Assembly: GCA_025617745.1 (NCBI GenBank)
Contig: CM046855.1
Coordinates: 41,983,663-42,047,662 of the forward strand
Direction of reading: 5' to 3'
Length of the DNA stretch: 64,000 bases
Source of the DNA: Heliocidaris erythrogramma
Taxonomy: Eukaryota > Echinodermata > Echinoidea > Camarodonta > Echinometridae
This document shows positions 1-64,000 of this stretch, piece after piece. Every line of letters begins with the position of its first letter. Positions within the stretch are counted from its first letter, which is position 1. The notes under the pieces were generated by a model, which saw only the letters and a list, made by a program, of their open reading frames with translations, was not told the DNA's origin and made no database searches. The position numbers were made by a program, and so were the translations under genes.

Positions 1-699
1 TCATCTGAAAAGAATTCGTTTTGAAATGCTTCAATATTTCAAACATGACCAGAAATAGTTTGCAACTTTGATCCAAATTTCTGATGCCAAATATTTGTAC
101 AATCCCATGCACCCATATCTGTGTCCAGTCACTGCAGTGCCCATCAATCTTTGTGATTTCCATAACAATTGAGTTAATTTAGAAATAATTTTGTTGAATT
201 CATCAGCTCATAATACATGATTATTATTTATCACATGATCGATTATTCAGAATAAATTTCAGACTGTTTCTTTCACATATATGCATATATAATACAATAC
301 ATGTATGCATACAAACAAAGGCACTCCATGTATTCAGCATATGACTTCCTAGTTTCACAGAAAAAAAAAGACATTAAACATATCATGAATACAAACTTCC
401 TTATAGAATGTAGTAGGTCACTGATCATAATCTGTCTCTCTACATAAAACAAAAAAAACAAGAGTCAACAATCAACGATGGAGACAACTATCAAAACAAG
501 TTACATATTAACTACAGAAACTACTTCCAAATTACAATGCTCATGTTGTCGCAATGTACATGTATACATGTATATATTTCTGTAATTTTCAGTATTAATG
601 TTGAAGGTCTGTGTTCTTTTGATTGTTGATAATCAAGCGGGAAAACCGAGACAAAGTGACTTGTCGCTTCGCTTTTCCTGATCTAAAAAAATCATATAT
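1..699. other. No gene seen
   Basis: AT-rich sequence with no supported coding region. It holds short palindromic ACATGTACATG-type motifs near 545-570, which recur across the whole window. If the kinase gene annotated below continues to the left, this is inside one of its introns. Confidence 0.5.
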
Positions 700-1790
700 T
701 TACTTATTAACTTCGATGCAAAAGCTCTCTACAACATTGTCGAGAGCAGTGATATTTCTTCGAAAATCAGAGTAATAGAAAGGAGACAAGAAGATATCAG
801 GTTCCATCATCTGATGGCTCGTATGAAATGTTTAAGTGATTCCGCTATGTACATATTTCCTAGACTGTGGGACGAACTACGTAGGGACTTGCGCGTTGAC
901 TTTGTACTCCCTTAATTTCAGACCTGGCAACACAGGCTGAAAAGGCATATCTTCTTCGATTAACTTTTTCTTTACGAGAGGTTAATGTAATAATTTCGGT
1001 ATGTTTTGGAATCATTCATTCGTCTACTTCTCTATGAATTCTTAGCCGTAACTATAATTTTGATTTTATCATTGTCATGTCTCAGGAGTCTTTTTTCTTT
1101 CCTTTTTCTGTCCATTATTTAAACATCTTCTGGACAGTTCCAACACAGCTTCTTTATCATATTTTGTATAATATAAAATATGAAATACTGGTTCTTTAAT
1201 GTGTTAGTTTGTTCTCCAAGTTTCCTTACTCACCTGAAGCCCACTAAGCCTATGTATAGATTCACTTCCTTTAACATGTTTTCTTCACTTCTATATACCG
1301 GTCAACCGATATGATTTTAGTAATTCTTGTCAGCATGCTACTACCGGTACATGTTCTCATATTTTGTTCTTTTCTTAGTTTTATACTTCATGGTTTCAAT
1401 TTACCTCCTTGACATTTAATGCAATAGTTTTTAAGCCAGAATTAATTCCCCATTTACATGTTCAGTATCATGTCATGACCTAGTGTCATACATACTAGTT
1501 TTATTTTCTCCTTGTGCTTTGTTTTTGTTAGTTGTTTTGTTTATGAAATGTTATTTCATGCTATATTTTGCAGGTCTTCTGGGTGCACCAGTTGGTCGGG
1601 AAGAGGGACCATTACGGTTACAGTGATGTTTGCTTTCCTCTTTCCCCGGCAGCCAACTGATGCACTCCGAAGACCTCCAGTAAGATTGTGCATTTATAAT
1701 TGATATTCCTTTCATGTTTGTTTACTCATATTTACATTATTATATTTGTTGTGAATTGCCGAATAAATAATAATGATAATGATAATGACA
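700..1790 (+). mobile_element. 5'-truncated non-LTR retrotransposon, 3' end
   Basis: A stretch at about 780-955 reads, with one frame break, like the extreme C-terminus of a non-LTR reverse-transcriptase polyprotein: IFPRLWDELRRDLRV, followed in another frame by FQTWQHRLKRHIF. This matches the pattern (PRLWNsLP... FK..LK..LF) that ends many CR1, L2 and jockey-type ORF2 proteins. The following kilobase would be the 3' UTR. It closes at 1761-1789 with an AATAA/AATGAT-type short tandem tail, as expected for target-primed insertion. The 5' boundary is approximate. The coding part is dead: truncated, with an in-frame stop at 913-915. Confidence 0.55.
1573..1676. repeat. Imperfect 104-nt hairpin
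   Basis: Left arm beginning GGTCTTCTGGGTGCACCAG pairs with a right arm ending CTGATGCACTCCGAAGACC, with a few mismatches and a loop of about 30 nt. It lies in the presumed 3' UTR of the surrounding retroelement fragment. It could be a short inverted-repeat insertion or a structured RNA element; size and pairing also resemble a microRNA precursor, but nothing else supports that. Confidence 0.5.
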
Positions 1791-1837
1791 TGGTAAGTGT
1801 ATGAAGGAAACAAGGGAAGTGACAGCTCTTACTGATA

Positions 1838-2125
1838 ACTGTGTAAACACAGTCCAAGATAGGAAATGCTAACACAGTACATGTAGTATGAACAGGGCCC
1901 AAAACAAGAGAAGCTCACACAACAGTGTGAACAGGGCCCAAGACAAGAGGGAAAGGAGCTTGTCAGATAGTTCTATAGAAAATAAACAGAGGAAGAGAGA
2001 GAGAGAGAGAGGGATCATGACAACTGTGTGTGAAGTTGTGAACAGAGTCCAAGACAAGAGAAGCTCACACATAAGTGTGAACAGGTCCCCAAGACAGAGT
2101 GGGAGGAGCTCAGTTGGCAGAAAGG
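1838..2125. repeat. Tandem repeat with 39-41 bp units in 150-bp blocks
   Basis: The phrase GTGAACAGGGCCCAAGACAA recurs with small changes near 1886, 1925, 2036 and 2077. Spacing is 39-41 bp inside a pair and 150 bp between pairs, so the array has a two-level organisation. The frames open on both strands here are by-products of the repeat. A short AG-rich run (about 1993-2010) separates the two pairs. Confidence 0.7.
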
Positions 2126-2807
2126 AAACAGAGGAAGTGAGAGAGATCTTTATACCTGTTGATTGAACACAGCTGAAGGATAAAAGCAACAAAATATCAA
2201 ACCAGGGACCTATTCTTGAACCAGGATATTGATTAAAGGGGCGCTCTCGGATTTTCAATAATTTGGGAAAATTCCCATAAAGGTCGCTCAACCAAGGTAT
2301 TGATTATATTCTTCCGTTCCCACGTTTAATGTTTTGTGACCATGAATAACTTTATCCTAGTAACTACTAACTATTTTGGAATCAAGCATACATGTAGATT
2401 ACATTATCAAATCTTCATCAACCATATCTCACAGTCATTGCCAAAAGCATTTGTTTGTTAATAGAGAAGGATACAATTATGTAAATCAGTCAAATGTAAG
2501 TCAAATTTAAAAGGGACAGTATACATGAACATTGAATGTTTGCCAGTTAAGCAATCAAAAATATATTCTCATTTGTGCCACTAGCTACAGATTTCAACTG
2601 CCCTCCAATAATTTACATGTATTTACCAACCAATATATTTTTTTAAAATTATTTTTAAATTTTATGTAGTGGAAAGGGGATGAAATAAATTAGGTGCACA
2701 CAGCAAAGGTCCGACACATAATATCTGTGTGTTAAAAGATGCACAATTATAAATTGCAGTATGCTGAAAAAACGTGTGGTAAACTGCGGCATATATGGGA
2801 GCGAGGC

Positions 2808-3290
2808 TTTAACTCTTACTGTGCCAAGAGGTTTAGCTCTCTTCAAAATTTTACCAAAATGTGATCAATGCTTACTTTTCAAAAATGTCTACACCATCTA
2901 TTATTTCACAAAATATTGTGTACAAAACTTGTAGGAAATTTATTACCATTTCTTATGATACCAAATATTATTACTTTACCCAACTTTATGCATAAGAATT
3001 ATTGAAAATTACATTTGACTTTCTTCTTTGTCCATTATATTTTGGTTTCTCATTTGTTTACTATTGTTTAATGTTGAAATAAGGTAATATCTTTTTAAAA
3101 ATGTGAAATTTTCTCTGAAATTTTCTATGGTAGCATATAATTATAAACATATATTTAGAATGCTTGATTTATGCTCAAAATTTTGATACATTGACCACCA
3201 TATACCTTTCCTGTGGTCGAGCAATTGGTGCATGAAAATGACAAGTCTATCTGTCACATATACGTGCCATCGGCACTGAAAGAGTTAAAA
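2808..3290. mobile_element. MITE-like element with inverted ends
   Basis: The left end TTTAACTCTTACTGTGCC and the right end GGCACTGAAAGAGTTAAA are near-perfect inverted copies of each other, about 480 bp apart. The interior is AT-rich and non-coding. The superfamily is not identifiable; the flanking duplication is unclear. Confidence 0.5.
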
Positions 3291-4694
3291 AGCATTTACA
3301 GTAAATTCAAATTTTACATTACTATACTTTTAAATAAAAGAATTACATGCATATGAGATATATATTTGAAAACATTTCTATTAATGGGATTACATACTGC
3401 ATTCATATTAAAATTAAATTGGGAAAATTTGTAAAAGATTAACAGCCCTGGGAAAACTTTTATTTCACACAAAGCCACATACATGTACATGTACCTCATT
3501 AATTATTACTAGTGTTTTCAACAAAATACACATGCTGGTATGTGAGGGTGAGCATTAGCCACATAAATAAAATTTACATTTTATAAAGAAAATACACTAT
3601 TTCGGCAGCAGTCTCAAAAACAACATTCATTTAAAATTAATGCATGTACAAATCCATATTTCAAACATACATTGGAACAAAATGTATTATGTACTGCATC
3701 CTAAAAAAAATTCCAGTTTGGCATAATCAATGTAAACTCTAATATCACCTGCATTTCCAATTGATTTGGACAGTAATCAGCAGATTTATAATGGAATTTG
3801 TCCTGCCATGTCAGTTACGCTCTAGTTACCCCCATATTAAAAGCTTTGACCACAACAAAACCTGAGACTGAAAGTACATCTAGTATAAAAGATAATCAAC
3901 AAAATGGGTAACAAATTCATGCACAGCACACAGCATTTAGACATGTATACATGTATATCAATTTATTTACACATGAACAGTATTCTTGCAAACAATAAAC
4001 TAATCACACACATACATGTGATGTACACCTCAAGTGCAAAGTATTGATCTTTACATGTACTTATCAACTGAAATATTGTCAATAAAAATTCTGATTAGAT
4101 ACAACACATACTCTGTTTATTCACATTTGTATATTTGTTTCATTTGTGCAAAATACATTAAAAGCCATTGTAGGTCTAGCTTGCAGTGTTTAACCCTGAA
4201 GTTGTTGACTCAAATGTGATCCTATTCTCTGAATGGCCCCTGTGAGGTTGTCTCTTATGACTCATAGATTTCTTACTACTGCCGATAGGGTTCCTCACTC
4301 ATTTCTCAAACAACATGTGACCAGCTTTCACATTGAAATAACAGCTCCAGTTTAAGCAGCCAATGAGCCAACTACTGTACATTAATTGTGTATCATACAT
4401 ATACCTAAGTTAGAATTCCGCAAGCATGAACTTTTGCAAAATTCCTCTGCATGGTCCAGCTTCACATATTAAGTTGCACACCACAAAATCATTGAACTCT
4501 ACTGGCGAGTTTGCAATGTGTAAAGTTTCTTCCCGTGAAAATAGCTCAGTTATTAGGAATTTGTGAAAGTTTCATGGAGGTTTCTGGTTTTACAGACAGT
4601 ACATCAACGCTAAACAGCGGTCTGGTGGACACAGATCATTGAGACCAAACAAAATCATTCTGGACCCAACAAATTTCAATAGCTACTTCATACG
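3291..4694. other. No gene seen
   Basis: AT-rich, non-coding. Nothing beyond short ACATGT palindromes was recognised. Confidence 0.5.
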
Positions 4695-5080
4695 AGACTT
4701 GTAATTTCGAAACTTTATAAAGTTAGCGAGACTTTAAGTTAACTAAACAACGGCTCACTAACAACGACAAGGGGTTTACACAGGCCCAAAACTTCTGAGA
4801 CAAGTCAAGCGTTAGTCATTTAACATGAGCAGAGAGGTCATCGTTAACAATTGCTGAACTTAAAGTTATTTCTGTCCACACGGCCCAGTTCTACGAGTCC
4901 TGACCACCCACTGCTCATGGTTTCAGCATTAACCACAAGCTTGCTTGTGGTTCTGAAACTACAAGTAAAACTCAAATTTCCAAACTACGAGTCCGTTCAT
5001 ACAGTCTGAAACTACAAGATAACTTAAAGTTTTGAAACTACAAGCAAAACTTTAAGTTTAGCTCCCTTCGTGGGAACCTG
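4695..5080. repeat. Dispersed repeat E, copy 1
   Basis: This sequence shares long blocks with 31185-31735: GAAACTACAAG, ACTTAAAGTTTTGAAACTAC, GAGTCCGTTCAT and a shared end AGCTCCCTTCGT followed by GAACCTGACTA. Within each copy, ACTTAAAGTT-type motifs recur in both orientations, so the unit is rich in small inverted repeats. It is probably a non-autonomous DNA element. A third, short relative lies around 9725-9860. Confidence 0.6.
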
Positions 5081-5756
5081 ACTAATATGTAAACAGGAGC
5101 ACAACACACTTAGACCCCAAACACTTCACAACGGATTCTAGAAAACAAAACAAAACAAAAGTTTAGTGTGGAGCCCTGCCTACAGTACATTGGTTTGCTT
5201 TCTTCTAAGAAACTTAGAAGACAAGAAGGTCGACAAACAATACATTAATGGGTACATGTACATGTACAAGTACAATGACACATGTTTCAAGGCATCCGTA
5301 TTTGTTTAGGTATTGTATTCCCAGAAAAGTGGTTTAATGCGTAACATGATGCACAATGCATTGTCAGCTACTTATACAATGAAATATTAGACCATAGTTT
5401 ACATATTAAAGGAAAAGTTTATATTCCTTGAAAAGAAAAAGTGATAATCAACACGTTATGATAGTTTGCAGAACTCTCTGAATTTGTTTGATTACATTTA
5501 GCTCATGCCTTACCGAATTGGGCAAGCCTATTGATGTCATACAATGAAGCAATTTGGAGTATTATTGTATGTCTACTTAGAGTCTGAAGAGCATAAACTA
5601 CAGGTAATACAACTTTTAAAGAGAATTAAAAGGGACCAATCACACACATACAAAATAATAATTGTAATTTTATGTCATCCTCCCCCCCCCCAAAAAAAAA
5701 AAGACAACAATAAACAAACAAATTAACAAAGTATACAAGCAAATTAGACATTAAAA
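5081..5756. other. No gene seen
   Basis: Non-coding. A C-run followed by an A-run lies near 5683-5702, and a cluster of ACATGTACATGTAC motifs near 5253-5275. Confidence 0.5.
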
Positions 5757-6312
5757 TGGTTATTGGGTTAAAGAGCACAAGGGGCAGAAATTATTTCATA
5801 TCATGGCCAGCAATGAAGTTATCTTCTGTGCATTTGCAGAAAAATGAGAGAAACAGATGAGTGAAAATCTGATAAGAAATAAGAAAGTATGAAGTTGTAA
5901 TCGATCAAAACATGATTTGGCATCTCCATGGCATATCTAGCGAGCTCCTCTCCCAAATTATAAAATTGGATAAATTTTCATTCTCTTAGTTTTTGATGAA
6001 GGAATAGATTTTGTTTCATACAGGTTTTGTGTAAAAACATATGAGCAATGATTATATCTAAGCTGCATGTATGATTTCATATTTTCTTTATAGAAAATGG
6101 ATATTAATGATTTTCGGGGTACAGGGTAAATGGGAGAAGAGCTGGCACTGTCACAGAGTTGCCAATTTGTGTTTGATTGATGACAACTTTAAAAATTCAA
6201 AACTTTCTTTTACATATCATCATATTCTGCTCAAACCTTCACTGATCTGTTTCTATAATTTTTCTACTTCTTTTAAAACCAACTTATAATCAGGGTGGAC
6301 TTTCTCTTCAAC
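5757..6312. mobile_element. Palindromic MITE, family B, old copy
   Basis: Right arm (about 6071-6312) matches the family-B arm seen at 28773-29310: GAGTTGCCAATTTGTGTTTGATTGA, then TCAAACCTTCACTGATC and finally CAGGGTGGACTTTC. The left arm (about 5820-5960) is the inverted counterpart (GAAACAGATGAGTGAAAATC, GTTGTAATCGATCAAA). Left terminus is degraded. The frame open over the right arm is not a gene. Confidence 0.6.
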
Positions 6313-6398
6313 TAGTCTGCTAAATAGTCTTTATTATTTAGAATGTCTCTCTACCTAAGTAATAGTTGAAGGTGATAGGTTTAATGTAGCATATATAC

Positions 6399-6676
6399 AT
6401 AATAATAATAATATTGGGCATTTTTACAGCACTCATATCCACCATGTATAAGGTGCTAAAGGTGCTCCAATATTACCCTGGCTCTAGCTAGGCTACCGAA
6501 TTCGGTGCTCACAGCATTCAAGGAATTCCTTCCTACCGGTACCCATTTAACACCTGGGTTGAGAGGGGCAAATGTAGATTAATGTTTTGCCAAAGAACAC
6601 TAGTGTCGTGCCGGGGTTCGAACCCACGACCTTTGCAACTCCAGTCAAGTGTTTAAACCACTCGACTACGACACCT
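6399..6676 (-). mobile_element. tRNA-derived SINE, near full length
   Basis: Read on the minus strand, the head is tRNA-like: acceptor halves GTGTCGT and ACGACAC pair perfectly, box A is TAGTCGAGTGG and box B GGTTCGAACCC. The box A and D-arm resemble Ser/Leu-type tRNAs. A body of about 200 bp follows (CATTAATCTACATTTGCC, AAATGGGTACC, GGAATTCCTT, AGCCAGGGTAATATT) and it ends in a TTATTATTATTAT tail. The same body recurs at 38300-38580, 15775-15965 and 22265-22400, so this is a family. It would depend on a partner non-LTR reverse transcriptase for movement. Confidence 0.85.
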
Positions 6677-6829
6677 CTACATGTACCAGTGTGGAACGCT
6701 AAACATACAGAGCAAAATATGTTTGGGTGATCGATCCTCTTTAACACCCTTCCTGCTCTCAATAAAGAGATGATATTATTGGTAATTGTGGTGTTCCTTG
6801 ACATCACCTCATTATGAGGCTGCATTCAT

Positions 6830-7980
6830 AAAAGTTTTGGGAGCAAGAATCAGAAACACAAAACACAAAACACCAATCAAAATCGCAAATATGAAACACG
6901 CTTTCATGTTACATGTACTAGCTTCATAAAAAAAAATTCTGGGCAGAATCAGGATCTAGATTCAACAAGCCTTCCAAGGAGACTCCTTGGATTCACAAAG
7001 CACATGCGAGATTTACAGTACATTTATGGTATACAGTGCATGTCATAGTCTGTAGTGCAGACTCTATTTGTGCACCGTATGTTGCCTAGCAACAGCATAA
7101 CCAGTTTCATATTAGTTGTGGTAAATACATGAATCTAATGGAATATTTTCTGCTGTGTCTATGTATATATACATGTAAGTGTTAGTCTACAACCATAATG
7201 GTTCAGACCTGCACTGTTATGATTGATGTATTGTACAGTAGGCTTTATGTTTCAGACTAAACATGCGCTTTGATGATCTCAAGTTAAAATCATGTACTTT
7301 CAAAACGCTAATTTTGGCAAAATCCTTTCTTAAAAAGCACCTTTTTCAGGGTATGATATCAGCTATTGTAAACACACTGAAATTTACTACCAGCAAAAAA
7401 GTATAGAAATTATAAACTAAATGTTTCCAAACTGTGCTCCTGGCCTGAAAAATGGGTTTTATGAATGCAGCCTAAATGGCATCCATCAATCTTTGTGCTA
7501 ATGCTAATCAAAGTCATTACAGCGCAGAATATAGGCTGATGAAATTAGTAGTAACATTGTGAATCATCCTCATCACAAATTTATGACAGGAAAAAAGAGG
7601 GGAAAAGATCAAATTGAAACAAGGACAGAAAGATCTAAAGAGAGACATTCTCGTAAATTGTTCAGTGTATTAAGGGTGCATGTTAAATATTCATTTCAAT
7701 GTTTCACAAAAAGCAAAGAAACTAATGTCAAAATTACAGAAAGAGAATAAGCATGGTTATATTCTGGTTCATAAAACCTGAATGAAAAAAAAACCTTTAA
7801 TACATTTTTGTTGAATGTCAAATGGAAGAAAAGACTTTTGTCATTTTTGTTGTTCAAATTTCTAGTTTTCTAGCCCATATGCTAAAACAACAACATTCTC
7901 TTTAATATGACATTCCTGAATGTGACATACACATACAGGTTTTCAGTCTTTATCCCAAAGCATAGAGCCTACATGTACAC
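6830..7980. other. No gene seen
   Basis: AT-rich and non-coding. A 63-codon open frame at 7559-7750 is rich in Lys/Arg but has no recognisable domain and is probably chance. Confidence 0.5.
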
Positions 7981-7984
7981 TACT

Positions 7985-8420
7985 ACTTATAAATGATTTG
8001 TACAAAGAAACGTTGTATAAAACAATCAGCGTATAGCAAAAGGAGCGTACAGACTAGGCTTCATGTACAACATCTTTATACTACAATGTTGTATAAAGAA
8101 ACATCGTTTTTTATCAGGCTACATCATGGACGATAGAGAATATAGAATTACATCTGGTTAGTCACCTAAGCGTGCACATATGATAAGCCCCACCCAGTTA
8201 TACCATTTTCGTACGATACGATGTTCAGACTACAAGAGGATGCAGATTCTTTTGTTCAAAACGATGCTCAAACATGGCTTTCGCTATACAATGTTTCATT
8301 ATAGCACGTTCAGACTTCAGACTATAAAAAAATTAATTACTTATCGTATCTATACATGTACATGTATATCGTTTTTGTATAGTTATACATTGAACTTATG
8401 GGAAGTCTGAACAACGGGGT
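7985..8420. repeat. Dispersed repeat F, copy 1
   Basis: Shares blocks with 10800-11280: GTATAAAGAAACGTTG, AGTATAGCGAAAGGAGC, and GATAAGCCCCACCCAGTTATA, followed by CGATGCTCAAACATGGC-like text. Probably a non-autonomous DNA element; GTTCAGAC occurs near both parts of this copy in opposite orientations. Confidence 0.6.
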
Positions 8421-8934
8421 TAACTCAATTTAGGCTATATCATAAATTTTATTTGTTTAGAATGGATGAAATTTGATTACCGGTAAATTACTTTAGTGTC
8501 TCAATATAAAATGTACCAGGTAAGTCATTTCAGGGACGGTCATTTTCAAGGATTCCTAAAATAAAATAAAGAACTAGTGATTGATTACAGAGCTGTGCAA
8601 TAGCTCACAAATAAATGTTTAGGGGGTATATTGTAAGTGAACAAAGTTTGTGTGTTCACGTTAAATTTTCAATTTGCAAAAACATTTTCTATCACTCATT
8701 GCCTGTGGTGTTTTTCCTAGCAACTTTTTTAACCCCTTCTTTGCCTCCCTACATTTGAAAGGAGGACACTCTGAAGAGTCGTAGATTTCAGGTCATGATT
8801 ATCAGATACTTCTTTTCAAATTTAAATCATAGAAACCTCAAATTTTTAAACAACGACCCACTAATGGCGATGCTGGTTCACGTGGCACCAAAGCAAATAA
8901 GCAGTCACTGGGATTAATCATAACTACATGATGA

Positions 8935-9710
8935 CATAAATGGTACCCTGGGGTACCAAATAAAAATCGGCCATTTTTTTGAATTATTTAATTTTTTTTT
9001 AGGGCTGTACCCTGGGTTACCAAAAAGTGGGAAATTATTTTGGTGTGATTTTTTTCAACATTCAATTGTGTCCCATGTTCTTGTAAAACATCCTATAAGT
9101 CATGTATTTTTCTCAAATTCATTGTTGTTGTGAGTAATTATTCTATTATTGATTTCTATTTCTTCGATTTGAGAGAGGGATTGGGCCAGCAGTGTCATAA
9201 TAACACAATCAGCCTGCTCCTTGTCTCCCCCGTTACTCGGCTTCCTAAAAACCGCTACCATGTACACAGATCAGCGGCCTGCTCGTCCCCCAACTTCTGT
9301 ATTGCACGGTATCGTGCTCTTTCAACTTCCTTGGAATCTTCCGTCTTTTACGTCCTTTCCTTTACAGTAAATTTCCGTATCCACCATTGTCTAAGTTTGA
9401 AAGTTTGACAGCTAAAATACAGTAACGATGAAGTGATGTTTTTTAGGAAGAAGCCAAATCAAGTTCTAAAGCCGCGCGCGGGAGCTAGCGCTATAGCCAC
9501 TGGCGCTTGTGAGGGCTGCTATCAGCTAGCGCGCGCCCGAGCAGCAGTACAGTGCATGCACGCCATGCATAACTGTGCACTGTTAACATGCATTGTGACT
9601 ACGTACGTACACGCACTGCATTCATAACTCTGGGGTTGTACTCGAGTGGACGTGAGATGGCGCTACACAACATGGTACCCCGGGGTACAACGCTACCCCG
9701 GGGTACCGCG
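8935..9710. mobile_element. Candidate element bounded by GGTACCCCGGGGTACC palindromes
   Basis: Two palindromic sites on the left (GGTACCCTGGGGTACC at about 8942 and a variant near 9007) and two on the right (about 9672 and 9693) bracket 760 bp. An imperfect inverted repeat rich in GCGC and AGCGCTATAGC lies at 9470-9545. Paired subterminal palindromes suggest transposase-binding ends, but no target duplication was identified. Confidence 0.4.
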
Positions 9711-10084
9711 TGGTGCATCACATGCTGGTGAAAGTTTGAAGTTACTTGTGTCCACACTGTACATAACTTTGAGAACTACAGTACAAGATAACCTTCAAGT
9801 TTAAAACCACAAGCTAAACTTTAAGTTTACGGACTGTCACGTGAACCCAGCTTTTAAGTTAACAACAAACATACTGTACACTGCCATGCCCATGGTAGGC
9901 TAACATCATTTGAACTTCTCAAAGGCCCTGAAGGAAATATCAACATTTCTTCACAAATTGTAATCAGATCTATAGAAATTGCATCTCAGTAATCAAATTC
10001 AAAATATCATTATTTTAGTAACCATCTGAACCTTATACATTGTGCATTCTTGATGTACATCGTACGCTGAGAGCAAGAGGAATT

Positions 10085-10315
10085 AAAGATAAAGTTGAGT
10101 TATGGTTACGCCATAACACTGTGAAAGAAACCGGCTCAAAGCAAGTGGGAAAGATTGGTCATGTCTCCATATCAATTGGTGTATACAGTGAAAATATATT
10201 GACCCAATCTTGTTGAAATGCACATGCAAAGCACACAGAAATGGGTATATGGGACTACACACACACATGTGGCATAAATGTTCAGCCTGAACATTTCAGC
10301 TATTTCTCATCACAT
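10085..10315. repeat. Dispersed repeat G, copy 1
   Basis: Matches 16935-17190: AAGATAAAGT(T/C)GAGTT, GTGAAAGAAAC, then CACACAGAAATGGGTATATGG and finally CACTTCAGCTATTTCTC-like text. A third copy, inverted, is at 22445-22605. Non-coding; the class is not identified. Confidence 0.65.
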
Positions 10316-10799
10316 TACGAATAAGAGTGCTTTATCAAGAGCAATCTTTTTGAAGATGTTTCTATATGATGTTCTTGCAAACTTACATAAGAGGAATTAG
10401 AAAGCTCACAAATTATGTTTCACCTTTCCCAGAACTCCACCTTTTCTTTAACTCCATGTAAAATGATACGAGTTAATGCCCTTCTGGCTCTAAGGCTAAG
10501 CAAATGATGTACAATGCAATGCTTAAGGATAGAAGGTTGTTTACTCATGTTTCTTTGTCTGGTAGTCTTTTATCAAATGCAAAAAAGAAAAAAGAAACAC
10601 AGTTTCGTCTAAAATAGATAACAACATTTGTTCTCCCCTCAAACTGATTAATCCAATACAATTTGATACATACAGGTAGGTATCTGCTTACAAAGAGAGT
10701 TGATTGTATTGTTCTACAATGGAAAGTCTGAAAAAAAGGTCCATCTTATACATGTATGTCGGTCGTCACTAAGCCTAGATGCCTGGTTGCAGTGGTTTT

Positions 10800-11280
10800 T
10801 AAAGAGTGTTCAGGCTTTCGTATAAAGAAACGTTGCATGATGAATCGTAGTATAGCGAAAGGAGCATACATGTGAAAAAAGTATTGTATGAAAAAACATT
10901 TTTTAATACAACTAGTTCTGGGAAGGTCAGCCGTTAGTATCAGGTTACGTCATGGGCAGCTGATTGGTCACTTCAGCACATGCACGTGATAAGCCCCACC
11001 CAGTTATACAGATTTAGTAGGATATGGCGTTCCCACTAAAATTAGACCCCAATTCGATCATGTTTTTGATTAAAAACAATGCTAAAACCTCACTATATCA
11101 CATTTTGTTATGTTTTACATTTTGTTATCCAACGTTGAGACTAAACAAGAACAAAAATAATCACTTAGGCCTATTGTACTACTTACAGGTTTTTGTATCA
11201 TGTAGCTATACAATGACTTCTTCTAGCCTGAATGAGGGGGGGGGGGGGAACTGATTTGTTACTGAGCCTGAATGCATGGT
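10800..11280. repeat. Dispersed repeat F, copy 2
   Basis: Second copy of the family at 7985-8420, sharing GATAAGCCCCACCCAGTTATA and the CGTATAAAGAAACGTTGCAT region. It ends in a 12-base G-run near 11237 and abuts the next palindromic element. Confidence 0.6.
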
Positions 11281-11289
11281 TGCTGTGGT

Positions 11290-11897
11290 TTAAAGGGGTA
11301 CTCCGGCCTGAAAATAATATTAATTGAATGAATAGAGTAAAATTAAACAAGCAAAACACTGAAAATTTAATCGAAATCCGATAAAAAATAACGAAGTTAT
11401 TGAATTTTTAAGTTTTGCATTATTTTGGGAAACAGTTCTATACATGTCATCATGAATATGTAATGAGTGAGCTGATGATGTCACGTCCCCACTTTCCTTT
11501 TTTAACTATATTATATGAAATCTTCATTATTTCATTTTTTCAAACATGTCTATAAAAATATCTCCCGTGTAACAAAATAAGTTACAGCAATGATGAACTT
11601 ACACATTAAATAAGGAGTCAGTCCTTTTAGTTATAGGCTTGGAGCAGAAAATTTGAATAATTGCAATTTCATATAATAAAATACAAAAGAAAAAGTGGGG
11701 ATATGACATCATCAGCTCACTCACTGCATATTCATGATGACGTGCATATAACTGTTTTACCAAAATAATGCAAAACTAAAAATTCCATAACTTCATTATT
11801 TTTCATCCGATTTCGATGAAATTTTCAGTAATTTGTTTGTTTAATTTTACTCTATTTATTCAAGTCATATTAATTTCAGGCCGGAGTACCCCTTTAA
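11290..11897. mobile_element. Palindromic MITE, family C, copy 1
   Basis: A nearly full-length palindrome. The left end TTAAAGGGGTACTCCGGCCT and the right end AGGCCGGAGTACCCCTTTAA are perfect inverses, and pairing continues through most of each arm (GAAATCCGAT, GATGATGTCACGTCCCCAC and their inverses). TTAA stands at both termini, consistent with a TTAA or TA duplication. Both arms carry a GATGATGTCA block. A diverged relative with the same plan is at 37503-38109. Confidence 0.85.
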
Positions 11898-11934
11898 TAC
11901 AATGTACATGTAGATGTCTCGTACAAGAAAAAAG

Positions 11935-12245
11935 CGTACCCCCTAGACAATTACCCCCCGGACAATTCCCCCGATAACTACCCCCTAGACAACTAACCCC
12001 TATGACAATTACCCCTATGACAATTACCCCCCAGGACAACTACCCCCTGGACAACAACCCTCAGTTTATGGGGGGTAATTTTTCTGGGGGTAATTGTCCT
12101 GGGGGTAACTGTCCTGGGGGGTAGTTGTAGTGGGGGGTAGTTGTAGTGGGGGGTAGTTGTAGTGGAGTGTAGTTGTCCTGGAGGGTAGTTCTCCAGGGAG
12201 TAGTTGTCCGGGAGGGGGGGGTAGTTGTCCAGGTGGTAGTTTTCC
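11935..12245. repeat. Inverted pair of minisatellite arrays (C-rich then G-rich)
   Basis: About eight C-rich units of 14-17 bp (ACCCCCTAGACAACT type) run from 11935 to 12060. From 12063 the same unit appears reverse-complemented about eleven times (GGGGGTAGTTGTCCT type). The two arrays meet head to head, so each strand has a C-rich and a G-rich half that can pair with each other. The Pro/Tyr-rich frame open on the minus strand is a by-product. Confidence 0.9.
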
Positions 12246-12599
12246 TAAAATCAAGAAAAAGACCTGGGGTGGTATTCTGAGAATTATTTCATCTTGATTT
12301 TAGTGAAAAGATTTTATTTGTCATAACAAATTTTAATTGCAACATTTCACTGGTGTTTGCCCAGATGAATTCCGCATACGCAGCCACTTTTGCACGGTCA
12401 TTAACCAATGATGCGCCGTAAGTATACATTTTGTTATGACAATTAAAATTATTTCACTATTAAAATCAAGATAAAACTAGAAATGTCCATTACCGCGCAA
12501 TGCGAATGTATCCCCCGGCACTGGCAGCGATTCGAAGGAGGGACAAAGAACCTTCCCTCAAACAAAAGGATGGCGTAGAGATTGCCGCCAGTGGCCCGG

Positions 12600-13450
12600 A
12601 CTATTGTCAACACTAGGAGCAGCATCACAGAACAATGTGTGTAGATTAGAGTATAATGCATCTCTATAGAAATTTGAAAGAAATCTGTCAAGAAATGTGA
12701 CCTCAGAGCGCACACAAGATATCCACTAAAATATGACCTTTGACCCCATTAAAGACTGAAGGGGGGGGGGGAGCATCACCAAAAACTGTAGCGGTCTAGA
12801 GTAATCTATGATGGACCTCCATACAAAATCTGAAACCAAAATATGACACTTGACCCTATAAAAAGCCGAACACTGGGGGCAGCATCAGCAAACACTATAG
12901 ATGTGTAGATTTCACTAAGACACACCTCCATATAAAATTTCAAAGAAATCTGCAAAGAAATGTGGCAGTTAGAGCACACAAGACATATATGACCTTTGAC
13001 CCTAGAAAGGACAATGAGGGCAGCATTATCAAAAAGTATACATTTGTAGATTATACCAAGATACATCTCCATACAAAATTTGAAAGAAATCCATCATGAA
13101 ATGTGGCCTGCCGAGTGCACTCACACCATCCTCCGAAGTATGACCTTTGACCCTATAAAAGACGGGACACTGGTGGTAGCATCACCAAAAACTATAGGTT
13201 TTTAGATTACACCAAGAGACACCTCCATGCAACATTTGAAAGATATCCGTTGAGAAATATGACCGCCAGAGTGCACACAAGAGTGCACACAAGACATCCA
13301 ACAAAAATACGGCCTTTTACCATAAAAGACGGAACACTGGGGCAGCATCACCAAAATCTATAGGGTTCTAGATTATACCAGGATACACCTTCATGCAAAA
13401 TTTTAACAAAATCCGTCAAGGAATGTGGCAGTTAGAGCGCACACAAGTGT
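12600..13450. repeat. Diverged tandem repeat, about six units of 110-165 bp
   Basis: The anchor GCAGCATCACCAAAAACTAT recurs near 12618, 12771, 12880, 13021, 13179 and 13343. Each unit also carries CACCTCCATACAAAATTTGAA, GAAATCCGTCAAGAAATGTG, GAGCGCACACAAG and TATGACCTTTGACCCTATAA. TGACCTTTGACC is a direct repeat of TGACC(T/C) half-sites, as bound by nuclear receptors, but here it is part of the repeat. No coding function is supported. Confidence 0.8.
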
Positions 13451-13454
13451 GACA

Positions 13455-13735
13455 CGGCGGTGGCAGCGGTGGCGGCGGTGGCGGAATGCTGCTGAATCCA
13501 AAGTATCCTCTGCTGGGGGGGGGGGGGGGGATACAATACAATAAATCTCAAAATACCACCCCAGATTTAAATCATGCACTGTCAATGTGGGTCATCCGAC
13601 ATTAACTTCAATGAAAATTGCTCCAGGCTTTGTTTCATCAAAGATATAGGGTTAGGTTAGGGTTGTGATTGATTTTTAAGTTAGGGTTAGTGTTTCATTT
13701 AAAGGGTCTCTGAGGGACCCCCCCCCCCAATAATA
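13455..13735. repeat. Simple-sequence cluster
   Basis: GGCGGTGGC-type trinucleotides (13455-13485), a 13-base G-run near 13506, a few TTAGGG-like units (13640-13690, degenerate) and a 10-base C-run near 13719. No gene. Confidence 0.6.
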
Positions 13736-15770
13736 TACTGTTAGAATGTATAAAATCAACCCCAAATAACTTTACCCGGCATTCTACAGATTGAAGAAAA
13801 TAAAGGATAGTGTAAACGATCGACGTGTAGAACTCAACTCGAATTTTTGAGGGAGCAGCAAAACTAAATATTACCTTTAAGGGTAATTGATGGGAGAAGA
13901 AATAAAACATGTCCTAGAACTGCTGCCTACACCAATATTTTATAGTTGGCATACTGAATTACCTATAATAAAAAGTTCATCTATCAGATAATACATTGTC
14001 TACAAGGTATTCAAGTAAAATTAGTTTCAACTTCTTTCATGTACATGTACATGTATATGTACATTTAGGTAATCCCTTCAGATCAGACATACAGTTGTAT
14101 ATCCTCTGCTATTCCTGCTCTCAATAGATTTAATAATGCAAATTGATTAGTATCATGATTTATATTGTTCGATGTGAGGAACATTAAGGATAACTGATGG
14201 GGGAAGAAATAAAAAACATTTCCCAGAATCGCTGCCTCTACCATAGGGGTCACTGAGGACTGGCTGAAAGGTGAGTGACACGACTACGTGAACAGGGCTT
14301 TTCCAAGAACTCTCACTTCAATTAATAACAGAGTAATAGGAAGGGACATGCAGAGTATGTGGGTGTTGTGTTTTGTGGGCATGATTCCATTAGGCCTATA
14401 CATGTGAAGGCAGGAAGGAAAAAGAGATTTATTCATTTCATGATTTCAATGTCCATTATGTAGTTCTGCATGATTCATTATCTGTCCTTACAAATTACCA
14501 AGGATGTACACATTCACGTACCGGTATATATGTACAAAAAATTATGCCTGAAGTTCTAAATGAATATTACCATAGAAAATTGAATTCTTCTTGGTATACT
14601 GGTATCTCCTCCTGCTTTTCGGCTTTTTGGCATTGACACTGTATGGGGATGGGGCATATACATGTACATGTACCTGTTGGGAAATTTTTTATACAAAATT
14701 TGCACGTAAAAGAAATTGCACATTGAAATGTACGATCACCAAGCAAGTCCAAAACACATGAACAAGGACCTGGTCTGGTTAAAAGTGAACCTCCGTATTT
14801 GTAATTCGCAAAGTTCTCTTAAGGGAACCTCAACAAATCAAGTTATTCCAACTTTGTAGGTATGTTCTTGTGAAAAAAATAATTACAAACTAGAAATTAA
14901 GTTTTCCAGTTATTTTGCTGTGTGTACATTTAGAAGTTACAAACTAAATACAAGGCCAAGTAAAGCCGACCCCAATATGTGCATGTTTGTATTTTCTTGT
15001 CCACACTTACACGGAAACATATGAAGGGTGGTTCTATGCCGTTTGATATTCCTTCCTCCCCTACAAAGTCAATTTACAACCCAAGTTACCCTCATAATAT
15101 TTCAATTTTCCATGAACTACATGTATGGAGGCTCAAAACATGGAAATTGCACTGTGTTCATGATATTTGCTCCTCTATTTTCTAGATTTCCTCAGATTCT
15201 TCTTTGTTTCATGTCAAATAAAAATATCAAATAATGTTAATCAATCAAAAAAGGAGACAGGCTGATAGTGAAACAGATGAGTAACTAGGAATCCATCTTG
15301 GCCTCATGTACAATGTAACTTCTAGAAAACAAAGTTCAAGAACTTATTTTTCAAAAACTTGGCTGCGGTGCAAATGCTATGGCTAATTTACATTTCTAGC
15401 TACATGTAGCTTGAATTTATCCTTGACCTTGACTCTGTCCTTGAAGGCTTCCTCCAAACAATAACAGGTGTTGAATAAATTTGTAACAGTGAGGACTAGC
15501 AATTGATGCTGTCATCTCTAGCAACTCTGGGACATGTGGATGAATCATAACAACAACAACAACACCAACAATCCGGTCGACATTGCCAAGAGGCACATAC
15601 AGTATTTAAAGTGAACAGAATAAACCTGAAAACACATACATGTACATTTCAAGTACACATGAGTAATGAAATGCTACAACCCGCAAGAACAGACCACAAG
15701 ACCGATGATGCTACTCTTGTTGGCCTTTTGAAAATCTGTCACAAGAACCACAAGACCGACAGTCCATGAG
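13736..15770. other. No gene seen
   Basis: Non-coding AT-rich DNA. Two overlapping 68-codon frames at 14979-15234 show no domain. ACATGTACATGTA clusters lie at 14040-14065 and 14655-14672. Confidence 0.5.
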
Positions 15771-15774
15771 GCTA

Positions 15775-15965
15775 TCATGTCACTCTCCACCCAGGTGTAG
15801 TAAATGGGTACCTGGCAGGATTTATTCCTTGAAATGCACTGTGCGCTGATTACGGCTGCCGGAGCTAAAGCCAGGGTAATAATATCCAAAAACCCTTTGG
15901 AAGCGCATAAGGGATGTTATATCATAATGTGATATACAAGAACAGTGGTATTATTATTATGATGT
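15775..15965 (+). mobile_element. SINE 3' fragment
   Basis: Body of the SINE family annotated at 6399-6676, without the tRNA head: CACTCTCCACCCAGGTGTAG, TAAATGGGTACC, ATTTATTCCTTG, AAAGCCAGGGTAATAATAT, ending near a TATTATTATTAT tail. Truncated at its 5' end. Confidence 0.75.
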
Positions 15966-16618
15966 CAGTCTCAGGGGCCTTCTGACAACTCTCTGAGGGT
16001 TTGCCAGACCTACAATGTCGGTCCACTGGTACTGAGTACTAGGATGTCCTGCTAAGTGCTAATGAATACTCCTGTCCAAAATATTATTTGGAATAGTGGT
16101 GGTTCCATTTTGCAAAAGAAACAGGCTTATAAACAATATTCCAAATTCTTAGGCTACACATTTTCTCAATGGATTCTGTGGAATTAGTTATCTGAGAATC
16201 AACACAATTTATGCTGAGTGTTAACAATTATATTGGCTAATTTAACAGGAAAATATTTGATAGTTGACATTATAGCTAACAAAGATGAGGAAATATTCAT
16301 CAACCAGGCCACGAATATGATAACCGAGTATGTACACTAGTGCTTCTCATTAAGTCCTAGATGTTTTTATTCCATAGACTTCACTAAGTTTTTCTTTGCA
16401 TTCCTTTTCTACAATTTACTCAATTACATGTTGTTCCTAGCCCATTAAGAAGATTCTCATCTCCTACATGAAAAAAAAATTGAACTTATTTGTTTTGTTT
16501 TTTTAAATAGATCATAATTACCAAAACCTCAGGATTACCTTTAATTCTACTAAAGCAAACGCTAACTAATAAGGTCTGTTGACTTGAATACCATAGCTGG
16601 TCTGAACGTGTTTCTTAC

Positions 16619-16690
16619 CTCCTGTTCCTAACACCTTCAACAGTTCAAAGTTCTCTCGCCCCACCTTCTCCGCATGTCCTGTTAGGTTAG
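16619..16690 (-). CDS. RPS6KA5: MSK1-type kinase, coding exon 2
   Basis: A 72-bp exon, flanked on the minus strand by a long pyrimidine tract and AG acceptor (revcomp of 16691-16692) and a GTAAGA donor. With one base carried over from exon 1, it encodes ANLTGHAEKVGRENFELLKV, then LGTG. This matches the segment of MSK1 (mitogen- and stress-activated kinase; vertebrate HELRTANLTGHAEKVG region) that precedes and begins the N-terminal AGC-kinase domain: LGTG starts the glycine-rich ATP loop. MSKs are nuclear kinases activated by ERK and p38 that phosphorylate CREB and histone H3. The donor splits the next codon after its first G, as expected if exon 3 begins with the Ala-Tyr-Gly loop residues. 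No exon 3 was found to the left. The MSK2 paralogue (RPS6KA4) is the alternative; the match is closer to MSK1. Confidence 0.92.
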
Positions 16691-16797
16691 CTATAATCAT
16701 TAAAGAAAAACAAGACAAAAAAGGAAAGACATTATATCTTAGCACAATAGCATGTTATTGAACCATGTTATTGAACCATGTCATATATCATCTGTTA

Positions 16798-16857
16798 AGA
16801 ACCAGAAGGGCATTAACTCTATGTAAAAGGGTCTAAGTTAACGCCCTTCTGGCTCTC
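16798..16857. repeat. 60-nt hairpin repeat
   Basis: AGAACCAGAAGGGCATTAAC and GTTAACGCCCTTCTGGCTCT are inverted copies around a short loop. Related text occurs at 52972-53031 (complete hairpin) and 10465-10495 (one arm). It lies 110 bp upstream, on the kinase strand, of exon 2's acceptor, inside intron 1. Confidence 0.75.
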
Positions 16858-16934
16858 AGCCGATGATATTGCCTTAGGAGCCCTCAGCAGAAGGCACTAA
16901 ATCAAATTATATTGATATTGTATCAAATAACCAT

Positions 16935-17190
16935 ATTAAAGATAAAGTCGAGTTTTGGTCATGTGATTTCATTGTGAAAGAAACTGTCTCGGCGCAATTG
17001 GGAAAGGTTGATCAGGTCTACATAAGAAATAGTGTATACTGTGAGCTTTTGGAACCATCAAAATGAGAAGAAATTGACCCAATCTCGCTAAAAAGCACTG
17101 TATGCACTGCACACAGAAATGGGTATATGGGACTGCATACACATGTGAAATGAATGTTCGGCCCAAACACTTCAGCTATTTCTCATTATA
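16935..17190. repeat. Dispersed repeat G, copy 2
   Basis: Second copy of the family at 10085-10315, in the same orientation, sharing ACACAGAAATGGGTATATGG, TTCAGCTATTTCTCAT and GTGAAAGAAAC. Non-coding. Confidence 0.65.
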
Positions 17191-17287
17191 TATCTGTATA
17201 TTTATATGCTTTTGCTCATTGTTATATTGTTACTTTAATTTAATTGATTTATGAGTTATGGAATTAAAGGATGAAATTTAATATTTA

Positions 17288-17659
17288 CTATTATAAAACG
17301 GGTTCAAGAATGTAGCCATCCTGATTGGTCAAATAACACCATGTGACCGTGCAAAAAAAAAGTGATAACATACGGCAAAAAGGCTCTAAACCACGGCTGA
17401 GCTGCGCGTACGCGTACCTCTGGTGCGTGCAAACTTAAAACGCAATGAAATTCCTAGTTTAATTGTCATTTTAGCGCAGGGATTACATGCGCGCACTGAA
17501 ACGCGCTTGACTTTTGTTGGCTGCGCGCGCTTCTGTGATGTCATCCAGGAAAGCAAATGGCAGCCTCCATGACTGTGCGACTCTTGGCGTTTCTTTGGGT
17601 TCGTAACCATTTTTATAGACTTCATATCATAATTGCCGACCCGTTTTATAAAACTATTA
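17288..17659. mobile_element. MITE-like element with TTTATAAAACGGGT ends
   Basis: Left end CTATTATAAAACGGGTTC and right end GACCCGTTTTATAAAACTATT are inverted. The interior is CpG- and GCGC-rich (17390-17560), unlike the AT-rich surroundings. The 79-codon minus-strand frame inside has no recognisable domain. Confidence 0.6.
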
Positions 17660-17810
17660 ATACATGGCTGTGAGTTCGTGCATTAGTGCGATCTGGCAAC
17701 ACGCAGGTTTTTATCGTGGTGTCAAACACACTCGGCTTGCGCCTCGTGCGTATAACAACCTTTGTGTTGCCAGATCACCCCAACACACTCCCAACCATGT
17801 ATTAATAGTA
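17652..17810. mobile_element. 159-bp palindromic MITE
   Basis: Left arm ACTATTAATACATGG...CGATCTGGCAACACG and right arm GTGTTGCCAGATCA...CCATGTATTAATAGT are inverted copies. It directly abuts, or shares ACTATTAA with, the preceding element, so one inserted next to or into the end of the other. Confidence 0.75.
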
Positions 17811-17819
17811 TATTGTTAC

Positions 17820-18108
17820 ATCAATACATTAAGCTATACTTTGAATTTTCGATTATACGTTGGGAGCCAACGCACTTAAGACTACATTTTGTCTTCCTGT
17901 TGCCTCCCTCCACAATGATAGAGTGTCTATTACCCTCTTTCATTCTGTTTTAATATGCTTTATTATTGTTAATTTCATTGTAATTGTTGATGACTTATGT
18001 TTGTACTTTTGTAATGTACTATTTTTAATGTACTTTCCTAATAAGCTTTTGCTCACATGTACATGTATTTTATTTTATTGTTGTGGAGAATAAAATGATT
18101 ATGATTAA
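17820..18108 (+). mobile_element. Probable non-LTR retroelement 3' end
   Basis: T-rich sequence ending GGAGAATAAAATGATTATGA, a polyadenylation-like signal running into a short repeated tail. This form is typical of the 3' termini of CR1/L2-type elements. No coding part is left. Confidence 0.4.
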
Positions 18109-18164
18109 TATCTACATACATGTATCTACATACATGAATAACGCAACGTTATTCTCACAATTTC

Positions 18165-18190
18165 TTTCACATATATATATATATATATAT
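18165..18190. repeat. TA/AT microsatellite
   Basis: About ten TA dinucleotides. Confidence 0.8.
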
Positions 18191-18547
18191 AGAATATGAG
18201 GACATTTGAAGAGCAACCCTTTTCATGGGACATTTTGACTATGATGTTCTTCCAAATTGAAATAACAGGAATGAGAAAGCTCACAAATTATTTTTCATCT
18301 TTGCCAGAACTCAACCTTCTCTTTAAACATTTGATGGCAGACTTGCAGGCAAAAATCAATCACTCGCGATTCAAAAACATTTTCGTTATACATCACGAAA
18401 GTTCAATGTTGACTGTAGGCATGGGATGAAAGCTATTTTTGTAACTCATGGATGTGAAAAGGTGGTTTTTTAATTTGTTATTGCTGCTGAAGAATGAAGA
18501 TATCAATCTCCCAAATGTCAGTATTGTATAAAGGCAAGGGCTGTTAT

Positions 18548-18900
18548 TTAACGGAAAGTCCACCCTTCTTAAAAGAAGCAGAAAAATGATAGAAACAGAT
18601 CAATGAAAGTTTGAGCAAAATCCGATAAGAAATAAGAAGACTATGAATTTTTGAAGTTGTAATCGATCAAACACAAATTGGCAACTCTGTGACCTATCTT
18701 GCAAGCTCCTCTCCCCTTTTCTCTGTACAAAATTTTTTATAAATTTTGATATTCTTTGTTTTTGATGAGGGAATAGATTTGTATCATACAGGTTTTGTGT
18801 AAAAGCAAAGTGAAATGATTATATCTAGGGTGCATGTATGATAAACTATTTTCTTTAGAGAAAATGAGAAATTTATGATTTTTTTCAGTTTTTTATTAAA
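18548..18900. mobile_element. MITE family B, left arm only
   Basis: Begins TTAACGGAAAGTCCACCCTT and continues with the family-B arm (GAAACAGATCAATGAAAGTT, GTTGTAATCGATCAAACACA, GCAAGCTCCTCTCCCC). The inverted right arm is missing. The family is described under 28773-29310. Confidence 0.7.
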
Positions 18901-19224
18901 CTATTATGTGTAAATTTGAGGGAAAAGAAGATTGTAATGCAGTGTGCCTCTCATACCCAACATGCTCAAATGATGTAACTGCTTTATAGAACAATGGAAG
19001 CAAACATCCAACCCACAATGTAAACAATAATGGATGAATTCATTAAAGCATACAGTTCAATGATCTCTTACATAGAATTTTCAATATTGTGGTCTTTGGA
19101 AGACCCTATACAGGATAAAAAAATAAACCACAGTTGTAATCTATATCAAATTTCCAAGTAGAATCATTTTTTTTCTCATCCGACACATGAAAAATATCTT
19201 AAATCTGTGAGATTACACACTGCC

Positions 19225-19440
19225 CTGAATCTACCTGTCTGTCAGTCTGTCTATCTCTGGCTGTCTGTTTGTCTGTATGTCTGTATATCTGTCTATCTAG
19301 ATGTCTATATGGCTGACTGTCTGCCTGTATGCCGGTCTGTTTGTCCGCCCAGTTGTCTTTCTAGCTGTCAGTGTCTGTCTACCTCTGTGTTCACAGCTCT
19401 CTTTCTCTCCCTTTCTCTCCCTTTCTCTCTCTCTCTTCTT
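19225..19440. repeat. Degenerate CTGT/CTCT microsatellite
   Basis: Imperfect (CTGT)n with CTAT and CTGC variants, grading into TCTCTCCC repeats at 19395-19440. The Ser/Leu/Cys-rich open frames over it are by-products. Confidence 0.85.
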
Positions 19441-19559
19441 CCATATTAAGTGCATTCAATATCTAGTGGGTTATGGCACAAATGAAATCCCAAACAAATG
19501 CATTTTTTATGAAAATAATTTGGTTTCTTTTTCTTCTTTAAGAAATGAATCTGTAGAAA

Positions 19560-20017
19560 ACTAACAACCTAGTGCACGATTCAACCATTTTTGATTTACA
19601 CGTCATGTTTCAGAATACTGTAAGCGGGGAATGAAAAAAAAATTGTCTCCTTGACACCAGGCCTTATGAACTTCACACATGACACTGACACAAACAAAAA
19701 CTTCCTGTGTGTTATCCCTATTCCCTACACGCTCTGTAGTCTGCAGGTACAGACTCTATTTTGACACTGAAACACGTTTCCATAAAAGCTTGAGCCAACA
19801 CTAACTTTGCTGGTCTCTGACTGTGTCAGGAGCGGGTACAGTACAGGGGCTATCGGGTGCAGTGGACCGTCTACAAATATGTGGTCTTACCTATCAGACT
19901 CTCTATTACCCATTACAACTACAAACTAGGGTTTGTGCCTGCAACTACAGACTTGTGTGAGCTTACCACACCTGCAACAAACATTGATAGGAGGGGCTCT
20001 TCTATCCTTAAACAACC
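19560..20017. other. No gene seen
   Basis: Less AT-rich than its surroundings (about 19700-19990) but no exon with matching splice signals and recognisable protein was found. Confidence 0.4.
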
Positions 20018-20306
20018 TTAAGGGATACTCAACCGCAGATTGTGGACGTTTTTATGACGCGAGAGGGCACCGTGATCGTTACATGATCATGCCGTTGCCC
20101 CGCGGGGCTCAAACTTCGGACAGACTGGTCGCCGCACAGCATGCACGCTCCGCCTGAGCTCGAGCTCTCGTGCGAGATTAGGTCGGCTTTGTGCAGTCAA
20201 AATGTAATCCCACTTAGTCCAACGGACGCGTTCGACGCACAAAGTTTGAATGGGGCTTACGCAATCCCGACTTTCCCCACAGCGGCATGGTGGTGTATCC
20301 CTTTAA
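20018..20306. mobile_element. MITE with TTAAGGGATAC ends, CpG-rich interior
   Basis: Starts TTAAGGGATACTCAACCGC and ends TGGTGGTGTATCCCTTTAA, an inverted pair with TTAA at both termini. The middle is CpG-rich (CCCCGCGGGG palindrome near 20098). The 74-codon frame within is not a gene. Confidence 0.6.
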
Positions 20307-20950
20307 ACCATTGACTACTGAATGCTCTCATCTCCATAGTCTTAAAGGGAAATCCAACCTTGGTGATAAGTTATTTGTGTGAAAGCAGAAAAATAAGAAA
20401 AACAGGATTGTGAAAGTATGAGAGAAATCGGACAAGGAATAAGAAAGTTATGAATGTTTGAAAAATGAGATCACTACATCTATGCAAATCTCAAATTGGC
20501 AATATGGTGAGTCGACTGTGACAAATTTGTGGACAACTCTCCCGTTTGTCGTACACAAAAATATCATTAATTTGCGGTTTTCTCCGAAGCGCCTTTACCC
20601 TCGGGGCAGTACTCAAAATATATTGGAGATAGCATATTGTAATAGGTCCTCACGAAATACATTTTGAAAAAAATGACATTTTAGTCATTTTGTGTGTTGG
20701 AGCGAATGGGGGAGTTGTCCGCAACTACATCACAGTGATATTACCTATCCGGCCAATTTGAAATCCCCATATGTATAGTGATTACAACAAAAATTCATAA
20801 CTTTCTTTATATTGTTTGTCCGATTTCGTTCAAACTTTCACGAATCTGCTTCTCTGATTTTTCCTCTTTCATTCAGAGCAACTTGCCATTAGGGTTGGAT
20901 TTACCTTTAATCCAGGGACCACCCACTTCCTGCAGGCAATGGGTTAAATC
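20307..20950. repeat. Short dispersed repeat interrupted by a MITE
   Basis: 20307-20341 and 20911-20950 together match a contiguous copy at about 46875-46970: CATTGACTACTGAATGCTCTCA on the left, ACCACCCACTTCCT and GGGTTAA on the right. The 569-bp family-A MITE sits exactly between them, which fixes its boundaries at TTAA. Confidence 0.65.
20342..20910. mobile_element. Palindromic MITE, family A, copy 1 (569 bp, uninterrupted)
   Basis: Ends TTAAAGGGAAATCCAACCTT and AGGGTTGGATTTACCTTTAA are inverted, and pairing extends well into each arm (AATCGGACAA, GTGATTACAAC or GATCACTACAT, CAATTTGAAAT). TTAA at both ends fits a TTAA or TA target. This is the reference copy for interpreting the two disrupted copies at 25265-28320 and 29311-30276. 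It has no coding capacity. Confidence 0.85.
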
Positions 20951-20999
20951 ATTGTTGTCATAGCAAAGATAATGGAAACATTACTTCACATGGGTGAAT

Positions 21000-22255
21000 C
21001 TGATACATAATATCATGTGTCATTCTTCCTTCTTGGACACCGTTCTCATTACAAGAGATAGCACACTCTAGCCAGGCGCGGCCCTACACTGCAATTAACT
21101 CCTCGTACAGTCAGTAAAAGAATTCCTAACGGCTACCGAGTCCCTGTGCCGAGAGAGGAGCAAAAATCCTCAAAAATTCACCTTCTTGTATCTCCCTTAT
21201 TTAGGCCTTAAAAATCATGAAAATTCCAGAGTATATAAGAAATGATTATATTATGCTTCATATCAATTTTCACTGAAAACAGTTTTTGAGATACAAGTAT
21301 TTTTCCGTTTCAGAGTACCGTGAGAAGAGGTTTTGTTTTTTCCCCCGACACAAGTCTGGGACGAAATGTATATGCAAACAATCGACATATTGCTAAACTT
21401 TAAACTCCAGTCTCACTCCCTACGCAGTTAGTAGTTTGGTGTAAAACTGCCATAAAAAAATCATGAAAAAAATGGAAGCGTACAACTATCATAAAACGAT
21501 TTGGCCTCTTTGCGCATGCGCTCACCCGACGTCCTCTTTTTGCTTCAGCTCGCGCTCACATCGATCAGCTTTTTCCTGGGCCCTGTTTCATAAAACTTGT
21601 TTTTTATTTGAATTGGAGAGAAACAGCTCCAAGCTGTCAAGGATTTTGAAATGTAATTTATAATAACTGTGGATTGAAAGATATACATGTTCATGTAGTT
21701 CTAGCTACATGCACAAGGCCACTAAAACAGACAATACAGTCCATTGGCACAAAGCTTTACAATCCAGATCAATGGAATCACCATATTAAATCATCGTTAT
21801 AATACTACTAATAATATACCACATTCATATAGCACATATCAGAATATGTCCCTATGCAATGTCATACTTATACAAAAACTAAAAGAGAGAAAGAAAGGAA
21901 AAAAAAGGATAGAGTTTGAAAAGAGAGTGATATGCTCAACATACATGTACTTCCTCTAGTTACTAGTTAACAATGGAAATTGTTTCTAAAAAGAAATGTT
22001 TTAAAACATACATGTACCGGTATTTTAAAGTTGTCAGCAGTATCACAATTTTTTTGGATATATTCTGGCAATTTATTCCATGACATTATATACTACATTT
22101 AGGCCCTATTTTGTAAATTTAGACTACCGTAGTAGGCTTACTCCTCTTGAATATTAGTGAATATGGTTGTCTTGAGTTACATGTACATAGGGGTCATGAT
22201 AATTGATTATACACATATTCAGGGGATTATAACACTTGCTGGTTGATGTGAAGGT
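21000..22255. other. No gene seen
   Basis: Non-coding. A 66-codon frame at 21463-21663 has no domain. Confidence 0.5.
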
Positions 22256-22264
22256 CATGAATTC

Positions 22265-22400
22265 TATTCTATGGCACTAATGTCCTATGGCAGGGCATTA
22301 TTCTACATTTTGCCATTCTTGACCCAGGAATATAATAAATGGGTACCTCCTAGGAAGGAATGCCTTAAATGTGACAGTGCCATACATACATGTAATATGC
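22265..22400 (+). mobile_element. SINE fragment
   Basis: Partial body of the SINE family at 6399-6676: GGCAGGGCATTATTCTACAT, TTGCCATTCTTGACCCAGG, TAAATGGGTACC and GGAAGGAATGCC. The tRNA head and tail are missing. Confidence 0.6.
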
Positions 22401-22444
22401 TCATCAATGGCAAAGGCTTGGGAAATTAATACTGGAGTGCCAGG

Positions 22445-22605
22445 AGTTTACACACACAAGCAAGACTGGGTCAATTTATTTATCATTAAAATGATTCAGT
22501 ATACACCAATTCTTATGTAGACATGTTCAATCTTTCCCAATTGCTTTGAGACAATTTCTTTCACAATGCAATCGCATGACCAGAACTTTATCTTCAAATA
22601 TATTT
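22445..22605. repeat. Dispersed repeat G, inverted copy
   Basis: Reverse complement of part of the family at 16935-17190: GACTGGGTCAATTT, CAATCTTTCCCAATTGC, GTTTCTTTCACAATG-like and AACTTTATCTT. Confidence 0.65.
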
Positions 22606-23109
22606 GTAGTTGCATTAATCAGGCAAAATATAAAAAATAAAAACGAGCATCTATATTTTCCTTCCTAATCTTTGACATACATGACCACTTTTACATACAA
22701 AAGTCTGTGGTAACCTACTGACCAAATGTGTCAGCCTGGGTCGCAAGACCAAAACGGTTATGAACTGGTGCTTAAATTACACCATATGGCACACTGATGA
22801 TCAGTTTATAACCTTGACCTAAAACTTTATAGGGCACTTCAGAAGTTTTCTAGTCCTGTGCATTGTACTTCTTCAGTAGGAACTCCCATGAAAGATAATT
22901 TTTTGAATGCTTGTGCAAGAATTCTTTCATAACTGGGCATGCAAGTCCAAGATATTTGTCATTCAGTGTCCCGTATTTTACCAAGTATTGAGAGTTTGAG
23001 ACATTTCAAAAATACATCAAATGTACATGCATCATTTCACTTCAGATTTAGTGTGATCCATGCTCAAGTAGGGCCATTAACCTACTTGTAATACAATGAT
23101 CAGATCATA

Positions 23110-23427
23110 GAATCTTAGATGTAGTTGGTAACATGTATGGAACAACAAATTTTGGACTGCCCAACTGTATTTATTATGTTTTTATATCATATGTACTGCA
23201 TTTATTACGTTTTTATATCACATGTACATTACTTATATACTCCTTGTAAATATGTTACACCTTGTAAATACTGTATGTTACACCTTGCCATAGTTGATTG
23301 TACAAAGGGGCCCTGACCACAAGCTGTGTTTCACTGGGGTCCCAAACCTATCATTCTGATTTCTGCAGTTATTTCTTGTACTTGTTACGTTTGATTTGGT
23401 TTGAATAAACTATCTATCTATCTATGA
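23110..23427 (+). mobile_element. Non-LTR retroelement 3' end
   Basis: Non-coding sequence ending TTTGAATAAACTATCTATCTATCTATG. An AATAAA immediately followed by a 4-base tandem tail (CTAT) is characteristic of 3' ends of CR1- and L2-like elements. Internal near-repeats (TTTATTATGTTTTTATATCA twice, 23170-23225) are present. The coding part has been lost by 5' truncation. Confidence 0.55.
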
Positions 23428-23429
23428 CA

Positions 23430-24412
23430 CAGCTTTTACATGATAATAGGTCTTTAGTGCTTAACCATTAAACTGACATGTACATGAAGAATATTATTCA
23501 TAATGAAAAGCACATTTATGTTGTCATCTCTATGCACTTGAACATGCACTTTAATATGACATGAATATTGAAGGATCTTGCCAACAACAGTAATGCTTCT
23601 AGTCAAATGAGATCACACATGTTATGTGAAAACATAATGTAAGTTTCACTATTGTCTAAATTTTTAAAAAATATGGGTTAAATACATACATGCAAGTATC
23701 CTTGCAAGTTGTAAAGTCAATTTTTTTCATTTTAGAGGGTGAGCTTTGATAAAAATCAAAGTATTGTTGTAAAGAACCTCGTATTGATCACACCTTTTAT
23801 GATCTGAACAATACACATTACTAGCAGTTTGTACCTGATCTAACAAGCATAATAATGCATTACACACAATCCATACTGGTACATGATATTATTGTGTAAA
23901 AGCCTTGCAATGCTGTATGTATGTACACAGCTACAGACTGAAGAGACGGAACATGCCAGCAGGAAAGTGTCTAACCTTCCCAGGGACCGTTGTGTGTGTG
24001 TGTGTTATTGTCTGTTCAATTCCAGGGTCCTGAGACAGCCATTGTAGACACAGTGCAGGATCGAGTGACCAGCTACACTGAACAACAGACAAAATTGCCA
24101 TGAATCTTCCAGGGGCTCCCAGTTTCGAAACAGGGCCAGCAGGGGCCTCGGGCAGGTTGCTGTTGGGATACAGCTCTCTGGCTTCCCTGGGCTATGTTTT
24201 GTTACCTCCTAATATTGGATTAGCAACTTTTATTTTTGTAGGATTCTAGCATTTTGCATAAATATGATCAGGTTTCATGTAATTCTTTTCCATGTAAGCT
24301 CGTTGCCTGCATGTCTTGACCTTTGACCTTGTCTATCTGGTTGATGTTTCCAAATCAGAACTATTTCAACCAGTGTTTTTGTTCATGAGAGCTCCTTCAG
24401 GATTTGCTACAT
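23430..24412. other. No gene seen
   Basis: Non-coding; TG microsatellite at about 23992-24005. The more GC-rich stretch 24020-24185 was checked on both strands and no recognisable exon was found. Confidence 0.45.
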
Positions 24413-24722
24413 ACAATGCAATACAATACAATACAATACAATACAATAAGCATTTAGTAAGCCCTTCCCATAAGGCTCGGAGCGTTTACAAAATAATAAT
24501 TATAGAACACATTATAATTTTTATATAAAAACAAATCAGAAAACTCTTCAATCGTCCATGTGGGAACTACAAGGTGGTTTTATGGAGACAGAATGTAATG
24601 AATGTACCCGTTACAAAGTTTGATAGCGGATTTAAAATAAATACGATTTCACAGCTTTTTTAAAGGTCTTTATGGATGCTGACTATCTAATGGTCAAGGG
24701 GAGATTATTCCATAGCCTCGAT
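24413..24722 (-). mobile_element. CR1/L2-type retrotransposon, short 3' fragment
   Basis: Same 3' end as the larger copy at 26614-28201: an (ATACA)n run then GCATTTAGTA, CCCTTCCCATAAGGCTCGGA, GTTACAAAGTTTGATAGCGG and GGTCAAGGGGAGATTATTCC. It diverges at 24722, giving a 310-bp severely truncated copy. The two copies lie 1.9 kb apart in the same orientation. Confidence 0.85.
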
Positions 24723-24824
24723 GTACATGTACATGTATGCTCATGCAAAAGGGATTTCCAAGCAGCAATTTTTATGTTTGCTTTGGGTTTTTCTGTTCCC
24801 ATGAATTTGTGGCGTTTTTTTTTC

Positions 24825-25085
24825 TTTTTTAATAATTATTCATTTATTTATTTAATTTAATTTTTCAAATTTTGTTTTTTATTTTATTTTATTTCATTTT
24901 ATTTTAATTATTTATTTATTTTTATTTTTTTAATTATTTGTTTACTTATTTATCTATTAACTTACTTATTTATTTACTTATTTATTTATTTACTTATTTA
25001 CTTATTAATTTTTATTATTATTATTATTTATTTTATTTTATTTATTTATTTATTAAATTTTTTATTATTTATTTTTTGTTATGTT
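24825..25085. repeat. ATTT-rich low-complexity tract
   Basis: About 260 bp of degenerate (TTTA/TTTTA)n ending in a 10-base G-run. Confidence 0.9.
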
Positions 25086-25732
25086 GGGGGGGGGGGTCTT
25101 TTACTTTGCAATGATGACTGAAGAGCTCTAGCTCTTTCTGTTCAACTGTACAACTCTAGGCAGGAGTCTGTTCACACTACAGCCTTCCCCTCCTTGATCC
25201 GATGATGATAATTATAATATTACAAGGTACATTTACGGACATGTACATGTAGGAGTATTCTCCTTTAAAGGGAAATCCAACCTTAATAGCAAGTTGCTAT
25301 GAAAGAAAAAGGAAAAATCAGAGAAGCAGATTGATAAAAGTTTGAACGAAATCGGACAAGCAATAAGAAAGTTATTAATTTTTGAAAGTTGTAATCACTA
25401 CATATATGGCAATTTCAAATTGGCCGAACAGGTAATGTCACTGTGATGTAGCTGTGGACAACTCCCCCATTCGCTCCAACACACAAAATGACTAAAATGT
25501 CACTTTTTTCAAAATGTATTACTTATTAGGACCTTTTTCTTTCATGAGGACCTATAACAATATGCTATGTCCAATATATTTTGATCCCTGCCCTGAGGGT
25601 AAAAGGGCCTCGAAGAAAACCGCAAATTAATGATATTTTTGTGTACGACAAACAGGGAGTTGTCCACAAACATGTCACAATCAACTCACCAAATTGCCAA
25701 TTTGAGATTCGCATAGATGTAGTGATCTCATT

Positions 25733-26594
25733 TAAGCCTGAGTCGAATCGATTGGTTAGCCGGTGTTCGATCGAAGACATCGAATCCCGAATACGTTTTG
25801 GCAAATCCGGTGCATCGATTTGTAGTCCGCCAGATTTTTGACTACCGTAGCCACCATGAAAAAAGCAAATAAAAAAAGAAACTCCGTAACGTACAGCATA
25901 TACTAGCAGAGAACGTGAAGGCGACTTCAAAGTTCAAACTGTCGGCTAACTTTCGCTAATTCGCTCGCAGAGGACGTCGCGCTTTACCTGTGCTTTCTCT
26001 ATGGAAAAATCGTTTTGTCGTTACGAACTGAAGTTTACGATAATATTCTTGCACTCTCTCTGCATTGTCAATTTGACAATTGTATAATTGAACATGATAA
26101 ATACGGGCATGAGTACGAGTGTACGCAATAACTAATATCACACTCTCATCAAATTGGCAATTACTTCTGAATGATCTATATATATGTGAAGCGAAGCTGA
26201 ATGAAGTCGAGTCACGTCATGAGCGACGAAAAGTTTATTTCGTATTGGGTTTTTTTTTTTTGCATCGAACAAACGTCTCCAAAGACAAAGTAAGATTATT
26301 TGAATTTGAATCATTGTCGGGTGTGTCGACACTATATTTTGGCTAGCCATACGGACTAGAAATTTAAGATTTTGGCTCGTCCGCTGTGATTTTACTAGCC
26401 ATTGGCTAGCGAGCAGCGAGAGCCCATAATGCCCGCGATGCCAGCGGACCGGTCACCGGTGCATGGTGCATGCACTGCGTGCAACTGTGTGCAACTCTGT
26501 TTTCACCGCACATCATTTATCGATTAACCGGTATTCGATCGAATCAAAGCCGTCGAATCCCGGATTATGAAATATTCGATATGACTCAGGCTTA
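25733..26594. mobile_element. hAT-like non-autonomous DNA transposon (862 bp)
   Basis: Flanked by a perfect 8-bp duplication ATCTCATT (25725-25732 and 26595-26602), with perfect 12-bp inverted ends TAAGCCTGAGTC and GACTCAGGCTTA. An 8-bp duplication is the hallmark of hAT transposons. Near each end, in direct orientation, it has a similar block (GGTTAGCCGGTGTTCGATCG and ATTAACCGGTATTCGATCGA), possibly subterminal transposase-binding repeats. No transposase frame is present, so it would need one in trans. Its insertion into a known MITE sequence confirms both boundaries. Confidence 0.88.
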
Positions 26595-26613
26595 ATCTCA
26601 TTTTTCAAACATC

Positions 26614-28201
26614 AATACAATACAATACAATACAATAAGCATTTAGTACGCCCTTCCCATAAGGCTCGGAGCGTTTACAAAATATTTAAATTATAGAACA
26701 CATTATAATTTGTATTTGTATATAAACACAAATCATAGGGAGACAAAATGTAATGAATGTACCTGTTACAAAGTTTGATAGCGGATTTAAAATAAATATG
26801 ATTTTACAGCTTTTTTAAAGGTCTTTATGGATGCTGACTGTCTGATGGTCAAGGGGAGATTATTCCATAGCCTAGATGCAGTAACTGTGAAAGTCCTATC
26901 ACCTGACAAATTTCGGGTAATTGGGTAGCTGAGCTGAAGGTTGTGATTTGAGGATCTGAGATTTCTACTAGGTGTATATACAGTTAAGCATTCAGATATG
27001 TACCCTGGAGCCTGGTTATTGATAGATTTATAAACATAAAGAACTAATTTGAAGATGATACGTTTTTGAATGGGCAGCCAGTGAAGGGAACGAAGTAAAG
27101 GTTGGGAAGAATGACTTCTGCCAACCTCAAAAACAAGACGTGCAGCCCAATTCTGTAGACGCTGTAGACGGCTTACATGAGACTTTGGTATAGAGGAAAG
27201 AAGCCCATTACAATAGTCTAGTCTGGAAAGAATAAGTGACCTTACAGCATGATGACAAGTAGTTTGATCAATAAATTTACGAATCCTAGATATATTCCTC
27301 AAATGAAAAATCACACTGCGGCAAACATTGTTAATGTGTGCTGACATAGTCATGTTAACATCAAAAAAGGCACCCAGATTCCTTATTGAATCCGATGGAT
27401 GTATAGAAACTTCACCAACTGACAGTGTCAAATCTGGCAAATTTTTGTAATTGTATGGTGATGCAGCAATGAAAAATTCAGTTTTACTATCATTGAGTTT
27501 TAACTTATTTGCTGTCAGCCAGTTCCTTATATCTGATATACAAGATTGAAGTGAAAACATGGCCTTATCCAGTTCCCCAGGAATTTTAGGATCAAATGCT
27601 ACATACAACTGAATGTCATCAGCATAAACATGATACGAAACATTATGGTACCGGGCGATGTCGCCAACTGGGAGAATATAAACTGTGAAACCAGTGGGAC
27701 CTACAACTGAGCCCTGGGGTAAACCAAACCTAGAAATGGTTGGATCTGAAAGTTCCCCATCTATGTCGACTTGTGCTGTCCAGCCATCAAGATAAGACTG
27801 AAACCAATTCAACGCAGTTCCCCTAACACCAATTCTCTTTGACAAACGACAAATAAAAATTTTGTGGTCAATCGTATCGAAGGCTGCTGATAAATCTACA
27901 AGTACCACAAGAACTACTTTGTTTGAGTTCAATGAAAACATAATATCATTTTTAACCTTAATCAATGCAGATTCAGTACCATGTTTGGGTCTATAAGCAG
28001 ACTGGTGTGGATCAGCAAGATTATTAATCTCCATATGTTCCACCAGTCTTGAGCAAGCAATTTTCTCGATAAGTTTACCAACAAACGATAAATTGGATAC
28101 AGGCCTATAATTCTTCAAATTGTTTTTATCTAAAGATGAATTTTTCAAAAGAGGTCTTATGATTGCATGGTGAGCCTTCTGTGGAAAGACACCACATGAC
28201 A
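26614..28201 (-). mobile_element. CR1/L2-type non-LTR retrotransposon, 5'-truncated
   Basis: 1588 bp on the minus strand, flanked by the 7-bp duplication AAACATC (26607-26613 and 28202-28208), which duplicates MITE sequence. The 3' end is a short tandem tail (TATTG)n read on the minus strand, preceded by about 170 bp of 3' UTR shared with 24413-24722. The 5' end is truncated within the reverse-transcriptase region, so the endonuclease domain is absent. It is the youngest-looking retroelement here, since its long frame is intact. Confidence 0.9.
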
Positions 28202-28211
28202 AAACATCCAT
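26787..28211 (-). CDS. Reverse transcriptase (CR1/L2-type ORF2), N-terminally truncated
   Basis: A 474-residue uninterrupted frame. From the N-terminus: fingers motif PVSNLSFVGKLIEK, palm motif with the first catalytic Asp in VVLVDLSAAFDTIDH (about residue 100), LPQGSVVGP, the catalytic YADDIQLY (about 200), then the thumb and C-terminal region (SRLDYCNGLL, LHWLPI, FTVTASRLWNNLP). The C-terminal pattern is that of CR1/L2-clade elements. The enzyme copies element RNA at a nicked target. Full-length ORF2 would also have an N-terminal AP-like endonuclease, which is missing. The apparent start codon (28209-28211) lies beyond the element boundary, in the duplicated flank and MITE, so translation from it is accidental. 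The copy should be immobile. Confidence 0.92.
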   Translation of the reverse strand: MDVLSCGVFPQKAHHAIIRPLLKNSSLDKNNLKNYRPVSNLSFVGKLIEKIACSRLVEHMEINNLADPHQSAYRPKHGTESALIKVKNDIMFSLNSNKVVLVVLVDLSAAFDTIDHKIFICRLSKRIGVRGTALNWFQSYLDGWTAQVDIDGELSDPTISRFGLPQGSVVGPTGFTVYILPVGDIARYHNVSYHVYADDIQLYVAFDPKIPGELDKAMFSLQSCISDIRNWLTANKLKLNDSKTEFFIAASPYNYKNLPDLTLSVGEVSIHPSDSIRNLGAFFDVNMTMSAHINNVCRSVIFHLRNISRIRKFIDQTTCHHAVRSLILSRLDYCNGLLSSIPKSHVSRLQRLQNWAARLVFEVGRSHSSQPLLRSLHWLPIQKRIIFKLVLYVYKSINNQAPGYISECLTVYTPSRNLRSSNHNLQLSYPITRNLSGDRTFTVTASRLWNNLPLTIRQSASIKTFKKAVKSYLF

Positions 28212-28320
28212 AACTTTCTTAGTCCTTGTCCGATTTCTTTCAAACTTTCACCATCCTGTTTTTCTTATTTTTCTGCTTTCACACAAATCAACTTATTACC
28301 AAGGTTGGATTGCCCTTTAA

Positions 28321-28772
28321 TCTAGAGCAACCAAAAGTAATTAGATATTAATTTTTACACTATGGCTCAGACTACATTATACCTCCTGGCAGAAGTCCAA
28401 TAACAAGCTACAATATACATAAGGCTCTTCAGGGGCAGAGTATCACCTTTTTTTGTTGTTGTTGCTTACCAGATTATTGTGGTCCTTTAAGGGGTGCTTG
28501 GCTTGTCACACTTTATGGGAATGTTATCAAACAATGTAGGGTTTACTACTCCATTAGTGATTTTATAACTTTCAAGGACCACAAGGGCCATGCAATCAAT
28601 CTTATACAACAAATAACACTGCACAAAGACTCTTATTAACTTCTAGACCCAAGGACATTTAGCATGGCCTGAAATAGAATGATGTAAAATCTATTGATAA
28701 GACTAGAGATGTTAAATGCAAGGCACCTGCATGTTTACAAAAGCAACATACATCACGGATACTCCTGCACAC
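28321..28772. other. No gene seen
   Basis: Non-coding spacer between MITEs; a short TTGTTG run near 28450. Confidence 0.5.
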
Positions 28773-29310
28773 TTAAAGGGGAAAGTCCACCTCGATTTCA
28801 AGTTCATTTTAAAAGAAGCAGAAAAATTAATGAAACATATTAGTGAAGGTTTGAACAAAATTCGATAAGAAATTTAAAAAGTTAAGAATTTTTGAAGTTG
28901 TACCGGTAATCAATCAAACACAAATTGGCAACTACGTCACATATCTTGCGAGCTCCTCTCCCATTTACCTTGCACCCAAAAAGTCATTAATTTCCATTTT
29001 CTCTTAAAATATTAAACCATACATGGAAATATTAAACCATACATGCACCTTAGATATAATCATTGCTCATATGTTTTTTACAAAAAACCTGTATGAAACA
29101 AATTTATTCCTCCATCAAAAACTAAGAAAATTAATATCTATGAAATTTTCTGTACTGAGCAAATTGGAGAGGATATTGCAAGTATGTCACGGAGTTGCCA
29201 ATTTGTGTTTGATTGAATAATTTTCTATTTTTTCGGATTTCTTATCGTATTTTGCTCAAACTTTCACTTATTTCATTTTCTTCATTTATTCAACTTAATA
29301 CCAGGGTGGA
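28773..29310. mobile_element. Palindromic MITE, family B, best copy
   Basis: Starts TTAAAGGGGAAAGTCCACCT. The left arm contains TTTGAACAAAATTCGATAAG and AATCAATCAAACACAAATTG; the right arm, inverted, contains GCCAATTTGTGTTTGATTGA, TATTTTGCTCAAACTTTCAC and CAGGGTGGA. Arms of about 250 bp face each other. Its right terminus runs directly into the left end of the next, family-A MITE at CAGGGTGGAAATCC, so the two are joined in the middle of similar TIRs. Other copies: 5757-6312, 18548-18900, 32874-33112, 48761-49300. Confidence 0.8.
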
Positions 29311-29864
29311 AATCCAACCTTAATGGTACATTCTTCTGAAAGAAAGCAGGAAAATCAGATAAACAGATTGGTAAAAGTATGAAAGAAATGAAAATTATTA
29401 ATTTCTAAAAGGTGTCAGCACGACATATACATGTCAGGGGCGGATACAGGATTTTCAGAAAGGGGGGGGGGGGGCGCACACTGTGGAACCCTCCGTTTGA
29501 CATCCTCGCCTGCATGCATTGGTAGTTTCAAATTGGCCGAATCAGTAATGTCACTGTCATGTCATGGTGGACAACTCTCCCATTTGTTCCAACACACAAA
29601 ATGGCTAAACTGTCAATTTTACAAAAAGTAAACTTGGTTGAACCTACATGTATGTCAATATGTTATAGATCTACAATATATTTTGAGTACTGCCCTGAGG
29701 AGTAAAAACGGAAATGAATTTCATTTTAGTGTAGGGAGAGTTGACCAGGAAGGAATACATGTATGTCACAGTAAATTGTCCTAAATTTTGTTAATTTAAG
29801 ATGCACATATATTTAGTGATGTCATTTTTAACAAATTTATAACTTTCTTATTAAATATCATAAT

Positions 29865-30195
29865 TGATAGGATTGAAGTAAATTGAATATATCATAAAGA
29901 AATGTGAGAAAATTACAATGCCCCGACCGGGATTCGAACCCGGGACCCTGGCTTACATGACCAGTGCTCTACCAACTGAGCTATCCGGGCTCCCGTCGAA
30001 GCAAAGTAACAATCTCACATACATGTATAGCCCCTCTCTTTCCATCGAGCGCAGGGGGTACATCCATACCAATTCCATGCGTACGCTATATAATGGCCTA
30101 CCAATGAGACCAGGGTCCCGGGTTCGAATCCTGGTTGGGGCATTGTAATTTTCTCACATTTCTTTATGATATAATCAACTTTCTTATTATTCGTC
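29865..30195. mobile_element. Palindromic insertion whose arms are tRNA sequence plus a common tail
   Basis: Left arm, outside to inside: ATATCATAAAGAAATGTGAG, AAAATTACAATGCCCCGACC, GGGATTCGAACCCGGGACCC. The right arm (30108-30172) is its inverse: GGGTCCCGGGTTCGAATCC, TGGTTGGGGCATTGTAATTT, TCTCACATTTCTTTATGATAT. Each arm is thus the 3' half of a tRNA followed by the same non-tRNA tail of about 30 bp. The left side contains a whole tRNA-like unit; the right only its 3' half. It sits inside a family-A MITE. It looks like two SINE copies in inverted orientation, or a DNA element that absorbed a tRNA gene end. Confidence 0.7.
29919..29990 (-). pseudogene. tRNA-like sequence (Thr-UGU/Lys-type), probably a SINE head
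   Basis: Folds as a cloverleaf on the minus strand. The acceptor GCCCGGA pairs with TCGGGGC except for a G-G mismatch. TAGCTCAGTTGG gives the D-arm and box A. The anticodon stem is CTGGT/GCCAG, and the T-arm is CCGGG TTCGAAT CCCGG, which is also box B. The anticodon loop is CATGTAA: TGT would be Thr, but position 33, almost always T, is A. That change, the acceptor mismatch and the position in a repeated palindrome argue against a working tRNA gene. The overall body resembles tRNA-Lys and tRNA-Thr. Confidence 0.7.
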
Positions 30196-30282
30196 TGATT
30201 TCTTTCAAACTTTCACCAACCCGTTTCTCTGCTTTCACACAAATCAACTTATTACATATGTTGGATTGCCCTTTAAATACTA

Positions 30283-30433
30283 CAGGGGAGCGTTTCATCA
30301 AGCCGTCTTAGCGTTTTGTCAGTGATTTTTACCGACAACTGTTATAAGCTACTGAAATCCTTGCATCTGATTGGCTGAGAGCAAATTTGTCAGTAAAAGT
30401 CACTGACAAAATGCTTGATGAAACACTCCCCAG
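30283..30433. mobile_element. 151-bp palindromic MITE, family D, copy 1
   Basis: CAGGGGAGCGTTTCATCAAG and its inverse TTGATGAAACACTCCCCAG bound the element, and TTTTGTCAGTGATTTTTACC pairs with GTAAAAGTCACTGACAAAA. A nearly identical copy is at 44490-44631 and a truncated inverted one at 44300-44396. Confidence 0.85.
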
Positions 30434-31184
30434 ATCTTGCAAAAAAGTTTTCACAACATCTCCATCAAGAAAATGTTGAATACTGTAAACGTGGAATATT
30501 TCGCGGTGTGGAAATTTTTGCGTATTTCGCGCAGCATGAAATGTGCACGAAAATAAAAACACGCAAATATTTTTGTTTATGTATTCTTTTGCGCATGAGG
30601 CTAGCACGTCGGCGAAATTAAAAACACGCTAAATTCACTTTACTCAGCCGAGCGCGAAATATTAATCCCACGAAAATTTCCACTTTTACAGTATTCTAAT
30701 AATCGCTTGCTCATCTGACTGGGGTAAATTTCCTGAACAATCAGAAAATACCATGTACATGTATACAGGTAAGAAAAGTTTGTAAAAATGTCTCCTTTTT
30801 TCAGCTATGGATCACCAAAAAGTTTAAAGACGAATGAACCCTTGAATGAATACAAAGGTGGCCTAAGCATTAGCAGAAAAAACAGCAATTTACAAACAAA
30901 AAAGGGAGAAACAAATTAATTATTTAAATATAAGATAAATCATACAAGAAATTGACTCTTAAAAATACAAAAAATATGGGGAATCTCTAATCGGCAAATT
31001 CAGTTGTTTTTGTGATGTCATGTACATGGAGAACTTGCCATTTGTTGTGTACATTTTTTCTTCTTTTAAATATATCTCTTTCTGCTAATATCATGGAACT
31101 GATTTTATCAGTGATGCACTATTGATAATCTAATACTTATTTACATGTCCTCCCGCATTGTCATTATTAGTGTGTTGTTGTTTA
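30434..31184. other. No gene seen
   Basis: Non-coding. 30480-30690 is an imperfect inverted repeat (TACTGTAAACGTGGAATATTT against ATTTCCACTTTTACAGTA), probably another short element. Confidence 0.5.
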
Positions 31185-31735
31185 AAACTTCAAGGTTTCG
31201 CAAACCTAAAGTTTAAACAGCTTTGATGACCAGTGTGAATGTACATTAGCTAATGTACACATATGGGAGTTGTGGTTTCGCCACTTTACGTTAGCGAAAC
31301 TTTTTAACGAAACGACGACTCAATTACCACACAGAGGGTTCACAAGGGCCCGAAACAATGATGCTTGTTCTGAAACTACAAGCCGAGCGATCATTGTGAA
31401 CACTGATTGTGTGTACAGTATACATACAGATCCTGTGTTCATAATGCGAAGGGTATGACCCAGACGGTTAACAAGAACAGAGAGATCGTTAACTACAAGC
31501 TTGCGAAACTTAAAGTTTATTCTGTTCACACGGTCCGAAACTGCGATGGTGGACCCCTCGCTGCTCGTGGTTTCGGCGTTAACTAGAAGTCCAAGTACGG
31601 TAAACTTAATGTTTTCGAAACTATGAGTCCGTTCATGCGGACTGAAACTACACAATAACTACAAGTTAACTTAAAGTTTTGAAACTACAAGCGAAAACTT
31701 AAAGTTCAGCTCCCTTCGTATGAACCTGACTATTG
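31185..31735. repeat. Dispersed repeat E, copy 2
   Basis: Longer relative of 4695-5080, sharing GAGAGATCGTTAAC, ACTTAAAGTTTATTCTGT, TGCTCGTGGTTTCGGC, GAGTCCGTTCATGCGG, GTTTTGAAACTACAAGC and AGCTCCCTTCGT. Many small inverted AACTTTAAGTT-type motifs. The two overlapping frames of 62 and 111 codons are by-products. Confidence 0.65.
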
Positions 31736-32873
31736 TAACTATACATGTACTGTAGCCTTCAGCAATTATTGCTGTATTACCTAAGCATTCTTCATCTCTC
31801 TCATTTCATCAAGATAATATAACAATGTGATCTTTTTACCCAGGGTATCCTCATCAGTATTAACAATGCTCTTCCTGAGGTACTAGCATTGTTCTTCATC
31901 TAAGGATAGGCAAAATTATTAACATATTATCCTTATAATAGAATATGGTTCTTGGTAACTGATTACCTGTTGCATCATCACCTCCTAAACAATGTGATTA
32001 TTTAAATGTTAACATCATACACAATTTTTCTCCTTTTAAATTCAAAGGCTAGTATTCCTAAAAGGCGTACTATCCTTTGTCCACGTTTTAATCCTGTCTT
32101 TTGGATATCAGGGTTAGTCCACTGAATCATGAAGTGGTAACCTCTTCATTCTGTTAAAATTGACAAAAATCTATTTCTGTTGCAATTTCATGACGTGGTT
32201 CATTTCCTTTAATCATTTCATTACAGAATTACAATAATTTGTACATGAAAATAAATAGGACAAAACTTGATACTCTGTAAAACACTGAACCAGCATATTG
32301 TCTGCCTTAATGAATATGGGCCAAAGTGAATGTTAAAAGTGTGAAATACATACTTTGCTGTTTAAAACTTCTTTCGGTTATTGCAGAGCTCAACGCTCAG
32401 TACGTATCCCCAAAATTTCAAAGTATTCCTTGCGCTCATGTACATACACACCCTAAAAATATCAATCCAGACCCCCAATAAAAAAATTAGTGTAGACTGT
32501 AGTCTTGTAGAGCCCTGGTTATTGGTAAGCCTCCAAAGAAAAGTATTTCTTTTAATTTACATGTAGTTTATAAATGACTAAAAATCTATACATGTAGCTC
32601 ATATCACAGCTGAAGAGCATCAACATTCTACGGAGTACACTTCATGACATTGCTTTTTAATAGATTCATTTCTAAAATAACCTATTCAATTTTTAATCAA
32701 TATTTCTCTTTTGAAAATTCATTACATTAAAATGTGTGTAATCAGTAATTAATACACAATAATACCATTGAAACAACACATGGCACATTGTAAATATATA
32801 GATTTTTTATTATTTACACAAGTCTTTTTGGGGATTTGTTTTAGTTACAGTAAGATTTCATAAAAGGGATTTG
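31736..32873. other. No gene seen
   Basis: AT-rich intronic DNA, nothing recognised. Confidence 0.5.
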
Positions 32874-33112
32874 TTAAAGGTGAAGTCCACTCTGATGTTA
32901 AATTGGTTTTAATAGTTCCAGCAGAAATACTAGAGAAACGGATAATTGGAAGTTTGAACAAAATCTGGTAAACAAAAATAAGAAATTTACTTATTTTTTA
33001 AGTTGATTAAAGACAAATTGACAACTCTGACAATTTCATGAGGCCCTCTCTCACTTGCTCTGTACTAAAAAAAAGAGAAAAGTAGAGATCTATTCTCATT
33101 TTTTTTTTAAAT
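32874..33112. mobile_element. MITE family B, left arm only
   Basis: TTAAAGGTGAAGTCCACTCT, AAGTTTGAACAAAATCTGGT and GCCCTCTCTCACTTGC match the left arm of family B. The right arm is absent; the next sequence is unrelated. Confidence 0.65.
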
Positions 33113-33369
33113 TAAAACCTACTAAATATAAAGGTGGTGTTCCCCACTCATAGCTACATTCCTATACTTCGTGTGTATAATGTAGGCAGTCATAGTGACT
33201 CATACACCTCATCTTTTTAAAACACCACTGCACAAAAGTCACCAATATTCACTCAAAATCGTCATTTAATTTTCAAAAACCGACCACAAAATATCCAAGA
33301 AATACAATAAATTCAACTCACCAATGTTGGAAAAGATATTTACAAAAATGAAATCCGTAATTTACTGTT

Positions 33370-33650
33370 GATTCTCGCGAAACGAGCTATCGGAGTCATT
33401 GTGTACATTTCCTGGTCGCCGCGGGCGCTGACATCTCCCCAAAAGAGTTTTGTCCTCAAAAATTCGGTCCCTATGGCTTACACGGAAAAGTTCCGATTTT
33501 CTGTGTGCGCGATCGTAAAGATCGATGTGCCCTAGCGATCCCGAGTTTCTTCGTGGACAAAAATTATATTGGCTGATTTTAGTCTAAGACATCGGCAGTT
33601 TGTAAACAACACGCGATCGCGAAACAAATCGGCGGGGATTTCTCCGGTTT
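33370..33650. promoter_or_regulatory. CpG-dense patch in kinase intron 1
   Basis: About 280 bp with many CpGs (TCGCGAAAC, GCCGCGGGCGC, GCGCGATCG, CACGCGATCGCGAAAC) in otherwise AT-rich DNA, 1.2 kb downstream of the kinase start codon. GGTGTTCCCC occurs near 33136 and 33847 on either side, so it may be the core of a transposable element rather than an enhancer or alternative promoter. No coding exon was recognised. Confidence 0.35.
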
Positions 33651-34810
33651 TGGACAAGATTTTGACTTTGGATTTTGCTGTAAATATCAAAAGTTCTTCC
33701 TAACGGCCATTTGAGGTAGGAGTGAGATTTTTAAGGGCTGAATTTGAAAGCAAGTATTTAAAATATTTATCTTATTTTCCCCCCCATACCTTTAGTACAT
33801 GCGACAGAAAATACCAACTATTTTACAGTAATGTACCCGTGAGTGGTGTTCCCCTTAAAGCATTTTACTGTTTTTGTTTTCTTCTTTTTACAGTTTTTAA
33901 GGTCTATTAGAGCTTTCCAGAGCTAAAACACTCATCGCTCATGCTTCACTGAATCTGCCACTTCACAAACAATGGTTTTGGCAATTAAGTGTCACTAAAT
34001 GGTCATGATACTTTTGCCTGAATAACATAAATTTGACTCTCTAACTTTAAAACGAATGTATGAACACAAATTAGAATCTACAAAAAAAGAAATCATGTCA
34101 TATCATTGGAAAGGGTTGTGATCTCTTAATATTCATCTCCTACACCAAATGATCTATATCAATCTAGGGTCCATGACCATGGCCCAAGAATTGCAACACA
34201 TAGAATTGGAAGATCTTTCATCATGTTCATTCTAACAATATACATGTAGACTTTAATAGTCAACTTCACTAATTATCCTTGAAAACTAACGCTAAAAAAA
34301 AAAGAATAATATTAATAAGAACAACATTTATAATAGCATTAGCAGGGACACCAATTAATGCCCTTCAGACTACTGCCCAGTCTCACCAATACAAAGTGAT
34401 ACCAGGCATTACATAGGAAACCACCATTCACTCATCTCAGACTCAGTCAGAGCACTTCACTTCATCAAATTGTCGGGGTCTTCTTTTCCTCTCCATGCCT
34501 GTCTGCATAAAAAACGAACGAATGAGTGGTTTCCTAAATCTCAAAATATCCGAGACTCAAAAAGACTCAAAATATTTTGAATAACCCTTGAATAATTACA
34601 CTCTGCATGACTGAGGAAAATGGACCTGTTCCTGATAACCGTTTTATGTTCACATGCACAGCAAAGGCAGTGCACTGTGCAGTCATGGCAGTGCTCACTT
34701 GCTGCACCGACGGCGACGTCGTTTTCCATGGCCACTGCCTGTTTGTTATGAATAAAGCGCCATAAAGTGACCATGTTTTACAGTTTTATAACAGAATGAA
34801 ATATACTCAC

Positions 34811-34865
34811 CATGTTTTAGTTCATGCCGAACCATCAGTGTATCTTCAACATTAGCCTGCGCCAT
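34811..34865 (-). CDS. RPS6KA5: MSK1-type kinase, first coding exon
   Basis: On the minus strand, ATG at 34863-34865 opens MAQANVEDTLMVRHELKH and the exon ends ACATG|GTGAGT, an excellent donor, leaving one base (G) that completes the first codon (GCT, Ala) with exon 2. Joined to 16619-16690, the frame is continuous, and VRHELKH corresponds to the VKHELRT that precedes ANLTGHAEKVG in vertebrate MSK1. Phase, donor, acceptor and protein match all agree. The variable residues before it are of no known domain. Intron 1 is therefore 16691-34810, 18,120 bp, consistent with a large first intron carrying regulatory and transposon sequence. The remaining two kinase domains lie to the left of the window. 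Confidence 0.9.
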
Positions 34866-35075
34866 TTCCACACTCCGTCAATAGAATTTAGGGCAAATTT
34901 GCCCACTTCTAAGGCCTGAATGCTGTTCCAAAAAGTTTCACTTTTCTGGGAAACAATCTAAATAATATTCTACGCATAGTACCGCAGATGGCGCTAAACG
35001 TAAAATGTCTTCGATCACACTTTCCGTCTTGTCAATAGACAACCGGAGGCTGATAATTCTTCATAATTATTGTCA
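34866..35075 (-). promoter_or_regulatory. Probable 5' UTR and promoter of the kinase gene
   Basis: Sequence immediately upstream of the kinase ATG on the minus strand. It is inferred from position; no TATA box is evident near the ATG, and the transcription start cannot be fixed. AGATGGCGCT near 34986 resembles an ATGGCG-type core. Confidence 0.35.
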
Positions 35076-35545
35076 ACATTTTTTTAGGTTAATGTTGTCG
35101 AAAATATGAAAAACATATAGGTCAGGTCAGGAGCAGCGACAAAGTATTTTGCTAGAGGGCAGGGGGATTCTCACTCTCTCTCAACAAAAATCCTGACAAG
35201 AAAGAAAAAGAAGACGGAAAAAAGAAGGAGAAGGTGAAAAAAGAAGAAAAAAATAATGTCATTTCATTTTTATACACGATCAATTTATAGGAAGAAAAGG
35301 GTCCCCCCCCCCTCTCTCTCTCCCCGTAAGCCGGCCTACATGAAAAAGTTTCTTTCTTTCCCATTTGATATCTTGATATTGGATTTTAGGTCTTTTTCTT
35401 TTCTTCTTCTTTTTTAATGTTTATTTTGGTGCCTTGTTATTGAGTGTTTTGGTTCCTTTTCTGCACTTTTTTGGCTAGTCAAGGAGTGAATGATTTTTTT
35501 AAATAGTTCCTATCACCTTTACTATCAAGACAGTGCATGGAGTTT
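35076..35545. other. No gene seen; purine/pyrimidine-rich
   Basis: A purine-rich stretch at 35200-35260, a CCCC/CTCT run near 35304-35325 and a pyrimidine-rich stretch at 35390-35415. The frame open on the minus strand is low-complexity. Confidence 0.5.
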
Positions 35546-35549
35546 TATT

Positions 35550-35935
35550 TAAAGGAGAATGAAACCCTGGGGAAATATCCATTTCAATGAAAAAAGAGGA
35601 TAGAGAAAAGTAATTTTTTTTTTTAAGTTCCATCAAAATCAATTTACTTGGCTATAGCGATCCTCAAATTGGCAATGTTGCTTCAAAATGGTAGGTTTAG
35701 TAGTCCAACTCTCAATATGTTTTGTACACAAAATTTCATATTTTCTCCATTATCTTTAAAGATGCTGCTTGTCTTTTTGTGAACTCAACATATGTTGTGT
35801 CAAATACATTTTCCCATAATATAGCTTGAGCCAAGAAGGAGACAAGCTGCACCTTGAAAGATAATGGAAAAAATATGAAATTTTGTGTACAAACATATCA
35901 ACGAAAGAAAGATTCTATATAAATACCAATTCAAT
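35550..35935. repeat. MITE-like arm, unassigned family
   Basis: TTTAAAGGAGAATGAAACCC, CAAATTGGCAATGTTGC and the inverted pair ACACAAAATTTCATATTTTC (35738) and GAAATTTTGTGTAC (35877) give a hairpin-like core. Resembles families A and B in plan but not in terminal sequence. The right end is replaced by the next retroelement tail. Confidence 0.45.
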
Positions 35936-36250
35936 TCAATTTAATGACATTTATTTCCAACTGTCCAATATAAGTGTACAAGGTAATAAATGAACAAAAT
36001 AATGTACCATAATCTGATGATGTATTTTTAGCAAAAATATGACAAAATATACATTTATATGGTGGTACATATATTATAGTTGGAGGACACACCTCTGAAA
36101 GCAAAAGCTAATTGGGTCAAGGGTGCCCTTGTATTGGGTATTGGGCGTTAGAGTACATAATAAATATACAAAAAGGAAATAACTACATACAACAAACAAA
36201 ACGGAAAAGGGGTAACATTCCTAGACCGCTGAGCTTGATTGGAGAAGAAA
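35936..36250 (-). mobile_element. Non-LTR retroelement 3' end
   Basis: Read on the minus strand it ends AAATAAATGTCATTAAATTG followed by an AATTG-type tail (35936-35950). The 3' UTR-like body runs to about 36250. No coding part. Confidence 0.45.
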
Positions 36251-36944
36251 AAAAGAGGGGTGGATGGGGGAGAATAGGAGGTGCAAAATAAAAGGAGTAC
36301 GGAAAAAAGAGAAACTCACGAAGAAACAGAGAGAAGAAACGGAGAGAAAAGACATAATGGAGGGTGGGGAAGTGTCTTAAACCATATTATTTGTAAGATG
36401 AAGTGACATGTTTTCTTCATCTTTCTTGAGAAGCTGGCAAGAGAAGCGGAGTTATAAGGCCATTGTAATTATGATTACTTGATTTATTTCTTATTTTTGT
36501 AATTATGAATTTTAAAAAACCCCATATTATTTTACATTGCACATATCAATTACTAATCAAAACTTGGCTTCGGAAAGAAAACATAATAAAAGAGAAGAAA
36601 ACCGAAGGGCTTTGAAAAGATTAATAGTGGGAGCACAAAAGTCAGAATAATTAATTACTGTATTAAGAACATTAATTAAATTTTCGATATGTTTGTAACT
36701 CACAAAAATGACTAAACACATCCCATTTTTCATTTTTCTTTAAGATAAAGAAAAGTTCTTCCCTGATATAGGGCACCGGTATGTAAAATATAATTATGTT
36801 TACTCTTCATAAAACAATTTTGTTACATCTTGAGATTTACTTTAAAGATATGTCTTATATACCACAAGGACTGAGAGAGTTCTCTATAATATAATGACTT
36901 CTTCGGGGATTTTTCATGACCAGATTGCCAATCAGAAATTCCTA

Positions 36945-37060
36945 GTTATCTTCATTTCATTTCATTTATTCATTTATTCCATTCAAAAATAAAAATACAA
37001 TTAACAATAAAGTAAATATATTATACATAGAATGCGGAGACAGCAAGAAAGACTTTCATA
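36945..37060 (-). mobile_element. Non-LTR retroelement 3' end, very short
   Basis: Minus-strand tail (GAAAT)n and AATAAATGAATAAATGAAAT at 36950-36990, after TTTGAATGG. Same architecture as 35936-36250 but different sequence. Confidence 0.4.
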
Positions 37061-37502
37061 ATAATTATATTCATAAAATTCTAATGTTATTCCATCCTTA
37101 CTTTCTCTCTATATAAGTTTTCCTTTTATAAATCCATGTTTCTCTGATTTTTCTCTTTCACACAAACCAATCTCCACCTTCCTCATATAATATTATGTTC
37201 ATTCCTTTTCTTTTCCCTTTTCAACTGTTAAATTTTACTGTGATATCGCTGAAGAAAGGGAATTTTTTTCTTGATGTCACAATGCAGATTTGATTCAGTC
37301 CTACTATTTTTATGCCTCTTCCAGGGAACTTTATTTTACACAATCAAAATCACAACTGCACATAAATTAATAACTTAGGAACACTATTACTACAACATAT
37401 TGCTTGTCATTTCTCGCTTTTGCTATATAGTTTGAATAATGCATGTTTCCAGTCTTTCAAAAGAACTCTAGCATTTGTTTTGTTATTTCCTTTTTCTAAT
37501 GC

Positions 37503-38109
37503 TTAAAGGCCAAGTCCACCCTAAAAAAAAGTTGATTTGAATAAATAGAGAAAAATCCAACAAGCATAACACTGAAAATTTCATCAAAATAGGATGTAAA
37601 ATAAGAAAGTTATGGTATTTTAAAGTTTAACTTAATTTCGCAAAACAGTTATATGCACATCCTGCTCAGTATGCGAATGAGGGAACCAGTGACGTCACCC
37701 ACTATTTCTTTTGTATTTTGTTATGTGAAACATAGAATATTTTAATTTCTGCAGATTTCACAATTAGGAAGCTCTCAGTGAATTGTGTATAGGTTGCAAC
37801 AATGGCAATTACACATGTTCAGCGAGGAATCAAACCTTGTTTCACATTATAACAAGGAAAAATTAAAATATTTCGTATTTCATGTAATAAAATACAAAAG
37901 AAATAGTGAGTGGGTGACGTCACTGGTTCCTTCATTTGCATACTGAGCAGGATGTGCATATAACTGTTTTGCGAAATTAAGCGAAACTTTAAAATACCAT
38001 AACTTTCTTATTTTACATCCTATTTTGATGAAATTTTCAGTGTTATGCTTGTTGGATTTTTCTCTATTTATTCAAAACAACTTTTTGTTAGGGTGCACTT
38101 GGCCTTTAA
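37503..38109. mobile_element. Palindromic MITE, family C, copy 2
   Basis: Starts TTAAAGGCCAAGTCCACCCT and ends AGGGTGCACTTGGCCTTTAA. The arms pair over most of their length (ATTTGAATAAATAGAGAAAA, AACACTGAAAATTTCATCAA, TTTCGCAAAACAGTTATATG and inverses). Each arm contains CCAGTGACGTCACCCAC or its inverse, an exact TGACGTCA palindrome. The 140-codon frame at 38045-38467 spans its right arm and the neighbouring SINE and is not a gene. Confidence 0.85.
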
Positions 38110-38299
38110 CGTAATTTTTATAAATGACATATTCAGCAAATTAAACGTGACATTTGTCAAAATATTGTGTGGTTTTTCTATTTCATATCCAGTTATCATA
38201 ATAATCTTTCCATTCATATCGATACCTAAAACACAAAATTATGTTTCAAACGAATTACAAGTTTATGAAATACAGGTATATTTCTACATTCTGCAGCGT

Positions 38300-38580
38300 A
38301 TAGGTGTCGTGGTCTTTAGTGGATACGGCTCTCATGGTTCGCGGTTCGAGTCCGGCCGCGGAACTATAATGTCCTTAGGCAAGATATTAATCTACATTTG
38401 CCACTCTCCACCCATGTGTAGTAAATGGGTAGGAATTTATTCCTTGACTGCTTTCAGCGCCTTATAGGGCAGCTATAGGCGAAAGCCAGTGTAATACATA
38501 GTACTTTGTAGGCGCCTTGAGATTCCCATGCATGACTGTGATGGATATGTGCATGCGCAATAAATGTAGCTATATTATCT
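38300..38580 (+). mobile_element. tRNA-derived SINE, near full length
   Basis: Head GGTGTCGTGGTCTTTAGTGG to GCGGTTCGAGTCCGGCCGC, with a clear box B (GGTTCGAGTCC) and a weaker box A (TGGTCTTTAGTGG). Body TTAATCTACATTTGCCACTC, AGTAAATGGGTAGGAATTTA, GCGAAAGCCAGTGTAATAC, ending in GCGCAATAAATG. Same family as 6399-6676 in the opposite orientation. It adjoins the family-C MITE. Confidence 0.8.
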
Positions 38581-39400
38581 AAATGATGTGTTATTTCAAT
38601 TACAATCTTCACAAAAACATATATTTGTTTTCATTTGTTCCATTTGTTTCTGGGTGGTGCAGGGAAGGGGGAAGCGCAAAAACTTTGACGTTTTATAGCA
38701 AATTGAGAGAAAGATAACGGCTCGTATAGAGAGCAAACCTTTAGTTTTTTTTGAGGAAAGTTAGTTTGACGCCGTGACTGCTTTTCAGTTATTTGGACGC
38801 AATACTGCACTGTATATATGTAACAGGGGTTGGTGCAGAAAACTTTGGAGTAAACACGAAAACACAAAAACAAAAACAAAAACAAAACACAAATAACTGA
38901 TGAGCTCTTTATATTTATTTATCTATTTAATTTGTTTATTCATTTTTTGCTTGTCAGAAAGTTTTGGAGAAATTGCTTTTTTACCCATCCATCGGATGCC
39001 TTAACGACGATGTTGGCATATCAAGCGACTGTCGGAGGAGGCCAGGTGGCGACAACTATTGGTGATGACGACAAACGATGACGACGATGATGATGATGAC
39101 AATAAATTAGTTGGCAATGATGATGATGAAAGATGATAAGGTATAGACGAAAAAGAAAGTGAGGAGAAAATTCACACCGGCGTAAATCCGGTTCAAGGAG
39201 TGGGGGTATATGATCGCAATATTGAGCGGAAATTTCCAAAGTTTGGGGGCACCGATAAGGGCTATTTCTGGGGACAAAAAGGGCACTATACAACGGGAAA
39301 AATATACCATCTCTAAACATTGTCATATACAATATACCCTACATTGTGATTACATTTACAGAAATATCAGTTATGTTTCTCTCTTACACACAGGCCTATT
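38581..39400. other. No gene seen
   Basis: Contains a GAT/GAC trinucleotide-rich tract (39060-39135). Open frames on the minus strand here are Ser/His-rich by-products of it. Confidence 0.5.
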
Positions 39401-39404
39401 TTTC

Positions 39405-39600
39405 AATAGGGGGGGGGGGCAGACGTGAAGGATCCAACCGCATAGCCAGGATTTCATTTTAGGGGGGGGGGGGGGCGGTTGTGGGGCACGCGAAAGTGCG
39501 AAATTTTGCGATGAGCACGCATAGCGCGCTCCCGGGGGGGGGGGGATACCAAAATTCCTGTAGTACTGGGAACACTGAACCCCCCCCCCCCACACTGCGC
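39405..39600. repeat. Cluster of homopolymer G/C runs
   Basis: G-runs of 10-15 bases near 39409, 39463 and 39534 and a C-run near 39580, in 200 bp. Sequence between (GGATTTCATTTTAGGGG, CACGCGAAAGTGCGAAATTT) recalls the insert at 29438-29525, so it may be an old G-run-bearing dispersed repeat. Confidence 0.7.
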
Positions 39601-39974
39601 CTGAGTTTAAATAATCATAAAATTTCTCTAAAGAGTTGATTTGTCATTCTGAATCCTGAAAAAAGACTCATGAACTTGTAGAAGATGAAATAGATAGACT
39701 GTCATTTTGGAGAATGCTGTACAGAATTAGAAGTCTCCTCGTGTCCTCAGCATGCATGACGTGAAAATATCTGAGCTTGTTTTCCACACTTTGTTTATAA
39801 TACTAGGCATTTATGTTTTATCAAGAGGTGGTGATGTAATGCCCATTTGTACCGATAGAAAACATGTTAGTAATGGACATGGATGAGAGATTTTGATATA
39901 TAACATCGGAAATATTGGGATATTCAAATCATATCTTTAGCATTTTAATTGCATTTTAAGGAGCAATTCCCTTG

Positions 39975-40350
39975 TGAAAAAGTACTGCAGTACTTGTACT
40001 TGTACTGCTTGTACTGCAGTAGTACTGTAGTAAATTGGACCCAAGTAGTGCAGTAATAATGCATTACTACTGCAAATGTACCGCAACAGTACCACAAGTA
40101 CTGCAATGTACTGCAGAAGTATCACGAGTACTATGCAAGTACCTCAAAGTTTCTACACTAGTGCAGTACTACCTCAGAAAGTACTGCAAAAGTACCACAA
40201 GTACTGCAATGTACTGCAGTACTTACTGCAGTAATACTGCAAAAGTACAATGAGTACTGCAAGTACCTCAAAATATTGCGAGTACTGCGGTAATACTGCA
40301 GGATTACTGCAGTACTACTGCATTACTTTGCAGTACTTTTTTACAAGGGT
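39975..40350. repeat. GTACTGCAGTAC-type tandem array
   Basis: About 370 bp of 9-21 bp variants of GTACTGCAGTA, CAAGTACTGCAATGTACTGC and TACCACAAGTACTGC. The core word is its own reverse complement, so the array can pair with itself on one strand. It lies 0.5 kb upstream of the PH gene start. Confidence 0.9.
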
Positions 40351-40500
40351 TCTCATTTAACATTTGTTTAAATGTTAAATTTATCAATTTTATCAATAAA
40401 TGATTGATATGGAAATTATTTCTTCCTTGAAAAGTGAGGGGTATATTTGTACAGGCCACCCTCTCCCCGAAAGGTGTGCGTGGGGGTGGGGGGTATGGGG

Positions 40501-40522
40501 TATATATACCCCCCCCCCCCCC
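40501..40522. repeat. C-run after GGGGT repeats
   Basis: GGGGTGGGGGGTATGGGG directly followed by TATATATA and a 14-base C-run; a potential hairpin or quadruplex. Confidence 0.6.
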
Positions 40523-40868
40523 GGATTTACGCTAGTGGGAGGAAATCTTCGACAGATCTTCATCACCACAAGCTTCATGCTGATCGATTTGTTGCCTTCA
40601 GAATTGGTTATTGATATTGTGTATCTATGCCTTTTTAAAATTAGCTTTTCATTTATTTCATTTATACATTCCTTCCTTCCCACTTCTTCCATCCACTTCC
40701 TTCCTTTATTCATTCATTCATTCTCAGATTCTAATAAGTCTCTTTACAGATACCATAGAAGAAAAATATCCGCTCGTTAACGTCATGCTTATTATTATCG
40801 GCAAAATTAGTTCGCGCGGTGAGGATAAGAAGATCATTGAACCAGTACCAAAACAACGCGAAACAACC

Positions 40869-41117
40869 ATGGCTGCCAATCCAGGGAGGAACGGCTCTTG
40901 CTCTTCTCACGCCTCAGAAAGATCTTCTGCTTGCTCTTCATCGAATTCATCCGGATCCAAAAACAACACTTTAAGCACAAGAAGTAGCCATGATATTTAC
41001 GAGTTGGATGACTCGAAATGTGGCTGGTTGTTGAAGAGATCTCGGGTGTCCAAGAAATGGAAAAAGCGATGGTTCGCACTGAGAAGGGATGAGCTGATTT
41101 ATGGACACAACTCAGAG
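40869..41117 (+). CDS. PH domain-CaaX protein, exon 1
   Basis: First coding exon of a two-exon gene. I chose the ATG at 40869 (context AACAACCATGGCT, a strong eukaryotic start); the frame is open further upstream but that part is not protein-like. Encodes 83 residues: a Ser-rich linker (about 10-45: NGSCSSHASERSSACSSSNS), then the start of a PH domain, CGWLLKRSRVSKKWKKRWFA and LRRDELIYGHNSE. The basic pattern K-x-R...K-KW-KKRWF between strands 1 and 2 matches phosphoinositide-binding PH domains. The exon stops at GAG with donor GTGATG in phase 0. An additional 5' noncoding exon is possible (CTTTACAG near 40749 could be an acceptor). PH domains bring signalling proteins to membranes. Confidence 0.85.
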
Positions 41118-43193
41118 GTGATGAATGTCTTCAATGATGTTCATGCATAAAAGCAATACAATGTATTTCTTACATTTAATGATGATGAGTGAATGATCAG
41201 TCTTGTGTAGAGAGTGAAATGTCATCATTTGTTTTTAACTTAAAATGTTTATTTTTTGTTTAAACTTAAGGGGGAAAAAAGATCTGAGATTCAAGTCTTC
41301 AAAAAAGTTCAATTCAAGAAAGACAAGATGGAGTCAGACAGAGAGAGAGAGAGGGAGAGAAAGACATGAAAGAGGGAGAGTCTAACAAAACTTTGATACT
41401 GTGGGTCATTTCATCAAAGCGTTATAACTTCTTCTGGCTACTCAACATTCCATCAGGAACCAAACGACTAACGAGGAGGATGAGGGATTGCGCAATGTTG
41501 CTTAAGTAGGCCTAGTCCTTATTACTGGAGTCTTCGTTGCGGAAGAAACTGGTTGCTGCAAGTTTGAATGTGTTGTTGTCTGCTATGCTTTGGATGTCGG
41601 GTGGTAGTGAGTTCCAGTCCTTGGTGGTACGTGGAATGTAGGAGTGTTCGAAACAGTTGGTGAGGGTGGAGTATTGTATGAAGGAGTTTCCTGAAGTATG
41701 TCTTGTGGCTCGTGTAGCTGGACGTAGGTAGTCCGACACCGGCAGGGCCAAGTGCCCCCCCCCCAGGCCTTGTGCAATATACTGACCCTCGAAACGACAA
41801 GATCAGCAACATCTTGACACTGTCACTCAACTTGTCCGCTAAGTGTTTCACAAAGCCGTCTTTGCCAAGACCAGCGACAACTTCCCTGACAAGTGACTTG
41901 ACGCTACTACAAAGCTATCATATCTTTTTAGAATGCCATTACAAAGCCAGCTTTTAGTTAGTCTATGGGCTGCGAAAAAAATGAAAACTATAAATTTAGA
42001 GGAAAATTACTTTCTGATTTCCAAGCACTTTCCATTATCAAATAGTTTTGACCCCCCCCCCCCCGACAAGTACATGTATGATGGGGAGCCCCATGTCCGC
42101 GCATCTAAGGTTTTGATCTGAAAATGAACAAGAATTTCTTCAATATTCCTCTAAAGCTTAATTTTATATTATTCCTGATATTCTAAAGAGTAAGTCTGCA
42201 AAAAATCTCATCAAAATTAGAGCAAGAACAATGCCAAGAAACTGTGGTCATGTCATTTGAACATTGAAAAAAACAATGGTGCCCATGTCTGCGCACTCAT
42301 TCATTTTACACGCAGTTCAGGAGTTTTGACGTGAAAGACAACATTTTAAGGCATGTGAATAAAAAATGTCTGAAATAAGACCGTTTTTCATTATTTTGAC
42401 TCGTTTTTTGCATGAATACCTATCGCTATGATAAAGATGAAAAGTTTGTGTTCGTTGCGTGTTTTGTTTTATTAGAATCGCGCAGTTACGCGTGTGCGCA
42501 GACTTGGGCACTCTAGCCATACATAAGATTTCACATTGTCTTCACATCAGTAGCAATTTGCTACCATAGAAGCAGCATAAGTAACATAAGTTTTTGTTTT
42601 AACAGAATAATTATATCATTAAAAAAAAAAAATTTCGCTGCCAACTTTCGATATTTTGGAACAGTTTGGGAAAAACTGAGCCCCAAACTCTGTTTGGGTA
42701 ATTGACGATAAATCCAATGGGTTGTGATAAAGAGTATTATTTTTAGCCGATGAGTATCGATATCAATTGAGTTGTCGTTCATATGCCTTTGTGAAACAGT
42801 TTGTCAGGTCTGTGACATTTCCGTAGATGACTGACAATGACTGTCATGGAGTTGATTTGATGGAACGACCCCCAGGTTATGTTCATATATTTCAAACTTT
42901 TTTTAATATAATTCTAATTCTGCTGTTATATAATACAATCTGTCACTTTTTTTTTGTTTTATTCTAAAAATACCTACATATAATTTCCCTTCAGAGTTTT
43001 ATATGGTGTTCCCTAGTAATATGTGCATGCAAATGGAAAATTTTTAGCATTAGACATGGCAAAAATATTCGCCAAGGAATGGCACCTGGCATCAGTTAAA
43101 AGAAATTTCAAGATGTCATGGACTGATGGATGTGAATGTTAAATGATGATATTAAAATGTATTTCTTTTCACTTTCCTGTTTTCATTTGATAG
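41118..43193 (+). other. Intron of the PH gene
   Basis: 2076 bp, donor GTGATG and acceptor TTCATTTGATAG. It contains a GAGA run (41341-41360), a minus-strand retroelement fragment (41512-41751), C-runs (about 41755 and 42053) and otherwise AT-rich DNA. Confidence 0.8.
41512..41751 (-). pseudogene. Non-LTR retroelement, C-terminal ORF2 fragment
   Basis: The 79-residue minus-strand frame carries YLRPATRATRHTSGNSFIQY, SYIPRTTKDWNSLPPDI and FKLAATSFF. The SYIPRT(T/I)KDWNSLP pattern is a hallmark of the C-terminal end of many non-LTR polyproteins, and it differs from the LWNNLP version at 26787-28211, so it is a different family. The 3' UTR would run to about 41400. It is truncated at a C-run near 41755 and lies antisense in the PH gene intron. 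Confidence 0.75.
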
Positions 43194-43412
43194 TCACTGG
43201 ACAAAAGCATACCATTGGATGGAACAGACATATCTGATTCGGTCATGGACCAAAAGTTGTTTGTGTTCAAACTCCAGCCACTGAACTACAATCGGACTTT
43301 CTTTCTGCAAGCCGAAAATGAAGCTGACCAATTAGAATGGATGTCAGCCATCTGTTTTGCCAAAGCCACCAGCCACCAAACGGACAAGTCAAAGTCATGC
43401 GTTCTGCAGTGA
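43194..43412 (+). CDS. PH domain-CaaX protein, exon 2
   Basis: Second exon, entered in phase 0 after a pyrimidine-rich tract and TAG. Encodes 72 residues: SLDKSIPLDGTDISDS, then LFVFKLQPLNYNRTFFLQAE, ending the PH domain with the invariant-type Trp of the C-terminal helix (ADQLEWMSAICFAKA). A short linker and KSKSCVLQ-stop follow. CVLQ fits the CaaX rule (Cys, two aliphatics, X); a Gln at X favours farnesylation. With exon 1 this makes a 155-residue protein with one PH domain of about 100 residues and a lipid anchor preceded by lysines. I do not recognise a named orthologue. AATAAA at 45164-45169 is one candidate poly(A) signal. Confidence 0.87.
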   Translation, partial: SLDKSIPLDGTDISDSVMDQKLFVFKLQPLNYNRTFFLQAENEADQLEWMSAICFAKATSHQTDKSKSCVLQ

Positions 43413-43482
43413 ACTTCTTCGGCTAAAATGTATATCACTTGATGGAAATAAGGTGGAGACTTGATCTTTAGCTGCAATGCCC

Positions 43483-43805
43483 CCTTATATAGAGTGCTTC
43501 AAGAAATTGAGTTACCTGACATGAGATACCTTATACAGAGTGCTGCAAGAATGGAGTTACCTGACATGAGATACCTTATACAGAGTGCTTCATTAAGAAA
43601 TTGAGTTACCTGACATGAGATACCTTATATAGAGTGCTGCAAGAATGGAGTTACCTAACATGAGATACCTTATACAGAGTGCTTCAAGAAATTGAGTTAC
43701 CTGACATGAGATACCTTATATAGAGTGCTTCAAGAAATTGAGTTACCTGACATGAGATACCTTATACAGATTGCTGCAAGAATGGAGTTACCTAACATGA
43801 GATAT
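43483..43805. repeat. Seven-copy 45-49 bp tandem repeat in the PH gene 3' region
   Basis: Units begin CCTTATA(C/T)AGAGTGCT at 43483, 43529, 43574, 43623, 43668, 43714 and 43760, continuing (T/G)CAAGAA... GAGTTACCTGACATGAGATA. Two variants are interspersed: TTCAAGAAATTGAG and TGCAAGAATGGAG, with one TTCATTAAGAAATTGAG. Repeats are very similar, so the array is recent. It starts 71 bp after the stop codon and is probably transcribed in the 3' UTR. Confidence 0.95.
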
Positions 43806-44299
43806 TAATCTTATGATCGGTCAAGGAGTGAGCAGAAATCCAAAGGATGCTTTTCAATGCTTGCTGTTCTAGGAGAGTGGACCATTCTTCAGGTGATGTC
43901 TTTGAAGGACTAGTGGTGATGGTACTATTGCTTGGTTTGTTTTAACGGGGGTTCACCCGGAGCTAAAGTTTAGACAAACTCAGAACTCCTCAACAAATTT
44001 GTTGGCTGTATAGCTTGTTATGGTAACCAAATGAAACCATCAGAAAGGTCTAACATCTGATCTGGAGGATGGCATCACTGGTGCATTATGGGGGTAATTC
44101 TAACCCATTAAAGAAAGTACAGGAAATAGAGGGCAGATGCCGTTGGTGCTGACCTCATTTGAATATATGGAAGTTTTTAGCTGTGGAATTCAGGGAAGAA
44201 CAAATAATCGGAACACAAGAACGAGTTTCCATGTATTCAGCAGTGAAAGGAAAAGAGGTTTGTGTTGATGTTCCATTTTCAATAGACTCCAGCCCAAGT

Positions 44300-44396
44300 T
44301 CTCTCGATCTCAGCCAATCAGATGCAAGGCTTTCAGTAGCTTATAACAGTTGTCGGTAAAAATCTCTGACAAAACGCTTGATGATATGCTCCCCAG
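44300..44396. mobile_element. MITE family D, truncated copy
   Basis: Contains CTCAGCCAATCAGATGCAAG, GTAGCTTATAACAGTTGTCG and the end CAAAACGCTTGATGATATGCTCCCC. It represents one side of the family-D element in inverted orientation, 94 bp from a complete copy. Confidence 0.75.
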
Positions 44397-44489
44397 GTTA
44401 AAGTTCAGATACCAAAGAGAAGTGAGTGCCATCCTACCGTGAAGTTTACCATCTTTGTTCATTGGAAAAAGAAATGATCTGAAGGAGAT

Positions 44490-44631
44490 CAGGGGAGCAT
44501 TTCATCAAGCGTTTTGTCAGTGATTTTTACCGACAACTGTTATAAGCTACTGATATCCTTGCATCTGATTGGCTGAGAGCAAATTTGTCAGTAAAAATCA
44601 CTGACAAAACGCTTGATGAAACGCTCCCCAG
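44490..44631. mobile_element. 142-bp palindromic MITE, family D, copy 2
   Basis: CAGGGGAGCATTTCATCAAG to CTTGATGAAACGCTCCCCAG, nearly identical to 30283-30433, lacking about nine bases (CCGTCTTAG) after TCAAG. Fits a hairpin with a perfect outer stem. Confidence 0.9.
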
Positions 44632-45235
44632 GAGAATGAACAATTCACTGAGGGAGTTGGGAGAAAAGGTTTCAGAAAGGTGATCGATGTAATAGAAAGA
44701 CGCACACTGTATAAGCTACATGGAATTATATGTAAATTTAGAGTTTATAGTCATAAATTGAACAATTTGGATAAGCTAAACTATCCAAATAATTTGTTTA
44801 GTATGAGAATGTACACATGCATGTCTTTGATATTTCAGTGATTTCTGAATTTTGATTAAAATTCAATGATGTGATTCATGTTGGGACCAAACTCAAGCAT
44901 CATACATTTTGTTTCTTAGTGCTTTACAATATGTTTTCAGCAAATTGAGCAACTTATTTTGCAGGCTTAATTTTCAATTAGAATTAATATTTGCAGTTTA
45001 ACGTAAATCTTTATTTTTAAGTACATAGCGATAAATTAAATAGAGACAGCATGAATACACTTTGGGGGGGGGGGCTGTTTTAAAACTCAACACCTAAATC
45101 ATATAGAAGAAGAGGGAGGGGGATACCAGATACCATCTTTCTTTGACAAGATCACATTTCTACAATAAAAAGCAAATTAGCATGCTCGAAATAGACACAT
45201 TTGGGAAATTTGAAAAGGACGTATTGTTACATGTA
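44632..45235. other. No gene seen
   Basis: AT-rich; a 10-base G-run near 45064. May include the distal 3' UTR of the PH gene. Confidence 0.45.
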
Positions 45236-45629
45236 AAGCCCGGCGCACACTATACGATCCGGCTGCGACCCGATTTTCGAACAATTTGCATTTTGCATTA
45301 AATGTGAAAGTTTTAAAAAGTGAAATTATCTCATTTGAAGTTCGGAATAATGATACGAATACTAATATTGAAATTTTGGTTAACTGCAATTCTTCTGGTT
45401 AGAGTAAAGGCCAAATCGGCTTCAAATCTTAGTCGATCGCAAGATTGCTATGACGTCACTACGATATGGAATTGAATTTGCTTTTATTCCTACACGGGGG
45501 CTCGCAGTAGCCCGGAATTTCGGAACTTTGATCACGAAGATTTTGCATGTTTGAAGGTTCATGTTAAATGTAATAAAAACTTTTCCCCAAATCGCATCAT
45601 AGTCAGATCGTGCAGTGTGCGCCGGGCTT
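45236..45629. mobile_element. MITE with AAGCCCGGCGCACAC ends
   Basis: AAGCCCGGCGCACACTATAC and its inverse CAGTGTGCGCCGGGCTT bound a 394-bp element that has CGATC/GATCG just inside both ends and TGACGTCA in the middle (45450). The terminal 15 bp match perfectly. Interior is non-coding. Confidence 0.8.
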
Positions 45630-48600
45630 AACCGTCTATCCTTTTTTTCCTTCAATTTGCTTGCCTCGCAAACCTCCAAATGCATTTTGCTTTATTTGTT
45701 ACTTGATACATGTAGCTGACTTTATAAAGAAATATTTTCTCACATTGCCCATATGTAGAAATTTGTGCTCCTGTAGATTTAACTTGACAGGCAATCTGTT
45801 GAGCACTCGGCACATGCATGTGTTTTAACTTTTAACAAAAGAATCAAAATGAAAAGCTCACCAATTTGTATGTGTAAAGTATTTGTAAAAGAGCAATACA
45901 TTCGTCAATATACCTAGCGTGTCTTCACAAACAACTGCCATCAAAACATAAATCTATGGAAACAACATTTTTTTTTTATAGAACTTCAGTATCGTTGAAA
46001 AAAAAGTTAATGTTGTAAAATGTAGTTTAATATCAATGTACAGGAGTGTTACATAGTGCCTTGTCATTAGACAACTTGTAGTGAAGGTGTATTATGAATG
46101 ATTTTTTGTGTGTGTAAAGTAATGAGGGTTGGGATTAAAGTCAAAGCCGATTTAAATCATTGTTTTTAAAACCTTTTTTTTTTTCTTGTTAAAAAATAAA
46201 ATCAATGATTGAAATCAATGTATTTGATTATTTGATTGAAACTGCTGATAATAACTGTGTGAATACCTGTTTTACTGTGAAGGGATTTTTTGTTATGGAT
46301 CCTGTATATAGGATGACTACTCAAATGATAAAAAGGAAACAGTTTTTGTATTCAGTGGACTCTATGTATATATGCAGGTTGCTTCTAAGGCGAGGTTGGA
46401 TGTATTCATGCTCTCGAGGGATTGAGAAATTTGATGTGGTTTGGGGGTCTTAATGTAGATTTTGGTGCACATGTGTCCCGGTTCCTGTTGGCGTCCAGCG
46501 CTGCTCTAAGGCAAGTTGAACTAAGAAAGGCTGCTTGGGAATGAGATTCACTTGTTACCTTGCCAGGCAGAATTTTAGATGGTCAGTGGCATCTGGGCAA
46601 AATTCGAGCCCTGACATAAACTGTATAGTAGCCTTCATTTGTGTATCACTCTGTGTCAAGGTTGTTCTTTGGTCTTCATCATGGCAAGTTTAACCAAGGT
46701 TTGCCTGAGGGAAATAAAATGGCCTTTGATAATAATTTAGGTGGTTGCCAAAAATGCAGCTCAAGGTAAACAAGAAAAGCCGTCTTAGTCAATGGACATG
46801 TTCTTTGTTACAGATGATGTTAAACACATCATATGCAATGTGGTTTAGCCTACTTGGAGAGCTTTCTTAATGCTTTAAGCCGTTGACTGCTGAATTCTCT
46901 CAGTCCAATAAGCTTAATAATACAAGAAACACCCACTTCCCATAGGAAAGGAATTAATTGGGTTGCAAGCTGTGCTACTGAGATGATTGCTAATAGCCTT
47001 AGGTTGCCAAACTAAACTTTTGATTGTCATTTATTAGAGTGAACTGTACATAATTACAAAGTGTAGTAGCAGGAATCAGCAAAGGCAGCACTTGAATGTT
47101 GCCGGGCAGGATTTGGGGTGGTCATTGCCATTGGCATCTGGGTAACTGCTAAATTTGAGCCCTAACATCATTGTATGGTAGCCTTCATGTACATGTATGG
47201 TGTAATAGAACGCAATGAGCAACTGAAAGCGCCATATGGTCTATGTGCTGTCAAGCGTACGTATCTTGATTTCTGGGACTCACAATTTCCCTTTTGGATC
47301 TTCCAAAGAGGGAATATGTTGGGGAATTTCTTTGTTTCTTTTCAGACTCAAAATCAAAACAATCCCAATGGATATGGAAAGTCCCTTTCTATGGTGCTGG
47401 TGCTTGTGTGCATTGTGCTTGCTTCCTTGCCCTTGTAATGTTTATGCCATAATATCAGTCTTGGGAAAGGCTTACAAATATGGAAAAACACGAAATTGTG
47501 TAGTGTAATATTTGTACAGAACATTGAAACAAAGAGAGTATGATGATCTGTTCTATTAGTCTAACAAAAGTATATATTGTAGCATGAAAGGGGAAGAACT
47601 GAAAGAGATTCTCTGAAATTTGGAATGGAGCAGATTGTGTGACTATACACTATGTACATGGACATGTACTTTAATATCCGTAGGAGTCAGATGATACTCT
47701 TGATCAAATAGACGGAAAATGTTCTTGAGATCAATAGAACGGTTATCTCATTAAACATTCTATAGGAAATTTGTATGGGGAAGAGGAAGTTTGTGATGCT
47801 GAAGTATTTCAATTATTTTATACTCCTCTTCATCTGGCTAGTCTATTTTCAACAAATGCATGTACTACAAGAAAAGAGAGAGTGAATTCACAGATTCGGG
47901 TATACTGTACATAATAATAAAAATAATAATGGTGGCTTCTTGTATAGCGCTCATGTCCGTCACATGAACAGAAGGTCTATACATGTAGGTCATACACGTA
48001 ATCCATGTTTCAGTTTTCTTGCCCTTTATTGTGATATATGCTCATCTTTACTCTTGAAAGAAGGACACCATGTTTGGAAATGTCCATTTCAATATTTTCT
48101 CGGATGTCAAATCAGGAAGTATTTACAAGTCGTTGTGAAAACAAGTCCATACTCAAGAGCATTAGGCAAAATAATGAGTACAAAATGCAGTACCAAATGT
48201 GGTTTGTCGTAATCATTTCCTTTCAAGTCATGATTCCAGAAAGAACATTAAAGTTTGTGCTTTTCTTGGTTGTGTCATGAGGATCAGGCTTCAGGAAATA
48301 TTTGTCCATTTTGCAATGATTTATTAGGTTTCGATTGCTGTCATGAACAATATCGGTCTAATTTCACACTTTCATAAATATACCTCTAAAATGATGGGTT
48401 TAAAATTTTGTGAATGCACGAAATGGCAGTCATCAAATGGAGACATTCTTTAGTTACTAATTTGGAATAATATTTTGTTGATTTATCTTAGGTTCAACAT
48501 TATATATTTATTCTATGCTCAGAAATACTTGTATATGTACCCTAATAAAAGCTACAGTAGACTATTTAAACGCATAGTGGAAATTTGTACAATCAGTATT

Positions 48601-48755
48601 CCACGTGCCTGTAGGGGATGATCAGTGTTTGTTTAAGAACGAATTCAACAGAGCTCAAAGTCTGATCTTATTTGCCAAATTTCCTCAACAGTATCTACAA
48701 TTTTACAAGCCAGATTGTATTTTGAGTAACAACCTTTTATTGTTTCAGTTTTTGT
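45630..48755. other. No gene supported
   Basis: A diverged duplication links 46556-46640 and 47096-47190 (TTGCC(A/G)GGCAG, GGTGGTCATTGCCATTGGCATCTGGG, GAGCCCTAACAT, GTAGCCTTCAT). Small open frames of 80-90 codons (46205-46453, 47175-47508, 47940-48280) were inspected and show no domain. A SINE-tail-like AATAATAATGG... TATAGCGCTCATGTCCGTCAC lies at 47915-47965. Confidence 0.45.
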
Positions 48756-48760
48756 GCAAT

Positions 48761-49300
48761 TTAAATGGAAAGTCTGCTTTGGCATCAAGTAGACTTAAAC
48801 AAACTCAGCATAAAAATGAGAGAAGCAGATCACTGAAACTTTGGAGAATATTCAATAAAGGATAAGTTAGTTATCAAGTTGTAATTGATCAAATGCAAAT
48901 AGACCTGTTTACTAAGTGATTCAAATGGATGTTTCTTTCCTGGGGACCTAGTAACGAGGTATTCCATTAACCTGTTATTAATGAGTGAACTACAATACTT
49001 GGAATCCAGTTTGCGTACATTACTTGTTGCTATGTCTGACAAGCCTCTGGCAAGCTTTCAGGTTGTCAAGAATAACCTTTGTTTCAAAAGTATGCATAAA
49101 ATTTGAATCACTTAGTAAACAGGTCTATTGGCAACTCTCTTGAGCACCCCTCCTATTTTCTATGTACCAGCAAATTTCATAAATCTCTAAAATTTCATCA
49201 AAAGAAAATATTTCAATATCTTTGTCCTAAATATATCATTAGACACATGTTTTTACGTACCCCTCTATGAAAAAAGATCTATTTCTTCTGCAACAACCAT
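48761..49300. mobile_element. MITE family B, left arm, split by a nested element
   Basis: TTAAATGGAAAGTCTGCTTT and GAGAAGCAGATCACTGAAAC through GTTGTAATTGATCAAATGCAA match the family-B left arm; it resumes after the insertion with TTGGCAACTCTCTTGAGC. No clear right arm. Confidence 0.7.
48901..49126. mobile_element. 226-bp nested MITE
   Basis: AGACCTGTTTACTAAGTGAT and its inverse ATCACTTAGTAAACAGGTCT are the ends. The host family-B text is continuous if AT is taken as a 2-bp duplication (GCAA-AT-insert-AT-TGGC), so boundaries are known. TIR of about 25 bp. A 2-bp duplication suggests a Tc1/mariner-type relative. Confidence 0.85.
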
Positions 49301-51045
49301 GAAAATGAAACTAACTTAATTTCAGAGAGTACCTACCCTGTCAGAAAGTAAGAAGAATGTGTCCTTTTGCCAATGATTTTTGTATTTTGTTTTCTTCTTT
49401 TGGGAACTTCCCTTTATTCACAAAGCGTAAAGCTCAAATAGCTTCATGGTTGATTACCATTACCATTTCATGCTGTGATTTTTGGTCCATTTTCCTTATT
49501 TTGGGATGAATTTGTCACAAGTACTTATTATGACTGAATATATCCCAAATAGATTATATTTAAGTTAACATACACTATGTGGTTCATATTTATATTAAGT
49601 ACGTACATGTAAATGTACACTGTACATAGTTATATATCATTATTGTAGGAAATATTTTTGTCTTGTTGTAACGGTTATGTTCTTGGCACAAATATATTGT
49701 ACAGTAGATCAAAGCAATATGTGATAGTCAGCATGTTTATCAAATTTAGTGATTATTGTGTTAAATTTGTTCCTCATTCTCGAGCTCCCTTTCGTTTTTC
49801 TCTCACAAACTTGACAAAAGATAAACCTTGAATACCATACATGTCGATTCAAGACTTCAAGGTTGAATACCGGTCGACACATGTAATGTACATGCATGTA
49901 TGTATGTTACAGAACATTTTTTTTTTATTATACCTCTTTCTAATTTTGTTTTACTTGTGTACTTATCTAAAAATAGAAAACAGTAAATCGTGACTATGAA
50001 TGCCAGAAGGAGAATTTACCATGAACACATATAATTACGAACTTATACATGTATGTGTACATATATAGTTATGTTTTAATATTTTAGAAGGTTCTTACAT
50101 CTTTATTTGTTTTGTTCTTGGTACATTTAAGTCTTAAGTAAGAATGAAATATTTGTTGATTATGTATTTAAACAGATCTTATTATGGTAACAACAGCATT
50201 AATAGAGTCCAAAATGAGATATTGTTTTACACTTAATGAGAAGTCTAAATTGATAATACAATTATGACAATGTATTTTTTGTTCTTTTTGCATTTATTGA
50301 ACAATATAATGATTGTTTAATGAGAAATATATGTACGTTTTTAGAAGTTTCATTTTAAAACAAGCATTACATTTCATTGTATATGTCCCTCTTTGTAAAT
50401 CTTTAAATTGGAGTAATGCTCGTGTCATATGAGTACATCTACATGTAACTGAAGATAAATTTAATTTACCGTATGCATGATATCCCACTGTGCAGTTTAC
50501 ATTGATAAAAAAATACCAATAATGCCAAAATGAGTGCAGAATAGAGTAAACCCAGAAACTTTCGCATCATGAAACATTTGTGTTATCACAGCAAGAAACT
50601 ATCTCGAATTGCATAAATCCAGTGTTATGGTCTGAATTCTTAACATATTTTTTCGAATGTGGACCACTCACAAAATTCTCAAATGTTTCTTTGCAAGTGA
50701 AAGATCCTGGTTTTGCAGTAGTATAAAATAGATTGTTTTTATGTCTAGTATGATTACGACAACAGGAAAATAACATTTATTATTATGATAATAATGGTTT
50801 ATGATGTATAAACTGGAATCAGGATTATACTTCTATATTTAGAAATCATCAACCCTGTGCTGTTGCACAAGGTTTATTTATAATCTATTCATTGTTTGAT
50901 TCTACAAGATCAAGTAAATGCCTACATGTACTTGCAAACAGTTCAATTATGTTTGTATTGCGGGCTGCAGTACATAATAGAAGTATGCATAGCCTTGTGT
51001 AAGCCTTCTGTTGGCAAGTTTCAATTTTGGCAAACATACAATCTA
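49301..51045. other. No gene seen
   Basis: AT-rich DNA. Scattered ACATGTACATG motifs; nothing else recognised. Confidence 0.5.
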
Positions 51046-51260
51046 GGGGGTGTTTCACAAAGAGTTAAGTTTGACTTAAAGTCATGCGTAAGCGCCAATG
51101 CGTATACGGTATTAAACGCGTAATCTTATTGGTAGATTAACCAATAGCGCGCGTCCCCTGAGCATGATCTGACCAATGCGGTGATGTGTCAAATACCGCG
51201 CGCAACTAGGAATTTAAGTGCAACTGTAAGTCAAACTTAACTCTTTGTGAAACACCCCCC
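51046..51260. mobile_element. 215-bp palindromic MITE, GCGC-rich core
   Basis: Ends GGGGGTGTTTCACAAAGAGT(TAAGTTTGACTTA) and its inverse AAGTCAAACTTAACTCTTTG(TGAAACACCCCCC). The core contains CGCGTAATCTTATTGG... CCAATAGCGCGCG. The 75-codon frame overlapping it is not a gene. Confidence 0.85.
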
Positions 51261-52970
51261 TGATGTTTTAGGGAGGCAACAATGACATGGTATTCCTTGG
51301 CAAAGTTTCATAAATTTCCATTGTTTGTTTAAATGACAGGAAGTATGAATCCATTGAAGTTTTTATGAAATTTTGGAGAACCAAGGTTTTGTCTCGTAGC
51401 TTTATGCTCATTGTGTAAAAAAAAAGCAGCCAAGGCCTAGAGTTATCTAAACGTTTTTGTGACTAAAGGGAGATTTGGACTCCTAATTTTATCCCCACCT
51501 CTCCTTTACCAACTTCCATTAAAAATTGTAATAATTATTGTTATTATTATTCATTAGTAATTTTTAAGTATTACTATCATCGTCGTCGTCGTCGTCGTTG
51601 TCGTCGTCATCGTCATCATCATCATCATCATTATTTGATAATAAATACTTCGTGCTTACAAAGTTTGAAGGAATTCACATGATATTTTGAAATCTTAAAA
51701 AAATTTTGAGGCCTGCGCTTTTAATTAGCTCACCTTGTATCAAAGCGTATTTTATTCACCAAAAAATTTTATGAAATAAATGTGTGCACGTTTGAAATGA
51801 AAAAGACGTGTGCACTTACATGTGCGTACCAATATAAATCACTTCTGTACTGCTGTAAGCATTTAAATTGGCAGTATTATGAAAGGAATGAGTCTTATAC
51901 AAAATAGACATGTGAAAATCCATCCATTAAATACTTTTTGTAAGACATATATTTATATTTTTCTGTTTTCAAGGAGACTAAAAAAGTTGAAATGTGTTCC
52001 CTAGTTGTGAAAAAAGCTATCCGTGTAACCCCAAATACATGTACATGTATATTAAACAGTAATTAGTCCGTTCATTTGTGTACAAAGCAAAGATTCACAG
52101 ATAAGCCAATTTTAATGCTGCACATTCAATGATCCCTATGAATTACAGAATATGTGGGAAAAAATGATGAGAAAATATTGATTAGCTAGCTACATTAATA
52201 TATCTATTTTCAGTGTATGTGCATGTATTGTTTAATTCATATTACATGTGTATTATGTACTTGAAACACAGATGTGTACTTATTTCTATTGGCAGATGGT
52301 CAGATGGTAATCTACTTTGTTCATACGCCAATAGGTAGTTATGTATTAGCAGCTATCAATTTAATCTTTATTTAATCATCTTTTGATGTGAGACAGAATT
52401 GGCTCACACCAGGTGGGTATTGGTAATAAGTTGTTTTGTTCAAGGTTCAACGCTGTCACCTTTACAAACCAATTTCCTAATTTCACCCCCCGACCATTTA
52501 CTAAACCCAACCCTAATTCTAACCCTACATCTCTGACGAAGTAAAACCTGGAGAATTATCCAGGGCAAGTGTCAGATCAACCTCTTGAAAGCAAAGTGTA
52601 GTTGAACCTTTATATCAAGACCATTCAATGGAGAAAAAAACCCATAAATGCAGTGTTTACAGACAGTCAGTCTTTGTATACAGGTTCCTCTAAGACAGCT
52701 TTCAGTGAGAAAGACTGCTTTTGGCCGGAGAGTGTATTTCATCCGTTTAGGTTTAGACTTGAACCAAACAATGTTCTCTTGTATTGATGTAATGTGATTA
52801 ATGTGTCTTTTCTTGTATTTTAAATTAAGCATGGAGAACTCATGTTGCTTTTATTTTCTTCTTAATTTCTACCGGTAGTTGAAATGACTTGGTTCATGGA
52901 TGGATTGATGATCAACACCTTTTCTTTAAAAATTGGGGATGGTGATTAGCCATCCCAAAGTAAAGGCAGT
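51261..52970. other. No gene supported
   Basis: TCG/TCA trinucleotide run at 51577-51632. The 61-codon frame 52602-52787 (and the overlapping antisense one) was inspected; no domain or splice support. Confidence 0.45.
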
Positions 52971-52971
52971 T

Positions 52972-53031
52972 GAGAGCCATAAGGATGTTAACTATGTGTG
53001 AAAGCATATGAGTTACCACCCTCTGGCTCTC
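52972..53031. repeat. 60-nt hairpin repeat, second copy
   Basis: GAGAGCCATAAGGATGTTAA and GAGTTACCACCCTCTGGCTC are inverted with several mismatches. Same architecture as 16798-16857, more degraded. Confidence 0.6.
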
Positions 53032-53339
53032 GGCAGATGCATTAACGTTGTGTAGCTGATACACATGTATGATGTAGTATGTGCCACTTTCTCCAACTTT
53101 CACCAAATATTCAGCTGTGATTTATATATTGATATTTGCATCATCTGAAATTTGTATATAATAGTAGCGACCAATCAGAATTTATTTATAATGTACTTAC
53201 TGTAAAGTTCAATTTTCTTATGAAAGATACATGTATTAAGATGTGATGTGTATTTTTCAAGCATATTATTAAACGGAATGATTAAATTGCTAAAAATGCT
53301 GAGCAGTTGCAGTTTGTATTTTTTGCCTTTTTCGGCCTG

Positions 53340-53590
53340 GCTGTAAAACGAAAAATGTATGTAGGAAAACAGAAGAAATGTAAAAGAAGGAATGGGTGGA
53401 GAGTTAGCAGAAAAAGAAGAGAGAGAGAGACAGAGACAGAGAGGGAAGCAGTAGGGAGGGAGGGAGGGGGGGGGGGGGTACCCTGGAGAAAAGCAGAAAC
53501 ATAAAAAGGGGAAAGAGAAAGGAGTAAATTGGAGAGACAGAGCATAAGTATAAACAACTAAAGGAAGAGGAGGAGGAAGAAGAAGGGATA
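53340..53590. repeat. Purine-rich tract with G-run
   Basis: AG-rich strand with GAGAGAGAGACAGAGACAGA and a GGGAGGGAGGGAGG run passing into 12 Gs at about 53466. Open frames on both strands are by-products. Confidence 0.85.
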
Positions 53591-53919
53591 AAAAGGCATA
53601 TGAGGACAGATAGAGGACAATCAATGATGGAAGAAAATAATTTTTTTAAAGGTAAGTAAAGATGAAAAATGTTTTTGGATAGAGTTGGAGATTGTTACAT
53701 GAGCCCAAATGTTAATTTCAATACTGGAGTGACAGTACTAGATTGAAATAACAATGACGATTAAAACAGTGAATTGGACCCTAGGAAATTATGGGCCCGG
53801 ATGTCGCGCCTAGAAACGAGGAAATAGAGGATTGAAATTCAGGATGTACATGTACGTAGGCATCCATAGTGTTTACTTTTGCTGTACTTTCTGCTCTACA
53901 TGTAAATTGTTCTTTTTTC

Positions 53920-54140
53920 CTATGCTCTCTGTCTCTCTTTTTGTCACTACTCTCTCTCCTTCCATCACTCTCCCTAATTTTAATCCCTTCTTCAATCACT
54001 TCCTATCTCTCAAAGTACCTTCTTCCCTCCTCTCACTCTCTCTTCACTTATTATCCCCATCTCTTTCCCATCCTTCTTCCGTCTCTCTCTCCCACTCTCT
54101 TCCTTCATCTACTATCCCCATCTCTTTCCCATCCTTCTTC

Positions 54141-54178
<38 letters not shown>

Positions 54179-54390
54179 TCTTCCTTCATCTACTATCCCC
54201 TCTTTACCTCCTTTCTTTACTTGCTCTCTCCCCTCCCTTCAGCTCGCCTGTCCTACACTCGTGACGCTCTCTCTCCATTTCTCTCTTCACCTCTCTCTCC
54301 ACCTCCCTCCCTCTCTCTCTTTCCACTTCTCCCTCTCTCTTTCTGTCTTTAATAATCCCCTTTCATTATCTCCTTTCCTTATAACATTCC
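53920..54390. repeat. Pyrimidine-rich minisatellite and CT microsatellite
   Basis: TCTCTC-rich strand of about 470 bp. A longer unit CTTCATCTACTATCCCCATC, TCTTTCCCATCCTTCTTCC recurs at about 54045, 54102 and 54183 with CT runs between. The 208-codon Ser/Leu/Pro frame over it is a low-complexity artefact. Confidence 0.9.
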
Positions 54391-54399
54391 CTCCTCTCA

Positions 54400-56045
54400 G
54401 TGATCTGATATTTGTTCCGGCGACATTTGCTCCAGTTTTGATCCAGGCAGTGTTGTGATTGGGTTTTAAGGTTAGTTTTAGGGTGAGGGTCATAGTACCT
54501 GGCCTATGGTTGAAGTAAGAATTTGACTTTCTGCATTAATCGAATTCCTTACTTCAACTGAGCAATAGTCAGCCGAGCATGTCTCGCACAACCCTCCTCT
54601 AACAATCTATGTCAGCTCTTTCAACTCACAACTTTGTACAAAAGGAAAATAAACCTTTAAGCTTCAATATATGTCAATATATGTTTATTTTTATTATTGT
54701 ACCGAATCTTTGCATTACGAGTAACAATAATTGTATCCAAAGTGCTTACTATTCATAGCATAAGAAAACTATGACTATAAAATGAAAAAAAAAAATACTT
54801 GTATCTTTTCTTTTACAAAATAGGGTCATCACCTTCACAATAAAAGTCTCATAATAAATTCTACCTAAAAGACGATTGCAAAGACTTTCTAGAAATCAAG
54901 TAAAGAGCAATTTCAATACCCTATTGCATCATTGCCTATATAAATCAGGTTCATATTATGTAATATGTTATTGTATTATTTGCACATTTCAACAAGTGAA
55001 GTACAAGGCTTTTAAAAGTGCCTCAGGTTGATTTTTTTTAAGTCACTTGCTTTGTTCTTGATCTGTCATATATTTGGAAACTGTTAACAAGGCTTTGGGG
55101 GAAATTATAATGTATTTACAGGCATTTCAAAGTCACAGAAAACTTTTAAAGTTTTGGCACTCCAACGTGACTTTCGATCAGAATGGCCCTATGCCATTTT
55201 TCAAAATAGCATCACTTTTCATTGTCCTGAATGATATAGAGAATACACTATAACAGATATATGTATTTGCGGGCTTTTGGCTACCAAAGATGGTTTGAAA
55301 AATGTAAAATAAAATCATACCTGTAAATACAAAAAAGCAAATATAAAAATCAGATTGTGTGAACTGAGGCACGCATTTTTATTAGTACAGAGCGAACATC
55401 TTAATGAGAAATTGCATGAATTCAACATATGATCATACGACCAACATATGTTAATATATGATCAGCTTTCAGTATTTATTACGAAACTTCAATGACATTT
55501 CAAATCAATATTCTGTTTTACAATATATAGCGTGAATATAAAGGACATAAACAATCATATATGAAAAATACATGTAAACAATTTGTGTTGGCATGGCTTC
55601 AACAAGATATGCTCAGACTGATATTGCTTCAATAATTTCAATTCTTCTGACAGTATGAATTGCACCATATTTATAATTCTACGAGAAACAAAACAAAACA
55701 AAACAAAACAAACAGTTCACCTTTCCTACTGGGGCATCCACATCTCTCTATTGTAACTCCACACACATCATAAAAAATTTGACATATATATATGAAATCC
55801 AACATACATGTATGTGTCCACAATTTATCATTTCACCTCTATTACATATTTCAGTCGGTTCCTCTGCTCAATTTAAATTAACAATATACATGTACATGTG
55901 GTAGCAGTGAATATACAAGTATATAAGGTCTTCCAGAGCTTTAATCAGACATTAAAAAAAGGAGAAGTTTATGTCAATTTATGTTCACCATTTCATAATA
56001 ACGATTCCCTAATACTAGATATGTGAGACATACCTTGGACTTGCC
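54400..56045. other. No gene seen
   Basis: AT-rich; (CAAAA)n at about 55689-55712. Nothing recognised. Confidence 0.5.
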
Positions 56046-56049
56046 TATT

Positions 56050-56180
56050 CAAATTGTGTTGTGGCTCAGTGGATAGAATGATGGTCTTGAAAATGGGGTA
56101 ACGGAGGTTCAAGTGGAAGTCGGTACCCTTGTGCCCGTGGATAAGGCAACCATCCTCAATTGTTTATATGACACATGCTC
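56050..56180 (+). mobile_element. tRNA-like SINE head, second type
   Basis: TTGTGGCTCAGTGGATAGAA resembles box A (TGGCTCAGTGG) and GGAGGTTCAAGTGGAAGTC a decayed box B. A body (TACCCTTGTGCCCGTGGATA AGGC) follows, similar in role to the GTCCTTAGGCAAG text after the tRNA head of the SINE at 38300. Probably an old SINE of a different tRNA origin. Confidence 0.5.
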
Positions 56181-56668
56181 CAACTACAATTGCTCCACAA
56201 TCTGGCACTTTTTGGTGGATTTTGCGAGGAAAAAGTGGGATTTCAAGCTAAGTTTCCGGAGGAAACCACTCCCAATCCAAACATGAACAAAACGAGTGAA
56301 CCCAAACCCGTCTTTCTAAGATCGGAGGATGTCAGAAATATGAGTATGAACAGTTATCTGGCAGAGAACTATACATGGCACTAGGTAAGATTTTACAGTG
56401 CGTCTCAAAAAAACTTTACATTTCTGAAATGGCTGCCAAATAAAAAATATATGATTGTGGGGGGAAAGGTTTATATGTATATATGGATAGCTCATGGACT
56501 CAACTTTCATATGACACCAAAAAGTCTGAAAATAATTCATGCTTGGGTGAGCACTGCTCACTTTTGTAAAGGGTATGAAAATTAGGTTGCGCAGGAATTA
56601 GCCTTCCAATTTCCAAAGGAGATACGAGCAATCAAGATAGCGAAGAAGACTCAGATTCCACTCTGTAG

Positions 56669-56990
56669 TTCGATCCGCAAGATTTTTCTGATTTACTGCC
56701 ATAGATATGCCGTTTCCATGGCAACGCAGCTTCCGACACATAAAAAAAATAGGTTGTACACATCTTCCCAGTAAGACCAATGTGTGTACCAAATTTCATG
56801 ACTTTCGGTCAAAAACTGAGAAAGTAGTTCGATCCGCAATGTGTTTCCTTGATTTTCTGCCATAAACATGCCTTTACCATGGCAACGCAGATTCCGACTC
56901 ATCCGAAAAATATGTCTTGCACATCTTCCCACCAAGACCAATGTGTGTACCAAATTTCATGAACTTTGGTCGAAAACTGAGAAAGTAGTT
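56669..56990. repeat. Two and a bit ~158-bp tandem units
   Basis: Unit 1 (about 56669-56826) and unit 2 (about 56827-56986) share GTTCGATCCGCAA, TTTCCATGGCAACGCAG, TTCCGAC, CACATCTTCCCA, AAGACCAATGTGTGTACCAA, ATTTCATGA and AAAACTGAGAAAGTA; a third unit starts at 56987 and stops after 20 bp. They are followed by a GACCGACCG run. Confidence 0.85.
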
Positions 56991-57004
56991 CGATCCACAA
57001 GATT

Positions 57005-57112
57005 TGCAACAGACCGACTGACCGTCCGACCGACCGCCCGACTGACCGACCGCCAAACCGTTGACTGATTCCTATATATACCCCCTTCAAACTTCGTTTG
57101 GCGGGGTATAAA
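57005..57112. repeat. GACC-repeat and terminal hairpin
   Basis: ACCGACTGACCGTCCGACCG-type repeats (57012-57058) are followed by TATACCCCCTTCAAAC-TTC-GTTTGGCGGGGTATA (57075-57110), a strong hairpin. The hairpin ends eight bases before the endonuclease fragment's ATG. Confidence 0.8.
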
Positions 57113-57120
57113 AATCATCC

Positions 57121-57372
57121 ATGGCAAACTCTATATTACATTTTTCCCTAAACGTTAGGGGATTACAAAATAAACTCAAAAAGAACAAAACTTTGTTGTG
57201 GCTGAGAAACCAGAAATGTGATATTGCTTTTTTACAAGAAACTTTTGGGTTAGAAGATACAGAGCCCAATGTTAAAACAGAATGGAATTGGATATGTTTT
57301 AATTCGAAGTGGTCTTCATTTAGATTCACTTACAGCCCATTCAAAAGGAGATGGAAGAGCCATCATTGTTAA
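57121..57372 (+). pseudogene. L1/Tx1-type AP endonuclease, N-terminal fragment
   Basis: 83 residues starting MANSILHFSLNVRGLQNKLK with RNQKCDIAFLQETF. SLNVRGL-x-N (catalytic Asn region) and the Glu of FLQET are the first two active-site motifs of the apurinic-type endonucleases of L1, Tx1 and similar elements. Homology stops with a shift near 57345 (KRRWKSHHC reads out of the normal GRGVAI-type continuation; one frame over gives GDGRAIIV). The enzyme would nick the target DNA for reverse transcription. Only about a third of the domain remains. Confidence 0.8.
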
Positions 57373-57755
57373 ATTTTCATGTAATTTCAAAGAGTATGTT
57401 TGTATAAATGTGTGATCCCTGCAAAAAGAATTTGAAATGAATTTTGCCCCCCCCCCTATTTTTTTGTTAACTCAAAATATAAATATTATTTGACTTGTAC
57501 CATTCTGTCTTTTAATTTGAAAGAGGCACATTTCCTCTCCCCTTGCAAGGAGGAAAACCCTAACTTGCAAAAGAGGAAAACCATAACCCCTCCCAAAGAA
57601 TGAAAGAGTCCTGGAAGAGAGATAAGGTGAGACAAAGAGTGGTAGTGATGCCTGTGTCCATTCCACACTTTGACACTGACATCACAACACACTGATTGTT
57701 TCTCTCATCATTTCGTATTTCAGCACCCTATAACCCTGCAAGGGCGTTACATTTC

Positions 57756-57772
57756 TGGAGGCACTGCCCGGA
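57756..57772 (+). other. Candidate primer-binding site of the gypsy remnant
   Basis: TGGAGGCACTGCCCGGA is the reverse complement of a plausible tRNA 3' end (…TCCA). It is 138 bp before the gag-like ATG. If right, an LTR would end just upstream, near GGGCGTTACA, but I could not define its start. Confidence 0.4.
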
Positions 57773-57909
57773 TGAAGTATTCAGGAGTAAGAGCTGCAAG
57801 TCAGTGGCCTTACCCCCAATGCTTCATCTATACTAGCTGAACCGGGACTTCGACTTGCAGTGTTTTGTTTCTGGCAGAGAGGGATCTTGGCACCTGACCC
57901 ACAACTGAT

Positions 57910-58392
57910 ATGGCGGGTTTAGAGGAACTGATGGTCGATGTACTCGACCGGCTACAAGCGGGTACTGAAGATGAGCTCCTCAGGGTTGCCAAGATACTAA
58001 AGCAGCTGATGGAAGACGTCAGCAAGGCCAGTTCCAAGGGACGCACTGGGCTCATCCGAATGCTACAACGGTACCTGTACAGTGAGGAGGTGGAAGAGCA
58101 GGAGGACGAAGGTAAGGCAACATGGGGTAAGGTAACGGAGGTACTGGTTGGGAAGGTAAATGGGGAGGGACCCAAGGAAGAGTCTAGTCCAGAGGCGATT
58201 CAGCAACAGGAACCTGCAACCATACCAGGACTCCAGTCAGACTATAACTCATCGCTGGTACCCATCACCAACGTGGCATTTAGGAAGGAGTTCAGAATAA
58301 TGGGTCAAGTTGGCAAGCCCTTTCAAAAGGACAAGTTATCTTTCTCAAGTCTCGCCAGACAGATAGACAATGGACTTCGAAAGGGATATCCA
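57910..58392 (+). pseudogene. Ty3/gypsy-type Gag, truncated
   Basis: Reads 160 or so residues: a helical N-terminus with MAGLEELMVDVLDRLQAG and KGRTGLIRMLQRYLYSE, an acidic/Gln linker, and then the start of the capsid domain AFRKEFRIMGQVGKPFQKDK and LARQIDNGLRKGYPKEEV. The REFxIxGQxG...KDKLxFxSLxRQI pattern is typical of gag of Ty3/gypsy elements of fish and echinoderms. Homology breaks after PKEEV (58409) and the rest of the 217-codon frame is out of register. No nucleocapsid zinc knuckle. Gag would package element RNA; this copy cannot. Confidence 0.75.
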
Positions 58393-58474
58393 AAAGAAGA
58401 GGTAGATTGTCCGCTGCGCGGCGCGGCCAGAACAAGAAGTACTGCCAGATGGTGCTGCGAAGCCTGCGAATGGG

Positions 58475-58575
58475 GAAGTTCGACCTCAACGAACCAGATA
58501 TCCCCCTACTCGCTTCACATACGACCAACTCGGGCAACCATCTACTGTCCCCCTGGGTGTTAATTATATGCTGGC
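58475..58575 (+). pseudogene. Gypsy Pol extreme C-terminus, fragment
   Basis: In a frame other than gag: EVRPQRTRYPPTRFTYDQLG then QPSTVP. The R.R.PP.R(F/L)TYD.LG.PS pattern is the usual end of Ty3/gypsy polyproteins of this group. It comes directly after the gag fragment, so about 3-4 kb of element has been lost between them. Confidence 0.6.
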
Positions 58576-58647
58576 CTCTGAAACTGATCATCCTTCTTCG
58601 CATAATTTCATACCCCAACAATCAGTACCTCCAATTCTTGTCATGTC

Positions 58648-58740
58648 GCAGACCCACGGAACGTCTCAGAGATGCGCAGTTTCTTGGACATGGTGACATA
58701 CTGTACTCGTTTCATTCCTGACCTCGCATTCAGACAACTA
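58648..58740 (+). pseudogene. Gypsy RT-RNase H junction, fragment
   Basis: Reads ADPRNVSEMRSFLDMVTYCT then RFIPDLAFRQL. FLGMVxYCxRFIPxLA is the conserved end of the Ty3/gypsy RT thumb, before RNase H. In an intact element it would precede the Pol C-terminus; here it follows it, so the remnant is out of order. Confidence 0.75.
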
Positions 58741-58983
58741 TCATGGTATTACCATTTTAAGTTGTCTAGGAAAGTTGTTCACTTCAATACTGAATCATAG
58801 AATTACTTTATTTTTTCAAATTGAATCTGCACTTGTAGAAGAGCAAGCAGGTTTCCGTGCACGTTATTCCACAATGGATCATGTATTTGTGTTGAAAGCC
58901 TTACTGGATACTTACCGATCAATAATGGGGGGTTTGAAAGTAATCCTGAAGAAAGCAATATTGAATGCCCATGTTGTGATTTA
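58741..58983 (+). pseudogene. Non-LTR reverse transcriptase, fragment
   Basis: After one frame change, reads YHGITILSCLGKLF and LFTSILNHRI, then EEQAGFRARYSTMDHVFVLK (58835-58900). GITLLS..GK.FT..L..RL and EEQAGFRxxYSTxDHIF are motifs of the fingers region of L1/RTE/Tx1-like reverse transcriptases. It is joined directly to the gypsy fragment; the palm motifs are missing. It could be part of the same L1/Tx1-like family as 57121-57372. Confidence 0.8.
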
Positions 58984-59455
58984 AAGGATTTTGGAGATGT
59001 AATTTCACTATAGTTTTGTCCGTCCTGTTTACAAGAAAGGCAGTTATTATTAGAACAACAATATACTGTGAGTAATCCTAGCACATTTCACATGGATAAA
59101 TAGTATTGATCAATTCAGAAAACGTGTAAGATTCATAACATTAATAATACAATTGTTTTTGATGGTTCCAAAGGCTGAAAGGCATATTCCTTATTTTTGT
59201 CAATAAAAGTGTAGTTACTTGTAGTAGTAGACAAACCCAACCACGTGATATTTTAGATTTATGATTATTAATTGTATACTAGACCTTAGTTCATGTTTAT
59301 TGTGTTTTAAACGTGTAAATATGTGTATTCATGTCTATGTATTTTATTATTCTATCTTACATTGTTTGATATATCTTTCTGTATTGTATTGTAAATATGT
59401 TGTGCTCTCATAACCCTGAAGGGGGTCGATAGAGTCAAATAAAACTAAAACTAAT
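58984..59455 (+). mobile_element. Non-LTR retroelement 3' UTR and tail
   Basis: T-rich, ending CATAACCCTGAAGGGGGTCG then ATAGAGTCAAATAAAACTAAAACTAA; an AATAAA just inside a short repeated A-rich tail. Probably the 3' end of the element whose RT fragment is at 58741-58983, with most of the coding region deleted. Confidence 0.55.
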
Positions 59456-59850
59456 GAAATGCACAAAGTGCCTCAGGGTCACATTTCAGAACTTGAGAAA
59501 AGGATAACGGGGCTCACTTCTCTCCATGTCTGACATTTGCTTCCATGGCAATGTTGTCAACTGCTAGGATTCCCAGCCAACAATAGAGGGCCAGTGTTTG
59601 CTGGAAACCTGCTTTGCTCAGGTAGAATCATTCTGGTTCATGGCTGAATTGAATTTTTTATGGTGTGGAATGCAACAAGTGCTTCAGGGCCACATTTCAG
59701 AACTTGACAAAAGGATACAGGGAACACCTCACTCTGTGTCCATCATTTGCTTCTGTGGCAATGTTGCTGACTGCTAGGACTAGCTCCCAGCCAACAACAG
59801 TATAGGACAAGTGTCTGCTGGAAACCTACTTTGCTCACTTAGTTTTTTTT
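59456..59850. repeat. Two-copy tandem duplication, ~213 bp
   Basis: Copy 1 (from about 59456) and copy 2 (from about 59669) share AAATGCACAAAGTGCCTCAGG-like starts, CACATTTCAGAACTTGA(G/C)AAAAGGATA, ATGGCAATGTTG, CTGCTAGGA, CCCAGCCAACAA and GGAAACCT(G/A)CTTTGCTCA. About 80-85% similar by eye. Confidence 0.85.
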
Positions 59851-60179
59851 TCTTCAGAGACTGCTAATTTCTTGATTAATTGTTGGGTATAGCCATAACA
59901 TCGCAAGGGTTTCAAAGATGTTCAAAGATGTTCAAAGTCTGTATGATCAAAGCAATACTCCAGGAATATCACTCCAAAATGAAAGGTATATAGCGTGAAC
60001 GGAAAGATCATGTAGACCAAACAAAGATGTATATGATCATATAGTTGACAATATTCCATTTCCAACTCATTGGCTGAGTTTTCTTAAAGTGCGACAACAT
60101 AAGCATAAGTTACATGTAATTAGATAATTACCCAACTTATTCTCATTTCACATTATTTGTATTTCATTCTGATGAGGAG

Positions 60180-60793
60180 CACCATCTATCCCCCCTTTAG
60201 AGGGGTTCAAAGTTGATAAAGAAAATGTAGGTTTACTTGGAGACTTTAACATTAATGTTCTTCATGATGAAGGAATAGATGTGAAAGCTGAACGATTTCT
60301 AACTTCTTTGCAATGTTTGGGTCTACAGCAACTCATTACCTCACCAACCAGAGTGACTGAAACAACTTCCTCTCTTATTGACCATGTGTATACTAATATA
60401 ATTTCTCCTATTCATGCTGGAGTTATAGAAACTGATGTTTCAGACCATTTCCCCATCTTTGTTGCTTTTGAGCATCTCACAAATGCAAATAAAACAAAAA
60501 ACAAGAAGTTGGTATTTTGCACCTTTAGAAATTATGATATTCACAATTTTCATGAAGACCTTAGAGATAAAATAGATTGGAAATTTGTTAGTGGTTGTAC
60601 AGAAGTTAATAAATCATACTCTGTAGTTTGTGACATTTTTAGGCAAGTCTGTGACAGGCATGCACCAATTGTGTCATTAACTTCCAAGAAAAAGGGTAAA
60701 AATATTGGTAAAAAACCATGGATGACAAAGGCTATTCTAAAATCAATAAACAAGAAGCACAAATTGTATTCTAAACTTAAAGGTAGTACATAG
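60180..60793 (+). pseudogene. CR1/L2-type AP endonuclease, C-terminal fragment
   Basis: The frame is open from about 60182. It contains ENVGLLGDFNINVLHDEG (catalytic GDFN), LGLQQLITSPTRVTETTSSL, IDHVYTN and VSDHFPIFVAFE (catalytic SDH), which are the last conserved motifs of the element endonuclease. It continues into a linker KKPWMTKAILKSINKKHKLY (PWITKGLLKS-type, joining endonuclease to RT) and stops at 60793. Open for over 200 codons with no stop, so this copy is not very old. N-terminal endonuclease third and the whole RT are missing. Family differs from the L1-type fragment at 57121. Confidence 0.88.
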
Positions 60794-60824
60794 AGTTTTC
60801 AAATGTATATTTTATTTGATCCAA

Positions 60825-60845
60825 GTGTGTGTGTGTGTGTGTGTG
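60825..60845. repeat. GT microsatellite
   Basis: About ten GT units directly after the endonuclease fragment. Confidence 0.9.
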
Positions 60846-60974
60846 ATTGGGTTTTTACAGACGTGTATCAATCAGTTATGATTATTTACGTCTGGGACCG
60901 ACCTTTAACGTCACCATCCGAAAGACGATAAGTGACCTACAGAAGAAGATAATGGTCGTTGGTCCGGTTAAAAT

Positions 60975-61058
60975 TGTTATGGAATAGCGCCATCTGTGGC
61001 GAAGCAGTAATACAGTTATCAGTCAGGGTATGATTAGAAGAAGTAAGGTAACGAAACA
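60975..61058 (+). repeat. 5' LTR with internal deletion
   Basis: 84 bp against 176 bp for the 3' LTR. The missing 92 bp is exactly the sequence between two GTGG(C/T)GAAG copies in the 3' LTR, pointing to a deletion between short direct repeats. Confidence 0.88.
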
Positions 61059-61312
61059 TGGTTGAAAAAGACATGGATTACATGGAACAAAGTCTCGCAA
61101 TGGCTGGAGTGAATTTAGAACAACAGAGGACTGCATCCGAGTACAAAGAGATGAAGGAAGAAAGAGATATAACTGATCTACACCCTTCCAAGTGTATTCC
61201 CTTTACCACTTCCAAGTACCAAGTGGATGACGTTATCAGATTGGAGAAAAACTCTGAGGAAAGATATTGTCCAAGACTCGCTGGAGGTGCTCCATGCAGG
61301 CATCAAGAATAG
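61058..61312 (+). CDS. Short ORF inside the miniature LTR element
   Basis: 84 codons, starting MVEKDMDYMEQSLAMAGVNL at an ATG that overlaps the last base of the 5' LTR. It is acidic/basic mixed, helical in the first 50 residues, with a Cys-containing end (RYCPRLAGGAPCRHQ). Not recognised. May be a remnant of gag or of captured host sequence; expression is unknown. Confidence 0.4.
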   Translation: MVEKDMDYMEQSLAMAGVNLEQQRTASEYKEMKEERDITDLHPSKCIPFTTSKYQVDDVIRLEKNSEERYCPRLAGGAPCRHQE

Positions 61313-61339
61313 AAGGAAAACCAGAGTAACAAGAAAAGA

Positions 61340-61573
61340 GTGATGTCATTCGAAGAACTACGCAGTACCGAGCACAAGACCCAGAGAAATGGAGACATTA
61401 AAGCAAAACAGGTAAAAGCAGAAATGCCTTCCGTTGAAAAAGGATTCGTTCAATATTCTCAACAGCGATGTTTATATCACCATGGACATGATGGATTCAT
61501 TTGTGAAATTAGAAAGTGGACTCATTTAGTACAGAATGGATTCAGTCGAAAAGCATGGACTCAGTTGAAATGA
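61340..61573 (+). CDS. Second short ORF inside the miniature LTR element
   Basis: 77 codons, ATG at 61343 in the frame (FEELRSTEHKTQRNGDIKAK, then QRCLYHHGHDGFICEIRKW). Its C-terminal part has Cys and His residues but no defined zinc finger. ATGGATTCATTTGTG / ATGGATTCAG-type text repeats at 61490-61570. Function not recognised. Confidence 0.3.
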   Translation: MMSFEELRSTEHKTQRNGDIKAKQVKAEMPSVEKGFVQYSQQRCLYHHGHDGFICEIRKWTHLVQNGFSRKAWTQLK

Positions 61574-61629
61574 AGATGTTTAATTTTGTCAGTATATGTA
61601 AAATTTTCCTGTTTTTAAACAAAGGGAGA

Positions 61630-61805
61630 TGTTATGGAATAGCGCCATCTGTGGCGAAGCCGACGTGTGCACGTACAAGATGGAATCCAGTAAATGGCTG
61701 AACCCAAAGTAACTCAAGATTGTAAAGCCTCCTATGGTGGTTGTGGTGAAGCAGTAATATAGTTATCAGTCAGGGTATGATTAGAAGAAGTAAGGTAACG
61801 AAACA
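61630..61805 (+). repeat. 3' LTR, 176 bp, full length
   Basis: TGTTATGG...CGAAACA with the canonical TG...CA ends. Contains the complete middle section (CCGACGTGTGCACGTACAAG to TGGTGGTTGTGGTGAAG) missing from the 5' LTR. Confidence 0.88.
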
Positions 61806-61862
61806 AAAATCGGTCAAGGTTCAGAGATAAAAAGGGTTTTCTTTTCTCGAGCTGCCTAGAGG

Positions 61863-62153
61863 ATGATGGGTCTAGGAGAAGTCATACCTTCTCTAAACGA
61901 AGAAGAATTCAGTGACAATGACATGAGTGCCATAGGGAATCCGTATGACGACGACCATGTCGATAGCGATGATGATGACGAAGAGATTGGTTATTTATTG
62001 TCATGGAGAGACTTAACTCGGCGACGAGAAGAACAATCAGATGATGTAGAGCAAGAAAGACCTCTGCCTAGACGATCAGCTAGAACCACCAAAGGGATTA
62101 ATCGGAATCCAGGTCGTCGGCCGGTGTCAGCGGTCACGGGACTACCCGTCTGA
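61863..62153 (+). CDS. Acidic ORF, possible retroelement Pol C-terminus
   Basis: 96 codons, preceded in frame by a stop at 61857-61859. An acidic stretch (NPYDDDHVDSDDDDEEIGYL) is followed by RERPLPRRSARTTKG-like text (PLPRRSARTTKGINRNPGRR). RRSxRTTKG-x(n)-R near a C-terminus is common at the end of LTR-element polyproteins, so this may be the tail of the element into which the miniature LTR element inserted. A host nuclear protein exon cannot be excluded. No splice signals noted. Confidence 0.4.
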   Translation: MMGLGEVIPSLNEEEFSDNDMSAIGNPYDDDHVDSDDDDEEIGYLLSWRDLTRRREEQSDDVEQERPLPRRSARTTKGINRNPGRRPVSAVTGLPV

Positions 62154-62781
62154 TTTTCTTAGTAATTGATGTTTTAATCATTATACAATTATGAGTGCAC
62201 TGTATATTTGTATCTAAGTGTGATCATAAAAACAAGTGGGGAATATCATGACGTCTTTTTAAGCTTGATTGTATAATTGTGAAACAAGCGGGGAAGAAAT
62301 CCCACAAGGTGTATAAACATTTCTTTGAAAAAAGATAACGAAAGTTTGAAAAAAGGAATTGCATTTTTTTTTTTAAACTTCTCGAATTTGTTCGTATCTG
62401 CTTAGTGCGCATGTTTTTGATTTACCGAGCCTGCTGATTGCCGCATTTGACATTTTAGGTCGCCGCGCATGCAAATTAGTTTATCTGAAAGAGATTTTGG
62501 TTTACGCGCATGCAAATTAATAGCTGTGCATGTTAAGTAGGTGACTGCCCTTGTGGAATGCCTGTGTTCGAGCCAAGGCCGTGAGCAGAATCAAGGTTGT
62601 GTAGAGCAGTTATATTTGAGACATATATCAAAAGCAGTTGCAGAGAGTAAGTGGGCTAAGATTTTTGTAGCGTTATTTTACAAATTATGTAAATGTTAGG
62701 GTACATATATCTGGAAATGTGAAGGATTCCAAAGAATTATAAAAGTTGTCTTACTCTCAGTAGATTCATTTTACTTCACAT
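62154..62781. other. No gene seen; two octamer motifs
   Basis: GCGCATGCAAATTA occurs at 62466 and again at 62507 with the octamer ATGCAAAT (POU/Oct-factor site). AAACAAG(T/C)GGGGAA occurs at 62231 and 62283. These paired motifs could be part of an LTR or regulatory region that follows the acidic ORF. Confidence 0.35.
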
Positions 62782-62790
62782 CGCATTGAT

Positions 62791-63630
62791 GGGGAGCACT
62801 ATATGAGCGTCATTTGGGTACCGACGTCACACGCCTCATTAATATTCATCAACAAGTCGGATCAGTAAGCTATGCATATTCATGATCGGTCTTTCGGATC
62901 CCGCGCGCACGCGCTCTTTAAAAACACATTAGCCGCCGACGTCTAGCGAGCTGCATGTACTTCTGTATTAATTATATTGTTGTTTTTTCTGACTTCGTTT
63001 CTGACATTTCTGACAAGTGACATCGTTCTTAACATCGTTTGAACCCTTTACCATCATGGATGATGATGCTGGGGATTCCTGGCCATGGGCCATTTCATCG
63101 TGGACATCACTCAACCCTGAAGGTCTCAGAGGTTGGGTGAGAGATGTCAATGATGCTACTTCTTCATTGAAAATGTATGAATCGGCAAAGTCCCTGCACT
63201 TTGTTGGCAACCGCAGGACCCCAAACTTCGGCTGCCATTTTCTTGCAGGAGCAAGCGCAGCGTCAGGTGTACATGTAGGTGCGGAGAAAAGTTCATCAGG
63301 TAAGTAACTTAATTACTTGACTGTATTTTACTTGGCATTAGATCTAACGTTAGGTCTAATTAGATCTACTTGGGTTTAATTGACTTCACTTCACAGCTTG
63401 TCTCATAGGCATGCCTATCTCATAATCGCCAATAAATATGGACCAAACTAACATGTTAGACCTCTAGACTATCTGTTTTTCATGTACACTGGTGTAAACA
63501 CCACACAAACACACACACACACATTGCCGTGATTTATGAATATGCATAGTATTTCAGATCCGCGAGGTTGATGAATAATTAATGAGGCGTGTGACGTCGA
63601 TACCAGATTTACGCCTATATAGTGCTCCCC
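62791..63630. mobile_element. 840-bp inverted-repeat element with 9-bp target duplication
   Basis: CGCATTGAT is perfectly duplicated at 62782-62790 and 63631-63639. The element starts GGGGAGCACTATAT and ends ATATAGTGCTCCCC, and the inverted arms are similar over about 105 bp (GACGTCACACGCCTCATTAA, ATTCATCAAC, CTATGCATATTCAT on both sides). Nine-bp duplications with long TIRs fit Mutator-like elements; Merlin elements (8-9 bp) are the alternative. No transposase is present. The 630-bp interior carries a protein-like exon with a strong donor, so it looks like a non-autonomous element carrying a gene fragment. Confidence 0.85.
63056..63299 (+). CDS. Orphan first exon inside the inverted-repeat element
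   Basis: ATG at 63056 (ACCATCATGGATG context) opens 81 codons: MDDDAGDSWPWAISSWTSLN, GLRGWVRDVNDATSSLKMYE, then FVGNRRTPNFGCHFLAGASA and EKSSSG, ending TCATCAG|GTAAGT, a consensus donor, in phase 1. Four Trp in the first 30 residues is unusual. Upstream inside the element, TTTAAAAA (62918-62925) could serve as a TATA-like box. The protein is not recognised: it could be exon 1 of the element's own lost transposase gene or a captured host exon. No matching acceptor or second exon was found before the right TIR. Confidence 0.45.
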
Positions 63631-63639
63631 CGCATTGAT

Positions 63640-64000
63640 AGTTGTGAAATATGTCGAGTGTTGACAATACTTTAATCTAGCTGATTCACAGAATTTCATT
63701 GCAATTTATTGGGAAATATTCTTGGTACATTGTAAAGAGAACTTTGAGATTGCAAATAGATTTTAGGGAGTAGAGTCACAGAAATAGTCATTTGTTATAG
63801 AAATTGAATGAATACAGAGAGATTTATCGGTACAGTAACTGGGTTTAATCTGAGACGAGACTTGCCGAAAGGCACATGGTCGTTGGGGGCGCTATAGATG
63901 TAAACAATAGAATAAAGATGGCGGCGCCCATGGGTTAGATGTTGCTGTGGTGTGAGGATAACTTTCATTTTTATATGCATCTTGTTTATGCAAAGTTGTT
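63640..64000. other. No gene seen; YY1-type motif near the edge
   Basis: AAGATGGCGGC at 63915-63925 is a perfect YY1 consensus, a motif often found at promoters and just after transcription starts. The ATG in it opens only a six-codon frame. Anything it belongs to lies outside the window. Confidence 0.4.

Follow-up and report, generated by a model that had tools for sequence, protein, structure and literature searches.

Table 1 of PMC6446971 lists PHD, FLYWCH, SWIM, C2H2, CCHC and RING fingers and, among other motifs, FAR1, with no CaRF among them, and the same paper describes Rehavkus elements as having 9-bp target site duplications (TSDs), terminal inverted repeats (TIRs) of 26–400 bp, a PHD finger and a minisatellite before the 3′ TIR. 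PMC2877716 presents CaRF as a single gene in each species that has no relatives among the other DNA-binding families; within the site chCaRE (RRARYGAGGC), A3 and G6A7G8 are strictly required by CaRF, and positions 1, 9 and 10 weakly so (PMC2877716).

The element family studied here resembles the MULEs of animals in its 9-bp duplications (8–11 bp in MULEs) and long TIRs, and in a related CaRF-MULE gene on contig C1 the MULE DDE domain (PF10551) is accompanied by a SWIM finger (PF04434); the family differs from them in its DNA-binding part, which is CaRF-type (PF15299). The Pfam name of PF15299 is ALS2CR8, which we take to be CaRF (calcium-response factor). With CaRF the family shares PF15299 and TIR arms that carry chCaRE positions 3–10, whereas it departs from the single-gene pattern in that one genome has 17 clusters, of which 8 adjoin a MULE catalytic domain and one lies within the TIRs of an element. 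Among the matches listed in open-licence papers, no literature link between ALS2CR8/CaRF and a transposase was found; one paper names ALS2CR8 only in a table of LINE1 effects, without a transposase link. The CARF protein of PMC5387711 is a different protein from CaRF and was set aside. Our analysis indicates that the element is probably an internally deleted, non-autonomous member of the Mutator superfamily, whose parent gene led from the exon still present here (exon 1) into a CaRF-type DNA-binding domain.

The element and its insertion site

Coordinates without a contig label are positions in the window, the whole 64-kb stretch of DNA analysed, and genome-wide searches were made in the host assembly (1.06 Gb, 26 contigs). 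The TIR-bounded element spans 62791–63630 (840 bp), with a perfect 9-bp duplication, CGCATTGAT, on either side (62782–62790 and 63631–63639), and its exact ends are GGGGAGCACTATAT at 62791 and ATATAGTGCTCCCC at 63630; both the duplication and the perfect terminal inverted repeats agree with the original prediction. Arms of about 105 bp had also been proposed: the arms are real and slightly shorter, 93 bp on the 5′ side (62791–62883, plus strand) and 95 bp on the 3′ side (63536–63630, minus strand) by arm alignment, TIR pattern search and arm consensus, with an identity of ~83% to each other. When the flanks were joined, they matched 10 other places in the genome across the joint, and all five of those examined run through without the element and with one copy of CGCATTGAT. 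Such empty sites are available because the flanking DNA (62594–63889) belongs to a repeat of low copy number that recurs at length, with 87–93% identity, on C8, C9 and C11. The window element is a real insertion.

Inside the arms, an open reading frame begins with an ATG at 63056 and extends on the plus strand to 63299 (81 codons plus one nucleotide), a probable coding exon on account of its homologous first exons elsewhere in the genome. It ends in CAG followed by GTAAGT (63300–63305), a putative phase 1 splice donor recognised by its motif, so that the 81-codon frame with a consensus donor was correctly described beforehand. The window copy contains no partner exon for this donor and the exon, if transcribed, could therefore splice only to downstream host sequence. 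Copy comparison divides the remainder into a remnant of the sequence after exon 1 (63300–63482, plus strand), collinear with the longer copy L020 to element position ~692, an internal deletion junction at 63481–63484, and a 3′ subterminal region (63484–63535, plus strand) that is common to other copies and contains a short CA repeat.

Elsewhere in the window there are retroelement remains, namely a reverse transcriptase frame at 26790–28247 on the minus strand (PF00078, 112 bits) and an endonuclease-like frame under the Pfam cut-off at 60176–60790 on the plus strand, and a plus-strand frame at 40584–41147 that matches the beginning of a PH domain (29.0 bits) and is probably an exon of a host gene.

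Family copies and internal deletions

The window element has 80 DNA matches in the host assembly. Its TIR ends were sought with a 24-base pattern allowing up to 3 mismatches, which found 41 ends against 1 for the reversed pattern used as control; four of the 41 resemble chance matches, each having 3 mismatches and lying away from known copies. For the 15 two-ended copies, the 9-bp flanks are identical in 11, agree at 8 of 9 positions in one and are mismatched in three, and the 11 represent nine distinct duplications, two pairs being duplicates of each other. The family is low-copy, with ~20 relatives in the genome, and these relatives, together with the empty sites, bear out the earlier view of a transposon-like element.

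In a comparison of 14 interiors, the window's included, the 5′ breakpoints among the matches listed fall at positions ~204–221, 413–434 and 692, and past the breakpoint most copies continue into an array of ~200-bp units and then into the common 3′ end. The longer copies have minisatellite units of 193 and 213 bp before the 3′ TIR; the window copy has no minisatellite and corresponds to an L020-like element from which everything between position ~692 and the final 150 bp has been lost. A separate comparison of 16 copies showed no unshared stretch of at least 60 bp in 11 and such stretches in five (L020, L013, L019, L022 and a copy on C5). It had been proposed that different interiors between the same TIRs would mean capture and one shared, longer interior would mean deletion: 11 copies are made up of family sequence alone, and the other five have unshared stretches. 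Judged from these comparisons, the window element is an ordinary internal-deletion derivative, and nested deletions of the interior are the main difference between copies.

The unshared DNA amounts to 2.0 kb with a reverse transcriptase frame in L013, 3.2 kb and 139 bp in L019, 1.2 and 3.9 kb in L022, and 12.0 and 1.3 kb in the C5 copy; in the last three it may represent nested insertions or acquired DNA. Since five copies hold such stretches, uptake of foreign DNA by some copies is possible.

Several copies have features of their own. The L013 frame (L013:4122–5762) encodes 547 aa with a reverse transcriptase match (PF00078, 37.5 bits), and its C-terminal part seems to us to resemble a GIY-YIG nuclease, as in Penelope-like elements. 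The C5 copy (C5:31774142–31789365, 15.2 kb) lacks matching 9-bp flanks and contains a 1446-aa frame on the opposite strand (C5:31779801–31784138), of which 1399 aa gave no match in a Pfam scan. L022 (C13:19228271–19236789) is rearranged, with two 5′-type ends, and L023 (C12:45742894–45744321) has two 3′-type ends around an inverted minisatellite; each is flanked by a perfect 9-bp duplication.

CaRF-type exons and MULE transposase genes

L020 (C3:10900141–10904924; 4784 bp; 9-bp duplication CTTACAAGA) is the one copy with CaRF exons among the longer copies (L013, L019, L022, C5 and others). It holds, in order and on the same strand, exon 1, part of a CaRF exon 2 and exon 3. Joined from DGVPF on, which leaves out a repeat-derived part, the exon 2 part and exon 3 score 54.6 bits against PF15299 (E 1.8e-14; gathering cut-off 28.9 bits); the join that includes the repeat-derived part scores 60.4 bits, and the exon 2 frame alone 28.5 bits, just under the cut-off. 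The copy is damaged: a dispersed repeat, 85–86% identical to all seven repeat copies compared, covers L020 positions 1438–2074, where exon 2 would begin, so that this part of the exon has been lost together with the true acceptor; splicing of exon 1 to exon 2 in L020 can for this reason only be presumed. An in-frame splice between these exons was considered and dropped, its acceptor and the first part of its frame lying within the dispersed repeat. The intron between exons 2 and 3 is in phase 0. Candidate splice sites that agree with it in phase occur at this intron in loci at C6:21895119 (C6a), C6:42881785 (C6b) and C1, and after exon 3 at C6a, C6b, C12 and C1; at these CaRF loci the sites were chosen by eye from candidate lists.

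Searched as protein, the window exon has 13 matches in the genome, 8 in the element family and 5 distant ones with identities of 40, 40, 43, 31 and 34%, the last of which (C12:34435023, E 0.43) is not significant genome-wide. Homologues of exon 1 lie at C6:21895119, C18:12342527 and C6:42881785 and, weakly, at C12:34435023, and CaRF exons follow them in the same order at both C6 loci and at C12. That the window exon is non-coding and its frame open by chance would accord with the lack of any Pfam family matching it, but this idea has a negligible probability given homologues at 31–43% protein identity, three of the loci lying upstream of CaRF exons, and a donor motif placed at the very end of the frame. 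Two CaRF-type loci ~164 kb apart, C6:21895119 and C6:22059593, have identical exon-1 search scores, and no MULE part was detected at either.

PF15299 has 37 matches in the genome at E up to 0.1, of which 16 exceed the cut-off, and these group into 17 clusters including L020, 13 of which have a match over the cut-off. By manual count from the profile matches, eight of the 17 clusters (C1, C3:10.5 Mb, C6:42.89, C10, C16, C20 and two C9 loci, the last two with identical DDE scores) are followed, in the same orientation and at no more than 12 kb, by a MULE-type DDE exon. Conversely, eight of the nine DDE matches of the CaRF-linked lineage adjoin a CaRF cluster, the exception being C12:33794628. 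On C1, the CaRF C-terminus (54.6 bits) and the MULE domain (41.0 bits) share one 297-aa frame, and a later frame encodes a SWIM finger (21.6 bits; cut-off 19.6); at C6:42881785–42894852 an exon-1 homologue, CaRF exons and the MULE domain occur in this order. The motifs LDATYKTT, MTD and NNGLERQN, presumably the D, D and E sites of the MULE domain, occur on C1, and similar ones at C6:42.89 Mb.

Multi-exon CaRF-MULE DDE genes are contained in C1:69762500–69772499 and C6:42877000–42896999, and further CaRF-MULE genes lie at C3:10.51, C10:2.77, C16:4.77, C20:5.22 and C9:26.7 Mb. The CaRF-MULE loci, which are diverged and low-copy, may be host genes. The 24-base pattern found no TIRs of the window family at them, and no inverted repeat was found flanking the C6:42.88 Mb gene within the 20 kb read. 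A search for inverted repeats at C6a, C6b, C12 and C18 found an element at C18 only, with weak matches at C12 and C6a. A CaRF exon at C9:44628856 is followed 2.9 kb downstream on the same strand by a sequence (C9:44631721) 54% identical to a PHD region on C18. The CaRF region of five members matched ALS2CR8 alone in Pfam in all five cases. A profile compared with PDB sequences gave nothing meaningful on a fold link between CaRF and zinc fingers (best E 0.071); the CaRF C-C-H-H spacing may resemble that of WRKY-GCM1 fingers.

Because CaRF exons follow it in L020 and its relatives elsewhere stand next to CaRF and MULE exons, the window exon most likely opened the gene for a CaRF-type MULE transposase belonging to the element itself, as far as can be judged by sequence comparison. 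The original prediction had offered a transposase first exon as its alternative reading; the CaRF-type continuation in L020 speaks for this reading, and a DDE domain between the same TIRs, which would have completed it, did not appear in the copies read with CaRF-MULE exons as queries. The assignment is thus an indirect one, as no catalytic domain came to light within these TIRs in any copy; searches by TIR DNA, by the 24-base and looser patterns and by the inner TIR block yielded no autonomous copy. The parent would have had TIRs of ~95 bp, 9-bp duplications, a multi-exon transposase gene running inwards from the 5′ TIR and, as in the longer copies, a ~200-bp minisatellite before the 3′ end. 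Its gene would start with the window exon, spliced to CaRF (ALS2CR8) exons 2 and 3 that encode the DNA-binding domain, and would end in the MULE catalytic domain. Internal deletions would then have removed most of this gene, leaving short copies that presumably moved by cut and paste with transposase supplied in trans. The reading of a CaRF-MULE parent is weakened by the lack of a DDE domain within the TIRs, by the damage to L020, by the lack of family TIRs at the CaRF-MULE loci, by the fact that only two of 31 PF10551 matches adjoin a CaRF cluster (most MULE domains here being of other kinds), and by the lack of CaRF zinc exons and DDE in the C18 element described below.

The original prediction preferred capture of the Pack-MULE type. 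In terms of the present findings, the parent would have acquired the opening exons of a CaRF-like gene from the host, later copies would have lost them stepwise, and the transposase would be unrelated to the exon. MULEs are known to acquire host gene fragments (PMC6446971), and as in Pack-MULEs there are MULE-type ends around an exon without a transposase domain. The absence of a DDE domain between the window-family TIRs would also fit, as would the fact that the L020 exons come with introns from a gene family also present as low-copy loci, and the unshared inserts in L013, L019, L022 and C5 indicate that foreign DNA enters family elements by some route. Against capture, and different from Pack-MULEs, no host donor was found. 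With matches outside the family of 31–43%, exon 1 has no close donor (best 43%), and among the loci read the best identity to L020 is at most 54% for exon 2 and 64% for exon 3; DNA of the L020 interior matches elsewhere in the genome only in its dispersed repeat. Capture would moreover need a coincidence, since other members of the captured gene's family stand joined to a MULE transposase, and it would have to accommodate both a separate TIR element, on C18, that also begins with an exon-1 homologue and the CaRF-site core in the TIR arms. With the copies differing mainly by nested deletions, we consider host-gene capture improbable and retain the reading of an internally deleted CaRF-MULE element.

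Terminal repeats, a sister element and a possible origin of CaRF

Arm consensuses were built from 12 arms treated as 5′, including an L023 arm of 3′ type, and from 13 treated as 3′, with three disrupted arms omitted. The two consensuses agree at 81 of 97 lettered columns, and their longest identical run, 21 columns, is CGACGTCACACGCCTCATTAA. The inner TIR block, 22 bp long, lies at 62822–62843 on the minus strand in the 5′ arm (ATTAATGAGGCGTGTGACGTCG) and at 63578–63599 on the plus strand in the 3′ arm, where pattern search and arm consensus place it. Allowing up to 3 mismatches, the block has 39 matches in the genome, 31 of them exact, against 0 for the control, and AATGAG is kept in all 39.

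Each window arm has one match to the CaRF-site core, AATGAGGC, which lies in the inner block and fits chCaRE positions 3–10 (motif from PMC2877716). The full RRARYGAGGC has 0 matches in the window arms, failing at positions 1 and 2, and the C18 arms fit positions 5–10 only. ARYGAGGC occurs three times in the 64-kb window, two of these occurrences being the element's arms; it was present in 24 of 5000 first-order Markov sequences of the arm and in one of 591 tiles of 105 bp from the first 62 kb of the window, frequencies to be read with the fact that the match was sought post hoc, using three widths of the motif, once the published site was at hand. The conserved block would be a plausible binding site for the CaRF-type domain of the parent transposase.

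The C18 element (C18:12342356–12348187) is 5832 bp long, with 30-bp TIRs and a perfect 9-bp duplication, GTTAATTTA. It contains an exon-1 homologue ~166 bases from its TIR end and a 212-bp minisatellite ahead of its 3′ TIR, and neither CaRF zinc exons nor a DDE domain were detected in it. The C18 5′ TIR aligns in register with the 5′ arm of the window element (CTATnTnnGCGTCATTTGGG, score 25), a score reached by none of 500 shuffles (best 24); the other three comparisons of C18 and window arms score 25–29, are out of register, and one was reached by 1 of 500 shuffles. The C18 element also has 42-bp tandem repeats, and a further TIR end of its type lies at C19:1949639. Its interior contains what we take to be a Ulp1-like motif, where Pfam matched nothing.

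These features raise the question of a Rehavkus-type element, whose transposase would have a terminal PHD finger in place of SWIM, an identification that is compatible with the CaRF-MULE parent and that we regard as possible, though unlikely. The window family has the 9-bp duplication, a TIR length within the Rehavkus range and a minisatellite before the 3′ end, and C18 combines its exon-1 homologue, minisatellite and 9-bp TSD with a PHD-like finger. That finger scores 23.6 bits, just under the Pfam cut-off of 24.0, and, short of a profile search, no PHD finger was noticed between the window-family TIRs. Phantom of aphids is likewise listed with a minisatellite (PMC6446971), and the window family differs from Rehavkus in its CaRF-type exons, the likeness being judged from the published description.

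Taken with the CaRF-MULE genes, the inner block allows a tentative proposal, to which we would give somewhat less than an even chance: a lineage of MULE/Rehavkus-like transposases in animals uses the CaRF domain to bind DNA, CaRF is a relative domesticated with loss of the catalytic half, and (A)RYGAGGC is the old TIR site, which both arms of the window family have kept. The direction may have been from transposase to transcription factor or the reverse. The interest of the window element lies in the link that it makes between a transposon and an orphan DNA-binding family of vertebrates, and a transposon with a CaRF-type region hints at the origin of CaRF, a solitary vertebrate brain/neuronal regulator. 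If CaRF derives from a transposase, both its origin and its binding site would be explained.
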